Assembly (NCBI RefSeq): GCF_023347275.1
Contig: NZ_CP094468.1
Location: 496,001 to 560,000 of the forward strand
DNA length: 64,000 nucleotides
Reading direction: 5' to 3'
Source of the DNA: Faecalibacterium sp. I3-3-89
GTDB taxonomy: Bacteria > Bacillota > Clostridia > Oscillospirales > Ruminococcaceae
The notes under the pieces are model-generated. The model had not been told where the DNA came from. It did not search any database and worked only from the letters and a program-made list of their open reading frames with translations. Positions 1-64,000 of the stretch are shown in pieces (positions within the stretch are counted from its first letter, which is position 1; the number at the start of each line of letters is the position of its first letter). Position numbers and translations under genes: made by a program.

Positions 1-404
1 ACGCCAGGATAGACGGAGCGGCGGCTCTGGTGCGTGAGTGTGGAGAGAAAACTCCCGACGCTCTGGACAAATGTGATCTGTGCTTGCAAGCCAAACGTCT
101 GCTGGGAAAATATGACCTCCATACCGTGCGGCAGCTGACGGCCCTCTGGACGGCCCTTGCGCCGGAAGAAAAAGCGTCGTTCGATGCCCTGCGGGCCGAG
201 GCCGAAGCGCTGACGGCGCAGGGGGCCTGCTGCCGCATCTCCCAGCTGGCCGTGAATGGCCGCGACCTGATGGCGGCGGGCGCTGCGCCCGGGCCGGGCC
301 TGCGGCGGGTGCTGGAAGCCCTGCTGGAGGAGGTCATCACGGGCCGCCTGCCCAACGAAAAGACGGAGCTTCTGGCCTTCGCGGCCGGATTTTCTGCGTC
401 TTGA
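1..404 (+). CDS. cca: CCA tRNA nucleotidyltransferase, C-terminal part (5' end outside window)
   Basis: The reading frame is open to the left edge (codons run from base 3), so only about the last 134 residues are seen. They resemble the C-terminal tRNA-binding tail of bacterial CCA-adding enzymes, which add or repair the 3' CCA of tRNA: a helical segment, then the family-typical LAVNGRDLM followed by a PGPGLRRVLEALLEEV-like helix and GRLPNEK near the end. The nucleotidyl-transfer domain lies upstream and cannot be inspected. The stop codon overlaps the -35 box of the next transcription unit. I am fairly confident of the family; poly(A) polymerase of the same superfamily is the alternative. 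Confidence 0.8.
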   Translation, partial: ARIDGAAALVRECGEKTPDALDKCDLCLQAKRLLGKYDLHTVRQLTALWTALAPEEKASFDALRAEAEALTAQGACCRISQLAVNGRDLMAAGAAPGPGLRRVLEALLEEVITGRLPNEKTELLAFAAGFSAS

Positions 405-429
405 CAAGAGAAAGAAGCTGCGGTAGTAT
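401..429 (+). promoter_or_regulatory. Promoter of mnmA-tcdA
   Basis: TTGACA (401-406), a 17-bp spacer and TAGTAT (424-429), placed 43 bases before the mnmA start and overlapping the cca stop codon. Confidence 0.7.
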
Positions 430-471
430 ATATCTACTGTTTTAGTGTGTTATAACAAAAAGAGGAACAGA

Positions 472-1581
472 ATGACAGAAACACAGAACACTTCCCGCCG
501 CCCCGGTGCCCTCATCGCCATGAGCGGCGGTGTGGATAGCTCGGTGGCGGCATGGCTCATGCAGCGGGACGGCTTCGACTGCACCGGCATCACCATGCGC
601 CTCACCCGCAACGAGGCCGTGGACACCGAGGGGCTGCACACCTGCTGCTCCGAGCGGGACATCGAGGACGCCGCCGAGGTGGCCTATGCGATGGACATCC
701 CCTACGAAGTGCTGGACTTCACCGCCGATTTTCAGGAGAAGATCATCGACAAGTTCATCCGGGTCTACGAGGCCGGCGGCACGCCCAATCCCTGCATCGA
801 CTGCAACAAGTATATGAAGTTCGACCACCTGCTCCGCTGGGCCGAGGCCCACGGGCTGGACTATGTGGTCACGGGCCACTACGCCCGGGTGGAGCAGGAC
901 GAGGCCACCGGCCGCTGGCTGCTGAAAAAGGGGCTGGACGAGGGCAAGGACCAGAGCTATGTGCTCTACAACCTCACGCAGGCGCAGCTGGCTCACGTCC
1001 GTCTGCCGCTGGGCAGGCTGCACAAGAGCGAGGTGCGCGCCATCGCCGAGGAGCAGGGATTCGTCAACGCCCGCAAGCACGACAGTCAGGACATCTGCTT
1101 CGTGCCCGATGGCGACTACGCCCGCTTTATGGAGGACTTCACCGGCAAACACTATCCGGCGGGCGATTTCCTCGACGTCAGCGGAAAAAAGGTGGGCACC
1201 CACAGCGGCGCGGTGCGGTACACCATCGGCCAGCGGAAGGGGCTGGGCCTTGCCATGGGCGCGCCGGTCTACGTCTGCGCCAAGGATATGCAGGCCAACA
1301 CCGTCACCGTCGGCCCGGAGGCGGAGCTGTTCGATACCATCGTCTACGCCGACGAGGTGAACTGGATCGCCATCCCGGAGCTGAAAGGCCCCCTGCGGGT
1401 GACGGCCCGCACCCGCTACCATCAGGTCGAGCAGCCCGCCACCGTCTACCCGGCGGGGCCGGACGGCTTCCGGCTGGAATTTGACCAGCCCCAGCGTGCC
1501 CCCACCCCCGGGCAGGCCGTTGTGCTGTATCAGGGGGATACCGTCCTCGGCGGAGGGACGATCATGAGAGTGGAAAAGTAA
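472..1581 (+). CDS. mnmA: tRNA-specific 2-thiouridylase MnmA
   Basis: MnmA puts sulfur on C2 of the wobble uridine (U34) of Lys, Glu and Gln tRNAs, using ATP and a persulfide sulfur donor. The 369-residue protein has the PP-loop SGGVDSS at residues 18-24, the catalytic Cys108 in NPCIDC and the second catalytic Cys209 in SQDICFVPDG, and is full length for the family. An in-frame GTG lies 27 bases upstream, but the ATG at 472 follows AGAGGAA at proper distance and is preferred. It is followed 11 bases later by tcdA, so the two tRNA-modification genes probably share one transcript. Confidence 0.96.
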   Translation: MTETQNTSRRPGALIAMSGGVDSSVAAWLMQRDGFDCTGITMRLTRNEAVDTEGLHTCCSERDIEDAAEVAYAMDIPYEVLDFTADFQEKIIDKFIRVYEAGGTPNPCIDCNKYMKFDHLLRWAEAHGLDYVVTGHYARVEQDEATGRWLLKKGLDEGKDQSYVLYNLTQAQLAHVRLPLGRLHKSEVRAIAEEQGFVNARKHDSQDICFVPDGDYARFMEDFTGKHYPAGDFLDVSGKKVGTHSGAVRYTIGQRKGLGLAMGAPVYVCAKDMQANTVTVGPEAELFDTIVYADEVNWIAIPELKGPLRVTARTRYHQVEQPATVYPAGPDGFRLEFDQPQRAPTPGQAVVLYQGDTVLGGGTIMRVEK

Positions 1582-1592
1582 GGAGAAACAAT

Positions 1593-2363
1593 ATGCAAGA
1601 CCAGTATTCCCGCACCCAGATGCTGCTGGGCGCGGAGGCAATGACCAAACTGCACAACTCCCGTGTGGCCGTATTCGGCGTAGGCGGCGTGGGCGGCTAT
1701 ACCGTGGAGGCGCTGGCCCGCAGCGGCGTGGGTGCCCTCGACCTCATCGACGACGACAAGGTCTGTCTGACCAACCTGAACCGCCAGATCATCGCCACCC
1801 GCAAGACCGTGGGCAAATATAAGGTGGATGTGGCGGAAGAGCGGGTCCACGACATCGACCCCGACATCAAGGTCACGACCTACAAGACCTTCTTCGGCCC
1901 CGAGACGCAGGACAGCTTCGACTTTACCCAGTTCGACTACGTTGTGGACGCCATCGACACTGTCACCGGCAAGCTCGCTCTGGTCATGAAGTGCAAGGAG
2001 GCCGGTGTGCCCATCATCTGCTCCATGGGTGCGGGCAACAAGATGGACCCCACCCGCTTCGAGGTCACGGACATCTACAAGACCTCCGTCTGTCCGCTGG
2101 CCAAGGTCATGCGCACCGAGTGCCGCAAGCGGCGCATCAAGCACCTGAAGGTCGTCTACTCCAAAGAGCCTGCCATGACCCCCATCGAGGACGATTCCAT
2201 CAGCTGCAAGCAACATTGCATCTGCCCTCCGGGCACCCAGCGCAAGTGTACCATCCGCCGCTCCGTCCCCGGCTCCAATGCCTTTGTGCCGTCGGTCGCG
2301 GGCCTCATCATCGGCGGCGAGGTCGTGAAGGACCTCGTGGGCTTCGTCCCCCTGAAGGGCTGA
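1593..2363 (+). CDS. tcdA: tRNA threonylcarbamoyladenosine dehydratase (TcdA/CsdL, ThiF-E1 family)
   Basis: TcdA uses ATP to cyclise the t6A37 modification of tRNA. The 256-residue protein shows the N-terminal YSRTQMLLG signature, a Rossmann GVGGVGG at about 29-35, the acidic DLIDDDKV segment and NLNRQI of the E1-like adenylation fold, as well as a Cys-containing CKQHC segment late in the chain. An AGGAGA ribosome site precedes the ATG. Second gene of the mnmA unit, closed by a strong hairpin terminator. Other ThiF/MoeB-type enzymes are the alternative, but the start motif and length favour TcdA. Confidence 0.9.
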   Translation: MQDQYSRTQMLLGAEAMTKLHNSRVAVFGVGGVGGYTVEALARSGVGALDLIDDDKVCLTNLNRQIIATRKTVGKYKVDVAEERVHDIDPDIKVTTYKTFFGPETQDSFDFTQFDYVVDAIDTVTGKLALVMKCKEAGVPIICSMGAGNKMDPTRFEVTDIYKTSVCPLAKVMRTECRKRRIKHLKVVYSKEPAMTPIEDDSISCKQHCICPPGTQRKCTIRRSVPGSNAFVPSVAGLIIGGEVVKDLVGFVPLKG

Positions 2364-2379
2364 TATTTGATAAAATAAC

Positions 2380-2410
2380 AAAACGGCAGGTGCGTCGCAC
2401 CTGCCGTTTT
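2380..2410 (+). terminator. Intrinsic terminator after tcdA (probably bidirectional)
   Basis: A perfect 14-bp stem (AAAACGGCAGGTGC and its complement) around a 3-base loop, with T-rich DNA on the plus side and an A-run on the other, so it can also end leftward transcripts. Confidence 0.85.
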
Positions 2411-2429
2411 CTTTGTTATGGGATGATCT

Positions 2430-2564
2430 TTACTGCTCAGGAGCAGCGAATGCGATGGGGGTAGCGCCTGCGGCTGCGTCCACGCTCTTCAGGGAGATGG
2501 GAGTGGTCTCGTAGTGCAGGGTCTCGAAGCTCTGGGTGCTGCCGTCCTCATTTCGCTGAAAAAA
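2430..2564 (-). pseudogene. 3' remnant of an unknown gene
   Basis: On the minus strand 44 sense codons end in TAA beside the tcdA terminator. The peptide contains NEDGSTQSFETLHYE and ends in IAFAAPEQ. Codon choice is like that of real genes in the window, but the frame is closed upstream by a TGA and has no start codon or ribosome site. It looks like the surviving C-terminus of a deleted gene. I do not recognise the family. Confidence 0.4.
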
Positions 2565-2636
2565 TCAAGAGATCTATGCGCAGAATGCACAACAAGATGA
2601 TAACTTTTACTAAAATGAAATAGAACCTTCACAATG

Positions 2637-3659
2637 TCAGCTGCGGTTCAGTCTCCGCTGCGCCAGTCCGAAGCCGACGGCGCTGGCGGCGAAGGTGGCG
2701 TAATAGCTGGCCAGCCGGTAGAACATCAGCAGGCTCATGGACGCAGCATTGGGGAGGAAGCTGCCGTACACCAGCAGAAAGGCCGTCTCCACCGACCCCA
2801 TGCCCGCCACGTTGGGCAGAGCGTTGGAGACGAAGAGGGTCAGTGCGGCGAGGAGCTGCACCTGCCAGAAGCGCAGCCCGGCGTCCAGCCCCATGAAGCG
2901 CAGCCCCATCCACGGCAGGCAGAAGAGCAGAAAGAGTTTGAGCAGATGGACGCCCAGAATGGCGGCGCAGCGGGCTTTGTCCGCCAGCAGATGGCGGCTC
3001 TCGGTGCTCAGGGTGTCCAGCTGCCGGAGCCAGTCGGCCCGGCGCTCGGCCCAGCGGCCTGTGTCGGGCAGGAAATGCAGCAGCCACCGGGCCAGACGCT
3101 GCACCACCGGCAGGGCGCAGAGGGCGATCAGCCCCACGATGACCCCTGCCACCACGGCGTAGGCTGCGGGCAGATACCGCAGCACGCCGTCCGAGTGGGC
3201 CGCCAGCCAAGGGCGGCCTGCCAGAAGCAGCAGGGTGGTGTAAAGCAGAACGGCCGTTTTGTGAAAGACATATTGCAGGGTCATGAGGCCTACGCCCGGG
3301 CCGATGTCCAGACCCCGGCGGTGGAGATACCACGTCTGGAAGGGGACAGACCCCGCGCCGAGGCCCACCACATTGCCGAAGGTGCCCATCCATGCGTTGT
3401 CGATGCCGTGGCGCAGAGAGAACCGGGGCAGGCGGCTGCGGACGATGAGCCAGCTGACGACGCCCTCCAGCAGCGGATAGCTCAGGCCCACGGCCAGCGC
3501 CAGAAATCCCTGCCAGAAGGTGAGCTGGCCCAGTGCAGCGGAGATCTCGGCCCAGTGCTCCCGGAAAATGAACACCACGATGCCGGTCAGCAGGGCCAGA
3601 ACGCCCAGCGAGAGCAGGGTCTTCCGGCGGGAAGGGGCAGGGGAGGCGGACGAACTCAT
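2637..3659 (-). CDS. Polytopic membrane protein, lysylphosphatidylglycerol synthase/AglD-type flippase family
   Basis: A 340-residue integral membrane protein with many hydrophobic helices, an early FREHWAEI-like loop and the late N-A-L-P-N-V-A-G-M-G-S-V-E segment typical of the LPG_synthase_TM (YbhN/AglD/MprF N-terminal) family. Members flip or modify lipid-linked substrates in the cytoplasmic membrane; the C-terminal aminoacyl-transferase domain of MprF is absent. The chosen ATG follows AAAGGAG by 7 bases; upstream in-frame starts would read through a hairpin. It is the last gene of a minus-strand group with a glycosyltransferase, suggesting a role in a lipid-linked glycan. The exact substrate is unknown. 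Confidence 0.75.
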   Translation of the reverse strand: MSSSASPAPSRRKTLLSLGVLALLTGIVVFIFREHWAEISAALGQLTFWQGFLALAVGLSYPLLEGVVSWLIVRSRLPRFSLRHGIDNAWMGTFGNVVGLGAGSVPFQTWYLHRRGLDIGPGVGLMTLQYVFHKTAVLLYTTLLLLAGRPWLAAHSDGVLRYLPAAYAVVAGVIVGLIALCALPVVQRLARWLLHFLPDTGRWAERRADWLRQLDTLSTESRHLLADKARCAAILGVHLLKLFLLFCLPWMGLRFMGLDAGLRFWQVQLLAALTLFVSNALPNVAGMGSVETAFLLVYGSFLPNAASMSLLMFYRLASYYATFAASAVGFGLAQRRLNRS

Positions 3660-3683
3660 GGGGGAAACTCCTTTCAACAAAAA

Positions 3684-3723
3684 CGGACTGGGATAAACTC
3701 TGGGAAGAGTATACCACAGTCCG
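3684..3723 (-). terminator. Hairpin plus T-run before the flippase gene, overlapping a -10-like element
   Basis: On the minus strand CGGACTG pairs with CAGTCCG and is followed by TTTTTG, then by the ribosome site of the flippase gene. The loop also carries TGGTATACT, an extended -10 candidate. The element may end the glycosyltransferase transcript, attenuate read-through, and/or supply a new start. Confidence 0.5.
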
Positions 3724-3759
3724 GAGGTGCATTTGTAAAGAGATGCCAAATTTTTTGCC

Positions 3760-5382
3760 TCAATTTTGGCAGAGTGATAAAGTGGATTCGCCGGTAAGCT
3801 CCCGGACCGCCTGCTTCAGGCCGTCGGCAAAGGCCTGCTTCGAGTAGTGGCGTTCATACAGGTCGCGGCAGGCCTGCCGCATGGTGGCCAGTTTTTCCGG
3901 GTGGTCGATGGCCCATGCCAGACGCTCCGCCAGCTTTTCGGGGTCGTCATCCTCGTAGACGAAGCCGTCCACCCCCTCGGTGATGAGTCCGGCGGTGCCG
4001 GTGTGCTCCGATACGATGGCGGGCTTGCCGAAGATGAGGCCCTCGGTGACGAAGGTGGGCATGGGGTCGTCGCGGGAGGCGCAGACGAGGCAGGTGCACT
4101 GGGCCATCAGGCTCTTGATCTCATCCCGGGTCAACCGCTTGACGTAGAAGACGTTGTCGGGGCAGTCCGCCGTCAGGCTGCGCACGGCGTCCATCATCTC
4201 CGGCTCGGCAGCCTTGCCCACAAAGAGGAAGGAGGCTTTTTTCATCGTCTCCGGCGGCAGCAGCCGGATGGCCTTGCAGAAGATGTCCTGCCCCTTTCGG
4301 TTCTCGAAGGAGCCGACGGTGGCGAAAAGGGGACGCCCGCCCGCATAGCTCAGGTCATAGTGGGCGAATTTCTCGGAGGCATAGTCCGGCAGGCCGTAGA
4401 TGAGAGGCCGGATGTTGAACTCCGGCCGCACCGAGTGCATGGCGTTGGCGGCGTGGCTGCCGACGGAATAGACCCGGATGTTCTCCCCCAGCTCTTTGGG
4501 GATCTGGTGGGCGATATGGGGGTAGCCCGCGAAGGCGTCGTGGAGCCACCAGAGTACCGGCACCCGTGCCCCGCTCAAGGCACGGACAGCCCGGGCCTCG
4601 ACGACAGTGTTGGCGAGGACGAAGTCGGCGCAGAGGGCCAGCCCCCACAGCAGGGGAGACTGGACGCAGCCGCGCCGGGTGATGACGACAGCCCCGGCTT
4701 CGAGGAAGAGCGGCATCGAGCCGCTGTCCTCCGGGCCGAGGACGACCACCTCGTAGCCCATGCTGCGCAGCACCGGCACAGCGCTGACCAGCACGATGGG
4801 GGCACCGGTCATGTCCAGCAGGTGGCTCATGATGAACACCCGCTTCCCCTTCATCGACCAGACATCCTCGGCACAGATGTCCCGCTCGTAGTGGGCCAGC
4901 GCCAGCGGGAGACAGACGTGGTTCCGGCTGAGCTTTGCCGCCAGCGTCAGCAGCTCGGCGGGGTTCCCGGGGTCACGGGCCTCGGCCAGACAGCGCAGCA
5001 GCAGCTCCCGGGAGACGAGGGCGCAGCCGGGGCAGGCCGCAAAGCTGGGGCTGTGGTAGAGGGCAGTGGCACCTGCATAGCCGAAGACGGCGTCAGTGGT
5101 GACGTAGTCTGCGCCGCTGCGCAGCGCATCCGCAAAGCAGGACAGGGCCGTGGGCATCAGGCTCAGGTCTTCTTTCGCCAGCAGCACGCCGCGGGCGCTG
5201 CCCAGACTCCCGCTGGAAAGGTCCTCTGCCAGCAGGAACTTGCGGTGGAGCTGGTCGCGCAGGGAGGCTTCCAGCGAGGCCCTCCGCCCCGGTGCGTAGA
5301 CGGCGAGAAAGACGTCCTGTGTATCAAGATATTCCTGCTTGGCGAGCTGTGCCCGCTGCAGGGTGGTATAACGGCTGTACAT
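3760..5382 (-). CDS. GT4-type glycosyltransferase with N-terminal extension
   Basis: A 540-residue cytoplasmic protein. The C-terminal half is a GT-B group-1 domain: a VGSFENRKGQD segment at the start of the second Rossmann fold, then LMAQCTCLVCASRDDPMP and TEGLIFGKPAIVSEHTGTAGLI with the acidic nucleotide-sugar-binding motif. The first Rossmann fold begins near KRVFIMSHLLDMTGAPIVL. About 180 N-terminal residues precede it and may be a remnant of another domain. The ATG at 5382 follows AGGAGG at 6 bases. It lies 13 bases after the coiled-coil gene and probably forms one operon with it. Predicted role: transfer of a sugar in surface polysaccharide synthesis; donor and acceptor are unknown. Confidence 0.82.
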   Translation of the reverse strand: MYSRYTTLQRAQLAKQEYLDTQDVFLAVYAPGRRASLEASLRDQLHRKFLLAEDLSSGSLGSARGVLLAKEDLSLMPTALSCFADALRSGADYVTTDAVFGYAGATALYHSPSFAACPGCALVSRELLLRCLAEARDPGNPAELLTLAAKLSRNHVCLPLALAHYERDICAEDVWSMKGKRVFIMSHLLDMTGAPIVLVSAVPVLRSMGYEVVVLGPEDSGSMPLFLEAGAVVITRRGCVQSPLLWGLALCADFVLANTVVEARAVRALSGARVPVLWWLHDAFAGYPHIAHQIPKELGENIRVYSVGSHAANAMHSVRPEFNIRPLIYGLPDYASEKFAHYDLSYAGGRPLFATVGSFENRKGQDIFCKAIRLLPPETMKKASFLFVGKAAEPEMMDAVRSLTADCPDNVFYVKRLTRDEIKSLMAQCTCLVCASRDDPMPTFVTEGLIFGKPAIVSEHTGTAGLITEGVDGFVYEDDDPEKLAERLAWAIDHPEKLATMRQACRDLYERHYSKQAFADGLKQAVRELTGESTLSLCQN

Positions 5383-5395
5383 CCCGGTCCTCCTC

Positions 5396-6217
5396 TCAGC
5401 TGCCACGATGGAACAGGCTCACCAGACGGCGGAGGGGCAGTGTGAGCTTCCAGCTGCTGGACGAAAGGACATTTTCCAGCGAGTTTTCGTAGGCCCGGCT
5501 CCGGGCGGTCAGCTCGGCGTTGGCCTGATGCAGCTCGGAGATGTTCTTCTGCAAGGCGTCGATGGTCTGCTTCTGGTCGGAAGAGGTCTTTTCCAGCTGG
5601 TCCAGATGTTTCTGCTCACAGACGCGGGTCTTCTGGAAATACTGCACGCCCTCCAGCACTGCGGCGAAGAGCGGGTCGCCTGCCAGCGCCTCCAGCGGGA
5701 AATAGCCGTAGCTCACGCCCAGCTTCATCCCGGCGGGGAAGCGGTTCATCCCTTCCAGCATGAGGTTGGGGTCGTCGTTCAGGAAAAGGATGCCGTCGCC
5801 GTGGAGCGGTACGCCGTTCACCGGGCGGCAGAGGATGCGGTCATCCGAAAAGACGAAATTGGTGATGCAGCAGGGCAGCTCGCCCGGGTCGAAGCGGAGA
5901 TTGACGGCGGCCTCGGGCAGCTCGAAGGTGGCCGTCACCATCCCGTTCATCTCGTCGTATTCGTAGTCCGGGGCTTTGACGGTGTCCCTCTGGGAAAAGC
6001 CGAAGCCGGCATCGAAGTAGAGCAGCGGCTGCACCAGCGCAGGTGAGTCGGCCTGCATCTCTTTCTGGGGGTGGGTGGCGTAGAAGGTCTGCAGCTGCTT
6101 TTCCAGCTCAAGGCAGCGCTGGGCCAGCCGCGAGGTACCCTCATCCGCAAGCCTGAGCTGCTGTTCCAGATCCGCAATGCGGCTGCGCAGAGCCGCTTCA
6201 GGAGTATCGTTCATCAT
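5396..6217 (-). CDS. Coiled-coil protein with SSSWKLTLPLRR tail, surface-glycan associated
   Basis: A 273-residue protein with N-terminal heptad-like coiled coil (about 8-45), a globular middle, a second coiled coil (about 205-250) and the C-terminal motif SSSWKLTLPLRRL. That motif, with the preceding coiled coil, is often seen just before or between glycosyltransferase domains in large rhamnan/O-antigen synthases, so this looks like a separate regulatory or scaffolding half of such an enzyme. It has no catalytic motif I can see. GAGGAGG lies 8 bases before the ATG. Directly followed by the glycosyltransferase gene. Confidence 0.6.
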   Translation of the reverse strand: MMNDTPEAALRSRIADLEQQLRLADEGTSRLAQRCLELEKQLQTFYATHPQKEMQADSPALVQPLLYFDAGFGFSQRDTVKAPDYEYDEMNGMVTATFELPEAAVNLRFDPGELPCCITNFVFSDDRILCRPVNGVPLHGDGILFLNDDPNLMLEGMNRFPAGMKLGVSYGYFPLEALAGDPLFAAVLEGVQYFQKTRVCEQKHLDQLEKTSSDQKQTIDALQKNISELHQANAELTARSRAYENSLENVLSSSSWKLTLPLRRLVSLFHRGS

Positions 6218-6329
6218 TACCGGGGCCTCCTCAAATTTATCGCAAGGCGTACAACCCTCGCTGCAAGCCCATGCATCGAACTAATATAGTCTGCCCTGAA
6301 AAAGGGCCGGATACCAAAGCGCTGTATCT

Positions 6330-7463
6330 TTAGTGTTTTGCCGCATAATGACGGCTCTTGTCCCGTCGCCGGGGCTTGTCCGCAGTCTTGCCGCCCCGGA
6401 GCTTCCGGCCCAGCTCTTTCCGCCGCATCAGAAGCTCGGTGATGGCGAAGATGGACGCCAGCGAGAGCACGAACTGCAAAAGCATCCCCTGTACCGGACG
6501 GTCAGCGTATTTCGCCGCCATCAGATACCATGGGATGGCCGTCAGCTCCACGGTGTGGATGCAGAAGATGAAGAGCGAGCGCCGCCCCACCCACTCGATG
6601 GCGTGGGAGATGGGGCCGTCCACCCGGCGCTGCAATTTCAGGAAGAGCCGGATGATGCCGTAGCCCACTGCGCCGTCCAGAAAGATGCTCACAGGCCCCA
6701 TCGTCCACTCGCCCAGCGAGACGCAGTCGGTGCTCTGGGTCAGCAGGACGCCTGCCACGACGCCCAGCGCCGCCGCGATCAGCCCGGCTCTGGCCCGGCC
6801 GGAAAGGGGCGTCTCAAACAGGCGGCGCTTCTTGGCCAGATAGCCGATATAGAGGTAGGGCAGCGATACCATGCCCTGCGCGATGCAGAAGGGGGCCTCC
6901 CACACCAGCGTGATGCCCCAGCCCAGCAGGGTGACGCCGATGACGGCCGGGGTTATGTACCGCTCGGGGAAGATGTCGAGAAGGACATCGAGAAGGATCC
7001 ACGCCAGCATCAGGGCCACCAGATACCACATCGGCCCGCAGGAGAAGAACTCCTGCCCGAAGTAAGAGGCCGTGTGGGGCAGCCCCAGCAGGAAGCCGCC
7101 CAGCACCTTGCCCGACTGGGTGATGGCGTTGGGCCACGAGCCGAAGGCTGCGTGGTGGATGAGGCAGTGGAGCACGGTGGTGGCCGCTGCCGTATAAAGG
7201 TAAGGCTTGAGCAGGGTCTTGATCTGCTGCTCGATGCATTTGTGGATGGAGCGCTTGCGGAAGCCGTAGCCGCTGGCGATGAAGAAGGCGGCCATCAGCG
7301 CTTCGCGGTAGGCGAAGAGTGCAAAGGCGAAGGGGGTGACGTCGTCGGTGCCGAGGGGGTAAAGCTCTGCCGTGTGGGCAAAGACGATGGCCAGCATTCC
7401 GATGCCTTTCAGCAGGTCGAACATGCCAAGGCTGCTTACGGTGCGGGGCTTGGTGCCTTCCAT
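6330..7463 (-). CDS. Acyltransferase 3 family membrane protein (OafA-like)
   Basis: A 377-residue polytopic protein starting with a short soluble tail, then FDLLKGIGMLAIVFAHT, where the helix-1 His belongs to the acyltransferase-3 signature, and about ten membrane helices. The family moves acyl groups (often acetyl) onto extracytoplasmic sugars of exopolysaccharide, peptidoglycan or lipids. AAGGAGG precedes the ATG at 7463; an in-frame upstream extension was discarded because it lacks a ribosome site and is rich in Arg/Thr. First gene after the strong minus-strand promoter and upstream of the coiled-coil and glycosyltransferase genes, so likely a decoration enzyme for the same glycan. Confidence 0.85.
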   Translation of the reverse strand: MEGTKPRTVSSLGMFDLLKGIGMLAIVFAHTAELYPLGTDDVTPFAFALFAYREALMAAFFIASGYGFRKRSIHKCIEQQIKTLLKPYLYTAAATTVLHCLIHHAAFGSWPNAITQSGKVLGGFLLGLPHTASYFGQEFFSCGPMWYLVALMLAWILLDVLLDIFPERYITPAVIGVTLLGWGITLVWEAPFCIAQGMVSLPYLYIGYLAKKRRLFETPLSGRARAGLIAAALGVVAGVLLTQSTDCVSLGEWTMGPVSIFLDGAVGYGIIRLFLKLQRRVDGPISHAIEWVGRRSLFIFCIHTVELTAIPWYLMAAKYADRPVQGMLLQFVLSLASIFAITELLMRRKELGRKLRGGKTADKPRRRDKSRHYAAKH

Positions 7464-7582
7464 ATAAGGGGTCCTCCTTGTAGTGCGCCGCCTGTCCCGG
7501 AGGCCCTGAAAGGCCGTGTTTTGGGCGCGATAGATAAAAATATGAAGCTCGGCGGGGAGCTTTTTTGCCAAATGATATAAAC

Positions 7583-7611
7583 AGTATAATGCTTTTTGGG
7601 GCTTCTGTCAA
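7583..7611 (-). promoter_or_regulatory. Promoter of the acyltransferase/glycosyltransferase operon
   Basis: On the minus strand TTGACA (7611-7606), a 17-bp spacer and TATACT (7588-7583), leaving a leader of about 115 bases before the first gene. Confidence 0.75.
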
Positions 7612-7619
7612 TTTGCAGG

Positions 7620-7655
7620 GGACGAAGCTTCCGGGCAAAGTTTCGTCCTGACGAA
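7620..7655. repeat. Inverted repeats between the divergent promoters
   Basis: GGACGAA (7620-7626) faces TTCGTCC (7642-7648), and the overlapping TTCGTCCTGACGAA (7642-7655) is itself a palindrome with 5-bp arms. It lies just upstream of the minus-strand -35 box and is a possible regulator site. The rest of the gap 7464-7899 holds only the listed promoters and leaders; I see no gene in it. Confidence 0.35.
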
Positions 7656-7736
7656 AAAAGTGTATCACAGCTTTTGTCCCGTCGCAACAAAAGGAAGGAT
7701 TTACATCCGGTTGCACAAGCTGAGAGCAAGTTTAAA

Positions 7737-7752
7737 TTGCATATTTGTGCAA
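7737..7752. promoter_or_regulatory. Palindrome TTGCA-N6-TGCAA, possible operator of the acyl-ligase cluster
   Basis: TTGCATATTTGTGCAA lies 8 bp upstream of the -35 box of the first AMP-ligase promoter. The right part, ATTTGTGCAA, also occurs in the palindrome at 30551-30564. Confidence 0.4.
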
Positions 7753-7759
7753 TGAAATC

Positions 7760-7788
7760 TTGCGTTTGCGGCGCATATGCGGTATACT
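7760..7788 (+). promoter_or_regulatory. Promoter of the first AMP-ligase gene
   Basis: TTGCGT (7760-7765), 17-bp spacer, TATACT (7783-7788); leader of about 105 bases to the ATG at 7900. Confidence 0.65.
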
Positions 7789-7899
7789 GTTGCCGAGAGG
7801 AATCGAACCAGAACTTTCCTCTGTTTGCCAGAAATGCGGAGAGTCTGGAACAAAATGGTGCTGTTTATTTTTCTTGCGAATAAAAAAGGAGTAAGACCA

Positions 7900-9381
7900 A
7901 TGGCTGAAGAGATCAAAGTCCCCGCAGGCATATATGATATGGTGACCCGCTGCATGGAGCAGGAATTCCCCGACAATGTGGCTATCCGCTATGTGGCCGC
8001 CGACGGCAAGACCGTCGTGGAAAAGAAGTACCGCGAGTACGCGCAGGACATCCGCCGGATGACTGCCTACCTCAAGGCAGAAGTGCCCGGCATCAAGGGC
8101 CAGCGTGTTGCGCTGCTGAGCCGGAACAGCTACGAGTACTGTGTGGCATCCTTCGGCATCATCCTTGCAGGGGGCGTCCTCGTGACCCTCAACCAGAAAA
8201 AGATGTGGGAGGAGCTGGAATATGAGCTGGGTCTTGTGGAACCGGCCCTCATCCTGAACGACGGCATCGACTACGGCTGCCGTGCCGAGCTGGAAGCCGC
8301 CTACGGCCCGAAGCTCCGCCCGATGGACTGCTATCGGAACACCGCCCCCGGTGAGTTGACCAACTGCATCGGCCACGACGACCTGATGATGCTGATGTTC
8401 ACCTCCGGCACCACCGGCCGCAGCAAGGGCGTCATGCTCTCGGAGCGGAATATGTGCACCAGCCTCTGCACCTACGGTGCCCGGGCTGAGAACTGGATCA
8501 CGTCCCGTCTGCCGGAGGGTCAGAAGCTGCCGCTGAGCCACATGACCCTGCTGCCCCTCTTCCACATGGCCTGCTTTGTCTGCGTCATGTCCTACCCGCC
8601 CGCCGGCTGGGCACTGAACCTCTGCAGCGACATCCGCGACTTCTACCGCGACCTCGGCCTGATGCACAGTGACATCATGGCCTCGGCCCCCATGCTGGTG
8701 GAGACGGTTTACAACGACTTCAAGCGGGGCCGCGTCAGCCGCCTCAACGGCCTGTGGGACCTGTGCTGCTCCTCTGCGGCCCTCGACCCCAAGATGCTGC
8801 TGGAGCTGGCCCAGAACGGCTTCGTCATCAACCAGTGCTACGGCATGACCGAGACCTTCGGCGACGGCATCCTGAACTTCACCCAGACGGCCGACCACAT
8901 GAGCGCCGTGGGCAAGCCCGACGACCACGTTCAGTATAAGCTGGACGAGACCGGCGAGATCTGCATCAAGGGCGACTGCGTGATGCTGGGCTACTACAAG
9001 GATCCCGAGGCCACGGCAGAGGTCATCGACGCCGACGGCTGGTTCCACACCGGCGACCTTGCCCGGATGGATGAGGAAGGCTTCTATTACATCACCGGCC
9101 GCAAGAAGAACCTCATCATCCTCGCCAGCGGCGAGAACGTCAGCCCCGAAGAGCTGGAAAAGAAGCTGGCCCTCTGCCCGGCCATCATCGAGTGCATCGT
9201 GAAGGAGAAGGGCCAGAAAATTTGTGCTGTCGTCTACTGCCCTGAGGATAAGCAGGAAGAGGTCCGGGCCTTCGTCACCGAGGTGAACCGCAGCTTGCCG
9301 CTGTATAAGCGCATCAGCGCGGTGGAATTCACCGCCGAACCGCTGCCCCGCAACGCTCTGGGCAAGCTGCTGCGCAAGTAA
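7900..9381 (+). CDS. AMP-forming acyl ligase/adenylation enzyme, copy 1
   Basis: A 493-residue member of the acyl-CoA synthetase/NRPS adenylation (ANL) superfamily. It activates a carboxylate as acyl-AMP and passes it to CoA or a carrier protein. Visible motifs: TSGTTGRSKG (P-loop, about residue 170), YGMTE (A5), GWFHTGDLA (A7), GRKKNLIILASGENVSPEE hinge (A8), and the C-terminal catalytic Lys in NALGKLLRK. The ATG follows AAAGGAG by 8 bases. It is strikingly similar along its length to the next gene, so the pair arose by tandem duplication. Given the ACP and condensation-type gene downstream, loading of the ACP is likelier than CoA, but this is inference; the substrate is unknown. Confidence 0.88.
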   Translation: MAEEIKVPAGIYDMVTRCMEQEFPDNVAIRYVAADGKTVVEKKYREYAQDIRRMTAYLKAEVPGIKGQRVALLSRNSYEYCVASFGIILAGGVLVTLNQKKMWEELEYELGLVEPALILNDGIDYGCRAELEAAYGPKLRPMDCYRNTAPGELTNCIGHDDLMMLMFTSGTTGRSKGVMLSERNMCTSLCTYGARAENWITSRLPEGQKLPLSHMTLLPLFHMACFVCVMSYPPAGWALNLCSDIRDFYRDLGLMHSDIMASAPMLVETVYNDFKRGRVSRLNGLWDLCCSSAALDPKMLLELAQNGFVINQCYGMTETFGDGILNFTQTADHMSAVGKPDDHVQYKLDETGEICIKGDCVMLGYYKDPEATAEVIDADGWFHTGDLARMDEEGFYYITGRKKNLIILASGENVSPEELEKKLALCPAIIECIVKEKGQKICAVVYCPEDKQEEVRAFVTEVNRSLPLYKRISAVEFTAEPLPRNALGKLLRK

Positions 9382-9415
9382 ACAATAAAACAGCGAAAAA
9401 GGACACGCCGCGTAG

Positions 9416-9444
9416 TTGCATTTCTCTGCCGAAACAGGTATTAT
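9416..9444 (+). promoter_or_regulatory. Separate promoter for the second AMP-ligase, ACP and transferase
   Basis: TTGCAT (9416-9421), 17-bp spacer, TATTAT (9439-9444), 71 bases before the second ligase start. Confidence 0.6.
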
Positions 9445-9515
9445 TACGTTGAGGCAGAAAATGTCAGCTGCCGGCGTTTCGCTGCAATAAAGAAAAACAG
9501 CAAGGAGCGACAAAA

Positions 9516-10988
9516 ATGATAAATACTGTATATGAGCTTATCACGGACGTCATGGCGAAGCAGTACCCCGACCGGGTGGCTTTCCGCTATGTGGCCGCCG
9601 ATGGCAAGACTGTGGTGGAAAAGACCTACGCCCAGTATGTGCAGGACATCCGCAGGGCCGTTACTTATTTTAAGGAGAATATCCCCGACATCAAGGGCAA
9701 GCGTGTCGGCATCATGAGCCGCAACTGCTATGAGTACGGTGTCAACAGCTTCGGCGCGATCCTCGCCGGGGCCGTCGTCGTGACCATCAACCAGAAAAAG
9801 ACCTGGCCCGAGCTGGAATATGAGCTGGGCCTTGTCGAGCCTTCCCTCATCGTCAACGACGGCATCGACTATGGCTGCCGCCCCGACATCGAGGCCGCCT
9901 ACGGCGATAAACTCCGCCCGATGGACGCCTTCAAGGACAGCGCGCCTGCAGAGCTTGTTGACTGCGTGGGCCATGATGATTTGATGGTGCTGATGTTCAC
10001 TTCCGGCACCACCGGCCGCAGCAAGGCCGTCATGCTCTCGGAGCGCAACTTTTTTACCACTGTGGAGTGCCAGGTCAAATTCGGCGACGCCATGCTGGAC
10101 TATAAGCACGAGCATATGCCCGAGGACAAAAACGACGTCCTGAGCAACTTCGCCATCCTGCCCCTGTTCCATCTGGGTACGTTCATCTGCCTCTTCGTTT
10201 GGGCCTGCAAGGGCTGGGCGCTGAACCTCTCCGCCGACATCCGCGACTTCTATCGCGATCTCGGCCTGATGCACAGCGATGCCATCGCTGTGGCTCCCAT
10301 GCTGATGGAGGCCATCTACAAAGACGTCAAGCGGGGCCGCCGCGCCCGCCTGAACGGCATCTGGAACCCCTGCGGCTCCTCTGCCATGTTTGACGGCGCC
10401 ATGCTGGCCGAGCTGGCACAGCAGGGCATGATGATCACTCAGGTGTACGGCATGACCGAGACCTGCGGCGACGGCATCATCAACTACGAGCAGGACGAAA
10501 AGCACATCCGCGCCGTGGGCAAGCCCGACGACCACGCCGAGTACAAGCTGGACGAGACGGGCGAAATTTGCATCCGCGGCGGCTGCGTCATGCTGGGTTA
10601 TTACAAGGACCCCGAGGCCACCGCAGAAGTCCTCGACGCCGACGGCTGGTTCCACACCGGAGACCTGGCCCGTGTGGATGAGGACGGCTTCTATTACATC
10701 ACCGGACGCAAGAAGAATATCATCATCCTCGACAACGGTGAGAACGTCAGCCCCGAAGAACTGGAAAATCTGCTGTCCAAGTGCGAGGCCGTCAAGGAAT
10801 GCATCGTCAGGGAGAAGGGCAAGAAGATCTGTGCCGTCATCTACTGCGGCGAGGCCGACCAGCAGACCGTCCGCGACTTCATCACCGAGACCAACCGCAC
10901 CCTGCCGCTCTACAAGCGGATGAGCGCCGTGGAGTTCAGCACTGAGCCTCTGCCCCGCACCGGCACCGGCAAGCTGCTGCGCAAGTAA
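9516..10988 (+). CDS. AMP-forming acyl ligase/adenylation enzyme, copy 2
   Basis: A 490-residue paralogue of the preceding gene with the same ANL motifs: TSGTTGRSKA (the last Gly of the loop is Ala here), YGMTETCGDG, GWFHTGDLARVDEDGF, GRKKNIIILDNGENVSPEE and the C-terminal catalytic Lys in TGTGKLLRK. The N-terminal 100 residues are almost the same as in copy 1, while the middle, which shapes the substrate pocket, differs more. This suggests that the copies activate different acids or serve different steps. AAGGAGCG precedes the ATG. It has its own promoter and is followed 80 bases later by the ACP gene. Confidence 0.88.
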   Translation: MINTVYELITDVMAKQYPDRVAFRYVAADGKTVVEKTYAQYVQDIRRAVTYFKENIPDIKGKRVGIMSRNCYEYGVNSFGAILAGAVVVTINQKKTWPELEYELGLVEPSLIVNDGIDYGCRPDIEAAYGDKLRPMDAFKDSAPAELVDCVGHDDLMVLMFTSGTTGRSKAVMLSERNFFTTVECQVKFGDAMLDYKHEHMPEDKNDVLSNFAILPLFHLGTFICLFVWACKGWALNLSADIRDFYRDLGLMHSDAIAVAPMLMEAIYKDVKRGRRARLNGIWNPCGSSAMFDGAMLAELAQQGMMITQVYGMTETCGDGIINYEQDEKHIRAVGKPDDHAEYKLDETGEICIRGGCVMLGYYKDPEATAEVLDADGWFHTGDLARVDEDGFYYITGRKKNIIILDNGENVSPEELENLLSKCEAVKECIVREKGKKICAVIYCGEADQQTVRDFITETNRTLPLYKRMSAVEFSTEPLPRTGTGKLLRK

Positions 10989-11068
10989 GAATAAACCGGG
11001 CAGGCTGCGGAATACTGGAAAAGAGCCGCAGCCGCCTTTAATGGAACTACGAAAGGAAGATTCAAACT

Positions 11069-11314
11069 ATGGAAAGAACCGAGATCGTGTCCCAGATCCT
11101 TGCAATTCTGGAAGATGTTGCAGAAATTTCCCCCGATGATGTGAACGAGAACAGCGTCCTCATGGACGACCTCGACCTGTCGTCCATGGAGATCCTGACC
11201 GTCGTGGCTGACCTTGAGGAGACCTTCGGCCTGCGTATCCCCGAAAAGGAGCTGCGCAACTTCGTCACCGTCAGCGATCTGGCCGACTATCTGGCTGCGC
11301 ACGCGGGGGAATAA
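11069..11314 (+). CDS. Discrete acyl carrier protein
   Basis: An 81-residue acidic four-helix carrier protein. The 4'-phosphopantetheine attachment site is in DDLDLSSMEIL (Ser39), where the usual Asp-Ser-Leu is Ser-Ser-Met; the following helix LVADLEETFGLRIP-like pattern is typical. It carries acyl groups as thioesters. This is not the fatty-acid-synthase acpP context: there are no fab genes nearby, and it sits between an AMP-ligase and a condensation-type transferase, with only 3 bases before the latter. An AAGGAAG ribosome site precedes the ATG. Confidence 0.9.
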   Translation: MERTEIVSQILAILEDVAEISPDDVNENSVLMDDLDLSSMEILTVVADLEETFGLRIPEKELRNFVTVSDLADYLAAHAGE

Positions 11315-11317
11315 GGG

Positions 11318-12523
11318 ATGGATGCCGAACAGCGCTCCGTTTTTCAGGGCATCGTCTACTACTACCGTGAAAACATGGTCAACTGCCGCTATCAGGTGAC
11401 GCTGAGGGATGCTGTGGACGGTGCGCTCTTGCAGCAGGCTCTGGATGCGGCCCGGGCAAAGGCACCCTACTATTTCCAGAAGCCGGTGTGGGAGAAAAAG
11501 CTGCTCCACCTCGAACCGTCGGACGCCCCCTGCCCGGTGCGGCAGGGCAGTGCAAAGCCCGAATTTCCGGACGAGAACGGCTTTACTGTTGCCCTGAGCT
11601 ATGAGGGAAAAGTCGTCTACTTTGACTGGTTCCACTTCATGGCCGATGGCCGGGGCATAGCACCCTTTATGACCATGGTGCTGCAGTTCTACTGCAACCT
11701 GCGGTACGGCACGACCTTTGAGGGCCGTGCCCTCGTGACCGACCCGCCCTACGACATCGAGGACATTTTGGCCAAGTACCCCGAGAGTCAGGTGGCCAAC
11801 GATATGCAGCGCCCCGTGGTGCAGACCTTTGAGGAGACGCCCACCTGCTGCCGCGTCCGGCTGGAAAAGGCGGGGCTTGTGGACGCGGCCCTCCGCTGCG
11901 GCGTCAAGCCCTTCAGCACCCTTACGGCTCTGCTCTGTAAGGCGGTGCGGGCGTATCTGGACAAGGACGAGGTGCTCTACAGCTACTCAACGGACGCCCG
12001 GGACGCGCTGCGCGTGCCGAACGCCCTCTACAACTGCGTGGCCTCCTTCCAGCGCAAGCTGCCGCTGACGGCAGATGCCCCGCTGGCCGAGGTGGCCGTG
12101 GGCGTAGACGCGGACCTGAAGGCGAACCTCGCCCCGGAGAAGAAAATTTTCCGCATCGCCGAGCAGATGGGCTGGGTCTACCGGGTCTACCAGCAGAAGG
12201 CCAGCCTCAGCATCAAGAAGCGCATCTTCCAGATGGGCGAATACATCAGCGGCTTTCCGGCCGACTTCTGGGTGAGCTATCTGGGCGACCCCTTCAGGCC
12301 GTCCAGCCCGGAGCTGACCCGGTACATCGAGGATTTCCAGACGTGGGTGCCCGCGGACGGCGCATCCATCGGTTTGGAAGCCACCAGCCTGCACGGGGTC
12401 ATCACCCTCTGCATCAAGAACAAGGTGCCCCGCCCCGGCTTTGCCGAGGCTCTGCGCGCCGCTTTCGAGGCCGAAGGCATCCGGGTGCTGGAGGCCGTGG
12501 AGCTGGGGGAAGACCTTACATAA
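11318..12523 (+). CDS. Condensation-domain-like acyltransferase (CAT/PapA superfamily)
   Basis: A 401-residue soluble protein with HFMADG at 106-111, the HxxxDG active-site motif shared by NRPS condensation domains, PapA/wax-ester-type transferases and chloramphenicol acetyltransferases, and a later PADFWVSYLGDP stretch in the position of the structural DFGWG-like motif. Such enzymes move an acyl group from a carrier-protein or CoA thioester to an amine or alcohol. It starts 3 bases after the ACP stop, so translational coupling and use of acyl-ACP as donor are likely. The acceptor is unknown. Overall similarity to named families appears low, so the assignment rests mainly on this motif and the context. 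Confidence 0.72.
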   Translation: MDAEQRSVFQGIVYYYRENMVNCRYQVTLRDAVDGALLQQALDAARAKAPYYFQKPVWEKKLLHLEPSDAPCPVRQGSAKPEFPDENGFTVALSYEGKVVYFDWFHFMADGRGIAPFMTMVLQFYCNLRYGTTFEGRALVTDPPYDIEDILAKYPESQVANDMQRPVVQTFEETPTCCRVRLEKAGLVDAALRCGVKPFSTLTALLCKAVRAYLDKDEVLYSYSTDARDALRVPNALYNCVASFQRKLPLTADAPLAEVAVGVDADLKANLAPEKKIFRIAEQMGWVYRVYQQKASLSIKKRIFQMGEYISGFPADFWVSYLGDPFRPSSPELTRYIEDFQTWVPADGASIGLEATSLHGVITLCIKNKVPRPGFAEALRAAFEAEGIRVLEAVELGEDLT

Positions 12524-12528
12524 GAAAC

Positions 12529-12570
12529 AACCTCTCCGTCACGCCGTAGGCGTGACGAAGAGGTTTTCTT
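12529..12570 (+). terminator. Terminator of the ACP/transferase unit, derived from the AACCTCTCCGTC repeat
   Basis: AACCTCT and GTCACGCC pair with GGCGTGAC and AGAGGTT, followed by TTTCTTT. The left arm has the same first 13 bases (AACCTCTCCGTCA) as the palindromic element at 19046-19122. Confidence 0.8.
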
Positions 12571-12650
12571 TATCCTAAACGTAATTTTTACACCGATTTT
12601 TCATACGTCGTACTTTTTCGAAAAAATCGCCTGAAAAGACGATTTTTCCC

Positions 12651-12679
12651 TTGCATCCAACAGTGTGTCGTGGTAAGAT
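12651..12679 (+). promoter_or_regulatory. Promoter of the symporter gene
   Basis: TTGCAT (12651-12656), 17-bp spacer, TAAGAT (12674-12679), 53 bases before the start at 12733. Confidence 0.65.
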
Positions 12680-12732
12680 AGGCCGAATGCGACCGAAACA
12701 CACTGGGAAACGGAAAAAGTGAGGAAAATCGT

Positions 12733-14079
12733 ATGGAAAAAAATAAAAACAGCGGCTCGCTCCTAGCGAAAAGGATGGCAGTATCTCTGGTCTGCGGCCT
12801 TGCGGCAGGCTTTGCCTTTATGATGCTGCGTGAGAAGCTCGTTGCTTCCGGCAACAGCGGTATCTGGCAGACCATCAACGACCTGCTCTTTCAGGACATC
12901 ACCACCGAGGGCGCAGAACGTGCACTGGGCCTGTTCTACATCATTGGCCAGCTCTTCATCAAGGCACTGCAGCTGGTCATCATCCCGATGGTGTTCACCT
13001 CCATTGCGCTGGCCATCGGCAGCATCGCCGACACCCGCACCATGGGCCGCATCTCGGCCAAGACCCTCTTCTGGTTCCTGCTGTGCTCCTTTATGGCGCT
13101 GGCACTGGCCGGCTGCGTGGGCTATGCCACCTATTCCATGGGCCTGTTCAACACCCACATCGAGGGCCTGACCGAGGCCGCCGGCTCCACCGGCTCCAAC
13201 CCCCTGAACGTGGTGCTGAACGTCATCCCCTCCAACATCGTCACGGCGTTCGGCAGCAACAACGCGGTGCTCTCCTCCGTCTTCCTCGCCGTGGCCGTGG
13301 GTCTGAGCATGAATGTGCTGGGTGAGAGCCGCACGGCCACCCTCCGCCGCCTGCTGGGCGAGGTGAACGATGTGGTGGTGGTCTTCCTCAACTTCGTGGT
13401 CACGACCTTCGCCCCCTTCGCTGTCTTCGTGCTGCTGACCCGCACCTTCGCCATCTACGGCATCGACTACCTCAAGCCTGCGCTGGTGTACGTGGTAGTC
13501 ACGGTGGCTCTGCTCTTGGTCTTCCTGTTGGTGGCCTACCCTTTGGTGGTGGCGCTGGGCGCGAAGCAGAACCCCATCACCTTCATCAAAAAGATCGCCA
13601 ATGTGGCCGTTTTTGGCTTCTCCACCTCCTCCAGCGCGGCGACCCTGCCCCTGAACATCAAGGTCTGCACCGAGGACTTCGGCGTCGATGAGTCCATCGC
13701 CTCCTTCGTCCTGCCGCTGGGCATGACCATCAACATGGACGGCACTGCCATCATGCAGGTGGTCGCCACCGTCTTTATCGCGGGCTGCGCCGGATACACC
13801 GTCACGCCCGCCCAGCTGGTCGTGGTGGCCCTGCTGGCTCTGCTGGCCTCGGTGGGCACCCCTGCCGCTCCCGGCGCAGGTGCCGTCATCCTCTTCACCA
13901 TCCTGTCCGGCGCGGGCTTCGTCAACGACAGCGCCCTGCTGGCCTACTCCCTCATCCTTGCCATCAACCGCCCCATTGAGATGCTCGTCACCTCCCTGAA
14001 CGTGGTGGGCGACGCAGTCGCCAGTATCTGTGTGGCCAAGAGCGAGGGCCTGCTGAACGAGGAAAAGTTCAACGCATAA
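12733..14079 (+). CDS. Dicarboxylate/amino acid:cation symporter (DAACS family)
   Basis: A 448-residue membrane protein of the glutamate/dicarboxylate transporter fold, moving an anionic amino acid or dicarboxylate with Na+ or H+. Key signatures are the serine-rich re-entrant loop FSTSSSAATLPLN (about 295-307) and NMDGTAIMQ (about 335), then a second loop with SVGTPAAPGAG. The length is normal. GAGGA lies before the ATG. Single-gene unit between its own promoter and terminator. GltP/SstT-like substrates (Glu, Asp, Ser/Thr, fumarate) cannot be separated from sequence alone. Confidence 0.9.
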   Translation: MEKNKNSGSLLAKRMAVSLVCGLAAGFAFMMLREKLVASGNSGIWQTINDLLFQDITTEGAERALGLFYIIGQLFIKALQLVIIPMVFTSIALAIGSIADTRTMGRISAKTLFWFLLCSFMALALAGCVGYATYSMGLFNTHIEGLTEAAGSTGSNPLNVVLNVIPSNIVTAFGSNNAVLSSVFLAVAVGLSMNVLGESRTATLRRLLGEVNDVVVVFLNFVVTTFAPFAVFVLLTRTFAIYGIDYLKPALVYVVVTVALLLVFLLVAYPLVVALGAKQNPITFIKKIANVAVFGFSTSSSAATLPLNIKVCTEDFGVDESIASFVLPLGMTINMDGTAIMQVVATVFIAGCAGYTVTPAQLVVVALLALLASVGTPAAPGAGAVILFTILSGAGFVNDSALLAYSLILAINRPIEMLVTSLNVVGDAVASICVAKSEGLLNEEKFNA

Positions 14080-14095
14080 TTGACCTGTGATATAC

Positions 14096-14132
14096 AAAAG
14101 CGCCTCTCCGGTAAAGCGGAGGGGCGCTTTTT
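14096..14132 (+). terminator. Terminator after the symporter gene
   Basis: AAAAGCGCCTCTCCG pairs with CGGAGGGGCGCTTTT across a 6-base loop and runs into T residues. Confidence 0.85.
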
Positions 14133-14308
14133 GCTCCGGACAGTCCTCTTTTTTACACAAAGTCCTCAACCGCCGCCGGGGTTTTACACCGATTTTGCGC
14201 CGGCATGGTTTCGGGCCGGGGGCGTGGGCGGTAAAATAAGGCCGTTCCCAAGGATCAAAAAAGAGAGAGCGAGCCTGTGAGGCTCATGGAAAGAGAGGAC
14301 TTTCAGGT

Positions 14309-15859
14309 ATGAAAGAGAATAAAATGTCCCGCCGCAGCTTTTTGAAGGCTGGTGCTTTTGCGTCTGCCGCCGGTATGCTGGCCGCTGCTCCCGCAGCCGC
14401 CCATGCCGCCGCACCCAACGTGGACAAGGCAGCAGAGGAGGAAAACGGCCTGCTGGGCATCTTCGGCGGCAAGCCCAAATATGTTTTCCTCTTCATCGGC
14501 GACGGCATGGGCACGGCCCAGATCCAGTCTGCCCGCTTCTACAAGGGCACGGTGGAGAACAACGGCGCCGTCACCGAGGGCGAGCTGAGCTTCACCCAGT
14601 TCCCCGAGGTGGGCAGCGTGACCACCTATGACAGCACCTCCTTCTGCCCCGACTCCGCTTCCACTGCTACCTCCATCGCCACCGGCCACAAGACCGAGAG
14701 CGGCGTCATCAATATGTGTCCCTGGACCCGCGATGTGCCCTATGAGACCATCGCCGAGAAGCTCCATGCCCAGAAGAACTACAAGGTGGGTGTCGTCTCC
14801 TCCGTCAACATCGACCACGCCACCCCTGCTGCCTTCTACGCACACCAGAAGACCCGCAAGAACTACTACGCCATCGGCAAAGAGCTGGCCGCCTCCGGCT
14901 TCGAATACTTCGCAGGCGGTGAGTTCCAGAAGGTGAACGGCGACGGCACCGGCCCCAACAACCACGAGATCGCTGCCCAGAACGGCTACAACGTCGTCAC
15001 CCGTCAGGCAGACGCCGCCGCCCTCAAGGCCGGTGCAGGCAAGACCCTCATCATCGCGGAGGCACTGGCCGACGGCAAGGCCATGAACTACTCCATGGAT
15101 GCCGCCGCAGGCGAGTGGCAGCTGACCGACTACGTCAAGAAGGGCATCGAGCTGCTGGACAACAAGAAGGGCTTCTTCCTGATGACTGAGTCCGGCAAGA
15201 TCGACTGGGCCTGCCACGCCAACGATGCTGCCGCCTCCATCCATGACGTTCTCGAGATGAGCAACGCCGTGCAGACTGCGGTGGACTTCTACAACGCCCA
15301 CCCCAACGATACCCTTATCCTCGTCACCGCCGACCACGAGACCGGCGGCATGGCCATCGGCTACAAGACCACCAACTACGACACCTTCCTGACCAACCTC
15401 ACCCACCAGAAGATGTCCTACGCCAAGTTCGACTCCACCTACGTCAAGGGCTACATCGCCAACAAGACCCCCTTTGAGGCTGCGATGGCCGACGTGAAGG
15501 CCAACTTCGGCCTGACCCTGCCCACCGACCCCGATGCCGCCAAGGCAGGCAAGCTGCTGCTGACCGACTACGAGGTGGAGAACCTGCGCAAGGCCTACGA
15601 GCGGACGCTGGCCGTCGGCGCTGCCTCCCAGAAGGAGATGAGCCAGCAGGATTATGAGCTGTACGGCACCTACATCCCCTTCAGCATGGCCGTCTGCCAC
15701 ACCATCAACCACAAGTCCGGCATGGACCACACCACCTATGCCCACACCGGCGCTCCCGTCAACATCTATGCGCTGGGCGTCGGCGCGGAGAAGTTCCGCG
15801 GCGTCTTTGACAACACCGAGATCTACCACAAGCTGGCTGAGCTGACCGGCGTGCAGTAA
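14309..15859 (+). CDS. Exported alkaline phosphatase with RR signal
   Basis: A 516-residue exported phosphomonoesterase. The N-terminus has MSRRSFLKAG followed by a hydrophobic Ala-rich stretch ending AAHAA, a twin-arginine-like signal with a probable cleavage near residue 35. Alkaline phosphatase landmarks are FLFIGDGMG (first metal-binding Asp), DSASTATSIATGHKT with the nucleophilic Ser, and TADHETGG with metal-binding Asp-His, plus a late THTG-like metal ligand region (YAHTGAPV). It releases phosphate from organic phosphates outside the membrane. GAGAGGA precedes the ATG. No pho regulator is nearby. The upstream gap is 14133-14308; a -10-like TAAAAT near 14230 lacks a good -35. Confidence 0.9.
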   Translation: MKENKMSRRSFLKAGAFASAAGMLAAAPAAAHAAAPNVDKAAEEENGLLGIFGGKPKYVFLFIGDGMGTAQIQSARFYKGTVENNGAVTEGELSFTQFPEVGSVTTYDSTSFCPDSASTATSIATGHKTESGVINMCPWTRDVPYETIAEKLHAQKNYKVGVVSSVNIDHATPAAFYAHQKTRKNYYAIGKELAASGFEYFAGGEFQKVNGDGTGPNNHEIAAQNGYNVVTRQADAAALKAGAGKTLIIAEALADGKAMNYSMDAAAGEWQLTDYVKKGIELLDNKKGFFLMTESGKIDWACHANDAAASIHDVLEMSNAVQTAVDFYNAHPNDTLILVTADHETGGMAIGYKTTNYDTFLTNLTHQKMSYAKFDSTYVKGYIANKTPFEAAMADVKANFGLTLPTDPDAAKAGKLLLTDYEVENLRKAYERTLAVGAASQKEMSQQDYELYGTYIPFSMAVCHTINHKSGMDHTTYAHTGAPVNIYALGVGAEKFRGVFDNTEIYHKLAELTGVQ

Positions 15860-15877
15860 GCCCCTCTTTTCAAACGA

Positions 15878-15930
15878 AAAAAGCCTGTGCAGACCCTCCC
15901 GGGGCGGGAGAGCTGCACAGGCTTTCTTGT
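15878..15930 (+). terminator. Convergent terminator shared by the phosphatase and the sigma-module operon
   Basis: AAAGCCTGTGCAG pairs with CTGCACAGGCTTT around a GC-rich inner hairpin; A/T runs flank both sides, so it can act in both directions. Confidence 0.8.
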
Positions 15931-15932
15931 AT

Positions 15933-16256
15933 TCACAGGTGGATCGTGTAGCCGCGGCCCAGCATCTGGGCCAGCAGCATGAGGGTCGAGATGCCGAAGC
16001 ACCCGCCCATCAGCAGCAGGCAGAGCACCACCGAGCCGAAGTCGCACCGGCACGCGCCGGGCCGGGCCGAGTAGTAGAGCACCTCACACCCCAGCAGGAT
16101 GAGCCCCGCCGCCGGCAGCACCTGCCAGATGACCAGCCATGGCAGGCCGGGCAGGAAGCGGGCCAGCAGGAAGAGCACGCCCGCCGCGATGAGGCAAACG
16201 CCCAGCGTCAGGGTGCCCACCCGGCGCAGGGGCTTATTCGTCGTGTTCTGTTCCAT
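15933..16256 (-). CDS. Small membrane protein, LiaF/DUF5668-like
   Basis: A 107-residue protein with about four hydrophobic segments. It resembles the membrane part of LiaF-type stress sensors (GxxLIAAGVLFLL and WPAAGLILLG-like patterns), but the family call is tentative. Two ATG codons occur in tandem; the second (16256) is 7 bases from GAGGTG and is preferred. It overlaps the 3' end of the preceding gene by about 23 bases, so it is the last gene of a four-gene operon with an ECF sigma factor, its anti-sigma factor and another membrane protein. A role in envelope-stress sensing is inferred from context. Confidence 0.6.
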   Translation of the reverse strand: MEQNTTNKPLRRVGTLTLGVCLIAAGVLFLLARFLPGLPWLVIWQVLPAAGLILLGCEVLYYSARPGACRCDFGSVVLCLLLMGGCFGISTLMLLAQMLGRGYTIHL

Positions 16257-16899
16257 CATCCGTCACCTCATTTTCGTTCACCACAGGAGAGGAGCGCAGC
16301 GGGGCTTTTTCCGGATGGTCGGCCTCGTCGGCGTGATACTCGCAGAAATCGGCATCCTCGGGGACATCCTTGGAAGCATCCGGCTTTTTGGCCGGATGGG
16401 GGCCTTTCACCAGCCAGACGCCGCAGACGATGAGGACCACACAGACCACCACATCCGGCAGGCTGGCCATGACGAGATAGAGGGCACGGAAAACGGGGGA
16501 GGAGTGGCCCCAGCGGTAGACGAGGTCGCCGAGAATGTTCATGATGAGGCTCTGGTAGGCGATGAGGGCACCGAAGGCGATGAGCGCCCAGCCCACCAGC
16601 TTGTGGCTGTCCAGCAGAGCCCGGGCCAGCCGTCTGTCGCGGGGGTCGAAGTGGATGAGGTAGTCGTCCTCCGGCGCGGTGTCCGCGAGGATCTGCGCCC
16701 GGAGGTTGAAGGTGTCAAAGAAGCTGTACATCCACACCACCACAAGCAGGAGCAGTACCGGGTTGAGCAGTGAGCTCACCATCCCGATGCAGCAGGCTGT
16801 AAGGATGAGGGAGAGGCCCCGCTTCATATAGCCCTGATACATCTGGCCTGCGCCGGGGACGAAGGCGCAGCAGAAGGTCAAAAATCCATTTTTCAGCAT
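16234..16899 (-). CDS. TM2-like multi-pass membrane protein
   Basis: A 221-residue protein beginning CAFVPGAGQMYQGYMKRGLS, which resembles the TM2-domain start (P-G-x-G-x-x-Y), followed by two helices, a cytoplasmic stretch of about 60 residues and two more helices, then a long acidic, disordered C-terminal tail. AAGGAG precedes the ATG. Third gene of the sigma operon. The function is unknown; it may be a target or sensor of the sigma pathway. Confidence 0.65.
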   Translation of the reverse strand: MLKNGFLTFCCAFVPGAGQMYQGYMKRGLSLILTACCIGMVSSLLNPVLLLLVVVWMYSFFDTFNLRAQILADTAPEDDYLIHFDPRDRRLARALLDSHKLVGWALIAFGALIAYQSLIMNILGDLVYRWGHSSPVFRALYLVMASLPDVVVCVVLIVCGVWLVKGPHPAKKPDASKDVPEDADFCEYHADEADHPEKAPLRSSPVVNENEVTDDGTEHDE

Positions 16900-16909
16900 A
16901 ACGGTCTCC

Positions 16910-17407
16910 TTACTTGATGTTTTCAGCCGCGTTCAGCAGGCTTTCCAGCGCAGAGGAAACGCGGGTGTAGAAGTTCTCTCCGGGGCGGGAGTCCACCGGC
17001 TTGCCCAGCTTCTCCGGCAGGAGCTTCGGGGGCTGCTTTTCCGGCAGAGTGACCTGAACAGCGGGCAGGAGGGCCTGCAGGTCGCGGCTGTGGTCGGTGA
17101 CGAAGGTCAGCGCACCGGTGCGCCAGATGGTCAGCGCCAGCACAGCGGCGACGCCCGCCACCGCAGCCCGGCCGCAGGTGCTCTGCATCAGCCGCACCCA
17201 GATGGTGCCCATCACCGTCCGGCGGACGCTGCGGGGCGGGTCGGAGAGAGCGTCCGCGGTCAGCAGTGCAGTGTAGCGGTCGGTGCATTTGTCGCAGTAG
17301 GCGAGATGTTCGGCGGCTTCCAGCCGCCCCAGCTCATCCAGCTGTCCGGCGATGAGGGCGTGCAGCCCTTCGTCGCTCAGACAGCCGTCTTTCCGGAACG
17401 ATTCCAT
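16910..17407 (-). CDS. Anti-sigma factor with zinc-binding ZAS-type domain
   Basis: A 165-residue protein with H34-x3-C38-x2-C41 (HLAYCDKC), the zinc-binding signature of ZAS anti-sigma factors, one membrane helix at about 79-97 and an extracytoplasmic tail of about 65 residues. It should hold the ECF sigma factor at the membrane until a signal acts on the outer part. The ATG follows the sigma-factor stop codon with no gap and has AAGGAGGG 9 bases upstream, so the two are co-translated. Confidence 0.85.
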   Translation of the reverse strand: MESFRKDGCLSDEGLHALIAGQLDELGRLEAAEHLAYCDKCTDRYTALLTADALSDPPRSVRRTVMGTIWVRLMQSTCGRAAVAGVAAVLALTIWRTGALTFVTDHSRDLQALLPAVQVTLPEKQPPKLLPEKLGKPVDSRPGENFYTRVSSALESLLNAAENIK

Positions 17408-17926
17408 TTAAATGCCCTCCTTTCCGGCTGCGCTCAGCTGCGCGGCCAGCATCTTTTTGGCCCGGTAGACCTGCGCCTCCACGGTTTTCTGGGGCCTGCC
17501 GCAGAGCCGGGCGGCTTCGGCGGCGGTGTGCTGCTCCAGCAGCACGAGGCGGCAGGGCGTCTTATAGGGTTCCCGCAGGTCGAGGATGCGCTGGGTCAGC
17601 TCTTCCTCGCCCAGCGCATCCAGCAGCTGCGTTTCCGGCTCGCTGCCGGGCGGTGCGCCCTCCAGCGCAAGGACGGCGTCGCCGGGGGTGTTCATCCGGC
17701 GCGCCCATGCGCTGCGCAGGTAGTCCTTCGCTTTGTTAGAGGCGATGCGGGCCAGCCACTGCTTCTCGTACCCGACAGGACGGCGGCTCATGTTCCGCCA
17801 CGCGGCGAGGAAGGTCTCCTGCGTCAGGTCCTGCGCATCGCCCTCGTCCGGCACCAGCTGGTGGCAGATGGTGTAGACGAGGGACTGGTACTTCTGCACC
17901 AGCCGGTCAAATTCCAGTGTGTTCAA
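17408..17926 (-). CDS. RNA polymerase sigma factor, ECF subfamily
   Basis: A 172-residue ECF sigma factor. Region 2 begins FDRLVQKYQSLVYTICHQLV and contains DAQDLTQETFLAAW; region 4 has LREPYKTPCRLVLLEQHTAAEAARLCGRPQKTVEAQVYRAKKML. It directs RNA polymerase to a small regulon. The most likely start is TTG at 17926: AGGAGG lies 13 bases upstream, a long spacing, but the sequence after it matches the usual ECF start. First gene of the operon with its anti-sigma factor and two membrane proteins. Confidence 0.88.
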   Translation of the reverse strand: MNTLEFDRLVQKYQSLVYTICHQLVPDEGDAQDLTQETFLAAWRNMSRRPVGYEKQWLARIASNKAKDYLRSAWARRMNTPGDAVLALEGAPPGSEPETQLLDALGEEELTQRILDLREPYKTPCRLVLLEQHTAAEAARLCGRPQKTVEAQVYRAKKMLAAQLSAAGKEGI

Positions 17927-17948
17927 GGGCTGCGCTCCGCCTCCTTTC

Positions 17949-17996
17949 TGCCCCGCGTTTCAAGCGCTCTGTCTATCCATACGAGACAGCGGGGCA
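17949..17996. repeat. Nested inverted repeat between the sigma operon and birA
   Basis: TGCCCCGC faces GCGGGGCA and, inside it, CTGTCT-N9-AGACAG forms a second perfect pair of arms. It lies in the leader of the sigma gene and could be a regulator site or leader structure. Confidence 0.45.
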
Positions 17997-18074
17997 AAAA
18001 CCTGCAAAATCGTGGGAAAATTTTTGAAAATGTGGTAGAATGCTCTTATTACACACCAAAAAGGAGGAGATCCG

Positions 18075-19046
18075 ATGGCCTCTGCCACAAAACAGGCCCT
18101 CTTGGCGGCCCTTTCCGCCGCGCAGGGCGAGTGTATCTCGGGCCAGCAGCTGGCCCGGCAGCTGGGCGTGAGCCGCGCCGCCGTCCACAAGGCCGCCGCC
18201 GCGCTGGCGGCGCAGGGCTATGCGCTGGAAGCTGCCCCCCGGCGGGGCTATCGGCTGGCGGGGGGCGACCCCTTCTGTGCCGAGGCGGTGGGGGAGTATG
18301 ACGCGCCCATCTTCCTCTACGACACGCTGGAAAGCTCCAACCGCACCGCCAAGACGCTGGCCCTTGAGGGTGCGCCTCATGGCACGATGGTGCTTGCCAG
18401 CCAGCAGACGGCGGGCCGGGGACGGCTGGGGCGGCGGTTTGAAAGCCCGGTGGGAAAGGGCGTCTATCTCTCGCTGGTGCTGCGGCCCAGCCTGCCCATG
18501 ACCGAAGCACAGGCCGTCACCGTCAGCGCGGCGGTGGCTGTCTGCCGGGCCGTGAAGAAGCTCTGCGGGCTGGAGCTGGGTATCAAGTGGGTCAACGACC
18601 TTTACTACAACGGCAAAAAGGTCTGCGGCATCCTGACCGAGGCCGGGGCCGACCTTGAGAGCGGCCAGCTGGAATGGCTGGTGGCGGGTATTGGCCTCAA
18701 CCTCACCTCCCGCCCGGAGGACTGGCCCGAGGAGCTGCGGCCCATCGCGGGCAGCCTCTACCCCGGCGGGCCTGCGCCGGTGAGCCGGGCTGCGCTGGCG
18801 GGAGAGATCGCCCGCCAGCTGCTGGCCCTCTGCCCGGACTTCGACTGTCTGGACGAGTACCGCGCCCGGTGCTTTGTGCCCGGCCACTGGGTGACGGTCT
18901 GCGCCGGCGGCGAGAGCTACGCCGCAAGGGCGGTGGCCATCGACGACGCCGGGCGGCTCATCGTGGAGCGGGAGGCAGGCCGCACCGAGGCCCTCTGCCA
19001 CGGCGAGGTGAGCATAAGACCGTCGCCGCTGGCGATAAAAAAATAA
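18075..19046 (+). CDS. birA: Bifunctional biotin--protein ligase and biotin-operon repressor BirA
   Basis: A 323-residue protein: winged helix-turn-helix at about 1-62 (ARQLGVSRAAVHKAAAAL, then the RRGYRL wing end), then the ligase domain with QQTAGRGRLGRRF (biotinyl-AMP loop) and GIKWVNDLYYNGKKVCGILTE (catalytic Lys region), and a C-terminal SH3-like cap. It makes biotinyl-5'-AMP, attaches biotin to carboxylase carrier proteins and can repress biotin genes. AAGGAGG precedes the ATG. An extended -10 TGGTAGAAT near 18030 is the probable promoter. No biotin synthesis or transport gene is adjacent. Confidence 0.93.
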   Translation: MASATKQALLAALSAAQGECISGQQLARQLGVSRAAVHKAAAALAAQGYALEAAPRRGYRLAGGDPFCAEAVGEYDAPIFLYDTLESSNRTAKTLALEGAPHGTMVLASQQTAGRGRLGRRFESPVGKGVYLSLVLRPSLPMTEAQAVTVSAAVAVCRAVKKLCGLELGIKWVNDLYYNGKKVCGILTEAGADLESGQLEWLVAGIGLNLTSRPEDWPEELRPIAGSLYPGGPAPVSRAALAGEIARQLLALCPDFDCLDEYRARCFVPGHWVTVCAGGESYAARAVAIDDAGRLIVEREAGRTEALCHGEVSIRPSPLAIKK

Positions 19047-19122
19047 ACCTCTCCGTCATCGCTGACGCGATGCCGCCTCCCCTCGGTAGGGGAGCTGTCG
19101 AGCGAAGCGAGACTGAGAGGTT
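19046..19122. repeat. Palindromic REP/MITE-like element
   Basis: A 77-bp element beginning AACCTCTC and ending GAGAGGTT, enclosing TCGCTGACGCGA and CTCCCCTCGGTAGGGGAG hairpins. It sits exactly between two convergent genes (birA and chrA), overlaps the birA stop codon, and may serve as terminator. Related arms occur at 12529 and a related core near 48526. Confidence 0.6.
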
Positions 19123-19126
19123 GGAG

Positions 19127-19678
19127 TCAGAAAACCCCGAAGCACACCAGCCCCAGCGCAGCCGCGATGCCGATGACCTTCGGCACACTGAGCTTGAATT
19201 TCTGAAGCAGGACGAAGCAGAGGATGCCGATGAAGAGGCCCGACAGGCTGATGCCGCCTGCCTCGGTGAGGTAGGACTGGCGGCACAGGCCCACCAGCAC
19301 GCCCAGCACCATGCCGATGCAGATGGGCTTAACGATGCGCATGATGTAGCTCATGACCTTGCTGGTGCGGAATTTCTGGAAGAAGACTGCCGCCAGCAGG
19401 GTCAGGGTCAGGGTGGGGCTGAGGACGCCCAGCACGGCAAAGATGCCGCCCAGCATCCCGGCTGTCTTTGTGCCTGCAAAGGTGGCGGCGTTGACGCCCA
19501 GCGAGCCGGGGGTCATCTCAGCGATGGCGATGAGGTTCGTCAGGTCGGCGTCGGTCATCCAGCCATGGGAGGACATCTCATCCATGATGAGGGGGATCAT
19601 GGAGGTGCCGCCGAAGCTGGTGAAGCCGATCTTTGCGAAGGCGATAAAGAGCTGGATGAGGGTCTCAGCTGCGGCCAT
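19127..19678 (-). CDS. Chromate transporter family protein, second half (ChrA-type)
   Basis: A 183-residue membrane protein of the short-chain chromate ion transporter family: FIAFAKIGFTSFGGTSMIPL at the start and EMTPGSLGVNAATFAGTK after an MTDADL loop. Short members work in pairs that together equal one long ChrA. The gene overlaps its partner by 14 bases, in the minus-strand order partner then this gene. Chromate or sulfate efflux is the textbook role, but in gut anaerobes the true substrate is unknown. Confidence 0.85.
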   Translation of the reverse strand: MAAAETLIQLFIAFAKIGFTSFGGTSMIPLIMDEMSSHGWMTDADLTNLIAIAEMTPGSLGVNAATFAGTKTAGMLGGIFAVLGVLSPTLTLTLLAAVFFQKFRTSKVMSYIMRIVKPICIGMVLGVLVGLCRQSYLTEAGGISLSGLFIGILCFVLLQKFKLSVPKVIGIAAALGLVCFGVF

Positions 19679-20267
19679 GTTCGCTCACCCCCATCCAGAC
19701 CAGTGCGATGACCACACCGGCGATCACCAGCGTCAGGTTGCTGATGGATGTAAAATAGCAGAGCACGAAGGCCGCCGCGCAGATCATGATGGCCGCTGTG
19801 CTGCGCAGGGCGTCTTTGCCGAGGGAGATGGCCGCGCCGCCGATGATGGGGGCTACGGCGCACTGGACGCCTCGGAGGGCCGACCAGACCCAGTAGTTGT
19901 CCTTGATGGCGTCGTAGATGGCCGTCACGACGGTGAGGGTGATGACGGCAGGGATGCACAGGCCGACGGCTGCGCAGACACCGCCCAAAGCCCCGGCCAT
20001 CTGGTAGCCGAAGAGCATGGTGATGTTCACCACCATGATGCCGGGCAGGCTCTTGCCCACGGCGATGAGTTCCAGCAGGTCGCTCTTGGTCATCCAGCCC
20101 CGCTTGTCCACAAATTCCTGCTCCATCTGGGCAACGATGCTCCATCCGCTGCCGAAGGTGAAGGCACCGATCTTGATGAAAGAAAGAAGGATCCGCAGGG
20201 CCATCTGTGCACCGGCGGGGCGCTGCTGTGCGGCTTCTGTTTTAACTGCTTGTTTCACTGCTTGCAT
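19665..20267 (-). CDS. Chromate transporter family protein, first half (ChrA-type)
   Basis: A 200-residue paralogue of the next gene with the same landmarks, SFIKIGAFTFGSGWSIVAQME, the GWMTKSDLLELIAVGKSLPG loop and a later GAGxG-poor hydrophobic region with five or six helices. About 20 Ala/Gln-rich residues precede the first helix. AGGAGG lies close before the ATG at 20267. Tandem half-genes probably form a heterodimer. Confidence 0.85.
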   Translation of the reverse strand: MQAVKQAVKTEAAQQRPAGAQMALRILLSFIKIGAFTFGSGWSIVAQMEQEFVDKRGWMTKSDLLELIAVGKSLPGIMVVNITMLFGYQMAGALGGVCAAVGLCIPAVITLTVVTAIYDAIKDNYWVWSALRGVQCAVAPIIGGAAISLGKDALRSTAAIMICAAAFVLCYFTSISNLTLVIAGVVIALVWMGVSEHGRS

Positions 20268-20369
20268 GAGTCCTCCTGCGATATGAGATCTGTGTTTTTT
20301 CTGCCTATAAAGGATACCACAGACGGCCCCAAAAGACGAATGGAAAAATAGAATGGAAGGTGATGCCGG

Positions 20370-21731
20370 TCAGGAATGGTCGTAGGTCATCCAGCTGCCT
20401 TTCCATGCGTAGAGGACCATCAGCGCCGCGCCCAGTGCCCACGACACCGGGTAGAGGACGAACACGCCCTCGATGCCCGAAAAGAAGGGAAGGACGAACT
20501 GGATCCATACCACCCGGAACAGGCACAGCGAGACCAGCAGCACCACCATCGGGGGGACGCTGCGGCCCGTGCCGCGCACGGCGCCTGCCATGCCGTGGAG
20601 GATGGACAGCAGGAAGTAGAAGGGGCAGAAATAGTGCATGGCGATGCACCCGAAGGAGACCACCGTCTCGTCGGAGGTGAACAGGTGCATGATGGGGTTT
20701 TGGAACGCCAGCAGCAGAGCACCGGTGCAGAGGGTGTAGAGCACGCCCATGGCCAGCGTGACCCATGTGCCCTTCTTCACCCGCTTGAGGTTGCCGGCAC
20801 CGTAGTTCTGGCCCACGAAGGTGGTGGCCGCCATGCTGAAGCTGGTGACGGGCAGGATGTTGAAGCCGTCGATCTTCATGTAGGCGGCAAAGCCCGCCAT
20901 GGCGGCGGCACCGTAGCTGTTGACGCTGGACTGGACCAGCACGTTCGAGAAGGAGATGACCATGTTCTGGATGCCGGTGGGCAGGCCGATGCGGATGATG
21001 CGGGAGGTCATCCGCTTGTCGGGACGGATGGAGGAAAGCTCCACTTTATAGTCCGCGTCCACCTTCATCAGGAAGCGGAGGCTCAGCACGCAGGAGACGA
21101 GCTGGCTGATGTCGGTGGCGATGGCTGCGCCCGCCACGCCCATCTTCAGCCCGGCGATGAACACGAGGTCGAGGATGATGTTGGTGATGGAGGCGCAGGC
21201 AAGGTAGAGGACCGAGCGCCGGGAGTTGCCCGCCGCGTTGAGGATGCCTGCCGCCATATTATAGATGACGCTGAACAGCACGCCGCCGAAGTAGAGCTTC
21301 ATGTAGGTGACGGCGTCGCCCAGCACCTCGTCGGGGGTGTTCATCCAGACCAGCAGGGTGCGGCTGACTGCGATGCCGCCCACCGTGAGGATGAGGCCGA
21401 GGATGGCCGCGATGGCCAGCGAGGTGTGGACGGCGATGCGGGTCTCCTTTTTGTCCTTCGCGCCGAGGTACTGGCTCACCACGACGCCTGCACCCACGGC
21501 CACGCCCTGACTGAAGCCGATGAGCAGGTAGATGGGCGAGCCGCTGGAGCCTACTGCGGCCAGCGCATTGCTGCCCAGAAAGTTGCCGACGATGATGGAG
21601 TCGGCGGTGTTGTAGAGCTGCTGGAGCAGGTTGCCAAGGATGAGCGGCACTGAGAAGAGCAGGATGCTCTTCCAGATGCTGCCCTCGGTCATGAGCAGGG
21701 TCTTTTTCTGCTGCTGTGCCGTGTCGGTCAT
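20370..21731 (-). CDS. MATE family efflux transporter, copy 1
   Basis: A 453-residue, 12-helix membrane protein of the MATE (NorM/MepA/DinF) superfamily: LLFSVPLILGNLLQQLYNTADSIIVGNFLGSNALAAVGSS at the first helix pair is the classical signature (shown here in part: NTADSIIVGNFLG), with the matching second-half SFSMAATTFVGQNYGAGN. It exports cationic drugs or metabolites by Na+ or H+ antiport. GGGAGGGA precedes the ATG; a much longer in-frame extension without ribosome site was rejected. Stands alone, downstream of a gap with a candidate small RNA. Confidence 0.93.
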   Translation of the reverse strand: MTDTAQQQKKTLLMTEGSIWKSILLFSVPLILGNLLQQLYNTADSIIVGNFLGSNALAAVGSSGSPIYLLIGFSQGVAVGAGVVVSQYLGAKDKKETRIAVHTSLAIAAILGLILTVGGIAVSRTLLVWMNTPDEVLGDAVTYMKLYFGGVLFSVIYNMAAGILNAAGNSRRSVLYLACASITNIILDLVFIAGLKMGVAGAAIATDISQLVSCVLSLRFLMKVDADYKVELSSIRPDKRMTSRIIRIGLPTGIQNMVISFSNVLVQSSVNSYGAAAMAGFAAYMKIDGFNILPVTSFSMAATTFVGQNYGAGNLKRVKKGTWVTLAMGVLYTLCTGALLLAFQNPIMHLFTSDETVVSFGCIAMHYFCPFYFLLSILHGMAGAVRGTGRSVPPMVVLLVSLCLFRVVWIQFVLPFFSGIEGVFVLYPVSWALGAALMVLYAWKGSWMTYDHS

Positions 21732-21903
21732 AGTTCTTCCCTCCCTCAAAAAACAAGGTTCCCAGAGATATTGCACAATAAAATTAACAATACCTCGTTC
21801 CGTGCCGAATGTCAAGCAGAGCGGAAAAGAAAGCTTTCCGGTTTTCCACATCTTGTTTGCAGATTGTTCAAAACTACCACAAAGAAACTCCATTTTTATC
21901 CGG

Positions 21904-22178
21904 TACAATAAGGGTGCAGTCGGGAAGACAGAAACGTGAGTCCCCCATCTCCGGCTTTTGAGCTTCCCACGATGCCATGCAGGCAAGATTCATGCGCAGG
22001 CCCCCGCAGCGGGCGCTGCGTCCCTAAAAAAACACTGTCCCCCAGCCAATGCGAGGCAACAGCCACGGCGGCGGACAGACTACCAACAACCTCCTAACAG
22101 CCGCAAATGTTTAGGAGTTCTCATACACAGGCAGCGCCGCTTTCTCCTCCTTTCCACGGCGCTGTCTGTTTTTGTTTT
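21904..22178 (+). ncRNA. Candidate free-standing structured small RNA
   Basis: Between two minus-strand genes (gap 21732-22235) lies a plus-strand unit with a -10-like TACAAT (21904-21909), about 215 bases that carry no credible gene, a hairpin CTCCTAA/TTAGGAG (22091-22117), and an intrinsic terminator (22127-22178). No plus-strand gene follows, so it is not a riboswitch for a neighbour in this window. The -35 box is weak. I cannot assign it to 6S RNA, raiA or another known class by eye. The remaining stretch 21732-21900 shows nothing clear. Confidence 0.5.
22127..22178 (+). terminator. Terminator of the candidate small RNA
   Basis: ACAGGCAGCGCCG pairs with CGGCGCTGTCTGT (one mismatch) across 17 bases and is followed by TTTTGTTTT. 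Confidence 0.75.
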
Positions 22179-22193
22179 GCAGACTGAGAGGTC

Positions 22194-22230
22194 AAAAAAA
22201 TCCCTCGCACGGCTTGTGCGAGGGATTTTT
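22194..22230 (-). terminator. Terminator of the YcxB-like gene
   Basis: AAATCCCTCGCAC pairs with GTGCGAGGGATTT; the minus strand then has a T-run. It begins 6 bases after the gene's stop codon. Confidence 0.85.
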
Positions 22231-22235
22231 ACGTT

Positions 22236-22763
22236 TTATCGCAGGTCGCGCAGGCGTTCTGCCGGGAGGGAGGATTGCAGCAGGCTCCATGCGGCGTCGA
22301 GGCTGTCGTTGAGCAGGTAGGCCTGCGTCTGCTGGACGTAGAGATAGATGGCGTTCGGTGTGCGGTAGGCGAGGTGGAGGTCATGCCACGGATAGCTCCG
22401 GGTCGGCTCGGGCTTGTCCTGCTCGCCTGCCATCCAGACCGAAAGCCCTGCATCGTCCAGCGTCAGCCGATAGAAGGGGCGGGGAAGGCCCATCTTTTTG
22501 ATCTGAAGGCGCAGAGAGTGGAAGAAGGTCCAGAAGTAGACGGCGGGCACGCCCAGAGCCACAACGGAAAGCACCACCGTGAGCAGGGCCGCGCCGTCTT
22601 TCTGCCCCACCTGCGAGAGGCAGACCCCGGCAGATGCCAGCAGGATGGCCGTGAAGGCCAGAGGGCGGTGCCACGCCTTGCGGTGGCGCAGCAGGTCGAA
22701 GGCGGCGAAGTCGTGGAAGGATGCAGCGTCCATCTGGACGGAAACAGAGATCGGCTGAGACAT
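22236..22763 (-). CDS. YcxB-like membrane protein
   Basis: A 175-residue protein with a short N-terminal strand region, two membrane helices at about 35-80 (LAFTAILLASAGVCLS and VVLSVVALGVPAVYFW), then a cytoplasmic domain in which the order YRLTLDDAGLSVW, SYPWHDLHLAYRTPNAIYLYV and QAYLLNDSL matches the YcxB-like C-terminal domain. The function of that family is unknown. AAGGAGG lies 7 bases before the ATG. Monocistronic. Confidence 0.7.
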   Translation of the reverse strand: MSQPISVSVQMDAASFHDFAAFDLLRHRKAWHRPLAFTAILLASAGVCLSQVGQKDGAALLTVVLSVVALGVPAVYFWTFFHSLRLQIKKMGLPRPFYRLTLDDAGLSVWMAGEQDKPEPTRSYPWHDLHLAYRTPNAIYLYVQQTQAYLLNDSLDAAWSLLQSSLPAERLRDLR

Positions 22764-22821
22764 AAAATATCCTCCTTTTTGGTCATAGTACCATATTGTT
22801 TTCCAACAATCAAGGATGATA

Positions 22822-22851
22822 TTGCGCAGATGCCCTAAAATGTGCTAAAAT
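22822..22851 (+). promoter_or_regulatory. Promoter of the sensor-kinase operon
   Basis: TTGCGC (22822-22827), 18-bp spacer, TAAAAT (22846-22851), about 90 bases before the kinase start. Confidence 0.5.
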
Positions 22852-22940
22852 AGGACGAAAAAGAAAATGGATCAAGGCTCCGCCCGGGCGGCAGAAAGGC
22901 CGGAGCGGGTGGAATAATACCAAGTGAGGAGGGCGGATGC

Positions 22941-24470
22941 GTGGGGCGCAGGATGACCCTGAAGGGGCAGATCAGCCTTTGCCTGGCGGCGTTTTTTCTG
23001 GCGTTGGCAGGGCAGATATTCTTGAGCTTTTACCAGTCCGGCACCGTGCTGCGGGAGCTGGACGACCAGATGGGCAACTTCAACGCCATCAGCCGCTTCC
23101 AGAACGGCGTGGAGCAGAGCCTTTCGGCAATGGAGAACTACCGCTGGGAGTACGGCGACGCCAAGGCGCTGACCGAGGAACTGAACCGGGCCTTTTCTGT
23201 CACCAACGCGTGGCTCTGGCGCATTCAGGGCGACATTGGCACCGTCAGCGAGGAGCAGTATCTGCTCTACAACGCCGTCTCCACCACCTACGGCAGCTAC
23301 ACCGCGCTGGTGGGCCGACTGGAAGAGGCGGTGGCCTCCGGCGAGGACGCGCAGGCTGCCCAGCTCTACTATAATAAGATCGTCCCCTGCGGAGGCTATC
23401 TGCGTCAATACACCCAGCAGCTGCTCAACAGGGCCATCGCCGACGCACAGAGCACCTACACCACCGTGTCGGCCCTCAGCGACCGGGTCAAGTGGGCGCA
23501 GACCGTCGTGGTGGCCCTCTGCCTCGCGCTGGGCTGCGTCATGGCGCTTTCGGTCATCCACCTGCTGACCCCGGTGCAGCAGCTGATCGGTGCCTCCCGG
23601 GAGGTCACCCGGGGCGTGTTCGACTCGCCCGACCTGCCTGTGCCCCATCAGCCCGAGATGGCCCAGCTCACCGAAGCGTTCAATCACATGAAGCACTCGA
23701 TGGCCGAGCAGGTGACTACCCTGCGGGAGAAGAACGAGATGGAGCGGGAGCTTCACCGCCAGAAGACGGAGGCGCTGGAGCTGCAGAACCGGATGGAGCG
23801 CAGCCGCCTGCAGCAGCTGCGCAGCCAGATCGACCCCCACTTCCTCTTCAACACCCTGAACGTGATCCTGCAGACCGCCGGACAGGAAAAAGCCTACCGC
23901 ACGCAGGCCCTCATCACAGCGCTGTCCCACCTGCTGCGCTACAGCCTCATGAGCAACGACGAGCAGGTGCCGCTGGCCCGGGAGGTGCGCATCGTGGACG
24001 AATACTACTCCATCTACCACGTCCGCTTCGGCGACCGGGTGAAGATGGTGTGGCGCATCTCCGACTCCCTCGACCTGACGGAGACGATGGTGCCCTCCTT
24101 TATCTTGCAGCCCATCGTGGAGAACGCCTTCAAGCACGGCATCTCGCCCAAGGAAGAGGGCGGCGTGGTGCGCATCCGCATCAACCCGCTGCGGGAGAAG
24201 GGGCTGCTCTATATCAGCGTCTGCGACAACGGCGTGGGCATCCAGCCCCAGCAGCTGGCCCAGCTGAAAGCCGCGCTGGCCCGGCCCGGTGAGCGCTGGG
24301 AGCACATCGGCGTCTACAATGTGGCCGCGCGTCTGCGGCTTCTGGACAAACGGGGGCGGCTGGTCATCCGCTCTCACCCCGGCCGGGGCACGGCCATCAG
24401 TATGTATCTGCCCTTAGTAGAACTTTTGGAGGAGGAATTGGACGATGATCCGGCTGTTGATCGCGGATGA
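22941..24470 (+). CDS. Sensor histidine kinase, YesM/LytS type
   Basis: A 509-residue membrane kinase: first helix at about 8-28, an extracytoplasmic sensing domain of about 160 residues, second helix at about 195-215 (VVVALCLALGCVMALSVI), a HAMP-like linker, the His-kinase segment QLRSQIDPHFLFNTLNVIL with the phospho-accepting His, and a C-terminal ATPase with PIVENAFKHGISP (N box) and CDNGVGIQPQQL (G1). GTG at 22941 has GAGGAGG 8 bases upstream; the ATG at 22953 is too far from it. It overlaps the response-regulator gene by 26 bases, and a TRAP-binding lipoprotein gene follows, suggesting that it senses an organic acid or sugar acid. Confidence 0.92.
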   Translation: MGRRMTLKGQISLCLAAFFLALAGQIFLSFYQSGTVLRELDDQMGNFNAISRFQNGVEQSLSAMENYRWEYGDAKALTEELNRAFSVTNAWLWRIQGDIGTVSEEQYLLYNAVSTTYGSYTALVGRLEEAVASGEDAQAAQLYYNKIVPCGGYLRQYTQQLLNRAIADAQSTYTTVSALSDRVKWAQTVVVALCLALGCVMALSVIHLLTPVQQLIGASREVTRGVFDSPDLPVPHQPEMAQLTEAFNHMKHSMAEQVTTLREKNEMERELHRQKTEALELQNRMERSRLQQLRSQIDPHFLFNTLNVILQTAGQEKAYRTQALITALSHLLRYSLMSNDEQVPLAREVRIVDEYYSIYHVRFGDRVKMVWRISDSLDLTETMVPSFILQPIVENAFKHGISPKEEGGVVRIRINPLREKGLLYISVCDNGVGIQPQQLAQLKAALARPGERWEHIGVYNVAARLRLLDKRGRLVIRSHPGRGTAISMYLPLVELLEEELDDDPAVDRG

Positions 24471-25281
24471 TGAAAAACTGGAACGGGAGGCGCTTGCAGA
24501 ACTCGTCCAGCGCCGCTTTGAGCGGGAAGTGGTCTTGGAGATGGCTGAGAATGGACGCAAGGCTGCCGACACGGCGGTGCTGTGGAACGCAGACCTCATC
24601 CTCATGGACATCGAGATGCCGGGGATGAGCGGCCTCGACGCAGCCCGCGCTGTGCTGGCCCAGCGGCCCTCCTGCCGGGTCATCTTCGTGACGGCCTACA
24701 GCCTGTTCCAGTACGCCCACGAGGCGGTGCATCTGGGGGCCTGCGACTACCTGCTCAAGCCGGTGGACCCCGATGAGCTGGAGGCCTCGGTGCGCCGGGC
24801 CATCCGGCAGATCCAGACCGAGCGGAAGCTGGAGGAGCTGGCCGCCGCCCAGCCTCAGCCCCAGCCGGAACCGCCTGCGGCCGGAGAGGAGGCTGAAGAG
24901 TCCCCCGAGGAGGGCGAGAACAGTCAGGCGGCCCTCATCATGGCCCATGTCCGCCGCTACCTTGAGGACAACTATATGTTCGACCTGTCGCTGGACAGCG
25001 TGGGTGAGATCCTGCACATCAGCCCGGCGTACCTGTCGGCCCAGTTCAAGAAGTATCAGAAGATGAACTTCCTCGACTGCCTCACCGAGCTGCGCATCAA
25101 CGCAGCCAAGGAGCTGCTGACCGACCCCTTCCGCTCATCGGCAGAGGTGGCGTCGATGGTGGGCTACGAGGACGCCAGCTACTTCGCCCGGGCGTTCAAG
25201 AAGCGCACCGGAATGACCCCCACCCAGTACCGCCGTCAGGCGGGGCAGAAAGCGAAGTCCGACCCGGAGGCCGAGCTTTGA
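24445..25281 (+). CDS. Response regulator with AraC-type DNA-binding domain, YesN type
   Basis: A 278-residue regulator: receiver domain (acid pocket DD at 8-9, phospho-acceptor Asp55 in LMDIEMPGMSGL, Thr in IFVTAYS, Lys in YLLKPVDPDE), a Pro/Glu-rich linker at about 135-165, then two AraC helix-turn-helix motifs ending AEVASMVGYEDASYFARAFKKRTGMTPTQYR. GGAGGAGGA precedes the ATG. Partner of the upstream kinase. It is a likely activator of the TRAP operon 1.2 kb downstream, by analogy with YesMN-type pairs beside transporters. Confidence 0.92.
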   Translation: MIRLLIADDEKLEREALAELVQRRFEREVVLEMAENGRKAADTAVLWNADLILMDIEMPGMSGLDAARAVLAQRPSCRVIFVTAYSLFQYAHEAVHLGACDYLLKPVDPDELEASVRRAIRQIQTERKLEELAAAQPQPQPEPPAAGEEAEESPEEGENSQAALIMAHVRRYLEDNYMFDLSLDSVGEILHISPAYLSAQFKKYQKMNFLDCLTELRINAAKELLTDPFRSSAEVASMVGYEDASYFARAFKKRTGMTPTQYRRQAGQKAKSDPEAEL

Positions 25282-26288
25282 GCGGGCGGAGGATCTCCCG
25301 CCGCAGTGTGCTGGCGCTGGCCGCCTGCACGGCACTGGGCGCTGTGGGCTGCGGCAGAGCCGAGGAATATACCGGCCCGGAGCTTATCCTGCGCTACGCC
25401 GAGAACCAGCCCGAGGATTACCCCACCACGCAGGCCGCGCTGGCCTTCGCCGACCTTGTGGCCCAGCGGACGGAGGGGAGGGTCAAGGTCGTCGTCTACA
25501 GCGGAGGCGGGCTGGGGGCCGAGCAGAGCGTCATCGAGCAGATGCAGTATGGCGGCATTGACTTTGCCCGCGTCTCCCTGAGCCAGCTGGCGGAGCAGCT
25601 GCCAACCCTGAGCGTTTTGCAGCTGCCTTTCCTCTACACCGACGCCCCTCAGATGTGGCGGGTGCTGGACGGCGAGATCGGGGATGGGTTCCTCTCCAGC
25701 CTCGATGCGATGGACCTTGTGGGGCTGTCGTGGTTCGACGCCGGGGTCCGCAGCTTCTACACCCGCGAAAAGGTGGAGACGCTGGCAGATCTCGTGGGGC
25801 TGACCCTCCGGGTGCAGGAGTCGGATCTGATGAGCGAGATGATACAGGACCTTGGCGCACAGCCTGTGCAGGTGGTCTACAGCCGGGTGTATGCGGCCCT
25901 CCACAACGCCGAGATCGACGGCGCCGAGAACAACTGGCCCAGCTATGAGGCTATGGGCCACTATGAGGTCGCACCTTATTTTTTAGAGGATGAGCACACC
26001 CGTGTGCCCGAATTGCAGCTGGCCAGCGAGGCCGCGATGGAAAAGCTGGCAAAGCTGGACGAGAGCTTCCCCGACATCGTCCGCACCTGCGGGAAGGAGA
26101 GCGCCCTGACCGAACGCCGCCTCTGGGCCGAGCGGGAGGCCAGCGCCGAGGCCCATATGCGGGCATGGGGCGTGGAGGTGACGACCCTTTCCGCCGCCGA
26201 GAAAGCCCGCTTCCGGGCGGCAGTGGAGCCGCTGTATGCGCGCTTCGGGGAGCAGAACGGCCTCCTCCAGCGCATCCGGGAAAGCTGA
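25278..26288 (+). CDS. TRAP transporter solute-binding lipoprotein (DctP family), kinase-linked copy
   Basis: A 336-residue exported DctP-type protein. The start SGRRISRRSVLALAACTALG leads to the lipobox AVGC, so the mature protein is anchored by a lipid on Cys. Family landmarks are TTQAALAFADLVAQRTEGRVKV, GGLGAEQSVIEQMQYGGID, and RVYAALHNAEIDGAENN near 220. A TTG start overlaps the regulator stop by 4 bases and has GGAGG nearby. No permease follows at once; a full TRAP system with its own binding protein starts 250 bases on. It may be a sensory accessory for the kinase rather than a transport protein. Confidence 0.88.
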   Translation: MSGRRISRRSVLALAACTALGAVGCGRAEEYTGPELILRYAENQPEDYPTTQAALAFADLVAQRTEGRVKVVVYSGGGLGAEQSVIEQMQYGGIDFARVSLSQLAEQLPTLSVLQLPFLYTDAPQMWRVLDGEIGDGFLSSLDAMDLVGLSWFDAGVRSFYTREKVETLADLVGLTLRVQESDLMSEMIQDLGAQPVQVVYSRVYAALHNAEIDGAENNWPSYEAMGHYEVAPYFLEDEHTRVPELQLASEAAMEKLAKLDESFPDIVRTCGKESALTERRLWAEREASAEAHMRAWGVEVTTLSAAEKARFRAAVEPLYARFGEQNGLLQRIRES

Positions 26289-26421
26289 GAAAAGGATATA
26301 AATATCACATTGTATTCATCTTGTTGGGCGATATGCTGAAGAAACCACACTGATGATTGTAGAAGATGCACAAAAGTGTTTCTCACATTTTTTTGAAAAA
26401 CAGGACATTTTTCAAAACCCC

Positions 26422-26459
26422 TTGCTCTGGCTTAAAATTTTTGCTAAAGTGTGTATAGT
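26422..26459 (+). promoter_or_regulatory. Promoter region of the TRAP operon
   Basis: Two overlapping candidates: TTGCTC-17-TAAAGT (26422-26450), and TATAGT at 26454-26459 with a weak CTTAAA -35. The rest of the gap 26289-26534 shows no gene. Confidence 0.5.
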
Positions 26460-26534
26460 AAATGAACGGACGGCGTGCGACCCGTGCAGAGCGCGCCGAC
26501 GTACAAGAGGAAATTTTTTAGGAGGACAATTATC

Positions 26535-27620
26535 ATGAAGAAGATCTCTCGTCGCAGCTTTCTGGCAGCAGCAGGCGTTTCTGCCGCTGCTCTGGCACTG
26601 ACCGCCTGCGGTGGCTCCAAGAGCACCGCAACCTCTACCGCTACTTCCGCTGCTGCTTCCACCGCCCCCGCTGGCGATGCTGCAGCTGCTGCTTCCGACC
26701 CCAAGGTGACTCTGGTCTACGCCGAGGTCAACCCGCTGGATACCATCGTCGGCCAGACCGCTACCCACTTCAAGGAGAAGGTCGAAGAGCTGACCGGCGG
26801 CTCCGTCGTCATCGACGTGCAGGCTTCCGGCGTTCTGGGCTCTGAGAACGATGTTCTGGACGCCATCCTCGGCGGCTCCACCTCCATTGATATGAGCCGT
26901 ATCTCTGCTTTCGCACTGACCAGCTACGGCTGCAACAAGTCCAAGCTGCTGTCCATCCCCTTCACCTTCGAGAACCGCGCTCACTTCTGGAACTTCGCCA
27001 ACAGCGAGCTGGCACCTGAGTTCCTGAACGAGCCTCAGGAGCTGGGCCTGCCCGTCCGTGGTATCTTCTACGGCGAAGAGGGCTTCCGTCACTTCTTCAC
27101 GGTCAAGCCCGTGTCCGGCATCGCTGACTTCAAGGGCCTGAAGCTGCGCGTGTCCAACGACCCCGTCATGAACGGCATGGTCGAGGGTCTGGGCGCTAAC
27201 CCCACCGTCGTCTCCTTCGGTGAGCTGTACAGCGCACTGCAGACCGGCGTTGTCGATGGCGCTGAGCAGCCCATCGCAAACTACAAGTCCAACGCCTTCC
27301 CCGAGGTCGCAAACAACCTGATCCTCGACGGCCACACTCTGGGCGCTATTCAGGCTGTCATCACCGACAACGCTTGGGCTAAGCTGACCGAGAACCAGCA
27401 GGCTGCCATCATGGAGGCCGGTGCTGATACGCAGGCCTTCAACGCTGACCTGTCCGAGAGCGCTGAGAACAAGGTCCTCGACGAGCTGAAGTCCTCTGGC
27501 TGCAACGTCGTCGATGTCCCCGATAAGGCTCCTTGGCAGGAGGCTTGCGCTAAGGTCATCAGCGAGAACACCTCGGATCAGGCTGAGCTGTACCAGAAGC
27601 TGCTGGATATGAAGGGCTGA
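26535..27620 (+). CDS. dctP: TRAP transporter solute-binding lipoprotein DctP
   Basis: A 361-residue lipoprotein that captures an organic acid or similar substrate for the DctQM permease. Signal SRRSFLAAAG, then lipobox LTAC and a Ser/Thr/Ala linker of about 30 residues (CGGSKSTATS onward). DctP landmarks: HFKEKVEELTGGSVVIDV, GSENDVLDAILGGSTSIDM, FKGLKLRVSNDPVM and LYSALQTGVVDGAEQPI. AGGAGG lies at proper distance before the ATG at 26535; an in-frame upstream start was rejected. Codon use is strongly biased, as expected for an abundant protein. A hairpin with T-run separates it from dctQ, which should give more binding protein than permease. Confidence 0.93.
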   Translation: MKKISRRSFLAAAGVSAAALALTACGGSKSTATSTATSAAASTAPAGDAAAAASDPKVTLVYAEVNPLDTIVGQTATHFKEKVEELTGGSVVIDVQASGVLGSENDVLDAILGGSTSIDMSRISAFALTSYGCNKSKLLSIPFTFENRAHFWNFANSELAPEFLNEPQELGLPVRGIFYGEEGFRHFFTVKPVSGIADFKGLKLRVSNDPVMNGMVEGLGANPTVVSFGELYSALQTGVVDGAEQPIANYKSNAFPEVANNLILDGHTLGAIQAVITDNAWAKLTENQQAAIMEAGADTQAFNADLSESAENKVLDELKSSGCNVVDVPDKAPWQEACAKVISENTSDQAELYQKLLDMKG

Positions 27621-27652
27621 TAACAGCGTCTTTGTCCTGAAGTAGTACATAA

Positions 27653-27700
27653 GCCCGGCGGGGGACTACGGGATACGCCCGCAGACCCGCCGGGTTTTTT
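27653..27700 (+). terminator. Intra-operon terminator between dctP and dctQ
   Basis: CCCGGCGGG (27654-27662) pairs with CCCGCCGGG (27686-27694) and is followed by six T residues. It stands 22 bases before dctQ, so it is a partial terminator or attenuator. Confidence 0.75.
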
Positions 27701-27721
27701 ATAGAGTATGGAGGAGATCCT

Positions 27722-28243
27722 ATGCCGAAAATCTTTACCACTCTGGATAAGATCAAGCCGGCGTACGACATCACCTACAAAGTGGTTCTGTTTATCTGCA
27801 AGCTGCTGCTGATCGCAGATATTCTCATCACCACCATGTCGGTCATCGGTCGTTACGTCCCATTCATCCCGGACCCCGCATGGACCGAAGAGGTCGTCCT
27901 GACCTGCATGAGCTATATGGCCGTGCTGAGTGCGGCTCTGGCCATCCGCCGCGGCGCACACATCCGGATGACCGCATTTGACGTCTATCTGCCCAAGATC
28001 GTCGTCAAGGTGCTGGACATCCTCGCGGATCTGGCAGTCTGCGTCCTCGGCATCATCATGATGGTGGTGGGCTGGAACTATGCCACCACGCTGGGCGGCC
28101 GCGGCTTCTATGTCTCGATGCCTTGGCTGAGCCGTTTCTGGATGTACTTCCCGGTGCCTCTGGCCGGTGTCGCCATGATCATCTTCGAGATCGAGGCGCT
28201 GTACAACCATGTCAAGAGCTTTTTTGTAAAGGAGGAGAACTAA
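27722..28243 (+). CDS. dctQ: TRAP transporter small permease subunit DctQ
   Basis: A 173-residue membrane protein with four helices, the layout of DctQ, with RYVPFIPDPAWTEEVVLTCMSYMAVLSAALAIRRGAHIRM (key part PAWTEE and RRGAHIRM) as the family hallmark. It joins DctM to form the Na+-driven permease that takes substrate from DctP. GGAGGAG precedes the ATG. One base separates its stop from dctM. Confidence 0.93.
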   Translation: MPKIFTTLDKIKPAYDITYKVVLFICKLLLIADILITTMSVIGRYVPFIPDPAWTEEVVLTCMSYMAVLSAALAIRRGAHIRMTAFDVYLPKIVVKVLDILADLAVCVLGIIMMVVGWNYATTLGGRGFYVSMPWLSRFWMYFPVPLAGVAMIIFEIEALYNHVKSFFVKEEN

Positions 28244-28244
28244 T

Positions 28245-29585
28245 ATGACAGTTCAGACACTGGCGATCGTTGTCCTTCTTGTCAGCTTCTTCGTCATGAT
28301 CTTCCTGCGTTTCCCCATTGCATACGCCGTTGGCCTGTCCAGCGTGCTCTGCCTGATGGTGCAGGGTCAGGCGCTGACCGATGTCTGCCGTCTGATGGTC
28401 AAGGGCATCTCGTCCTTCAGCCTGATGGCCGTCCCCTTCTTCATCACCATGGGCGTCCTCATGGGCAGCGGCGGCATCTCCGAAAAGCTGATCGCGCTGG
28501 CTGACGCCTGCGTCGGCTGGATGCGCGGCGGCATGGCAATGGTCAACATCGTTGCTTCCTACTTCTTCGGCGGCATCTCCGGTTCTGCTTCTGCAGATAC
28601 CGCTTCCATCGGCTCTATCATGATCCCCATGATGGTCGATCAGGGCTACGATGCCGACTTCTCCACCGCTGTCACCATCACCTCCTCCTGCGAGGGTCTG
28701 CTGGTCCCCCCGAGCCATAACATGGTCATCTACGCCACCACCGCTGGCGGCATCTCCGTGGGCAGCCTCTTCCTCGCCGGCTACCTGCCCGGCGCTCTGC
28801 TGGCCATCGTCCTGATGATCGGCTCCTACATCATCTCCGTCAAGGAGAATTACCCCAAGGGCTCTCCCTTCACCATCAAAGGCTTCATCAAGCAGCTGGG
28901 CACCTCCATCTGGGCACTGGCCGCAGTCGTCATCGTCGTCTTCGGCGTTGTCGGCGGCGTCTTTACCGCCACCGAGTCCGCTGCTATCGCCGTTATCTAC
29001 TCTCTGCTGGTCTCCGTCTTTGTTTACAAGGGCCTTGACTGGAAGGGCGTCTGGTACGCTCTGGACGAGTGCGTCAACACCCTGTCCATCGTCCTGATCC
29101 TGATCGCCACCTCTGCAGTGTTCGGCAACTGCCTGACCATGCTGCACGTGCCCGATCTGGCTGCAAACGCCATCACCAGCGTCACCAGCAACCCCTACAT
29201 CATCGCACTGCTCATCGACCTCATCATTCTGGTGCTGGGCTGCATCATGGATATGGCTCCCATCATCCTGATCGCTACCCCCATCCTGCTGCCCATCGCC
29301 ACCTCCATCGGCATCGACCCCATCCAGTTCGGTATCATCATGGTCCTGAACTGCGGCATCGGCCTGCTGACCCCCCCTGTCGGTGCTGTCCTGTTCATCG
29401 GCTCTGCCGTGGCAAAGCGCCCCATGGAGAAGGTCGTCAGGGCTACCCTGCCGTTCTATCTGTGCATGTTCATCGCCCTGCTGCTCCTGACCTATGTGCC
29501 CGACATCAGCCTTGCGATCCCCAAGCTGCTGGGCGGCTACGTCAGCCCCATCGCCAATCCTCTTGGCCCGGTGTTCATCCACTGA
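28245..29585 (+). CDS. dctM: TRAP transporter large permease subunit DctM
   Basis: A 446-residue transporter with about 12 helices and two re-entrant hairpins. Family motifs include FLRFPIAYAVGLSS near the start, GGISGSASADTASIGSIMIPMM (first hairpin), VPPSHNMVIYA, and CGIGLLTPPVGAVLF (second hairpin). It couples Na+ entry to substrate uptake. AAGGAGG lies before the ATG. Last gene of the operon, closed by a strong terminator. Substrate class cannot be read from sequence. Confidence 0.95.
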   Translation: MTVQTLAIVVLLVSFFVMIFLRFPIAYAVGLSSVLCLMVQGQALTDVCRLMVKGISSFSLMAVPFFITMGVLMGSGGISEKLIALADACVGWMRGGMAMVNIVASYFFGGISGSASADTASIGSIMIPMMVDQGYDADFSTAVTITSSCEGLLVPPSHNMVIYATTAGGISVGSLFLAGYLPGALLAIVLMIGSYIISVKENYPKGSPFTIKGFIKQLGTSIWALAAVVIVVFGVVGGVFTATESAAIAVIYSLLVSVFVYKGLDWKGVWYALDECVNTLSIVLILIATSAVFGNCLTMLHVPDLAANAITSVTSNPYIIALLIDLIILVLGCIMDMAPIILIATPILLPIATSIGIDPIQFGIIMVLNCGIGLLTPPVGAVLFIGSAVAKRPMEKVVRATLPFYLCMFIALLLLTYVPDISLAIPKLLGGYVSPIANPLGPVFIH

Positions 29586-29619
29586 TAAGCTGATCTGCTC
29601 ATCCTCCTCCGGATGGTAA

Positions 29620-29660
29620 AAGGAAAGCCCCCGCCTGTCACAAGGCGGGGGCTTTCCTGC
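29620..29660 (+). terminator. Terminator of the TRAP operon, convergent with the PfkB-like gene
   Basis: AGGAAAGCCCCCGCCT forms a perfect 16-bp stem with its complement across a 6-base loop. Confidence 0.85.
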
Positions 29661-29661
29661 G

Positions 29662-30492
29662 TCACAGCAGGGTCTGAAGGGCGGCTGCACTGTATTTCAT
29701 GAGCTTTTTCAGGGCGGCGTCCTGCGCGTCGAGCCGGAACAGCAGCCGTGCAGCCAGCTCCTCGGGCGGGGCCGAAAGGCCGGGCCAGAAGGCGTGTGCC
29801 GCCCGGGTGAAGGCGTGGACGCCCTCGGCGGTCTGGAGCAGGACCAGCTGGACGTGCCCCCGCAGCAGGAAGAACAGCCCCACCTGATAGGCCCGGGTGT
29901 CCAGCAGAAGCTCCATCTCGTCTTCGGTGAGGACCAGCAGGTCTGCAAAAGGGAGAAACTGCAGCACCGTGTCCCGCAGGGTCTTTTCGCTGGGCCAGAG
30001 GGCCGGACGGAGGGCGGGGACGAAGCAGACCGGCACACCGGAGGCGTGGGCCGTGTCCAGCGCAGAGAGGTGGGTGAAGCGGCAGGGGCTGTCTACGAGG
30101 CAGGCGCTGGAAAGGGCCAGTGCCCCGGCGTCTGCGGCCCAGCTCTCCCCCAGCTGCCCGGCAGAGTAGAGCAGGTCGGCCGAGCGGATGCGGCAGGGCA
30201 GCGCCCCGCCGCCGCCCCGGAAGAGGAGAGGCGTGGGGGCGCGGGAGGTAAAGCAGAGGCGGCGGACATCCACGCCGGCGTCGGTCAGAGCGTCTGCAAT
30301 GCGGTGCCCGAAGGCATCCTCCCCCAGCTGGCCCAGAAGGGCAGCTCTGCCGCCCAGCGCCGCATAGGCCAGCGCCAGCGCGGCGGCACTGCCGCCCACC
30401 CGGGGCCGGAACGCCTCCGCCGACGAGAGCGGGGCAGGGCTTTCCAGCTCGAGCCACGCTTCGCCGAGACAATATAAAGTGCTGCCCGACAC
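29662..30492 (-). CDS. PfkB-family carbohydrate-kinase-like protein lacking the GAGD motif
   Basis: A 276-residue protein with the N-terminal part of a ribokinase/fructokinase fold: GGSAAALALAYAALGGRAALLGQLGEDAFGHRIADALTDAGVDV (PfkB signature 1; key part LGEDAFGHRIADAL) and LLVLTEDEMELLL. After LVLLQTAEGVHAF the normal phosphate-binding GAGDxF loop with catalytic Asp is missing: the chain continues HAFWPGLSAPPEELAARLLFRL. The protein is also about 40 residues short. It may bind a sugar without phosphorylating it, or be decaying. GTG start with AGGAGG at 7 bases. Divergent to a MATE pump gene with overlapping promoters. Confidence 0.7.
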   Translation of the reverse strand: MSGSTLYCLGEAWLELESPAPLSSAEAFRPRVGGSAAALALAYAALGGRAALLGQLGEDAFGHRIADALTDAGVDVRRLCFTSRAPTPLLFRGGGGALPCRIRSADLLYSAGQLGESWAADAGALALSSACLVDSPCRFTHLSALDTAHASGVPVCFVPALRPALWPSEKTLRDTVLQFLPFADLLVLTEDEMELLLDTRAYQVGLFFLLRGHVQLVLLQTAEGVHAFTRAAHAFWPGLSAPPEELAARLLFRLDAQDAALKKLMKYSAAALQTLL

Positions 30493-30532
30493 GATGCGCC
30501 CTCCTTTCGGTGCAGTTTCAAAAACAAACTAC

Positions 30533-30561
30533 AGTATACACCCATCCGGGCATTTGTGCAA
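30533..30561 (-). promoter_or_regulatory. Promoter of the PfkB-like gene
   Basis: On the minus strand TTGCAC (30561-30556), 17-bp spacer, TATACT (30538-30533). Confidence 0.65.
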
Positions 30562-30564
30562 ATG
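30551..30564. promoter_or_regulatory. Palindrome CATTTG-TG-CAAATG, possible shared operator
   Basis: It covers the -35 box of the minus-strand promoter and lies 6 bp before the plus-strand -35 box, so one bound protein could control both divergent genes. Confidence 0.45.
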
Positions 30565-30570
30565 GAGTGC

Positions 30571-30600
30571 TTGACACCTTTGGCCGGATTGTGATAGACT
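30571..30600 (+). promoter_or_regulatory. Promoter of the second MATE gene
   Basis: TTGACA (30571-30576), 18-bp spacer, TAGACT (30595-30600). Confidence 0.65.
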
Positions 30601-30663
30601 GACCCAATATGGCAGTATATCCAAAGCTGCAACGACAAAAATGTGATATTTGACGAGGAGAAC

Positions 30664-31959
30664 ATGAGCCTTACCAGACAGTATTTCAAATACGTCAGCC
30701 AGAACATTTTCGGCCTTCTGGGTACGTCCTGCTACATTCTGGCGGATACCTATTTCATCTCGCAGGCGGCGGGCACCGACGGCGTCGCCCTGCTCAACCT
30801 CTGCCTGCCCATCTACAACTTCATCTTTGCCATCGGCTCGATGCTGGGTCTCGGCGCGGCCACCCGCTACGCCATCCTCCGGGCGCAGGGGGACGAGCGC
30901 GCGGTGCGCTATTTCTCCAACGCCCTGCTCTGGGCGTTGGTGTTCGCCCTGCCCTTCATGCTGGCGGGAGTCTTCTGCCCCGAGGTACTGCTGCGGCTCA
31001 TGGGCGGCGACTGTGAGATCATCGCGCTCGGTGTGGGGTACGCCCGCATCTTCCTGCTGTTCACCCCTTTCTTTATGTGCAACTACATCGTCGCATCCTT
31101 CGTCCGCAACGACGGCGACCCCTCGCTGGCGATGGTGGCGACGCTGTGCGGCAGCCTCTTCAATGTGGTGTTCGACTATATCTTCATGTTCCCCATGGGC
31201 CTCGGCCTGCCCGGCGCGGCGCTGGCAACGGCGGTGTCGCCGGTGCTGAGCATCCTCATTTGCAGCCGCCACTTTCTCAAGAAGGAAAACACCATCTGCT
31301 TCGTGCGGCAGCTGCCCTCGCCGAGGCTTCTGGCCCAGAGCTGCCAGCTGGGCGTGTCAGGCTTCGTGGGGGAGATGTCCTCGGGCGTGACCACCACCGT
31401 CTTCAACCTGCTCCTCCTCCGTCTGGCGGGCAATGTGGCCGTGGCGGCCTACGGCGTCGTGGCGAATTACGCGCTGGTGGCGACGGCCATCTTCAACGGC
31501 GTGGCACAGGGCGCACAGCCGCTGGTGAGCCGGTGCTACGGCAAAAACGATGCCGCCGGAGCGCACAAGCTCCTGCTGCTGGGCAGCGGGACCGCTCTTG
31601 CACTGGCGGCGGCATTGTATGTTGTTCTCTTCGGGTTCACCGGCCCCATCGTCGCCGTCTTCAACAGCGAGAACTCGGCCCTCATGGCAGAGTATGCCTT
31701 CCGAGGGATGCGCATCTACTTCCTCGGCTACTTCTTCGCGGGCTTCAACATCGTGGCCGCAGGCTATCTGGGCGCGGTAGACCGCCCCGCAGAGGCCTCT
31801 GCCACCTCGCTGTCCCGGGGCGTCGCGGCCATCGTGGCCTGCTCGCTGGTGCTGAGCGCCCTCTTCGGGATGAACGGCGTCTGGGCTGCATTCCCGGCCT
31901 CGGAGGCCATCACGGCCTGCCTGACCCTCCTTCTGCTGAAGCGGAAGCCTGTTAAATAA
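30664..31959 (+). CDS. MATE family efflux transporter, copy 2
   Basis: A 431-residue, 12-helix MATE-family protein (QNIFGLLGTSCYILADTYFISQAAG at helix 1; AYGVVANYALVATAIFNGVAQGAQPLVSRCYG at the second-half repeat; key part GVAQGAQPLVSRCYG). It is only distantly similar to the pump at 20370-21731. The ATG at 30664 has GAGGAG only 3-4 bases upstream; an in-frame GTG 21 bases earlier lacks a ribosome site. The 3' end overlaps the convergent AraC gene by 8 bases. Possible roles are drug or metabolite export. Confidence 0.9.
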   Translation: MSLTRQYFKYVSQNIFGLLGTSCYILADTYFISQAAGTDGVALLNLCLPIYNFIFAIGSMLGLGAATRYAILRAQGDERAVRYFSNALLWALVFALPFMLAGVFCPEVLLRLMGGDCEIIALGVGYARIFLLFTPFFMCNYIVASFVRNDGDPSLAMVATLCGSLFNVVFDYIFMFPMGLGLPGAALATAVSPVLSILICSRHFLKKENTICFVRQLPSPRLLAQSCQLGVSGFVGEMSSGVTTTVFNLLLLRLAGNVAVAAYGVVANYALVATAIFNGVAQGAQPLVSRCYGKNDAAGAHKLLLLGSGTALALAAALYVVLFGFTGPIVAVFNSENSALMAEYAFRGMRIYFLGYFFAGFNIVAAGYLGAVDRPAEASATSLSRGVAAIVACSLVLSALFGMNGVWAAFPASEAITACLTLLLLKRKPVK

Positions 31960-32797
31960 ACAATTCCTGTTCCAGCCGCTGCTGCTCGGGCGAAAGCCCG
32001 GGCAGGGCGCTCCGACCGGCCATCGCCCGCCACTGCGTGGGGGATTGGCCGGTCGTTTTTTTAAAGACGCGGCAGAGATAGTTTGCCCCCGAAAAGCCGC
32101 AGAGGCTGGCGATGACGTCCAGCGTGTACTCCCGGTGGAGCAGGAGCCGCATGGCGGCCTCGATGCGGACACTGGTGAGATACCGCCCCGGCGAGACGCC
32201 CAGCGCCGCCGTGAAAGCCCGGACGAGGTGGCTCTTGGAGACGCCCAGACGCTCGCTCAGCTCCTCTACGCCGTAAAGCCCGGCGTAGTTCCTGCGGATG
32301 TCCTCGATGGCCGCAGCCACCAGCGGGGGCAGGGCCGGGGCGGCGCTGTCGGCGTCTGAAAGCTCACACAGCAGGGCAAAGGCCAGCTGGCTCCGCACCC
32401 GCTCGGAAGCGTCCTGCTCCTCGGCGAGGCGTCCCATCAGCTCTGCCGCCGCCGGGCAGGTCTCGCCCCGGGCGAGGAAGGGCATCTCAGACAGCCCCCC
32501 GAGGAACTGCTCTGCCGCCTGCCCCGTAAGCTGGACACAGAGCAGGTGGCACTCGTTTTCCGGCGCGAGGGTCAGAGGCCCCCGGCTCAGCACGAGATGG
32601 CCCGCCGCCGCGCTCTGGGGCGGCAGCAGGAGGGCAGAGCCGCCGGGCGCTGCCCCCGTTTCCGACAGGGAGACGACGCATTTTCCGCTGGAAATGAGAC
32701 AGACCCAAAGCCCTTCGCCCCGCAGGGTCAGGGGCGTTTCCGGCTGGACATCCTCCACGACGCCGAGGGCGGCGGTGGTGCTGGGGGCGTAAATCAA
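31952..32797 (-). CDS. AraC family transcriptional regulator
   Basis: A 281-residue regulator with an N-terminal cupin-like sensing part (about 1-130) and two C-terminal helix-turn-helix motifs: YGVEELSERLGVSKSHLVRAF and LDVIASLCGFSGANYLCRVFKKTTGQSPTQWR (key part CGFSGANYLCRVFKKTTG). Start is a TTG at 32797, 7 bases from GAGGTG; no in-frame ATG fits. It is divergent to the orphan sugar-ABC ATPase gene, 131 bases apart, which it may control. Confidence 0.85.
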   Translation of the reverse strand: MIYAPSTTAALGVVEDVQPETPLTLRGEGLWVCLISSGKCVVSLSETGAAPGGSALLLPPQSAAAGHLVLSRGPLTLAPENECHLLCVQLTGQAAEQFLGGLSEMPFLARGETCPAAAELMGRLAEEQDASERVRSQLAFALLCELSDADSAAPALPPLVAAAIEDIRRNYAGLYGVEELSERLGVSKSHLVRAFTAALGVSPGRYLTSVRIEAAMRLLLHREYTLDVIASLCGFSGANYLCRVFKKTTGQSPTQWRAMAGRSALPGLSPEQQRLEQELFI

Positions 32798-32853
32798 TAT
32801 CTGACACCTCGAATCAATAAAATGCTATTTCATATCACAAAATAATCTGCTAT

Positions 32854-32859
32854 TATAAT
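32854..32859 (+). promoter_or_regulatory. -10 box of the ABC ATPase gene
   Basis: A perfect TATAAT, 70 bases before the start, in an AT-rich patch; no good -35 is seen, in keeping with activator dependence. Confidence 0.45.
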
Positions 32860-32928
32860 AGCAATGAAACGGCTCATCGTCAAGCGTGGGCCTTTGAGTG
32901 AAACAACATCAATGGAGGAAAATGCGTT

Positions 32929-34044
32929 ATGGCTTCGATCAGCTGCCAGCATATCTACAAGATCTACCCCGGTGCTACTGCTCCTTCTGTCACCGATTTC
33001 AACCTGGAGATTCAGGACAAGGAGTTCATCATCTTTGTCGGCCCCTCTGGCTGCGGTAAGTCCACCACCCTGCGCATGATCGCCGGTCTGGAGGAGATCT
33101 CCAAGGGCGAGATGTACATCGGCGGCCGCCTCATCAACGACGTCCCCCCGAAGGACCGCGACATCGCCATGGTCTTCCAGAGCTACGCTCTGTACCCCCA
33201 CATGACCGTCTACAAGAACATCGCTTTCGGTCTGGAGCTGCGCAAGACCCCGAAGGACGAGATCGACCGCCGCGTCCATGAGGCTGCCAAGATCCTTGAG
33301 ATCGAGCACCTGCTGGACCGCAAGCCCAAGGCTCTGTCCGGCGGCCAGCGCCAGCGTGTCGCTCTGGGCCGCGCAATGGTTCGTAACCCGGCTGTCTTCC
33401 TGCTGGACGAGCCTCTGTCCAACCTGGATGCAAAGCTGCGTACCTCCATGCGTACCGAGATCATCAAGCTGCACAAGAAGCTGGCTACCACCTTCATCTA
33501 CGTCACCCACGACCAGACCGAGGCTATGACCATGGGCGACCGCATCGTCGTCATGAAGGACGGCATCATCCAGCAGGTCGATACCCCGCAGAACCTGTAT
33601 GATATGCCCTGCAATATGTTCGTTGCAGGCTTCATCGGCAGCCCCCAGATGAACTTCCTCGACGGTACTGTCATCAAGAAGGGCGACCAGTACGGCATCG
33701 ATCTGGGCGGCGACGTCATCCCCCTGCCCAAGGAGAAGACCGCTGACGGCAAGCTGGATTCCTACGTCGGCAAAAAGGTCAAGATGGGCATCCGTCCCGA
33801 GGACATCGACGACGAGCCGGAGTTTATGGCAAAGCACACCGACTGCCAGCTGGATGCTCAGGTCGATGTCTCTGAGATGATGGGCGCTGAGATCTACCTG
33901 TACCTCGAGTACAAGGGCAACAAGATGACCGCCCGCGTCGCTCCTACCTCCAAGGCACGCAACGGAGACAAGGTCCGCGTTGCCTTCGATCCCCACAAGG
34001 TCCATCTCTTCGACGTCGAGACCGAGCAGACCGTCCTGAACTGA
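32929..34044 (+). CDS. Sugar ABC transporter ATP-binding protein, MsmX/UgpC (CUT1) type, orphan
   Basis: A 371-residue ATPase that powers CUT1 sugar importers. Walker A GPSGCGKST at about 37-45, Q-loop FQSYALYPHMTV, signature LSGGQRQRVALGRA, Walker B AVFLLDEPLSNLD, H-loop VTHDQTEAM, and C-terminal TOBE/MalK-type regulatory domain from about 245. No permease or sugar-binding gene is adjacent, as for MsmX/MsmK, one ATPase shared by many sugar importers. Codon use is highly biased, suggesting abundant expression. GGAGGAAAA precedes the ATG. Confidence 0.93.
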   Translation: MASISCQHIYKIYPGATAPSVTDFNLEIQDKEFIIFVGPSGCGKSTTLRMIAGLEEISKGEMYIGGRLINDVPPKDRDIAMVFQSYALYPHMTVYKNIAFGLELRKTPKDEIDRRVHEAAKILEIEHLLDRKPKALSGGQRQRVALGRAMVRNPAVFLLDEPLSNLDAKLRTSMRTEIIKLHKKLATTFIYVTHDQTEAMTMGDRIVVMKDGIIQQVDTPQNLYDMPCNMFVAGFIGSPQMNFLDGTVIKKGDQYGIDLGGDVIPLPKEKTADGKLDSYVGKKVKMGIRPEDIDDEPEFMAKHTDCQLDAQVDVSEMMGAEIYLYLEYKGNKMTARVAPTSKARNGDKVRVAFDPHKVHLFDVETEQTVLN

Positions 34045-34079
34045 TCGTCTAAGATCATTTTTGATCCTCCTATCATAAG

Positions 34080-34120
34080 AAAGACCGCCGGGCATCAAAA
34101 CCCGGCGGTCTTTCGTTTTG
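34080..34120 (+). terminator. Terminator of the ABC ATPase gene
   Basis: AAAGACCGCCGGG pairs with CCCGGCGGTCTTT across 8 bases, then CGTTTTG. Confidence 0.85.
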
Positions 34121-34137
34121 CCCGGAAAAGGACAAAA

Positions 34138-34178
34138 TAAAAAACCCACGCTGCGGCAAAGCAAAACGCAGCATGGGT
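34138..34178 (-). terminator. Terminator of the uxuA-uxuB operon
   Basis: ACCCACGCTGCG pairs with CGCAGCATGGGT (one mismatch); on the minus strand it is followed by six T residues, 35 bases after the uxuB stop. Confidence 0.75.
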
Positions 34179-34212
34179 GCGGGAATGGCTTAATTCAAGA
34201 TACAGTCAGCGC

Positions 34213-35799
34213 TCAGCGGGCCAGCGTGTACTTGTGCAGGGTGGCGCGGACAGCGCCGGGGCCTGCGAACAGCTCCTTGGCCATGGACTCGATCTTCTCG
34301 CCCAGACCGACGGCATACAGATCCACGCCAAAGACATCGGCACGGCTGTACAGAGCCTTCAGGCAGGAGAAGTCCTGCTCACCGGCCTCCACCTTCAGGG
34401 GAGCCACGATGGCCTGCAGCTCAGCCAGCATCGGGTCAGCAGAGATCTCGAAGGGCTGGCCGTTGTCGTCGATGCCCTTCAGGTAGCGGGCATAGCCTGC
34501 CAGAACCAGCGGGATGAGGACGAGGTTGGACTTGTCCAGACCGCGCTCCTCGTAGGCCTTGATGGTCTCGCCGAAGCGGATGGCCAGCTTCTGAGAGGTA
34601 TCGGTAGCGATACGCTGGGGAGCATCGGGCATGAAGGGGTTGGGCAGGCGGCGGTTGATGACAGCGCCGATGAACTCGTAGGGGTTCAGCACGCCGGGAT
34701 CGACGACCACGGGCATGGCCTCGATGTAGCCGATCTTCTGGATGAAGGCGCGCAGATCCTCGTCGGCCATCTCGGCAGAGATGAGGGTGTAGCCCAGCAT
34801 ACAGCCGTAGATGGACATGGCGGTGTGCAGGGGATTCAGGCAGGTGCAGACCTTCATCTTCTCGATCTTATCGACGGTCTCGCGGTCGCAGTAGAGGACA
34901 CCGCCCAGCTCCAGCGGGGGACGGCCATTGGTGTAGTGATCCTCGATGCAGAGGTACTGGGTCTCCTCGGCGTTGACGAAGGGAGCGGTGAAGGTGTGCT
35001 TCTCGGTGACGATGGTGTAGTTGTCCTCGAAGCCGTCGTCGGCCAGCATCTGCTGGACCTTGGCATCCGGGCGGGGGGTGATCTTGTCGATCATGCTCCA
35101 CGGGAAGGTGATCTTGGTTTCGTCCTTGACGTAGGCGAGGAACTCGGCAGGCACCAGACCCTGCTCGACCCACTTGGAGGCGTAGGCAAAGACCGCAGCC
35201 TTGACCTTATCGCCGTTGTGAGAGCAGTTGTCCATGCTCTGGACGGTCAGGGGCAGAGCACCGGCCTTGAAGCGCTCGTAGAGCAGGGCAGTGACCTTGC
35301 CCATGGCCAGCACGGGGGTCAGGCCGCGCTCGAGGTCAGCAGGAGCGACGCCGTAGCCCTTCTCGGTGATGGTGAAGGAGATCATCTGCAGGCTGGGAGC
35401 CTGAAAGATCTCGACCAGACGTGCCCAGTCAGCACCGAAGGAGTAGTCGGCCTTCAGGCTCTCGGTGACGGAGGCGATGACCTTCTTTTCGATGTCGCCG
35501 GTGGACTTCAGGCAGACCAGCAGGCTCAGGTTGTCGTAGGGCTGGTAAGCCTTGTCGATGATCTCGTAGTCGAAGCTCTCGGCCACGATGACGCCGCGGT
35601 CATACTTGCCGCTGTTCAGTGCGTCGTTCAGGATGGCAGCCGGGAAAGCACGGAAGATGTTGCCGGCACCGAAGTGCACCCAAGTGGGTTCTGCGTGGGT
35701 CTTGGCCTTGACGGCCTCGACGTCGAACTTGGGCAGCTCATAGCCCTTTTCTGCCCACTCGGCAGAGAGATTGCCGTTTTTAATGTCAGTCAGCTTCAT
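34213..35799 (-). CDS. uxuB: D-mannonate oxidoreductase (fructuronate reductase), mannitol dehydrogenase family
   Basis: A 528-residue member of the polyol-specific long-chain dehydrogenase family. It has the N-terminal HFGAGNIFRAF NAD-binding start and the catalytic Lys-Asn-His set in KVCTCLNPLHTAMSIYGCML. In the hexuronate pathway it reduces D-fructuronate to D-mannonate with NADH. It follows uxuA by 6 bases and shares its promoter. The family also includes mannitol, altronate and arabinitol dehydrogenases, so the name relies on the neighbour. Adjacent D-glucuronate isomerase and kdg genes are not in the window. Confidence 0.85.
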   Translation of the reverse strand: MKLTDIKNGNLSAEWAEKGYELPKFDVEAVKAKTHAEPTWVHFGAGNIFRAFPAAILNDALNSGKYDRGVIVAESFDYEIIDKAYQPYDNLSLLVCLKSTGDIEKKVIASVTESLKADYSFGADWARLVEIFQAPSLQMISFTITEKGYGVAPADLERGLTPVLAMGKVTALLYERFKAGALPLTVQSMDNCSHNGDKVKAAVFAYASKWVEQGLVPAEFLAYVKDETKITFPWSMIDKITPRPDAKVQQMLADDGFEDNYTIVTEKHTFTAPFVNAEETQYLCIEDHYTNGRPPLELGGVLYCDRETVDKIEKMKVCTCLNPLHTAMSIYGCMLGYTLISAEMADEDLRAFIQKIGYIEAMPVVVDPGVLNPYEFIGAVINRRLPNPFMPDAPQRIATDTSQKLAIRFGETIKAYEERGLDKSNLVLIPLVLAGYARYLKGIDDNGQPFEISADPMLAELQAIVAPLKVEAGEQDFSCLKALYSRADVFGVDLYAVGLGEKIESMAKELFAGPGAVRATLHKYTLAR

Positions 35800-35805
35800 A
35801 TTCGA

Positions 35806-36906
35806 TCAGCCCTTCTTCTTTTCTTCGTCCAGACGGTCCAGCAGGTCCCAGACGCCCAGCATATACTGGATGCCCAGCGCACGGTCATACTTGCCGTAGC
35901 CGGGGCGGCAGACGCCGGGGCCTTCCTCCCACAGCTGACGGCCATGGTCGGGGCGGATGTAGCCCTCGAAGCCGCAGTCATGGTAGGCGCGCAGGATCTC
36001 GATGATGCCGGTCTCGCCGCAGCAGTCGCGGTGGGCAGCCTCGGAGAAGTCGCCGTTGGGGAAGTGATGGATGTTGCGGATGTGTGCGAATGCGATGCGG
36101 TCGCAGTGCTTGCGGACGATCTCAGCCACATTGTTATTGGGGTTGGCGTTCAGGCTGCCGGAGCAGAGGGTCAGGCAGTTGTACTCATCGTCCACCATGC
36201 TCAGGAAGCGGTCGATGCTCTGGGCATCCACCAGCAGGCGGGGCAGGCCGAAGATATCCCAAGGGGGATCGTCCATGTGGATGGCCATCTTGATGTCGCA
36301 CTCGCGGCAGGTGGGCATCAGGGCTTCAAGGAAGTACTTCAGGTTCTCCCAGAGCTTCTCCTTGGTGACGGGGGCGTAGGCCTTGAACAGCTCGTCCAGC
36401 TTTGCCATCCGCTCCGGCTCCCAGCCGGGGAAGGTCATGTTGTACTTCTCGGTGAAGGACATGATGTACTCGGCCATGGACTTGTAATCGTCCTTGATCT
36501 TGTCCTTTTCGTAGAACAGTGCAGTGGAGCCGTCGCCGACGGGGTGGAACAGGTCGGTGCGGGTCCAGTCAAAGATGGGCATGAAGTTGTAGCAGATGAC
36601 CTTGACGCCGAACTTGGACAGGTTGCGGATGCACTGCTTATAGTTCTCGATGTACTTGTCGCGGGTGGGCAGGCCGATCTTGATGTCGTCGTGGACGTTG
36701 ACCGACTCGACAACGTCCATGTCGAAGCCATAGGCGTGGATCTGGTCTGCGACCTTCTGGATCTCGTCGATTTCCCAGATCTCGCCGGGCATCTTGTTGT
36801 GCAGTGCCCAGACGATGCTGGTCACGCCGGGGATCTGCTTGATGTCGCTGAGGGTGACGGGGTCGTTGCCCTCGCCATACCAGCGCCAACCCATTTTCAT
36901 AGGCAT
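35806..36906 (-). CDS. uxuA: Mannonate dehydratase
   Basis: A 366-residue TIM-barrel enzyme that removes water from D-mannonate to give 2-keto-3-deoxygluconate. The N-terminus MPMKMGWRWYGEGNDPVTL and the sequence NFMPIFDWTRTDL, HMDDPPWDIFGLPRL and CSGSLNANPNN (metal and substrate ligands) are typical of UxuA. GGAGG lies 9 bases before the ATG. First gene of uxuAB, after a regulated-looking promoter with two palindromes. Confidence 0.95.
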   Translation of the reverse strand: MPMKMGWRWYGEGNDPVTLSDIKQIPGVTSIVWALHNKMPGEIWEIDEIQKVADQIHAYGFDMDVVESVNVHDDIKIGLPTRDKYIENYKQCIRNLSKFGVKVICYNFMPIFDWTRTDLFHPVGDGSTALFYEKDKIKDDYKSMAEYIMSFTEKYNMTFPGWEPERMAKLDELFKAYAPVTKEKLWENLKYFLEALMPTCRECDIKMAIHMDDPPWDIFGLPRLLVDAQSIDRFLSMVDDEYNCLTLCSGSLNANPNNNVAEIVRKHCDRIAFAHIRNIHHFPNGDFSEAAHRDCCGETGIIEILRAYHDCGFEGYIRPDHGRQLWEEGPGVCRPGYGKYDRALGIQYMLGVWDLLDRLDEEKKKG

Positions 36907-36974
36907 AGTGGATGTCCTCCGTTTATCTTGCTTTGCGTTTGTGCGCGGCAGGAGTGCCTCGCTCTCTCACTTAT

Positions 36975-37003
36975 ATTCTAATATATCAGTTGCGAATTGG
37001 CAA
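36975..37003 (-). promoter_or_regulatory. Promoter of uxuA-uxuB
   Basis: On the minus strand TTGCCA (37003-36998), 17-bp spacer, TAGAAT (36980-36975), 68 bases before the uxuA start. Confidence 0.65.
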
Positions 37004-37005
37004 TA

Positions 37006-37051
37006 GTCGATTCGACGACTTTTGGAGTTTTTTCTTGTATACTTTATACAA
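37006..37051. promoter_or_regulatory. Two palindromes upstream of the uxuA promoter
   Basis: GTCGA-T-TCGAC (37006-37016) abuts the -35 box, and TTGTATA-CTT-TATACAA (37035-37051) has perfect 7-bp arms. Both have the size of GntR- or LacI-type operators; no such regulator gene is adjacent. Confidence 0.5.
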
Positions 37052-37070
37052 AACGGCATAGAAAAGAGAA

Positions 37071-37111
37071 AAAAGGGCGTCAGCCCGGCAGCGCCGGGCT
37101 GACGCCCTTTT
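37071..37111 (-). terminator. Terminator of eno
   Basis: A perfect 19-bp stem starting AAAAGGGCGTCAGCC with a 3-base loop; the minus strand continues with T residues. Confidence 0.9.
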
Positions 37112-37124
37112 CGATGATCTCAGG

Positions 37125-38486
<1,362 letters not shown>

Positions 38487-38498
38487 CTAACCGACATT

Positions 38499-38527
38499 AT
38501 CCTACCATGATTCGGCCCGGGATGCAA
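38499..38527 (-). promoter_or_regulatory. Promoter of eno
   Basis: On the minus strand TTGCAT (38527-38522), 17-bp spacer, TAGGAT (38504-38499), followed by GGTTAGTTAG, which repeats the left half of the palindrome at 48246. Confidence 0.55.
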
Positions 38528-38724
38528 GAGAAAACGATGATGTTAGCCAAAACGAACTTCAATGCAGGAAAGTTGTGTCATCTTTTTGTTACTTGTGAAT
38601 CGATTTCATGTTCTGTTTTTCTCAGGTGAACAATTTGAAAAAGTAACCAAAAAGCAACCGATGATTTTGTGAAAAATAGCAAGTTTTGCCGGAAAGCCCT
38701 CGGAAACTATGGACGATTTGTGAA

Positions 38725-38753
38725 TTGCAGACTTGCACCGGAGTGCTTATAAT
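38725..38753 (+). promoter_or_regulatory. Promoter of the liv operon
   Basis: TTGCAG (38725-38730), 17-bp spacer, TATAAT (38748-38753). The rest of the gap 38424-38890 holds the eno promoter and an AT-rich patch near 38540-38690 without genes. Confidence 0.8.
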
Positions 38754-38770
38754 AAGACTCAAGATAGCAG

Positions 38771-38814
38771 AGCCGCTTTGAGGGAAGGGAACTTTGCTTC
38801 CTTAGCGGCTTTTC
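38771..38814 (+). promoter_or_regulatory. Hairpin leader of livJ
   Basis: AGCCGCT (38771-38777) faces AGCGGCT (38804-38810), followed by three more T residues, within a leader of about 130 bases. It could attenuate or stabilise the transcript. Confidence 0.45.
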
Positions 38815-38890
38815 CGGATACCGGCAGCAGGCCGGGCAGGAAAGCCGCCAAAAACACGAATGCTTCCAAATATCAGGAGGATATAGACTT

Positions 38891-40102
38891 ATGAAAAACA
38901 TGATCTCTCGTCGTAACTTTCTGGCTGCTGCCGGTGTTGTGACTGCTGCCGGTGTTCTGACCGCCTGCGGCGGCTCTTCCAGCACCGCTGCTTCCACCTC
39001 CACCGCTGCTTCCACTGCCGCTTCCGGCGACACCATCAAGGTCGGCGTCATCGGACCTCTGACCGGCGATGTCTCTGTCTACGGTCAGGCCGTCGTCAAC
39101 GGCGCTACCCTGTACCTGAAGCAGGTCAACGAAAAGGGCGGCGTCAACGGCAAGCAGCTTGAGATCATCACGATGGACGAGCAGGGCGATGCTACGCAGG
39201 CTGTCACCTGCTTCACCAAGATGTGCGATCAGGGCATCACCGCTCTGGTGGGCGACGTCACCACCACCCCGACTCTGGCTGTCGTGGCCGAGAGTCAGGA
39301 TTACAATATGCCCATGGTCACTGCTTCTGCGACCGCTGAGGCTGTCACCTACGATGCCGAGACCGACACCGTCTATGAGAACGTCTTCCGTGCTACCTTC
39401 ACCGACCCGTTCCAGGGCATCAAGATGGCAGACTACGCTTACCAGAAACTGGGCTACACCAAGGCAGCCGTCATCTTCAAGAAGGGCGCTGACTACAACG
39501 AGGGTCTGGCCGAGAACTTCGTCAACGAGTTCGAGGCACAGGGAGGCACCATCGTCGATCAGGAGAGCTACTCCGACGGCGACGTCGATTACAAGACTCA
39601 GCTGACCACCATCCTCGGCAAAGCCCCCGAGACGGTCTTCTGCCCCAACTACTATCAGGAGGTGGGTCAGATCCTGTCTCAGGCAGAGAGCATCGGCCTG
39701 ACGGTCCCCTTCCTCGGCGGCGACGGCTGGGATGGTCTGGAGGGCTATGCTTCCAACGACCAGCTGACCGACACCTACTTCTGCGCCAACTATGCAAAGG
39801 GCTCCAACACCGACTTTGAGGATGCCTACAAGGCAGAGTACGGTGAGGAGTACCCCAACGGCTTCTCTCCGCTGGGCTACGATGCAGCAATGACCATTGT
39901 TTACGGCATTCAGGCCGCAGAGGATGCCGGTCTTGAGGCTGCCTCTGACGACTACAAGCAGGCTGTCATCGATGCCATCAAGGGCGGTACGATCAATGGC
40001 ATCACCGGCACCTTCACCTTCGACGAGCACAACAACCCCGTCAAGCAGACCGCTATCCTGACCTATGTGGACGGCAAGCCGGTCCTGAAGGAGATGTTCT
40101 GA
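38891..40102 (+). CDS. livJ: Branched-chain amino acid ABC transporter, substrate-binding lipoprotein
   Basis: A 403-residue type I periplasmic-binding-fold lipoprotein. The signal has SRRNFLAAAG and lipobox LTAC, then a Ser/Thr/Ala linker. Mature landmarks are KVGVIGPLTGDVSVYGQAVVNGA, VGDVTTTPTLAVVAESQDYNMPMVTASAT and VFRATFTDPFQGIKMADYAY. It delivers Leu/Ile/Val or a related amino acid to LivHMGF. Codon use is biased as in abundant proteins. A hairpin with T-run follows before livH. Confidence 0.93.
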   Translation: MKNMISRRNFLAAAGVVTAAGVLTACGGSSSTAASTSTAASTAASGDTIKVGVIGPLTGDVSVYGQAVVNGATLYLKQVNEKGGVNGKQLEIITMDEQGDATQAVTCFTKMCDQGITALVGDVTTTPTLAVVAESQDYNMPMVTASATAEAVTYDAETDTVYENVFRATFTDPFQGIKMADYAYQKLGYTKAAVIFKKGADYNEGLAENFVNEFEAQGGTIVDQESYSDGDVDYKTQLTTILGKAPETVFCPNYYQEVGQILSQAESIGLTVPFLGGDGWDGLEGYASNDQLTDTYFCANYAKGSNTDFEDAYKAEYGEEYPNGFSPLGYDAAMTIVYGIQAAEDAGLEAASDDYKQAVIDAIKGGTINGITGTFTFDEHNNPVKQTAILTYVDGKPVLKEMF

Positions 40103-40169
40103 TCCTGCTCTGGTTCTGCGCACCGGTGTGCGGCATAAGAGCGAGATCCAGAAAGTAAATGACCCATTT

Positions 40170-40213
40170 GCGGAGACCGCCGGAACAGGTTTACTCGGCA
40201 GCCTCCGCTTTTT
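40170..40213 (+). terminator. Intra-operon terminator between livJ and livH
   Basis: GCGGAG (40170-40175) pairs with CTCCGC (40203-40208), with an inner GCCG/CGGC pair, then five T residues. Same arrangement as in the TRAP operon. Confidence 0.7.
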
Positions 40214-40253
40214 GTTATATCCGTCCACGACCTCAGAAAGGAAGTATCAGACA

Positions 40254-41132
40254 ATGACAGTGTTTTTCAGCCAGCTCATCAACGGCTTGTCGCTGGGCAG
40301 CATCTACGCACTGATCGCACTGGGCTACAGCATGGTGTACGGCATCATCCTGCTGTTGAACTTTGCCCACGGCGATGTCATCATGGTGGGTGCGTATATG
40401 TCATGGTTCGTCATGAACCAGCTGGGTCTTGGCCCGGTAACTGCCGTCTGCGCCACCATCATCACCTGTACGCTGCTGGGCGTGGTCATCGAGAAGGTGG
40501 CCTACACCCCGCTGCGCAGTGCGCCCCGCATCTCTCTGCTCATCACGGCCATCGGTGTGTCGTTTTTCCTTGAGTACACTGCAGAGCTGGTCATGGGCAG
40601 CGGCGCAAAGGTCATCCCCTCCTATTTTGACGCCAAGACCTTCTCGGTCGGCAAGGTGCCTCTGGGCCTGACCTCCATCATCACGCTGGTCGTTACGGTG
40701 CTGTCCATGCTGGCGCTGACCTTCCTCGTCCAGAAGACCAAGCTCGGCAAGGCCATGCGCGCCGTCTCGGAGGATATGGATGCTGCCCGCCTGATGGGCA
40801 TCAACGTCAACAGCACCATCTCCTTCACCTTCGCGGTCGGCTCGGCGCTGGCCGGCATCGGCTCGGTGCTGTACTGCTGCTCCTACCCGCAGGCCACCCC
40901 CACGATGGGCTCCATGCTGGGCCTGAAAGCCTTCGTCGCCGCCGTTCTGGGCGGCATCGGCTCCATCCCGGGCGCTATGGTCGGCGGTATCGCCATCGGC
41001 CTGTGCGAGTGCTTCGTCTCGGCCATCGGCCTGTCTGCATGGAAGGACGCCGTCACATTTGCCATCCTCATCATCGTGCTGCTGGTCAAGCCCACGGGCT
41101 TCCTCGGCCGCAAGGTGCAGGAAAAGGTGTAA
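40254..41132 (+). CDS. livH: Branched-chain amino acid ABC transporter permease LivH
   Basis: A 292-residue permease with about eight helices: LINGLSLGSIYALIALGYSMVYGIILLLNFAHGDVIMVGAY at the start (key part GLSLGSIYALIALGYSMVYG) and the cytoplasmic coupling loop GKAMRAVSEDMDAARLMGINVNSTI (key part EDMDAARLMGI). The ATG at 40254 follows AAAGGAAG; upstream in-frame residues overlap the hairpin region and were excluded. Confidence 0.95.
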   Translation: MTVFFSQLINGLSLGSIYALIALGYSMVYGIILLLNFAHGDVIMVGAYMSWFVMNQLGLGPVTAVCATIITCTLLGVVIEKVAYTPLRSAPRISLLITAIGVSFFLEYTAELVMGSGAKVIPSYFDAKTFSVGKVPLGLTSIITLVVTVLSMLALTFLVQKTKLGKAMRAVSEDMDAARLMGINVNSTISFTFAVGSALAGIGSVLYCCSYPQATPTMGSMLGLKAFVAAVLGGIGSIPGAMVGGIAIGLCECFVSAIGLSAWKDAVTFAILIIVLLVKPTGFLGRKVQEKV

Positions 41133-41145
41133 GGGGGACTGTAAC

Positions 41146-42180
41146 ATGAACAAACTGAAACGCAAGACCCTGAAGATGCCGGTGCGCTATCTGATGAACA
41201 CCGTGCTGGTGGTGCTGCTGTTCGTTCTGCTCTCCTTCATGACGCAGAACGTCCTCTCCACCTATCAGAACAAAGTCCTGCTCACCGTGGGCATCAATAT
41301 CATCCTCGCCGTGTCCCTGAACGTGTCCACCGGCTATCTGGGTCAGCTGCCGCTGGGCCATGCCGGATTTATGGCTGTGGGTGCTTATACCTGCGCCCTC
41401 TTCACCAAGTACAGCCCGCTGCCCTCCGGCGTGGCGTTTGTCATCGGTCTGGCGCTGGGCGCTGTGATGGCCGGCATCTTCGGCGTCCTCATCGGCATCC
41501 CGGCTCTCCGCCTGACCGGCGACTATCTGGCCATCCTGACGCTGGGCTTCGGCGAGATCATCCGCATCACCCTGAACAACATCGACGATGTGCTGGGCTT
41601 CAAGCTGTTCTACGGCGCAAAGGGCCTCAAGAACATCCCGAAATACTCCAATTACTGGAACGTCTTCCTCTGCGTGGTCATCACCTGCTTCGCCATCCAC
41701 GCCATGATGAAGAGCCGCCATGGCCGGGCTGTCCTCGCCATCCGCGACAACGAGATCGCAGCCGAGAGCTGCGGCATCCAGACGACCTATTATAAGGTCA
41801 TGGCCTTCGCCTTCTCTGCGGCCTTCGCCGGTCTGGCCGGCGGCCTGTACGCCTGCTATCTGGGCGTCCTCGACCCCTCTACCTTCGGCTTCATGAAGTC
41901 CATCGAGATCCTGGTCATGGTGGTTCTGGGCGGCATGGGCTCCATGCTTGGCTCCATCCTCTCCGCCACCGTCCTGACCATCCTGCCCGAGGCCACCCGC
42001 AGCTTCGAGAGCTACCGCATGGTGGTCTACTCGCTGGTGCTGATCCTCATGATGATCTTCCGCCCGGGCGGACTGCTGGGCAGCTATGACTTCTCGATGA
42101 GCCGCATTGTGGAAAAGGCCATGAACGGCGAACTGTTCCGCAAAAAGAATGCTGACAAGGAGGGCGCAGACCATGAGTGA
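41146..42180 (+). CDS. livM: Branched-chain amino acid ABC transporter permease LivM
   Basis: A 344-residue permease, partner of LivH: NVSTGYLGQLPLGHAGFMAVGAY and the coupling loop GRAVLAIRDNEIAAESCGIQTTYYKVMAFAFSAAFAGLAGGLYA (key part RDNEIAAESCGI). The ATG at 41146 has AAGGGGG upstream. Its last codons overlap the livG start by 8 bases. Confidence 0.95.
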   Translation: MNKLKRKTLKMPVRYLMNTVLVVLLFVLLSFMTQNVLSTYQNKVLLTVGINIILAVSLNVSTGYLGQLPLGHAGFMAVGAYTCALFTKYSPLPSGVAFVIGLALGAVMAGIFGVLIGIPALRLTGDYLAILTLGFGEIIRITLNNIDDVLGFKLFYGAKGLKNIPKYSNYWNVFLCVVITCFAIHAMMKSRHGRAVLAIRDNEIAAESCGIQTTYYKVMAFAFSAAFAGLAGGLYACYLGVLDPSTFGFMKSIEILVMVVLGGMGSMLGSILSATVLTILPEATRSFESYRMVVYSLVLILMMIFRPGGLLGSYDFSMSRIVEKAMNGELFRKKNADKEGADHE

Positions 42181-43012
42181 GTTTCAGACGAAGTTACACA
42201 GCGTCCCTTCCGGCGGCTTTCTGACCGACCGCGACAAGGACAAGAAGCCCATCCTCGACGTCCGTGAGCTGGGCATCGACTTCGGCGGTCTGACCGCCGT
42301 GGACGGCTTCAACCTGATGATCGGCCGCAACGAGATCACGGGCCTCATCGGCCCCAACGGTGCCGGTAAGACCACGGTGTTCAACCTGCTGACCAACGTG
42401 TATCAGCCGACCCGCGGCTCCATCCTCATCGATGGTATGCCCACCGCCGGGAAGAAGACCTATCAGGTCAACCGGATGGGCGTGGCCCGCACCTTCCAGA
42501 ACATCCGGCTGTTCAAAGAGCTGTCCGTCATCGACAATGTGAAGGTGGGCCTCCATGAGTCCATGAAGTACAATCTGGCCTCCTCGCTCCTCCGCCTGCC
42601 CAACTACTGGAAGGAAGAGAAGAAGTGCACCGAGCGTGCACTGGAGCTGCTGGACATCTTCCACATGGCCGACCTCGCCGATGCACAGGCCGGCAGCCTG
42701 CCCTACGGCGCGCAGCGCCGTCTGGAGATCATGCGTGCTCTGGCCACCAGCCCGAAGCTGCTGCTGCTGGACGAGCCTGCCGCCGGTATGAACCCCTCCG
42801 AGACTGCGGAGCTGACCGAGACCATCCGCCGCATCCGCGACGAGTTCAACATCGCTGTCCTGCTCATCGAGCACGATATGAGCCTTGTCATGGGCATCTG
42901 CGAGGGCATCGCCGTGCTGAACTTTGGCCGTATCATCGCCAAGGGCACGCCGGACGAGATCCGCAATAACCCGCAGGTCATTGAAGCCTATCTGGGCAAA
43001 AAGGAGGGCTGA
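42173..43012 (+). CDS. livG: Branched-chain amino acid ABC transporter ATPase LivG
   Basis: A 279-residue ATPase: Walker A GPNGAGKTT at about 61-69, LivG-specific RTFQNIRLF in the Q-loop, signature LPYGAQRRLEIMRAL, Walker B LLLLDEPAAGMNPSE and H-loop LIEHDMSLVMGI. AAGGAGG precedes the ATG. Forms a heterodimer with LivF. Confidence 0.95.
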   Translation: MSEFQTKLHSVPSGGFLTDRDKDKKPILDVRELGIDFGGLTAVDGFNLMIGRNEITGLIGPNGAGKTTVFNLLTNVYQPTRGSILIDGMPTAGKKTYQVNRMGVARTFQNIRLFKELSVIDNVKVGLHESMKYNLASSLLRLPNYWKEEKKCTERALELLDIFHMADLADAQAGSLPYGAQRRLEIMRALATSPKLLLLDEPAAGMNPSETAELTETIRRIRDEFNIAVLLIEHDMSLVMGICEGIAVLNFGRIIAKGTPDEIRNNPQVIEAYLGKKEG

Positions 43013-43015
43013 GCG

Positions 43016-43729
43016 ATGGCACAGACTTTACTGAAGGTTGATAACATCAACGTCTTTTACGGCAACATCCACGCGGTCAAGGATGTTTCCTTCGAGGTGA
43101 ACGAGGGCGAGATCGTCACCCTCATCGGCGCCAACGGCGCAGGCAAGTCCACCACCCTGAAGACGGTGTCCGGCCTGCTCCACCCCAAGACCGGCGATGT
43201 GCTCTATAAGGGCAAGAGCATCAAGGGCGTCCGCGCCCATAAGATCGTCGAGGCCGGTCTGGCACAGGTGCCGGAGGGCCGCCACGTCTTCCTGCATATG
43301 ACCGTGGAGGAGAATCTGGACATGGGCGCTTACACCCAGCCCAACTCCACCATCGCCCCCAACAAGGAAAAGGTCTTCGAGCTGTTCCCCCGCCTGAAGG
43401 AGCGCCGCAAGCAGCTGGCCGGGACTATGTCCGGCGGCGAGCAGCAGATGCTGGCCATGGGCCGCGCCCTGATGAGCAACGCTTCCATGCTGATGCTGGA
43501 CGAGCCTTCTATGGGCCTGTCCCCCCTGCTGGTGCAGGAGATCTTTGACATTATCCGGAACATCCACAAGGAGGGCATGACCATCCTTCTGGTGGAGCAG
43601 AACGCACAGATGGCCCTTTCTGTGGCCGACCGCGCCTACGTCCTCGAGACGGGCCGTGTGGTCATGGAGGGCACCGGTGCCGAACTGCTGACCAACGAGC
43701 GTGTCCGCAGCGCATATCTGGGCGGCTAA
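43016..43729 (+). CDS. livF: Branched-chain amino acid ABC transporter ATPase LivF
   Basis: A 237-residue ATPase with Walker A GANGAGKST at about 39-47, the LivF-typical VPEGRHVF, signature MSGGEQQMLAMGRALM and Walker B LMLDEPSMGLSP. It starts 3 bases after livG ends and closes the operon. Confidence 0.95.
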   Translation: MAQTLLKVDNINVFYGNIHAVKDVSFEVNEGEIVTLIGANGAGKSTTLKTVSGLLHPKTGDVLYKGKSIKGVRAHKIVEAGLAQVPEGRHVFLHMTVEENLDMGAYTQPNSTIAPNKEKVFELFPRLKERRKQLAGTMSGGEQQMLAMGRALMSNASMLMLDEPSMGLSPLLVQEIFDIIRNIHKEGMTILLVEQNAQMALSVADRAYVLETGRVVMEGTGAELLTNERVRSAYLGG

Positions 43730-43740
43730 AGCAGGATATA

Positions 43741-43833
43741 GCAATTCAACTTTTTAATGCAACAGCAACAGCGTTGAATTGCATATCGCAAATATGCTGT
43801 TTGAATGTTGCACTAATTTCTTGTCTTGCGATA
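43741..43833. repeat. Inverted-repeat block downstream of livF
   Basis: GCAATTCAAC (43741-43750) faces GTTGAATTGC (43773-43782), and TATCGCAA (43784-43791) faces TTGCGATA (43826-43833). ATTCAACTTTT, ATCGCAA and GTCTTGCGAT recur in the same order at 44770-44853, on the other side of the HxlR/cupin pair. Confidence 0.4.
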
Positions 43834-43843
43834 AAAGAACAAG

Positions 43844-43876
43844 AAGGCGTGACCGCGCGGTCACGCCTTTTTTGTT
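43844..43876 (+). terminator. Terminator between livF and the HxlR gene (bidirectional)
   Basis: AAGGCGTGACCG pairs perfectly with CGGTCACGCCTT across 2 bases and runs into TTTTTTG. Confidence 0.85.
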
Positions 43877-43884
43877 GTGGAAAA

Positions 43885-44211
43885 TCATCGGATGATGGAT
43901 TGGTAGTAGTTCCCGAAATCGGCAAGGGCATCAATGATGGGAAGCATCTCTCTGCCGAGGCTGGTCAGGCCATACTCCACGCGAGGGGGCATTTCCTGAT
44001 AGTCGTGTCGGTAGGCGAGCCCGTCGTCGATCATCTGCCGTAAGCTGTCCGTCAAAACTTTCTGAGAGATTCCCTCCAGATCTCTTTGCAGTTCGTTGAA
44101 CCGCCATGGGCGGGTCTTGAGATTGCGCAGGATCAGCAGCTTCCACTTGCCGCCGATGAGGGAGACCGCAGTGGCCACGGGGCAGGCGGGCAGTTCTTCT
44201 TTTGTTTTCAT
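43885..44211 (-). CDS. HxlR family transcriptional regulator
   Basis: A 108-residue winged-helix protein of the HxlR family: CPVATAVSLIGGKWKLLILRNL at the start, then RFNELQRDLEGISQKVLTDSLRQMIDDGLAYR recognition region (key part GISQKVLTDSLRQ), and the wing PPRVEYGLTSLG. Members usually respond to aldehydes, quinones or redox stress; Cys10 here is the usual sensing Cys. GGAGGT lies 8 bases before the ATG. Divergent to a cupin gene, its probable target. Confidence 0.9.
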   Translation of the reverse strand: MKTKEELPACPVATAVSLIGGKWKLLILRNLKTRPWRFNELQRDLEGISQKVLTDSLRQMIDDGLAYRHDYQEMPPRVEYGLTSLGREMLPIIDALADFGNYYQSIIR

Positions 44212-44279
44212 GGCATCACACCTCCGAGAACATCATAACATATTCTTTTTAATATGTACAGTTATAAAAAGGTGCGTAC

Positions 44280-44308
44280 TTGTTTTAGAGTGTTCTCCGG
44301 CTTAAACT
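44280..44308 (+). promoter_or_regulatory. Promoter of the cupin gene
   Basis: TTGTTT (44280-44285), 17-bp spacer, TAAACT (44303-44308), in the HxlR-cupin divergent gap. Confidence 0.5.
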
Positions 44309-44354
44309 ATACACAGGCGAGCGAGAGCGCCAATATCCTTTGGAGGTAAAAGAG

Positions 44355-44708
44355 ATGGAAAACTATACGAAAACGAATATCGGCAACGAGGCAAGAGTGG
44401 AACTTCACGAAAAATTGGGCCTGACAGGTGCGGAGGTCAGCATCAACCAGCTCCCGGCGGGCGCAGGGGTGCCTTTTGTGCACGCCCACAGGAACAATGA
44501 AGAGATCTACGGTATTATTGCAGGAAAGGGCAAAGCCGTTATCGATGGGAAGGAGATCGCTCTGACCGCTGGCGACTGGCTGAAAATTGCTCCGGCAGCA
44601 AAGCGCCAGCTCTCTGCTGCCGCAGATGAGGGCATTACCTATATTTGCATTCAGGTGAAGGAACACTCTCTGGGCGGCTTTACCGCTGAGGATGCCGTCA
44701 TCTGCTGA
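44355..44708 (+). CDS. Small cupin-domain protein
   Basis: A 117-residue single cupin. Motif 1 is represented by PFVHAHRNNEEIYGIIAGKGKAVIDG (two His and a Glu as metal ligands) and motif 2 by a weak GDWLKIAPAAKRQLSA in which the usual His is Lys/Arg-rich. Possible quercetinase/isomerase-like or mere ligand-binding protein. GGAGGT precedes the ATG at 44355. Probably controlled by the divergent HxlR regulator. Confidence 0.8.
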   Translation: MENYTKTNIGNEARVELHEKLGLTGAEVSINQLPAGAGVPFVHAHRNNEEIYGIIAGKGKAVIDGKEIALTAGDWLKIAPAAKRQLSAAADEGITYICIQVKEHSLGGFTAEDAVIC

Positions 44709-44727
44709 TAGAAAGAGCCGGAAATGT

Positions 44728-44762
44728 AAAACACCCTGCACAGAGATGTACAGGGTGTTTTG
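44728..44762 (+). terminator. Terminator between the cupin gene and pflA (bidirectional)
   Basis: AAAACACCCTG pairs with CAGGGTGTTTT across 12 bases. Confidence 0.8.
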
Positions 44763-44769
44763 TGTTATG

Positions 44770-44853
44770 GTGATTCAACTTTTATCGCAATTTCCCAAAA
44801 TAGCGCCGAGCAAGATGACATGGCTGCGCGGCTCTCTGGTCTTGCGATGGATA
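44770..44853. repeat. Second, degenerate copy of the 43741 repeat block
   Basis: Contains ATTCAACTTTT, ATCGCAA and GTCTTGCGAT in the same order as 43743-43832, with a different inner spacer. Confidence 0.3.
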
Positions 44854-44863
44854 GAGCTTTCGG

Positions 44864-45619
44864 TCAGCCCGGATACTTGTGGACTTCCAGCAGCTCCTCG
44901 GCCCGCCTGACCTGTTCCGCCGTGGGCGGGACAGCGTCGGGCAGGGGATAGGGGATGCCGAGCTTCTGCCATTTGAAGAGGCCCAGCGTGTGGTAGGGCA
45001 GCACCTCCACCCGCTGCACCGTCCTGAGGGACGAGATGAACTCCGCAGTCCTCCGCAGGCCCTCCTCGTCGTCGGTCAGGCCGGGCACCAGCACATGGCG
45101 GATCCAGAGAGGGACACCGAGGTCGGAGATGTGGCGCGCCATCGCAAGGATGTTGGCGTTGTCTTTTCCGGTGAGCTGGCGGTGCTTCTCCGGGTCGATC
45201 TCCTTCAGGTCGAGGATGACGAGGCTGGTGGAGCGCATCAGCCGGTCAAAGTCGGCCAGATAGGCCGCATCGTCGGGGCGAAAGGGCTGACCGGCGGTGT
45301 CGAGGGCCGTGTGCACGCCCTTGGAGCGGGCCAGCTCGAAGAAGGCCGTCAGGAACTCCATCTGGCGCAGCGGCTCGCCGCCGCTGACCGTGATGCCGCC
45401 CTTCCTGCCCCAGTAGTTGCGGTAGCGCCACACCCGCTGGAAGAGCTGCTCCACCGTCCATTCCTCGCCGCCGTCCGCCCATGTCTCGGGGTTATGGCAG
45501 TATTTGCACCGCAGGGCACACCCCTGCAGAAAGACGACGAACCGGACGCCGGGGCCGTCCACGGAGCCGAAGGTCTCCAGCGAGTGGACGTACCCGACAG
45601 GGGAGTTACAGAGCTGCAT
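44864..45619 (-). CDS. pflA: Pyruvate formate-lyase-activating enzyme
   Basis: A 251-residue radical SAM enzyme that abstracts a hydrogen from the PFL glycine to make the catalytic radical. The [4Fe-4S] Cys set is C34-x3-C38-x2-C41 ([17 protein letters not shown]), preceded by [25 protein letters not shown] is the SAM-contact motif. It starts 14 bases inside the end of pflB in another frame, so the pair is translationally coupled. The gene ends near a bidirectional terminator. Confidence 0.95.
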
Positions 45620-47858
45620 GGCAGGTACGGGAGATGACGTCCATCTGCTGCTCGCGGGTCAGGTCGATGAACTTGACGGCGTAGCCGGAGACACGGATGG
45701 TGAAGTTGGCGTACTCCTCCTTCTCGGGGTGCTCCATTGCGTCGATGAGCTTCTCCCTGCCGAAGACGTTGACGTTCAGGTGGTGTGCACCCTGATCGAA
45801 GTAGCCGTCCATGACCTGCACCAGATTCTCGATCCGCTCGCCCTCGCTGTGGCCCAGAGCGTCGGGATTGATGGTCTGGGTGTTGGAGATGCCGTCCAGT
45901 GCCCAGTGGTAGGGCAGTTTTGCCACGGAGTTCAGAGAGGCCAGCAGGCCGTTCTGCTCTGCGCCGTAGCTGGGGTTCGCACCGGGTGCGAAGGGGGTGA
46001 AGGCGGCACGGCCATCGGGCAGAGCGCCGGTGTACTTGCCGTAGACCACGTTGGAGGTGATGGTCAGGATGGAGGTGGTGGCCTCGGAGTTGCGGTAGGT
46101 GTGGCGCTTCTTGATCATCTCGAGGAAGGTCTTCAGCAGCCAGACGCCGATCTCGTCGGCGCGGTCGTCATCGTTGCCGTACTTCGGGAAGTCGCCCTCG
46201 ATCTCGAAGCCGGTAGCAAGGCCTGCCTCGTCGCGGACGACTTTGACCTTGGCGTACTTGATGGCGCTCAGGGAGTCGATGACGTGGGAGAAGCCGGCGA
46301 TGCCGGTGGCGAAGGTGCGGCGGACGTCGGTGTCGATGAGGGCCATCTCAGCCTCTTCGTAGTAGTACTTGTCGTGCATATACTGGATGAGGTTCAGCAC
46401 ATTGACGTACAGGCCAGCCAGCCAGTCCAGCATCTGGACGTACTTGGGCAGAACCTCGTCGTAGTTCAGATACTCGCCGGTGATGGGGGCGTAGTTGGGG
46501 CCGCACTGCTCGTGGCTCTTCTCGTCCACGCCGCCGTTGATGGCGTAGAGCAGGCACTTGGCGAGGTTGGCGCGTGCGCCGAAGAACTGCATCTCCTTGC
46601 CGGTCTGGGTAGCAGACACGCAGCAGCAGATGGAGTAGTCGTCGCCCCAGACGGGCTTCATGACGTCGTCGTTCTCGTACTGGACCGAGCTGGTGTTGAT
46701 GGACACCTTGGCGGCGTACTTCTTGAAGTTTTCGGGCAGGGCAGAGGAGTACAGAACGGTCAGGTTCGGCTCAGGTGCAGGACCCATGTTCTCGAGGGTG
46801 TGCAGGAAGCGGTAGCAGTTCTTCGTGACCATGCTGCGGCCGTCCATGCCGATGCCGCCCACTTCCAGAGTTGCCCAGACGGGGTCGCCGGAGAACAGCT
46901 GGTTGTAGCTGGGGATGCGGGCGAACTTGACCATACGGAATTTCATGACCATGTGGTCGATAAGCTCCTGAGCCTCGCTCTCGGTCAGGATGCCCTTGTC
47001 CAGATCGCGCTGGATATAGATGTCGAGGAAGGTGGAGATGCGGCCCACGCTCATGGCGGCGCCGTTCTGGGTCTTGATGGCGGCCAGATAGCCGAAGTAG
47101 AGCCACTGGCAGGCCTCTTTTGCGTTCTTTGCGGGCTGGGAGATGTCGTAGCCGTAGGCCTCGGCCATTTTCTTCATGCCCTTCAGGGCGCTGATCTGGC
47201 GTGCGATCTCCTCGCGCAGGCGGATGACGTCATCGGTCATGGTGCCGTCGCCGCAGTTGGCGAGGTCCTCCTGCTTGAACTTGATGAGGGCGTCGATGCC
47301 GTACAGGGCCACACGGCGGTAGTCGCCCACGATGCGGCCGCGGCCATAGGTGTCGGGCAGGCCGGTGATGATGTGGGTGTGGCGGGCAGCCTTCATCTCG
47401 GGGGTGTAGGCGTCGAAGACGGCCTGATTGTGGGTGCGGGTGTAGTCGGTGAAGATCTTGTGCAGCTCCGCAGAGGGCTGGTAGCCGTAGGTGGTGCAGG
47501 CCTGCTCTGCCATCTTGATGCCGCCGTAGGGCATGAATGCACGCTTCAGGGGCTTGTCGGTCTGCAGGCCGACGATCTGCTCCAGATCTTTCAGGCTCTC
47601 GTCGATGTAGCCGGGGCCGTATGCGGTCAGGCTGCTGACGACGTCGGTCTCCATATCCAGCACGCCGCCCTTGGCGCGCTCGGCCTTCTGCAGCTTCTGC
47701 AGTGCGCCCCACAGCTTATTGGTCGCTTCAGTGGGGTCGGCGAGGAAGCTTTCGTCGCCGTTATAGGGGGTGTAGTTCTTCTGGATGAAGTCGCGGACGT
47801 TGACTTCCTCTTTCCAGATGCGGCCCTCAAAGCCTTCCCACTGTTCAAAATTGATCAT
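45606..47858 (-). CDS. pflB: Formate C-acetyltransferase (pyruvate formate-lyase)
   Basis: A 750-residue glycyl-radical enzyme that splits pyruvate with CoA to acetyl-CoA and formate in anaerobic fermentation. The active-site cysteines are in [14 protein letters not shown] (the usual pair, here in a Cys triplet) and the glycyl radical in [11 protein letters not shown] near the C-terminus. GGAGGT lies 5-8 bases before the ATG at 47858. The long leader (about 210 bases from the upstream promoter) has a palindrome and a weak hairpin. Codon use is highly biased. Confidence 0.97.
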
Positions 47859-47913
47859 TGGAACCTCCTTGCTCCTATCGCAATCCAACACCACAGCTGC
47901 TTTGCAATAGCTG

Positions 47914-47929
47914 GTTAGGATTGCCTAAC
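47914..47929. promoter_or_regulatory. Palindrome GTTAG-N6-CTAAC in the pflB leader
   Basis: GTTAGGATTGCCTAAC, 56-71 bases before the pflB start. A second palindrome of the same form and spacing is at 48246-48263. TTAG-N6-CTAA resembles the core of DtxR/IdeR-type metal-regulator boxes. Confidence 0.5.
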
Positions 47930-48072
47930 TAATCTGTCTTAAAAAAGCCGCCGATTGCGGTCTTTTAAAGGCAGGGCGATACATCACGCAGAGGTATTTG
48001 GATGGCAACCTCCACGTTGCAAAAAGCGGCTGCGGGCGGGCAATCGAGTCGGCCAGCAGCGGCTTTGACACT

Positions 48073-48101
48073 ATAATAACAGTGATTCTCAGAAAAAGCA
48101 A
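48073..48101 (-). promoter_or_regulatory. Promoter of pflB-pflA
   Basis: On the minus strand TTGCTT (48101-48096), 17-bp spacer, TATTAT (48078-48073). Confidence 0.6.
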
Positions 48102-48203
48102 GAGGAAACCTGTGGATTTTCCACAAGCGCGGGTACTTTTTGTTATGAAAAATGCTCATGGAGGCCATGGATAAAAAAATTGCAGAAAATTTGAAAAACA
48201 GGC

Positions 48204-48232
48204 TTGACAGTCATGACAAACTATGGTATCCT
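48204..48232 (+). promoter_or_regulatory. Strong orphan promoter
   Basis: TTGACA (48204-48209), 17-bp spacer, TATCCT (48227-48232). It faces away from pflB. The start point should fall a few bases before the palindrome at 48246. Gap 47859-48674 holds only the regulatory and RNA elements listed here. Confidence 0.75.
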
Positions 48233-48245
48233 GTTGTCACGGCGA

Positions 48246-48263
48246 GGTTAGTTAAATCTAACC
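48246..48263. promoter_or_regulatory. Palindrome GGTTAG-N6-CTAACC at the orphan promoter
   Basis: GGTTAGTTAAATCTAACC, a perfect 6-bp inverted repeat a few bases downstream of the predicted start point, as expected for a repressor site. Confidence 0.55.
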
Positions 48264-48350
48264 AAAGCTCTTCCGACTCCTCCGAAGAGATGCCTGCAAC
48301 TCTCTTTGCGGAGATTCGGTTCCTCCATTCCATTCTCCTATTTATAAAAA

Positions 48351-48381
48351 GGAAAGCGGCTTATGGTTTGCTCCGCTTTCC
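48351..48381 (-). terminator. Minus-strand terminator-like hairpin
   Basis: GGAAAGCGG pairs with CCGCTTTCC; the minus strand then reads TTTTTATAAAT. No minus-strand gene precedes it in the gap; it may block transcripts entering the pfl region. Confidence 0.5.
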
Positions 48382-48436
48382 CTGCGCGCAACGCAGGCGC
48401 TCTGGTACGGCGTCCTGTGCAAAAAAGAAACAAAAT

Positions 48437-48477
48437 GCGGGACACACAGACTTGACCACCTGTGCGTCCCGCTTTTT
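48437..48477 (+). terminator. Terminator of the candidate small transcript
   Basis: GCGGGACACACAG pairs with CTGTGCGTCCCGC (one mismatch) across 10 bases, then TTTTTG. Confidence 0.8.
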
Positions 48478-48525
48478 GTTTGCCAAGCGGGATGGTTTCC
48501 GTTTGAAGATGGGGCTTTGCGGAAT

Positions 48526-48556
48526 GCCAAAGCCTCCCCTTAGGAGAGGCTTTGGC
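48526..48556. repeat. Short palindromic element
   Basis: GCCAAAGCCT and AGGCTTTGGC enclose CCCCTTAGGAG. It resembles the CTCCCC/GGGGAG core of the element at 19046-19122 and lies just upstream of the RND-gene promoter. Confidence 0.5.
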
Positions 48557-48573
48557 TGAGGAAGAGTTGTCTC

Positions 48574-48601
48574 TTGACACCCAAAGGGAGAGTACTATAA
48601 T
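48574..48601 (+). promoter_or_regulatory. Promoter of the MMPL permease operon
   Basis: TTGACA (48574-48579), 16-bp spacer, TATAAT (48596-48601), 74 bases before the start; near consensus. Confidence 0.85.
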
Positions 48602-48674
48602 AAAGTATATCGAAAAAACGAGAAAAGTCGTTTTTCTCTGAAACGGCGAAAAAATGCTCTTTGGGAGGAAATGA

Positions 48675-50759
48675 ATGAAAAAACTAGCGCGGGCCATCGT
48701 GCGGATGCGCAGGCTCATCCTCATTGCGGCGGTGCTGCTGCTCATCCCGGCGGCAGTGGGGGCCGTCGCCACGCCCATCAACTACGACATCCTCTCCTAT
48801 CTGCCGCAGGAGCTGGACTCCCGGGTGGGGCAGCTGCTCTTAGAGACGGACTACCATCTGGCGTCCACCAACATGATCACTGTGGAGGGGATGCCCACAA
48901 ACGAGCTGCTGGCCATGAAGGCCGAGATCGACGAGGTGCCGGACGTGCTGAACACCTTCTGGCTCAGCGATGTGCTGGACCCGGCGGTGCCGGTGGAGAT
49001 GCTGCCGGCAGACCTTCAGCAGTTCCTGTTCGGCAAGAACGACTCCACCATCCTCATCGTCCAGCTGGGTGGCTCCAGCGTCAGCGAGGAGACGATGGGG
49101 GCCGTGGCCCAGATCAAAAAAATACTGCGGAAGAACTGCTTCTTCGGCGGCATCAGCGTCATCCTGAGCGACACCAAGGAGCTGGTCATGGGGGAGATGC
49201 CCCTGTATGTGCTCTGCGCCGTGGCGGGGTGTCTGCTGGTGCTCTTCCTCTCGCTGGAAAGCTGGCTCACGCCCTTCCTCTTCATGCTGGGGCTGCTCTT
49301 CCCGCTGGTGTATAACTTTGGCACGAATATTTTTCTGGGGCAGGTCTGCTTCATCACCGAGGCGCTGGCGGCAGTTTTGCAGCTGGGCGTGACGATGGAT
49401 TTTTCCATCTTCCTGCTCCACCGCTACGAGGAGGAAAAAGCCTCCTGTGCCTCCAACGAAGAGGCGATGGAGAACGCCATCTGCAAGACCATGAGCTCCA
49501 TCGCGGCGTCCAGCCTCACCACCATCGCGGGCTTTCTGGCCCTCTGTGCCATGCAGCTGACGCTGGGCGCAGACCTTGGCGTCGTCATGGCGAAGGGCGT
49601 GGCGCTGGGCGTCCTCTGCACCATCGTCATCCTGCCCTCGCTCATCCTCTTCTTTGACCGGTGGGTGGAAAAATACCGCCACCGCACCTTCATGCCGCGG
49701 CTCACCCATCTGAGCCATTTTGTCTCCAAGCACCCGGTGCCTGTGGTGGCGGTCTTTCTCCTGCTGATGATCCCCTTCGGGCTGGCTCAGAGCAGGACGG
49801 ACATCTACTACAATATTTTTGCGGCTCTGCCGCAGGATATGCCCGGCATCGTGGGCACGAACAAGCTGGGCGAAGACTTTGGCATGATGACCAACCACTT
49901 CATCCTCGTCCGGGAGGAGCTGACGGCCTCGCAGGTATCCGGTCTCTGCGACGAGATCAAGGGGGTGGACGGCATCACGCAGGTGGTCAGCCTCGACTCC
50001 ATCGCAGGCCCCGGCTTCGAGACGGAGCTTCTGCCCGACGAACTGATGAACATCGTGCAGAACGGCGGCTATAAGCTCATCCTCGCCAACGGCTGCTACA
50101 AATCCGGCAGCGACGCCCTCAATGCGCAGGTGGACGAGCTGGTCCGCCTCGTCAAGACCGCGGACCCCGAGGGCCTCGTCACCGGCGAGGGAGCCATGAT
50201 GAAGGACCTCGTGGAGATCGCGGACGAGGACTTCAAAAACGTCAACATCTGGTCCATCGCGGCGGTGCTGGTCATCATCGCGCTGTCCTTCCGCAGCCTG
50301 TCGGTGCCGGTGCTGCTGGTGGCCAGCATCGAGGCGGCCATCGCCATCAATATGGGCATCCCCTATTTCATCGACGGCTCGCTGCCCTTCATCGCCAGCA
50401 TCGTCATCGGCACCATCCAGCTGGGCGCGACGGTGGACTACTCCATCCTCATGACCACCCGCTACCGCGAAGAGCGGCTGGCCCTCCGCTCGCCCAAGGC
50501 GGCGGCACAGCAGGCCCTCGAGCACTGCAGCCAGAGCATCCTCACCAGCGGCCTGACCTTCTTCGCGGCCACCTTCGGCGTCGCGGCCATCAGCCGGGTG
50601 GAGCTGCTGGAAAGCATCTGCCTGCTCATCTCCCGGGGTGCGCTCATCAGCATGGCGGTCATTCTGCTGGTGCTGCCCGCCGCGCTGATGCTGCTGGACG
50701 GCCTCATCTGCCGCACGACATACCACTGGCTCACCGCCCCCAACGCTGCAAAGGAGTGA
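48675..50759 (+). CDS. MMPL/RND family transporter
   Basis: A 694-residue membrane protein with two similar halves, each an N-terminal helix, an extracytoplasmic domain and a block of five or six helices. Each block carries the family's Asp-Tyr/Phe motif: LGVTMDFSIFLLHRYEEEK in the first and LGATVDYSILMTTRYREER in the second. MMPL proteins export lipids or siderophore-like molecules by proton motive force. It overlaps nothing, has a promoter of near-consensus strength and is followed 5 bases later by a secreted heptad-repeat protein, with which it likely forms a complex. Confidence 0.88.
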   Translation: MKKLARAIVRMRRLILIAAVLLLIPAAVGAVATPINYDILSYLPQELDSRVGQLLLETDYHLASTNMITVEGMPTNELLAMKAEIDEVPDVLNTFWLSDVLDPAVPVEMLPADLQQFLFGKNDSTILIVQLGGSSVSEETMGAVAQIKKILRKNCFFGGISVILSDTKELVMGEMPLYVLCAVAGCLLVLFLSLESWLTPFLFMLGLLFPLVYNFGTNIFLGQVCFITEALAAVLQLGVTMDFSIFLLHRYEEEKASCASNEEAMENAICKTMSSIAASSLTTIAGFLALCAMQLTLGADLGVVMAKGVALGVLCTIVILPSLILFFDRWVEKYRHRTFMPRLTHLSHFVSKHPVPVVAVFLLLMIPFGLAQSRTDIYYNIFAALPQDMPGIVGTNKLGEDFGMMTNHFILVREELTASQVSGLCDEIKGVDGITQVVSLDSIAGPGFETELLPDELMNIVQNGGYKLILANGCYKSGSDALNAQVDELVRLVKTADPEGLVTGEGAMMKDLVEIADEDFKNVNIWSIAAVLVIIALSFRSLSVPVLLVASIEAAIAINMGIPYFIDGSLPFIASIVIGTIQLGATVDYSILMTTRYREERLALRSPKAAAQQALEHCSQSILTSGLTFFAATFGVAAISRVELLESICLLISRGALISMAVILLVLPAALMLLDGLICRTTYHWLTAPNAAKE

Positions 50760-50764
50760 ATCAT

Positions 50765-52648
50765 ATGAAAAAAACGCAGGATCTTCTGCGCCGCGCTGGC
50801 GCTGCGGCGCTTGCCCTGACCATGACGGTCGGCCTCTGTCGGCCCGCTTTTGCGGCGACGAAAGCCCCCTTCTCGAAGGATGAGACGGTGTATGCCGTCA
50901 TGGCGGCAGACGGCTCGGTCCAGAAGACCACCGTCAGCGAGCACCTCTACGCTGCCGACGGCCTCGCCGGTGTGGAGGACAAGTCCACCCTGAAAAACAT
51001 CGTGAACACCGAGAGCTTCGCCGAGTATACCCGGAACGGCGACACGCTGGTCTGGAACACCGACGACACCGACGTCTACTATAAGGGCGACACCGACCGG
51101 CAGCTCCCCATCTCCGCGAAAGTGACCTATACGCTGGACGGCAGGACCGCCCCCCTGAGCGAGCTTCTGGGCCAGAGCGGCCACCTTGTGCTCACCATCG
51201 ACCTGACCAACAACGAGAAGGGGACGCTGACGGTGGACGGAAAAGAGCGCACCGTCGTCACCCCGCTGGTGACAGCGGTGGGCGTCGTGCTGGGCGGAGA
51301 CGCCCGCAACGTCAACGCCGTGAACGGCCTGCTGGAAAGCGCGGCCAAGAGCAGCGTGGCGGCCTTCGTCGCCCTGCCGGGCGTGAAGGCGTCCCTCGAC
51401 GGCCTTCTGCCCCAGCAGGTGGACGGTGTGACCCGGTACTTACAGGACAGCCTGACCGTGGAGGCCGATGTAGAAGAGCTGACGGCACCTCAGATCCTGC
51501 TGGCCTGTGCTGCCACCGCCGAGGCGCTGGGGCAGGGGGATGAGGTCTTTGACCTCGACAGCCTCAACGGCCTGACCGACGGCATCGCGGCCCTGAACGA
51601 TGCCATGAGCCAGCTTCTGGACGGTGCTTCCCAGCTGAAGGCGGGCACAGCCCAGCTTGCCGCCGGTTCGCTGGCCCTGCTGGATGGGGCCAACCAGCTG
51701 GACAGCGGCCTCGGCCAGCTGACGGAAGGGCTGGACACCCTGACCTCCAACAACGCCGCCCTGACCTCCGGCGCACAGCAGGTGGCCGACGGTGTGCTGG
51801 ACTCCGCCAACCAGACCCTCATGGAAAACGGTCTCATCGACACCCCCATGACGTGGGATACCTACGAGGCCGTCATCGACGACATCCTCTCGCTGGGGGA
51901 GAAAACGCTGGCGGCAGGCCGCAAAAAGATGGTGCGTACCATCTGGGAGCAGGCTCCTCAGTTCAAGGCCAGCCAGCTGGACATCGCCCTCTACCTCGCG
52001 GCCACCAAGACGGGGCACGACCTTGAGGCTGCGCTGCGCCTGATGCAGAGCTTCTCCCCCGATTTCATCGTGGGCTGGCTCCGGAAGCTCACCGACAGCG
52101 ACGCCCAACAGAAGATCCACGACGAGCTGGTCTACCAGACCGCCAACAGTGAGGACATGGCCAGCGTCCGCGCCCTCAAGGAAAATCTGGGACAGATCCG
52201 GTTCTTCGTGTCCAGCGTCGGCCAGTACGCCGACGGCGTGGCCGCAGCTGCCGAGGGCGCTCACACCGCCAAGGAGGGCAGCGCCCGGCTGGCCGGCGGC
52301 GCATCCGCCCTGTATGACGGTGTGCTCCAGCTCCAGAACGGCACCGACCAGCTCAACGGCGGCCTTGTGCAGTTCAACGCCGAGGGCATCTCTCAGCTCA
52401 CCGGCGCACTGGACGCCGACCAGCTCCACGCCCTGCAGACCGTGGTGGAGGAGATGACCAGCCGCCTCGCCGGTTACACCAGCTTCGCCGGTGCGCCCGA
52501 GGGGGCAGAGCAGAGGGTGAAGTTCATCTACAAGACCGCCGAGACGCCCGCCGAAACGGCCCCGGTGGAGACGGCAGCAGACAACGCCACGGAGGGCAAT
52601 TTCTTTGTCCGCCTGTGGCACCGCCTGCTGGCGATGTTCGGGCTGTAA
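50765..52648 (+). CDS. Secreted heptad-repeat protein (YhgE/Pip-like coiled repeats), RND partner
   Basis: A 627-residue exported protein with a Sec signal (about 1-28, ending PAFAA). Residues about 280-340 have Leu-x2-Gly heptads (QLLDGASQLKAGTAQLAAGS and on), and a second set is near 515-545, the pattern named X-X-X-Leu-X-X-Gly heptads in YhgE/Pip proteins. The membrane domains of those proteins are missing; only a short amphipathic C-terminus (NFFVRLWHRLLAMFGL) is present. The ATG at 50765 has AAAGGAG 8 bases upstream; an overlapping GTG is less well placed. It probably acts as the extracytoplasmic part of the MMPL permease system. Confidence 0.75.
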   Translation: MKKTQDLLRRAGAAALALTMTVGLCRPAFAATKAPFSKDETVYAVMAADGSVQKTTVSEHLYAADGLAGVEDKSTLKNIVNTESFAEYTRNGDTLVWNTDDTDVYYKGDTDRQLPISAKVTYTLDGRTAPLSELLGQSGHLVLTIDLTNNEKGTLTVDGKERTVVTPLVTAVGVVLGGDARNVNAVNGLLESAAKSSVAAFVALPGVKASLDGLLPQQVDGVTRYLQDSLTVEADVEELTAPQILLACAATAEALGQGDEVFDLDSLNGLTDGIAALNDAMSQLLDGASQLKAGTAQLAAGSLALLDGANQLDSGLGQLTEGLDTLTSNNAALTSGAQQVADGVLDSANQTLMENGLIDTPMTWDTYEAVIDDILSLGEKTLAAGRKKMVRTIWEQAPQFKASQLDIALYLAATKTGHDLEAALRLMQSFSPDFIVGWLRKLTDSDAQQKIHDELVYQTANSEDMASVRALKENLGQIRFFVSSVGQYADGVAAAAEGAHTAKEGSARLAGGASALYDGVLQLQNGTDQLNGGLVQFNAEGISQLTGALDADQLHALQTVVEEMTSRLAGYTSFAGAPEGAEQRVKFIYKTAETPAETAPVETAADNATEGNFFVRLWHRLLAMFGL

Positions 52649-52661
52649 GGATAGGAATTAC

Positions 52662-52695
52662 AAGGCCCCGGAGGACAGGAAGCCTCCGGGGCCTG
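52662..52695 (+). terminator. Terminator of the MMPL operon
   Basis: AGGCCCCGGAGG pairs with CCTCCGGGGCCT across 8 bases; the T-run is short. Confidence 0.65.
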
Positions 52696-52708
52696 TTGTA
52701 TCTCTCTG

Positions 52709-52754
52709 CAAAAAAGGCAGCCGCCCCAGGCAAAGCATAAACCGGAGCGGCTGC
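52709..52754 (-). terminator. Terminator of the gntP operon
   Basis: GCAGCCGC faces GCGGCTGC; on the minus strand it is followed by six T residues, about 70 bases past the gntP stop. Confidence 0.65.
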
Positions 52755-52823
52755 GTTTTCAAGGAGGTAAATGATTAGGAGAACATCCAAACAGTTATCT
52801 GGTGTGCAGTATCCGGATAACGG

Positions 52824-54179
52824 TCAGGCGAAGAAGGAGATGATCAGTGCGACGAGGAAACCTACGCCGCCGACCAGCGTTTCCATGATGGTCCAAGTCT
52901 TGAGGGTAGTCTTTTCATCCATACCGACAAGGCTCTTGACCAGCCAGAAACCGGAGTCGTTGAAGTGAGAACAGACGGTGGAGCCGCCTGCGATGGCAGC
53001 GGTGACACAAGCGAGGTAGAGGGGGCTGAGTTCGCTGATGCCGGGCATGGCGGAGATGATGCCCGCAGCCATGGTCATTGCCACGGTAGCGGAACCCACC
53101 GAGATGCGCACCAGGGCAGCCACGATGAAGGCCACCAGAACCAGCGGCAGGCTGGCGTTTGCCACGGCGTTGCCGATGACATCGCCCAGGCCGGAGTTCT
53201 GCAGCATATAGCGCAACACGCCGCCGCAGGCAGTGACCAGCAGGATCATGCCGGTAGGCTCCAGAGATTTGGTCATGATCTTTTCCAGCTGGGCGTTGGT
53301 GTAGCCGTGACGGGTGCCCAGCAGGTACATAGCAGCGATGGTGGCCAGCAGCAGAGCCATAAAGGGCTCGCCGAGGAAGGCCAGAACCGGCTGGATGCCA
53401 GCCAGAGCGGGAACGACCTTGGCCACAGAGTTTGCAATGATGAGCAGCAGCGGGATCATGATGATGCCCACGATGGTGCCAAACTTGGGCAGCTTGCTCT
53501 CGTCAATGTCTGCCTGCTGTGCAATGTGCTCGGGGACTTCGACCATGTACTTTTTGCCGCAGATGCTGCCCCAGATGGGACCGGCGGCGATCATGGCAAA
53601 GATGCCGCAGAAGATGCCGATGAGGATGACCCAGCCGAGGTCAACGCCCAGCATGCTAGCCACCAGCACAGGACCCGGCGTGGGAGGGATGAATGCGTGG
53701 CCGACAGCCAGACCGGCCAGCAGGGGGATGACGTAGTACAGAACGGAGCGCTTGGTGCGTTTTGCCAGAGAGAAGGCCAGCGGGATGAGGATGATGAGGC
53801 CGGCGTCGAAGAAGACCGGCATGGCCACCACAAGGCCGGTGATGCCCAGTGCCCATGCGGCCTTTTCGTCACCGAACTTCCGCACCATGGTCACGGCCAG
53901 CGTCTGTGCGCCGCCGGATTCTTCCAGAATGGCACCGAACATGGAGCCCAGACCCACCAGAAGAGCGATGCCCTTTAAGGTGTTGCCGATGCCCTCGTTC
54001 ACCGAGCCGATGATGTCGGACAGGGGCATACCGGCCATCAGGCCGATGCCCACCGCACCGATCAGGATGGAGATCATGGCGTGTACCTTGAACTTGATAA
54101 TGAGAACGAGCAATAGGATCAGACCAGCCACGGCAGCAAAAACCAGCCGTGCCGCATCGGGTGTTGCAACTGCTGTCAT
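52824..54179 (-). CDS. gntP: GntP family gluconate:H+ symporter
   Basis: A 451-residue membrane protein with about 12-14 helices. GntP-family features are LGSMFGAILEESGGAQTLAVTMVRKFG, PVFFDAGLIILIPLAFSLAK, HAFIPPTPGPVLVASMLGVDLGWV (key part FIPPTPGPV) and SVGSATVAMTMAAGI. It imports gluconate or a related sugar acid with H+. GGAGG lies 8 bases before the ATG. Last gene of regulator-dehydratase-permease, which supports a sugar-acid substrate. Confidence 0.9.
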   Translation of the reverse strand: MTAVATPDAARLVFAAVAGLILLLVLIIKFKVHAMISILIGAVGIGLMAGMPLSDIIGSVNEGIGNTLKGIALLVGLGSMFGAILEESGGAQTLAVTMVRKFGDEKAAWALGITGLVVAMPVFFDAGLIILIPLAFSLAKRTKRSVLYYVIPLLAGLAVGHAFIPPTPGPVLVASMLGVDLGWVILIGIFCGIFAMIAAGPIWGSICGKKYMVEVPEHIAQQADIDESKLPKFGTIVGIIMIPLLLIIANSVAKVVPALAGIQPVLAFLGEPFMALLLATIAAMYLLGTRHGYTNAQLEKIMTKSLEPTGMILLVTACGGVLRYMLQNSGLGDVIGNAVANASLPLVLVAFIVAALVRISVGSATVAMTMAAGIISAMPGISELSPLYLACVTAAIAGGSTVCSHFNDSGFWLVKSLVGMDEKTTLKTWTIMETLVGGVGFLVALIISFFA

Positions 54180-54276
54180 AGAAATTTCCTCCGTTTCGTG
54201 ATTTTGGTTGCACTTATCCAAGCCGTCCGGAAAAACGCACCGGACGGTTTACTTTTTGTTATTTGTGCGGAGTGAT

Positions 54277-56064
54277 TTACTCCATGTATGCACCCTTCAT
54301 GGGGCTGACGGCGTGCTGAGAGTAGAGCTTCAGCAGACCCTTGGTGTACTTGGGAGCCTTGGGCTTCCAGTTGGCGCGGCGCTCGGCGAGGATGGCGTCC
54401 ATTTCTTCGGGGGTCTTTGCCTCGCCCTTCACGCCAACGATGGCCAGCTTGCGGTTATGCACGTCGATCTGGATCAGGTCGTCCGGCTCCACCAGTGCGA
54501 TGGGGCCGCCCACGGCAGCCTCCGGGCTGACATGGCCGATGACCGGGCCGCGGCTTGCGCCGGAGAAGCGGCCGTCGGTGATGAGGGCCACGCTGGAAGC
54601 CAGCTTCGGGTCGGCGCAGATGGCTTCGCCGGTGTAGAACATCTCGGGCATACCGCTGCCGCGCGGGCCCTCGTAGCGGATAAAGATGGCGTCACCGGGC
54701 TTCACTTCGCCGTGCAGCACAGCGGAGATGCACTCCTCCTCGCTATCGTAGGGCTTGGCGCGCAGGGTGGCTTCAAACATATTCTTGGGGCAGGCGGTGT
54801 GCTTGATGACGCAGCCTTCCGGGGCAAGGTTGCCCTTCAGGATGGCGATGCTGCCGTCGGTGCCCTTGGCGTGATCAAAGCTGTGGATGATGTCCTCGCG
54901 GCTGACCGGGCGGGCAAAACCGGCGGTCTTTTCTGCCAGAATGGCGTCGCAGTGCTGGTAGAAGCCGTTCTTCTTCAGCTCTTCCAGATTCTCGCCCAGC
55001 GTCTTGCCGGTGACGGTCATCACATCCAGATGCAGCATGGACTTGATTTCCTCCATCACCCGGGGCACGCCGCCTGCGTAGTAGAAGTACTGTGCGGGCC
55101 AGTCGCCGGAGGGACGGATGTTCAGCAGGTAGTGTGCGCCGCGATGCATCCGGTCAAAGGTGTCGGCGTCGATCTCAATGCCGAACTCGTGGGCGATGGC
55201 GGGCAGGTGCATGGTGGCGTTGGTGGAGCCGGAAATGGCGGCGTGCACCATGATGGCGTTCTCGAAGCTCTTCTTGGTCACGATGTCCTTGGCGGTGATG
55301 CCCTTCTTGACCAGCTCCATCAGCTGCTTGCCGGCATCGTAGGCGGCCTGCTTCAGCTCCGGGGCGGTGGCGGGCATCAGGGCGGTGCCCGGCAGCATCA
55401 GACCCAGTGCTTCTGCCATGATCTGCATGGTGGAGGCGGTGCCCATAAAGGAGCAGGCACCGCAGCTGGGGCAGGCGTTGTGCTTGTAATAATCCAGCTG
55501 GCTGTTGGGGATGACGCCGGTCTTTTCCCATGCGTCAAACTTGCCGATCTGCTCCAGCGTCAGCAGTTCGTTGATGGCGCAGGCGGGGTCGTTGACCACA
55601 TACTCCTTGGGCAGGGTGTGGGCTTCCATCACGCCGCCGGTGACCACGATGGCGCTCATCTCCTTCAGACGGCCGATGCTCATCAGCATGGCGGGCACGG
55701 ATTTGTCGCAGCTGGCGATGAACACGCCGCCGTCATAGACGCTGGCGTTTGCCTGTGCCTCCACCAGATTCACGATGGCGTCACGGTGGGGCAGAGAGTA
55801 GTTGATGCCGTCATGCCCCTGTGCGATGCCGTCGCACATATCGGTGGCAAAATAGCGGGCCGCCTTGCCGCCGTTATCGTTGACCGCCTGCACGGCCTCC
55901 TTGACGAACTGATCCAGATGGGCACTGCCGGGATGGCTGTCGCCGAAGGTGCTCTCCACCATGATCTGGGGCTTTGCAAGGTCCTCGACCTTCCAGCCCA
56001 TACCCATCTTCAGCGGGTCATTCTCGGGTGCTAAAGTGCGGACTTCCTGTGAACGCAACTCCAT
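54277..56064 (-). CDS. IlvD/EDD family dehydratase, probable sugar-acid dehydratase
   Basis: A 595-residue Fe-S dehydratase. Cluster-ligand candidates are Cys77 (MCDGIAQGHDG), Cys119 (ASCDKSVPAML) and Cys198/201/204 (ACPSCGACSFMGTASTM); late motifs are EGPRGSGMPEM and ITDGRFSGASRGPVIGHVSPEA. The fold covers dihydroxy-acid dehydratase (IlvD), 6-phosphogluconate dehydratase and aldonate dehydratases. No ilv gene is near, but a gluconate-type permease and a FadR-type regulator are, so a hexonate or pentonate dehydratase feeding 2-keto-3-deoxy acids is likelier. GGAGG lies 8 bases before the ATG at 56064. Confidence 0.85.
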   Translation of the reverse strand: MELRSQEVRTLAPENDPLKMGMGWKVEDLAKPQIMVESTFGDSHPGSAHLDQFVKEAVQAVNDNGGKAARYFATDMCDGIAQGHDGINYSLPHRDAIVNLVEAQANASVYDGGVFIASCDKSVPAMLMSIGRLKEMSAIVVTGGVMEAHTLPKEYVVNDPACAINELLTLEQIGKFDAWEKTGVIPNSQLDYYKHNACPSCGACSFMGTASTMQIMAEALGLMLPGTALMPATAPELKQAAYDAGKQLMELVKKGITAKDIVTKKSFENAIMVHAAISGSTNATMHLPAIAHEFGIEIDADTFDRMHRGAHYLLNIRPSGDWPAQYFYYAGGVPRVMEEIKSMLHLDVMTVTGKTLGENLEELKKNGFYQHCDAILAEKTAGFARPVSREDIIHSFDHAKGTDGSIAILKGNLAPEGCVIKHTACPKNMFEATLRAKPYDSEEECISAVLHGEVKPGDAIFIRYEGPRGSGMPEMFYTGEAICADPKLASSVALITDGRFSGASRGPVIGHVSPEAAVGGPIALVEPDDLIQIDVHNRKLAIVGVKGEAKTPEEMDAILAERRANWKPKAPKYTKGLLKLYSQHAVSPMKGAYME

Positions 56065-56106
56065 ATTCATTACCTCCAAATACTGCTTGCTTTCGTCCTT
56101 TTTTCT

Positions 56107-56237
56107 GTAGGACCTTTTGTGATTTTATTGTAAATCTACAGTAACTTTTTTGCAAGTTGTCCCATGTATGTCCTACTTTTTGTGCAAAAAATCTGGGATA
56201 CATCATGCACTCTGCCCAATTCTCTGGGATATATCAT
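56107..56237. promoter_or_regulatory. Operator-like repeats around the dehydratase promoter
   Basis: TCTGGGATAYATCAT occurs twice (56192-56206, 56223-56237) exactly 31 bp apart. GTAGGAC (56107-56113) and GTCCTAC (56170-56176) flank the promoter in inverted orientation 63 bp apart. They suit cooperative binding or looping by the upstream FadR-type regulator. Confidence 0.45.
56127..56155 (-). promoter_or_regulatory. Promoter of the dehydratase-gntP operon
   Basis: On the minus strand TTGCAA (56155-56150), 17-bp spacer, TACAAT (56132-56127). Confidence 0.6.
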
Positions 56238-56345
56238 CCAAAACACGCCTTTTCGACCCGCTTCCATTCGATTCACTTTTAAAAATCATCAGATGACTTG
56301 TGCGACAAAAACGCCCTGCATGGATCTTTCCGTGCAGGGCGTTCC

Positions 56346-57086
56346 TCATTTGACAAAGGCGGCCATCCCGATGGTGCCGTCGTCGGGGTCCTCACCATCG
56401 TAGACCTTTTTGATATAGGTACGGTTGAAGTTCAGGTGCATCACCATGGCGGATCTTGCTCCGAGGGGGTCGTGGTTGGTAATGGCCTCTGTGATCATCC
56501 GGTGGGTCATGATGGTCTCGTCGATGAGCTTTTTGTGGGTGACGTTGACAAACATCATCACCGCCGTGTCGATGATGGGGATCAACTGCCCCACCACCAG
56601 ATTTTTGCTGCTCTCTGCGATGCAGGTGTGGAAAGCGATGTCGTCCTCGATATAGCGTTCGCCGTCACGGATCTTCGTCTCCACCCGCTCACAGAGCCGC
56701 CGCAGTCGCTCAATATCCTCCGGGGTGGCGTTCTGCGCGGCCATCTCCGCAATGCCCGGTTCCAGCAGCAGACGGACGTTTACCAGATCAAAGGCCAGCG
56801 CATTCTTGTCCTGCACGCTGCGAAGGTTCAGCGGGTCGGAAAGCCCCTTGACCGTGGTCACCACATAGGTGCCGGAGCCCTGCCGCACCTCCACGATGCC
56901 CTTGCTGGACAGCAGCTTGATAGCCTCCCGGATGGTGCTGCGCCCCACGCGGAACTTTTCGCCCAGAGCAAACTCGTTGGGCAGCTTTGCGCCCGGTTCG
57001 ATGGGGGTATCCAGAATGTAGTGGTAGATCTGGTCTTCGACCTGCTCTGCGAGCAGCTTGTTCTTTAAGTGTGAAAAGTCACTCAT
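56346..57086 (-). CDS. FadR-type GntR family transcriptional regulator
   Basis: A 246-residue repressor: winged helix-turn-helix at about 8-75 with LPNEFALGEKFRVGRSTIREAIKLLSSKGIVEVRQGSGTYV (key part VGRSTIREAIKLL), then an all-helical FCD ligand domain with metal ligands in DIAFHTCIAESSKN and late MHLNFNR. It should sense a sugar acid or its breakdown product and control the dehydratase-permease genes 281 bases downstream. The ATG at 57086 has only a weak ribosome site; a GTG 9 bases upstream is possible. Confidence 0.9.
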   Translation of the reverse strand: MSDFSHLKNKLLAEQVEDQIYHYILDTPIEPGAKLPNEFALGEKFRVGRSTIREAIKLLSSKGIVEVRQGSGTYVVTTVKGLSDPLNLRSVQDKNALAFDLVNVRLLLEPGIAEMAAQNATPEDIERLRRLCERVETKIRDGERYIEDDIAFHTCIAESSKNLVVGQLIPIIDTAVMMFVNVTHKKLIDETIMTHRMITEAITNHDPLGARSAMVMHLNFNRTYIKKVYDGEDPDDGTIGMAAFVK

Positions 57087-57132
57087 AGCAATCACCCGTT
57101 TATGAAAAACAGCTTCTTATATTGGAGACGCT

Positions 57133-58299
57133 TCAGCGCTTCCCGGAGGATGTTCTGGACAGGGCGCAGACCACCTCACAATGGGCGCTGTGGGGGAACA
57201 TATCCACCGGGGTAAAGCCCTCGGCACGGTAGCCCTTCTGGGTCAGGAGGGCGAGGTCGCGGGCCATCGTCTCGGGGTTGCAGCTGACGTAGACGATCCG
57301 CTTCGGGGCCATGCGGGCCACGCTTTCGAGAAAAGCGGGCGTCGAGCCTTCCCGGGGCGGATCCATGAAGACGACATCGGCCTTCTGGCCTGCGTCGGCG
57401 GCCTCCCGGATCCATGCTGTGGCGTCGGCGGCGAAGAAGCGGGCGTTTTTCACACCGTTGTGCTTTGCGTTGCCGATGGCATCCCGGACGGCGTCCCGGT
57501 TCAGCTCCACACCCACCACCTGACGGGCCTTGTCGGAGGCCGTCAGACCGATGGTGCCGATGCCGCAGTAGGCGTCGAGGACGACCTCTCTGCCGGTGAG
57601 GCGGGCGGCGTCCACGGCCAGCCCGTAGAGCACGGCGGTCTGGATGGGGTTGACCTGATAGAAGCTGCGGGGGCTGAGGGCGTAGGTCTTGCCGCAGAGG
57701 GTGTCGAGGATGAAGCCCTTGCCGTAGAGGACTTTTTCGTCCTCGCCCAGAACGACGCTGGTGCGGCGGGGGTTGTAGTTCTGGACGACGGTGGTGACGG
57801 GGACGCCCCGCTTTTCGGCCTCGGTCAGCAGGGCCTTGATGAAGTTCTTTGCGCCGGGCAGGACGGGCTGGGCAGTGACCAGCACGACCATCACCTGACC
57901 GGTGGCGACGCCCCGGCGGAGCAGACAGTGGCGCAGCAGGCCGGTGCCCTTGTCCTCGTGGAAGGGCTGGTAGCGGCAGGTGTTGGCGGCGGCGCGGACG
58001 GCCAGCATCACCTTGTCCAGCACCTCGTCCTGAAGCAGACAGCTCTCCACCGGAAGCACCTTGTGGGTGTGGGCCGCGTAGATGCCGGAGGTGAGTTTTC
58101 CACCGGGGGCGGGTGCAAAGGTGGAGATCACTTTATTGCGGTAGTGATAGGGCGTCTCCATCCCCCGGATGGGGGCGACAGGGCCGTATTTGCCCAGCAG
58201 GGCGCGGACGGCGGATTCTTTCTTTTTGAGCTGTTCGGCGTATTCGGTGCTCAGCATCGGGCAGCCGCCGCAGTTTTGGGTGCGCAGTTTGCAATCCAT
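57133..58299 (-). CDS. rlmD: 23S rRNA (uracil-C5)-methyltransferase RlmD/RumA family
   Basis: A 388-residue SAM-dependent RNA uracil methyltransferase. N-terminal Cys3-x6-Cys10-x2-Cys13 supplies [4Fe-4S] ligands; the SAM motif is DAYCGIGTIGL, the product-release region MDPPREGSTPAF, and the catalytic Cys is in VSCNPETMARDL. The TRAM domain typical of RumA is absent, so this is the short form. The ATG at 58299 follows GGAGG by 9 bases; a longer in-frame extension is Arg-rich and untranslated. RlmCD-type dual specificity is possible. Confidence 0.87.
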   Translation of the reverse strand: MDCKLRTQNCGGCPMLSTEYAEQLKKKESAVRALLGKYGPVAPIRGMETPYHYRNKVISTFAPAPGGKLTSGIYAAHTHKVLPVESCLLQDEVLDKVMLAVRAAANTCRYQPFHEDKGTGLLRHCLLRRGVATGQVMVVLVTAQPVLPGAKNFIKALLTEAEKRGVPVTTVVQNYNPRRTSVVLGEDEKVLYGKGFILDTLCGKTYALSPRSFYQVNPIQTAVLYGLAVDAARLTGREVVLDAYCGIGTIGLTASDKARQVVGVELNRDAVRDAIGNAKHNGVKNARFFAADATAWIREAADAGQKADVVFMDPPREGSTPAFLESVARMAPKRIVYVSCNPETMARDLALLTQKGYRAEGFTPVDMFPHSAHCEVVCALSRTSSGKR

Positions 58300-58382
58300 A
58301 AATAATATCCTCCAAAAAAGCCAGACCGGAAGGCCCGGTGCCTTACGGATGGCAGTACATTGGCTCGACCTTTGGGAGAGGG

Positions 58383-58805
58383 CTAACCGTAGGGGTCGTA
58401 CAGATCGTATTCTTCCGCCTCTGCGTGCTTTTCGTTCAGCACGGCGATGGCCTGTTCCAGTTCGCTCTGGGAGCAGCCGCTCTCGCTCACCAGCGCCCGC
58501 ACGGCCTGTGCGAGGTCGCCGCCGAAGACGGTGTCCAGACGCTGGCGCATGGTGAAGACGCCGTAGGCCCGGCGGGTGACGGTGGGGGAGTAGAAGTTGC
58601 GATTCTGCTCCTTGGTGCAGATGACCCAGCCTTTTTCTTCCAGCCGGTACAAAAAATTCAGCACGGTGGCAGCGGCCCAGCCTTTTGCGGCCAGACGCGC
58701 CCCGATGTCCCGCCGCGACGCAGGCGGCTTGCAGTCCCACAGGGCCAGAAGCACCTGCTCCTCTGCCGCCGAAAGGGGCTTCAATCGGTCCGGAATGCCA
58801 TACAT
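58383..58805 (-). CDS. BlaI/MecI/CopY family repressor
   Basis: A 140-residue winged-helix repressor: LSAAEEQVLLALWDCKPPASRRDIGARLAAKGWAAATVLNFLYRLEEKGWVICTKEQNRNFYSPTV (key part ATVLNFLYRLEEKGW) is the DNA-binding domain, and an acidic C-terminal helix serves dimerisation. No BlaR-type sensor protease or beta-lactamase is adjacent. AAGGAGAG precedes the ATG at 58805. Its own leader has a TACATTTGTC box, matching the TACAnnTGTA consensus at 9 of 10 bases, so it is probably autoregulated. Confidence 0.87.
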   Translation of the reverse strand: MYGIPDRLKPLSAAEEQVLLALWDCKPPASRRDIGARLAAKGWAAATVLNFLYRLEEKGWVICTKEQNRNFYSPTVTRRAYGVFTMRQRLDTVFGGDLAQAVRALVSESGCSQSELEQAIAVLNEKHAEAEEYDLYDPYG

Positions 58806-58843
58806 GGGGCGTTTCTCTCCTTTTCTGAGCAAAAACTTGATTT

Positions 58844-58853
58844 TACATTTGTC
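58844..58853. promoter_or_regulatory. BlaI-type operator in the repressor leader
   Basis: TACATTTGTC between the -10 box and ribosome site of the repressor gene; a related TACAGATGTC is at 58938-58947 and GACATTTGTG at 58971-58980. Confidence 0.5.
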
Positions 58854-58865
58854 TTAGATACTGCC

Positions 58866-58894
58866 ATTATAACAGAAATCGACGGAGAGAGCAA
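58866..58894 (-). promoter_or_regulatory. Promoter of the BlaI-type repressor
   Basis: On the minus strand TTGCTC (58894-58889), 17-bp spacer, TATAAT (58871-58866). Confidence 0.7.
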
Positions 58895-59034
58895 GGGCGG
58901 AAAATCCAGCATTCATGCGGGAATAGGACGTATATTTTACAGATGTCTCTGAAAGTGTCCCTGTGGCAAAGACATTTGTGCGCTTCGTGCTGATGGCCCG
59001 GACTTTGGAGGCCGAACTTTGTGCAAAGATGCTC

Positions 59035-59064
59035 TTGTTTTGCACCCCCTGAAACCATTATACT
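59035..59064 (+). promoter_or_regulatory. Promoter of serC-serA
   Basis: TTGTTT (59035-59040), 18-bp spacer, TATACT (59059-59064), 66 bases before serC. The gap 58806-59129 holds nothing else but the repressor promoter and BlaI-type boxes. Confidence 0.6.
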
Positions 59065-59129
59065 ACGGACAAATCCAGAGCACAACGCCCGAAGGGGCCG
59101 TCAGGAAGAGGAAAAGGAGAGTGCGATCC

Positions 59130-60212
59130 ATGGCACGAGTTTATAATTTCAGCGCAGGTCCCAGCATGTTACCCGAAAAGGTGCTCAAGCAGGCTCAGGC
59201 AGAGCTGCTAGAGTATGGCGACAGCGGCCAGAGCGTGATGGAGATGAGCCATCGCAGCAAGTGGTTCGACGCCATCATCACGGACACCGAAGCCACCCTG
59301 CGCCGGGTGATGAACATTCCGGATAATTATAAGGTCGGCTTCTTTCAGGGCGGCGCGACCCAGCAGTTCGCCATGGTGCCCCTGAACTTTATGACCACCG
59401 GCAAGGCCGACTACATCGTCACCGGCAACTTCTCCAATCTGGCCGCCAAGGAGGCCGCAAAGTTCGGCGAGGCAAAGATCGTCGCATCCAGCAAGGACAG
59501 GAACTTCACCTATATCCCCGATGTGAACGCCATCGATTACGACAAGGACGCCAGCTACATCCACATCTGCCAGAACAACACCATCTTCGGCACCCAGTAC
59601 GTCGAGTTGCCGCAGGTGGAGGGCGTGCCGCTGGTGGCCGATATGAGCTCCATGATCCTCTCCAAGCCCGTGGATGTGACGAAATACGGCTGCATCTACT
59701 TCGGCGTCCAGAAGAATGTCGCCCCCGCTGGCATGGCCATCGCCATCGTCCGGGACGACCTGCTGGGCCACGCGGCCGACACTGTGCCCACCATGATGAA
59801 CTACACCACCCTGCTGGCCAAGGACAGCATGTACAACACCCCGCCCTGCTGGTGCATCTACATGACCGGTCTGGTGCTCAAGTATCTGGAGAATGACATC
59901 GGCGGCCTCGCCAAGATGCAGGAGATCAACGAAGCCAAGGCGAAGGTCCTCTACGATTACCTCGACGGTCAGGACTTCTTCAAGAACCCCGTCGAGCACC
60001 GCTACCGCAGCACCATGAATGTCACCTTCACCAGCCCGGACCCCGACCTCGACAAGAAGTTCTGCGCCGAGGCCGCAGACGCCGGCTTCGTCAACCTGAA
60101 GGGCCACCGCCTCGTGGGCGGTATGCGCGCCTCCATCTACAACGCAATGCCCGCCGAGGGCGTTGACAAGCTGGTGGACTTCATGGAGAAGTTCCGCAAG
60201 GATAATGCGTAA
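59130..60212 (+). CDS. serC: Phosphoserine aminotransferase
   Basis: A 360-residue PLP enzyme making 3-phosphoserine from 3-phosphohydroxypyruvate and glutamate. It starts MARVYNFSAGPSMLPEKVL; FFQGGATQQFAMVPLNF binds PLP phosphate and YFGVQKNVAPAGMAIAIV carries the Schiff-base Lys. AAAGGAGA lies 9 bases before the ATG at 59130. Followed 12 bases later by serA. Confidence 0.96.
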   Translation: MARVYNFSAGPSMLPEKVLKQAQAELLEYGDSGQSVMEMSHRSKWFDAIITDTEATLRRVMNIPDNYKVGFFQGGATQQFAMVPLNFMTTGKADYIVTGNFSNLAAKEAAKFGEAKIVASSKDRNFTYIPDVNAIDYDKDASYIHICQNNTIFGTQYVELPQVEGVPLVADMSSMILSKPVDVTKYGCIYFGVQKNVAPAGMAIAIVRDDLLGHAADTVPTMMNYTTLLAKDSMYNTPPCWCIYMTGLVLKYLENDIGGLAKMQEINEAKAKVLYDYLDGQDFFKNPVEHRYRSTMNVTFTSPDPDLDKKFCAEAADAGFVNLKGHRLVGGMRASIYNAMPAEGVDKLVDFMEKFRKDNA

Positions 60213-60224
60213 GGAGATAAACCA

Positions 60225-61385
60225 ATGTTTACGATAAAAACCCTGAACGCCATCAGCCCGGTGGGTCTGGCAAAGCTGAACAAGAACCTCTTCGATGTGT
60301 CGGTGGACGCTGACGCCCCGGACGGCATCCTCGTCCGCAGCGCTGACCTGCTGAACACCACCTTCAACGACGGCCTGCTGGCCATCGCCCGCGCCGGTGC
60401 AGGCGTCAACAACATCCCCCTCGACCGGTGCAGTGAGCAGGGCATCGTGGTCTTCAACACCCCCGGCGCCAACGCCAACGCCGTGGCCGAGCTGGTCATC
60501 GGAATGCTCATCGCAGGCAGCCGCAACGTGCCCGCCGCTGCCCAGTGGACGCAGGGCCTTGCCGGAGATCCCGCCATGGCAAAGAGCGTGGAGAAGGGCA
60601 AGAAGCAGTTCGTGGGCAACGAGATCAAGGGCAAGACCCTCGGCGTCATCGGTCTGGGTGCCATCGGCTCCCGCGTCGCCAACTGTGCTATCGAGCTGGG
60701 CATGGAGGTCTACGGCTACGACCCCTACATCTCCATCGATGCTGCGTGGAATCTGAGCAGTCAGGTCCGCCACTGCGTCAACCTGAACGATATGCTGCCT
60801 CTCTGCGACTACATCACCATCCATGTGCCCTATCTGCCCACCACCAAGGACACCATCAACGCCCAGACGCTGGCCCTCTGCAAAGACGGTGTCAAGCTGC
60901 TGAACTATGCCCGCGGCGAGCTGGTCAACACCGACGCCCTGCTGGAGGCCCTCGACACCGGCAAGGTGTCCGGCTACATGACCGACTTCCCCTCCGAGGC
61001 CCTGCTGGGCCGTCCGGGCGTCATCTGCACGCCCCATCTGGGCGCGTCCACCCCGGAAGCGGAGGACAACTGCGCCGTCATGGCCGCGCAGGAGATCAGC
61101 GACTACCTCAAGAACGGCAATATCACCCATTCGGTGAATATGCCCGAGGTGCACCAGCCCCGCGCCGGAGGCAAGCGCATCTGCATCATCCACAAGAATG
61201 AGCCGGGCATGATCAGCCAGATCACTGCCCTGACCACCGAGGCGGGCCTGAACATCGAGAACATGGTCAACAAGAGCAAGAAGAACATGGCCTACACCAT
61301 GCTGGACGCCACCGGCGCAGTGGACGCCGCGCTGGCTGCAAAGCTCTCGGCGATCCCCGCCGTTATCCGGGTGCGCATCCTGTAA
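60225..61385 (+). CDS. serA: D-3-phosphoglycerate dehydrogenase
   Basis: A 386-residue NAD-dependent dehydrogenase for the first step of serine synthesis. The nucleotide-binding motif is GVIGLGAIGSRVA, the catalytic Arg is in NYARGELV and the His in CTPHLGASTPEAE. A C-terminal ACT domain (RICIIHKNEPGMISQITAL onward, about 320-386) suggests feedback by serine. AGGAG precedes the ATG. No serB is in the window. Confidence 0.95.
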   Translation: MFTIKTLNAISPVGLAKLNKNLFDVSVDADAPDGILVRSADLLNTTFNDGLLAIARAGAGVNNIPLDRCSEQGIVVFNTPGANANAVAELVIGMLIAGSRNVPAAAQWTQGLAGDPAMAKSVEKGKKQFVGNEIKGKTLGVIGLGAIGSRVANCAIELGMEVYGYDPYISIDAAWNLSSQVRHCVNLNDMLPLCDYITIHVPYLPTTKDTINAQTLALCKDGVKLLNYARGELVNTDALLEALDTGKVSGYMTDFPSEALLGRPGVICTPHLGASTPEAEDNCAVMAAQEISDYLKNGNITHSVNMPEVHQPRAGGKRICIIHKNEPGMISQITALTTEAGLNIENMVNKSKKNMAYTMLDATGAVDAALAAKLSAIPAVIRVRIL

Positions 61386-61395
61386 GAGAACGGAG

Positions 61396-61429
61396 AAGGG
61401 CCGCTGCCATCCAAAGCAGCGGCCCTTTT
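61396..61429 (+). terminator. Terminator of serC-serA
   Basis: AAGGGCCGCTGC pairs with GCAGCGGCCCTT across 8 bases, then TTG. Confidence 0.85.
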
Positions 61430-61444
61430 GCTTGAATCCCGTTA

Positions 61445-61473
61445 TTGACCCTGACAGGGATTTGCGGTAAAAT
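61445..61473 (+). promoter_or_regulatory. Promoter of the secreted-protein gene
   Basis: TTGACC (61445-61450), 17-bp spacer, TAAAAT (61468-61473). Confidence 0.75.
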
Positions 61474-61539
61474 TATCCTAGCTGGGTCATGGGCACCAGC
61501 CCGCCCGGCGAAGATGATGAATACAGGAGGTTTGTCCAT

Positions 61540-62475
61540 ATGAAGGCCAAAAGAATGCTCTCGCTGCTCCTGACAGCAGCCCTCATGCTGAGCATGATGA
61601 CTCCGGCGTTTGCCGCAGCGGCCCAGACCGAGCTGCCCCTCGCTTCGCAGACTCAGATGGAGGAGACCAACGAGGCCGTCTCCATCCGCCTGCAGGCCAC
61701 CGGCAAGCTGGTCTATGGCTCCCCGTTCGAGCTGTCGGTGGTCACCCGCCCGGCAGACGTACAGTATATCGGCGTGGTGCTGGGCGTCAAGGGCGAAGCC
61801 AAAGGCTACGTCACCCTCGTGCTCTCCGATAAGCTCCGCACCCTGCTCAAGATGATACCCCTGCCCCGCAAGATGTCCAAGACCCCCGATCAGGTGGAGG
61901 AGTTCAACGTCTATGCCTATGTCAAACAGCTCATCGACGGAAACGACGTCAGCGTGCTTCTGAGCGTGGCCGATGAGGTCGTCAAGGTGATGGATGCCCT
62001 GAAATTCTATATCCCCACCCTGAAGGATGTGTCGATGGGCCTTAAGCTCTCGCTGGAAATGATCCGCCGCTACCTGCCTGAGGGCGTGTTCAGCCGCATC
62101 TATCTGGATGAACAGCCGGTGGATTCGGGCCGGTACATCGCGGGTGCTGTGGCGCTGCAGTCCGGCGACCTGAACACCGCCGGTGTGGCCATGTTCCGGA
62201 TCAAGCCCAAGACGGAGGGCGTCCGCCTCTACTGGGCCGAGGAGCTGCCCGCTGTGACGCTGGCCGAGGCCGAAGCCCACAACACCGGCGCTCTGCTGGA
62301 GTCGGACGGCGTGGTGGCCAATGACGCGAAGGTCACTTACACTTATAAGAAAAAGGGCCTGCTCAGCAGCAAGTCCACCGAGTTCCCCACCGAGCCGGGC
62401 ACCTACACCCAGACCGCTCAGGCCACGGGCAACTACTCCTGCGAGAAGATCACCCGCACCATCGTGATCTATTAA
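61540..62475 (+). CDS. Secreted protein of unknown function
   Basis: A 311-residue protein with a clear Sec signal (MKAKRMLSLLLTAALMLSMM, cut near PAFA-AAA). The mature part starts with a beta-rich domain (about 40-95), then a mostly helical segment, and ends in a beta-rich, Ig-like region (TYTYKKKGLLSSK ... GTYTQTAQATGNY) with no sorting signal or membrane helix. I do not recognise a family. AGGAGG precedes the ATG at 61540. Monocistronic with its own promoter and terminator. Confidence 0.75.
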   Translation: MKAKRMLSLLLTAALMLSMMTPAFAAAAQTELPLASQTQMEETNEAVSIRLQATGKLVYGSPFELSVVTRPADVQYIGVVLGVKGEAKGYVTLVLSDKLRTLLKMIPLPRKMSKTPDQVEEFNVYAYVKQLIDGNDVSVLLSVADEVVKVMDALKFYIPTLKDVSMGLKLSLEMIRRYLPEGVFSRIYLDEQPVDSGRYIAGAVALQSGDLNTAGVAMFRIKPKTEGVRLYWAEELPAVTLAEAEAHNTGALLESDGVVANDAKVTYTYKKKGLLSSKSTEFPTEPGTYTQTAQATGNYSCEKITRTIVIY

Positions 62476-62483
62476 CGTCAACA

Positions 62484-62519
62484 GAAAAACCTCCCGTACT
62501 GGCGTACGGGAGGTTTTTT
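62484..62519 (+). terminator. Terminator after the secreted-protein gene (bidirectional)
   Basis: AAAAACCTCCCGTAC pairs with GTACGGGAGGTTTTT across 4 bases. Confidence 0.9.
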
Positions 62520-62528
62520 CTGTCTTGC

Positions 62529-63275
62529 TTACATCCGGAACCGCCAGCCCCAGCCGCCTCCGCAGCAGCAGTTGCACAGCAGATTGAGCAGGATCATGCT
62601 CCAGCACCAGCGCATCAGCCCGCCGGGCTGGGCGTAGGTGGTCTGGGTGCGGTAGGTCTGGCCGGGGTTCTGCATCCGGCGCAGGTGCATCTGGTATTCG
62701 GTGTTATTGGGGTCCAGCTGGACGGCGCGGCGGGCGTCCTGCAGCGCGTCGATGCTGTTGCCGAGGCCCTGATTGGCCAGCGAGGAGAGGTAGTACCACC
62801 GCGCCGAGCGGCTGTTCATGCCATCCAGCACCCGGCGGGCCTCCGCGTAGCGGCCATTCGAAACAAAGTTGCGGGCCGCCTGCATCTCGGGGCCGTCCGA
62901 GCCGGAATAGCTGGCCCCGCTCTGCTGCTGATAGCCGCCGAAGCCGAACCCAAAGCCAAAGGGGTCGAACCCGAAGTCGAAATCGCCCTGCTGCCAGCCG
63001 TTTGAGCCGTAGCCCTGCTGGTAGCCGCTGTACCCCTGCTGATAGCCGCCGTAGCTCTGCTGGCCATAGCCGGACGGGCCGCCCATCTGAGGCCCGGTCT
63101 CGCCCTTGGTGATGGCGTCATAAGCCGCCTGCACCTCCTTGAAGTGCTCCTCTGCGGTGGGGTCGTTGGGGTTCAGGTCGGGGTGCCAGCGCTTGCACTT
63201 GGCCCGATAGGCTTTCTTTATCTCGTCGTCGGTCGCGCCGCGCTGGATGCCCAGCACCTCATAGGGATCTCTCAT
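62529..63275 (-). CDS. DnaJ-domain protein with Gly/Tyr/Gln-rich region and Cys-rich tail
   Basis: A 248-residue J-domain co-chaperone. The J domain is at about 1-65 with the essential HPD at 31-33 (KRWHPDLN). It is followed by a low-complexity Gly/Tyr/Gln stretch (about 75-125), a TPR-like pair of helices (about 130-185: [34 protein letters not shown] region), and a C-terminal hydrophobic tail ending [15 protein letters not shown]. The zinc-finger domain of canonical DnaJ is missing. It should stimulate DnaK on special clients, perhaps at the membrane. Probably in one unit with the DUF5685-like gene upstream. Confidence 0.88.
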
Positions 63276-63406
63276 GGGTCTACTTCCTCACGTCTCTCTC
63301 AGGCCTTGCGCGGCCCTTTCGTTCCATACAGTATTACAGTCTACAGGACAGCGCCTGTAAAATCAAGCGCAAATCAAAAGAATATCCGCCTTTTGGGCGG
63401 AATCGT

Positions 63407-64000
63407 TTATTTTTTTCCGGCTTCCTTGGCCTGTTTGCAGTTGTATTTGAGCCATACACCGGAGTACAGGATGTTCCGCAGCAGGTCGGCATCCTCCACA
63501 CAGGGCAGACGCTCGAAGCTTCTGGCACACCGGGCCAGAAGCAGCTCGAAGATGTCCCGCATCTCCTCCTCATAGTCGGGCTGGCGGCTGAGGGAGCGCA
63601 GCGGGTTGTACGCGCCTTTTTTCTCGTCCCGGGCGAGGTCGTCGTAGGCATCCAGCAGGTAGATGAACTTGCCCAGATGGAAGCCGATGCTTCGCAGCTC
63701 GGGGGACCAGTGATCCTGCCGGTAGTCGAACAGCTCGGCCATCAGCTCCCCGAAGCAGCCAGACACCGCATCGAGGTCTTCGCTGCCCTCGGCTTCCAGC
63801 CGGGCCAGACGGTCGAGGCAGGAGCGGATGGCGGCGCACTGACGAGGCCAGCGCTTGGCGGCCTCCTGCGTGGGGGCGTCCAGCAGCCTTTCGAAGCCGA
63901 GGCCGAGGAGGCTGCGGTCGTCGTTCCACTTGTCGGCGGCGTTGTAATAGTGGAGGGCCACGCTCAGATCGGCGCAGTAGTCGGTGGGGCCGCTGTGCCG
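63407..64000 (-). CDS. DUF5685-like protein, C-terminal part (5' end outside window)
   Basis: The frame runs off the right edge; 197 residues are seen. The visible part, with DYCADLSVALHYYNAADKWNDDRSL, FHLGKFIYLLDAYDDLARDEKKGAYNPL and a late LRNILYSGVWLKY, is helical and resembles DUF5685 proteins, in which conserved Asp residues (DAYDD, DKWNDD) look like a prenyl-synthase-type metal site. The function is unknown. The N-terminal Cys-rich part typical of the family is outside the window. The DnaJ gene follows 131 bases downstream on the same strand. Confidence 0.7.
   Translation of the reverse strand, partial: RHSGPTDYCADLSVALHYYNAADKWNDDRSLLGLGFERLLDAPTQEAAKRWPRQCAAIRSCLDRLARLEAEGSEDLDAVSGCFGELMAELFDYRQDHWSPELRSIGFHLGKFIYLLDAYDDLARDEKKGAYNPLRSLSRQPDYEEEMRDIFELLLARCARSFERLPCVEDADLLRNILYSGVWLKYNCKQAKEAGKK

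Follow-up and report, generated by a model that had tools for sequence, protein, structure and literature searches.

The window, a stretch of 64,000 nucleotides from Faecalibacterium sp. I3-3-89, contains two divergent gene sets that probably encode an envelope acylation system fed by a carrier protein, with a logic like that of the Dlt D-alanylation system in which a membrane acyltransferase-3 protein (AT3) replaces the MBOAT enzyme. Faecalibacterium is a commensal abundant in the human gut, and its surface chemistry matters in host contact. If the reading is true, feeding by an acyl carrier protein (ACP) would be a new, second way to supply AT3, and the choice of ligase could put unusual acids on the cell surface. 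Two acyl ligases (LigA and LigB), the ACP and a condensation/PapA-fold protein (Ctr) look like one operon in the order A-A-T-C, and AT3 faces away at its far end. The features are as follows, in window coordinates.

2637..3749, − strand: LPG_synthase_TM membrane protein (PF03706, 64.9 bits), closing the AT3 operon
3760..5406, − strand: GT4-type glycosyltransferase of the AT3 operon (PF00534, 87.5 bits; PF16994, 115.8 bits)
5396..6217, − strand: coiled-coil protein of the AT3 operon, function unassigned, no Pfam family over cut-off
6330..7466, − strand: AT3 (OAT3), membrane acyltransferase-3 leading the divergent operon (PF01757, 82.5 bits; cut-off 31)
7583..7611, − strand: promoter of the AT3 operon, TTGACA-17-TATACT
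7737..7752, no strand: operator-like inverted repeat TTGCA-N6-TGCAA in the shared divergent promoter region
7760..7788, + strand: probable promoter of the ligase operon, TTGCGT-17-TATACT
7897..9381, + strand: LigA, ACP-distal ANL (AMP-forming) acyl ligase, 494 aa (PF00501, 151.9 bits)
9516..10988, + strand: LigB, ACP-proximal ANL acyl ligase, 490 aa (PF00501, 147.4 bits)
11069..11314, + strand: dedicated ACP, 81 aa (PF00550, 42.9 bits), Ser39 being the phosphopantetheine site
11318..12523, + strand: Ctr, condensation/PapA-fold acyltransferase, 401 aa, HxxxDG at residues 106–111
12529..12565, no strand: terminator-like hairpin between Ctr and an SDF transporter gene

The initial annotation had described two full ANL ligases with a TSGTTGRSK motif and a C-terminal lysine, an 81-residue ACP with Ser39 and, 3 bases from it, a 401-residue HxxxDG protein, and all of these were borne out. 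Both ligases carry TSGTTGRSK and a C-terminal GKLLRK, Ser39 sits in DLDLSS in agreement with the DLxxxS pattern of carrier proteins, and Ctr starts 3 bases past the ACP stop with H106, D110 and G111 in place. The carrier-protein logic proposed there is supported as well. The DDLDLSS sequence was unchanged in all 14 aligned ACPs, and the ACP was 75–94% identical to its genus orthologues (13 aligned of 26). The TSGTTG and GKL motifs were found in all 39 aligned Faecalibacterium ligases, whose A4 region reads P(L/M)FH, a pattern that we take to mark acyl or aryl ligases rather than amino-acid adenylating ones. LigA and LigB are 66% identical overall, with 66% over residues 1–177, 52% over 178–310, 75% over 311–494 and 77% over 340–494, and the two 30-column blocks from residue 181 have 18 identities in 60. 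The earlier view that their pocket regions differ is supported, and by sequence comparison these regions sort into classes kept across species; the near identity of the termini claimed alongside it is overstated at these values.

Within the genus the arrangement is constant. In all 26 Ctr loci (25 fetched and the window) ACP lies directly before Ctr and AT3 is divergent at the other operon end, a conservation of adjacency and orientation that is more than chance and that confirms the expectation of genes conserved together in related genomes. Strong matches to AT3, ACP and the coiled-coil gene occurred in the identical 27 of 31 Faecalibacterium genomes, and G009, G017, G018 and G027 were without all three. 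Ctr was present in 26 of the 31 genomes and in 26 of the 27 system-bearing ones; in G015, which has AT3, ligase and ACP, no Ctr was detected. Of the 25 fetched Ctr loci, 24 contain the GT4 gene, and the remaining one, L045, stops at a contig edge. The PF03706 gene adjoins the GT4 gene in many, not all, loci and is an uncertain part of the system.

AT3 matched PF01757 and no other Pfam family. The open frame extends to 7571; the start was placed at MEGTKPRT, which is conserved, and the gene lies just outside the region 7737..12570 of the initial annotation. The R/K-X10-H pattern is present as K54-X10-H65 in the first helix region, and the K or R plus the His were found in all 16 aligned AT3s of the linked set (5 from the genus and 11 from family f48, apparently Lachnospiraceae). 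These features, together with the glycosyltransferase gene in the operon, are shared with AT3 envelope acyltransferases of the OafB, OatA and WecH type; unlike the published members, which use acyl-CoA, the AT3 here has its own ligase and ACP linked to it. An RxxR motif on the cytoplasmic face of helix 3 is reported for AT3 proteins; the corresponding region here, SGYGFRKRSIHKC, has no literal RxxR, and none is evident in five unlinked AT3s of the same alignment, which comprised uncharacterised AT3s. Linked and unlinked AT3s showed no difference in the alignment that would point to ACP use through lost CoA-binding residues, and no AT3-ACP fusion was present among the 84 homologues listed.

The association recurs in f48. 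Among 16 f48 loci of the AT3 subfamily, 11 had a ligase and/or ACP nearby and 9 had both, against 0 of 40 control PF01757 loci of f48 (Fisher P 3e-8; 1e-7 with the seed locus L191 removed). The test set came from 19 AT3 matches, from which G720:C426 and G775 were left out to give 17 matches in the 16 loci. Test stretches reached up to ∼8 kb per side and control stretches 6 kb per side, 12 of the 40 controls being shorter than 12.8 kb. The controls were hand-picked at about every third row among the matches listed and came from 25 of the 40 genomes listed, with four matches of the AT3's own subfamily excluded and two edge matches swapped for neighbouring rows. Genes were counted on stop-to-stop open reading frames, by which the previously masked ACP of L220 was recovered, and L232, which was in the match list without an AT3-profile match at the locus, was counted as unlinked. 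In several loci the AT3, ligase and ACP families adjoin on one strand, and some modules have overlapping genes (L191, L218, L219 and L222); the ligases of L220 and L230 lie ∼3–6 kb from AT3, and 5 of the 16 loci have neither ligase nor ACP. In G608, an f48 genome, the ACP retains the MDDLDLSS.EI signature at 45% identity. Going by the starts of their sequences and by matches to GT4 profiles, the genes around six modules (L221, L222, L225, L226, L227 and L230) look like surface-polysaccharide genes.

Ligase phylogeny agrees with this linkage. In a tree of 51 rows, the 11 Faecalibacterium ligases included (of 39) and 7 ligases of AT3-bearing f48 genomes formed one group with a support of 0.965, LigA sitting with the f48 members, of which six came from AT3 loci and one, L192, is a lone gene in G608. 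All 11 A proteins of CTA (fatty-acid-amide) cassettes fell into a separate clade (0.997) together with three other ligases. The AT3-linked group, whose deeper nodes had weak support (0.816 and below), does not include the f48 ligase L223. L177 and L185 were dropped for want of a usable frame, L196 and L179 are the same gene, and further ligases from the LigB search of class genomes were left out of the tree.

Ctr had been taken for a C-domain-type transferase, and its confidently predicted fold, two-lobed and CAT-like, is indeed of the C-domain/PapA type. H106, D110 and G111 are invariant across 24 aligned orthologues (alignment A1, without L040 and L043 of the 26); the residue before the His is F, Y, H or D, and Gly always follows the Asp. 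The window Ctr had no match in a Pfam scan at 1e-3, and among the 24 orthologues a weak PF00668 signal appeared in 11 (best E 0.00092), none over cut-off. Its profile matched a family of stand-alone relatives in its own family and order (A4) across 399 columns, that is over the full length (E 1.4e-39); unlike Ctr, 0 of 25 scanned A4 loci had a ligase or ACP of the LigA, LigB or ACP kinds within the stretch read. One A4 member had a weak PF07247 (alcohol acetyltransferase) match below cut-off.

The initial annotation had pointed to the same logic in fatty-acid-amide clusters of gut Clostridia; gene sets of this kind are readily mistaken for such clusters, and our comparison sets the locus apart from them. 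CTA cassettes (OaaA-OaaACP-OaaC of Coprococcus eutactus; Lachnospiraceae) likewise have a discrete ligase, a carrier and a C-domain-fold transferase, and their ligases share 28–34% identity with LigA and LigB across most of the length. Membership was rejected because Ctr, ligase clade and gene order all differ. The CTA order is C-T-A, and AT3 linkage is a feature of the Faecalibacterium locus; Ctr is not a PF00668 protein of the CFAA type, and against nine CTA C proteins hhalign gave E 4.9e-6 over 123 columns only, in the N-terminal part. The Ctr motif FHFMADG departs from (D/H)HxxxDS/A, but since Gly occupies the last position in 17% of FAA sequences according to PMC13142362, this position alone would not exclude membership. 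The comparison used nine loci with C and ligase genes found through PF00668, plus L194 and L195; a T gene was present in eight of the nine (masked or absent in L155), L151 has an additional small frame between T and A, and a tenth locus, L158, was left out as its HHxxxDG protein lies at a contig end and resembles a piece of an NRPS. A remnant of an NRPS was also rejected for the window locus, the genome having no PF00668 match and a total of three genes each for PF00501 and PF00550.

A close parallel in logic is Dlt, in which DltA, DltC, DltB and DltD decorate an envelope polymer (PMC9338922 and PMC9558356). An adenylating ligase, a small carrier protein and a polytopic membrane acyltransferase are common to both; the membrane enzyme here is an AT3 (PF01757) instead of the MBOAT protein DltB, two ligases that differ in their pockets are often present, and a C-domain-fold enzyme is added in Faecalibacterium. 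No DltD was noticed within the two operons. In the proposed mechanism, LigA and LigB would each adenylate a different carboxylic acid in the cytosol and load it onto the dedicated ACP, which an AcpS-type enzyme, product of the only PF01648 gene found in the genome, would convert to the holo form. AT3 would receive the acyl group from ACP, directly or via one further transfer, and use it to acylate a surface glycan or glycolipid whose synthesis involves the GT4 and coiled-coil gene products. Ctr, best read as a Faecalibacterium addition to the ligase-ACP-AT3 system, may take acyl groups off the same ACP in the cytosol and hand them to an alcohol or an amine, acting either as a second outlet or as a shuttle supplying AT3; its 3-base spacing from ACP and its retention hardly fit a dispensable accessory. 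More generally, we tentatively suggest, with a little less than even confidence, that gut Clostridia have AT3s fed by a dedicated ACP through swappable ligases with distinct pockets, and that in Faecalibacterium one ACP pool serves a membrane and a cytosolic transferase. Ligase, ACP and AT3, with or without Ctr, offer a compact genetic handle for testing ACP feeding.

The initial annotation had favoured a small acylated metabolite; in this reading ligase, ACP and Ctr would make a soluble acyl amide or ester in CTA fashion, with AT3 as an unrelated neighbour. The tight ACP-Ctr spacing, the invariant HxxxDG, the predicted C-domain fold and the 26/27 retention of Ctr all suit such a product, CTA A proteins are among the best LigB matches in 293 class genomes, and discrete A, T and C proteins suffice for fatty-acid amides in CTA cassettes (PMC13142362). 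This reading nevertheless takes no account of the membrane acyltransferase linked to the set, a sign of action at the cell surface, and we regard it as unlikely: Ctr is not CFAA-like, the ligases cluster with those of AT3-bearing genomes, a pocket Gly preceding YGMTE in 11 of 11 CTA ligases is substituted in 39 of 39 Faecalibacterium ligases, and AT3 linkage recurs in f48 without Ctr.

That recurrence also bears on whether the ligases are acyl-CoA synthetases feeding AT3, with ACP serving Ctr or another enzyme. AT3 enzymes modify surface glycans across bacteria with acyl-CoA as the accepted donor, the donors of characterised members being acyl-CoAs (PMC9558356 and PMC9833829), and the former, a review, argues against ACP as a donor; the best NCBIfam matches of our ligases were CoA ligases as well, at scores far under cut-offs. 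Against this, ten f48 loci pair ACP with AT3 and gave no match to the Ctr profile (nine that also have a ligase, and L221, where ACP is the sole companion), and in L218 one AT3 is followed by two ligase-ACP pairs, so that we consider CoA feeding rather improbable. A pairing of ACP and ligase with AT3 was not found described in the literature searched, a search that lay mostly outside subscription journals. Since AT3 is on the opposite strand in Faecalibacterium, co-occurrence in the genus, possibly a single gain, could reflect common descent of the neighbourhood, with AT3 and the ligase-ACP-Ctr operon adjacent through vertical descent and separate in function; the linkage of the three families in f48, at several loci side by side on one strand, against none in the controls makes this very unlikely. 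We retain envelope acylation through ACP and AT3 as the preferred reading.

The divergent operons have a common promoter region conserved in nine aligned genomes. The AT3-operon promoter agrees with the consensus at 11 of 12 positions and is conserved in 9/9 genomes; the candidate ligase-operon promoter scored below the promoter-scan threshold and keeps TTGC and TATACT in 9/9. The inverted repeat, a putative operator, is found in the window and four of the eight other aligned genomes, the remaining four having a different sequence there. The hairpin past Ctr, called on the − strand with 17 pairs, reads on the + strand with one C-A mismatch in the stem followed by TTCTTTAT, and may terminate the Ctr operon. 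The SDF transporter gene (12733–14079) was not adopted as a member of that operon, as this hairpin intervenes and SDF follows Ctr at no other locus, L033 stopping at Ctr and some contigs being short.

Gene conversion between LigA and LigB was considered and is not claimed for the window, where the pair is 52% identical in the pocket and its 77% C-terminal identity is about the between-species level (75%); an AU test on the C-terminal part did not reject a monophyletic distal class (P 0.168). Conversion is suggested elsewhere by the identities of two other ligase pairs, 42% in the pocket and 87% in the C-terminal part at L037 and 36% and 86% at L052.

The carrier-protein locus, carried by a host genome of one contig (2.8 Mb), comprises two ANL acyl ligases (LigA and LigB), an 81-aa carrier protein (ACP) and Ctr, a 401-aa HxxxDG protein with a predicted condensation/PapA fold, and it faces a divergent operon headed by AT3, a membrane acyltransferase-3 protein (PF01757).

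Features of the locus (window coordinates)
6330-7466, - strand: AT3, start set at the conserved MEGTKPRT, divergent from the ligases
After AT3, - strand, in this order: coiled-coil protein, GT4 glycosyltransferase, PF03706 membrane protein
Divergent intergenic region: AT3-side promoter, TTGACA-17-TATACT, strong (11/12 consensus)
Divergent intergenic region: probable ligase-side promoter, weaker than the AT3-side one
7897-9381, + strand: LigA
9516-10988, + strand: LigB
11069-11314, + strand: ACP
11318-12523, + strand: Ctr
12529-12565, - strand in the scan: terminator-like hairpin 3' of Ctr

The gene junctions of the AT3 operon are, in order, a 112-base gap, an 11-base overlap and a 10-base gap. 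Both promoters were kept in the 9 genomes aligned, and the hairpin, read manually on the + strand, has a stem with one mismatch followed by a TTCTTTAT tail. An inverted repeat, TTGCA-N6-TGCAA (7737-7752), lies a short way 5' of the probable promoter of the ligase operon and also occurs in 4 of the 8 other genomes aligned; it is a possible operator for some regulator. Genes for an SDF-type symporter and for a PF00245 alkaline phosphatase lie on the 3' side of the Ctr operon (12733-15859). Neither was found in the remaining loci covered with this protein set, among which L033 stops at Ctr and several have short contigs.

Of 31 Faecalibacterium genomes, 27 had strong matches to all of ACP, coiled-coil protein and AT3, and 26 had one to Ctr. 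All four were missing from G009, G017, G018 and G027, where G017 gave only a weak Ctr match, to a different protein. The odd one out was G015, which kept AT3, one ligase, ACP, coiled-coil protein and GT4 and had no detectable Ctr. In all of the 26 Ctr loci (25 fetched loci and the window) the ACP gene lay directly 5' of Ctr and AT3 faced away at the far side. Two full ligases were found in 15 of the 27 loci and one in 10, G015 included; the exceptions, L045 with fragments only and L047 with none, belong to assemblies about 80% complete.

The association of AT3 with ligase and ACP recurred in a second bacterial family (f48), which is probably Lachnospiraceae because the named proteins matching its AT3s were, among the matches listed, mostly from Butyrivibrio, Pseudobutyrivibrio and Lachnospiraceae, the one Fibrobacter match being weak. 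In its genome G608 (L191), the AT3, ACP and ligase genes overlap or adjoin one another. When 348 f48 genomes were searched with the AT3 alignment, 17 genomes yielded 19 matches; 17 of these matches, in 16 loci, were judged. Both a ligase and an ACP were near AT3 in nine of the 16 (L191, L218, L219, L220, L222, L223, L225, L226 and L230), a ligase alone in one at a contig end (L227), an ACP alone in one (L221), and neither in five (L224, L228, L229, L231 and L232). In L230 the ACP adjoins the AT3 frame with the ligase ∼6 kb away, and L220 has two ligases ∼3.4 kb from AT3; the AT3 frames of these two loci (G780 for L220, G841 for L230) each contain one internal stop. As controls, 40 PF01757 loci were hand-picked, roughly one row in three, from the matches listed for 40 f48 genomes (25 genomes represented), where four matches of the same subfamily were excluded and two edge matches replaced. 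Scanned likewise, none of the 40 had a ligase or ACP, in stretches somewhat shorter than the test ones (6 kb per side, 12 of them shorter still), and the difference in linkage was significant (Fisher P 3e-8; 1e-7 without the seed locus). Several f48 modules sit among apparent polysaccharide-export and glycosyltransferase genes, as labeled from sequence starts and the GT4 profile. In L218 (G667, 7777-12262), AT3 is followed by two consecutive ligase-ACP pairs, and each ligase may therefore have its own carrier.

The ligases of the two families were also related. When LigB was compared with 293 genomes of the class, two G608 ligases ranked first outside the genus. Seven of the next nine came from loci read as fatty-acid-amide (FAA) cassettes with discrete C, T and A proteins (CTA), and the other two (G512 and G546) had a PF00668 frame adjoining by position. 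Motif, sizes and order of the CTA loci (L151-L157, L159, L160, L194 and L195; no T gene was seen in L155) agree with published CTA/FAA cassettes, as far as the accessible parts of those reports describe them (PMC13142362, PMC13060934). In a tree of 51 ANL proteins, the Faecalibacterium ligases joined seven ligases of AT3-bearing f48 genomes (support 0.965), six from AT3 loci and one the lone ligase L192; other AT3-locus ligases attached to this group at weak support (0.816), that of L223 was placed elsewhere, and the CTA ligases formed a separate clade (0.997) with three other ligases included. G608 has both kinds, a CTA cassette of fatty-acid-amide type (L195) and the AT3-ACP-ligase module (L191), and additionally L192, of the AT3-linked type.

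The A4 region was P(L/M)FH in all of the 39 Faecalibacterium ligases aligned. Directly before YGMTE, 11/11 CTA ligases had Gly. In its place, 39/39 Faecalibacterium ligases had one of Met, Cys, Thr, Asn and Val, and 10 of the 13 AT3-set f48 ligases (L192 counted) had a residue other than Gly. In view of known ligase structures, this replacement may point to a pocket shorter or bent relative to the oleate type. Pocket-region sequences (178-310) sorted by class across species while C-terminal parts tended toward species groups, a contrast that an AU test did not make firm. A pair of ligases with persistently distinct pockets and a single shared ACP is consistent with two different acids being loaded. 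In the tandem ligases of some Faecalibacterium genomes (L037, L052 and relatives), C-terminal parts were 86-87% identical and pocket regions 36-42%, which suggests patchy gene conversion sparing the pocket.

The simplest explanation for finding AT3, ligase and ACP together in two families, by analogy, is an order like that of the D-alanylation (Dlt) system, where an acid would be activated, loaded on the ACP and handed to AT3 in the membrane for decoration of the envelope. We regard envelope acylation as the fairly probable role of the locus, and direct feeding of AT3 by the ACP as a tentative proposal that falls somewhat short of an even chance. AT3 of this system may instead use acyl-CoA, the donor named in the accessible part of a 2022 review, which sets ACP aside (PMC9558356), and on which a 2023 AT3 model, in the part available, also rests (PMC9833829). 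Because these published accounts, so far as seen in those parts, use acyl-CoA, the ACP as a direct AT3 donor would, if true, be new.

Within the Dlt-like order, the role of Ctr is the weakest part: almost every genus genome that has the system retains Ctr, so that it matters there, yet G015 is without it and the f48 modules apparently manage without it too, the Ctr profile having no match in any f48 locus read. The identity of Ctr to named records was 94% for F. longum and 63% for F. prausnitzii (two loci found). Among 297 genomes of its own family, 88 had a profile match, strong only in four genus members, and the best match outside the genus was of partial length (E 2.8e-22). Metagenomic Ctr proteins appear mosaic, the first third of P0043 being P0072-like and the remainder P0051-like, which may reflect allelic recombination or assembly chimeras. 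Distant Ctr relatives in L059, L060, L061 and L062, that of L059 weakly matching the PF07247 alcohol acetyltransferase family under the cut-off, directly precede a small protein starting MSYCV(H/N)CGVEL, which is zinc-ribbon-like as judged from its cysteines.
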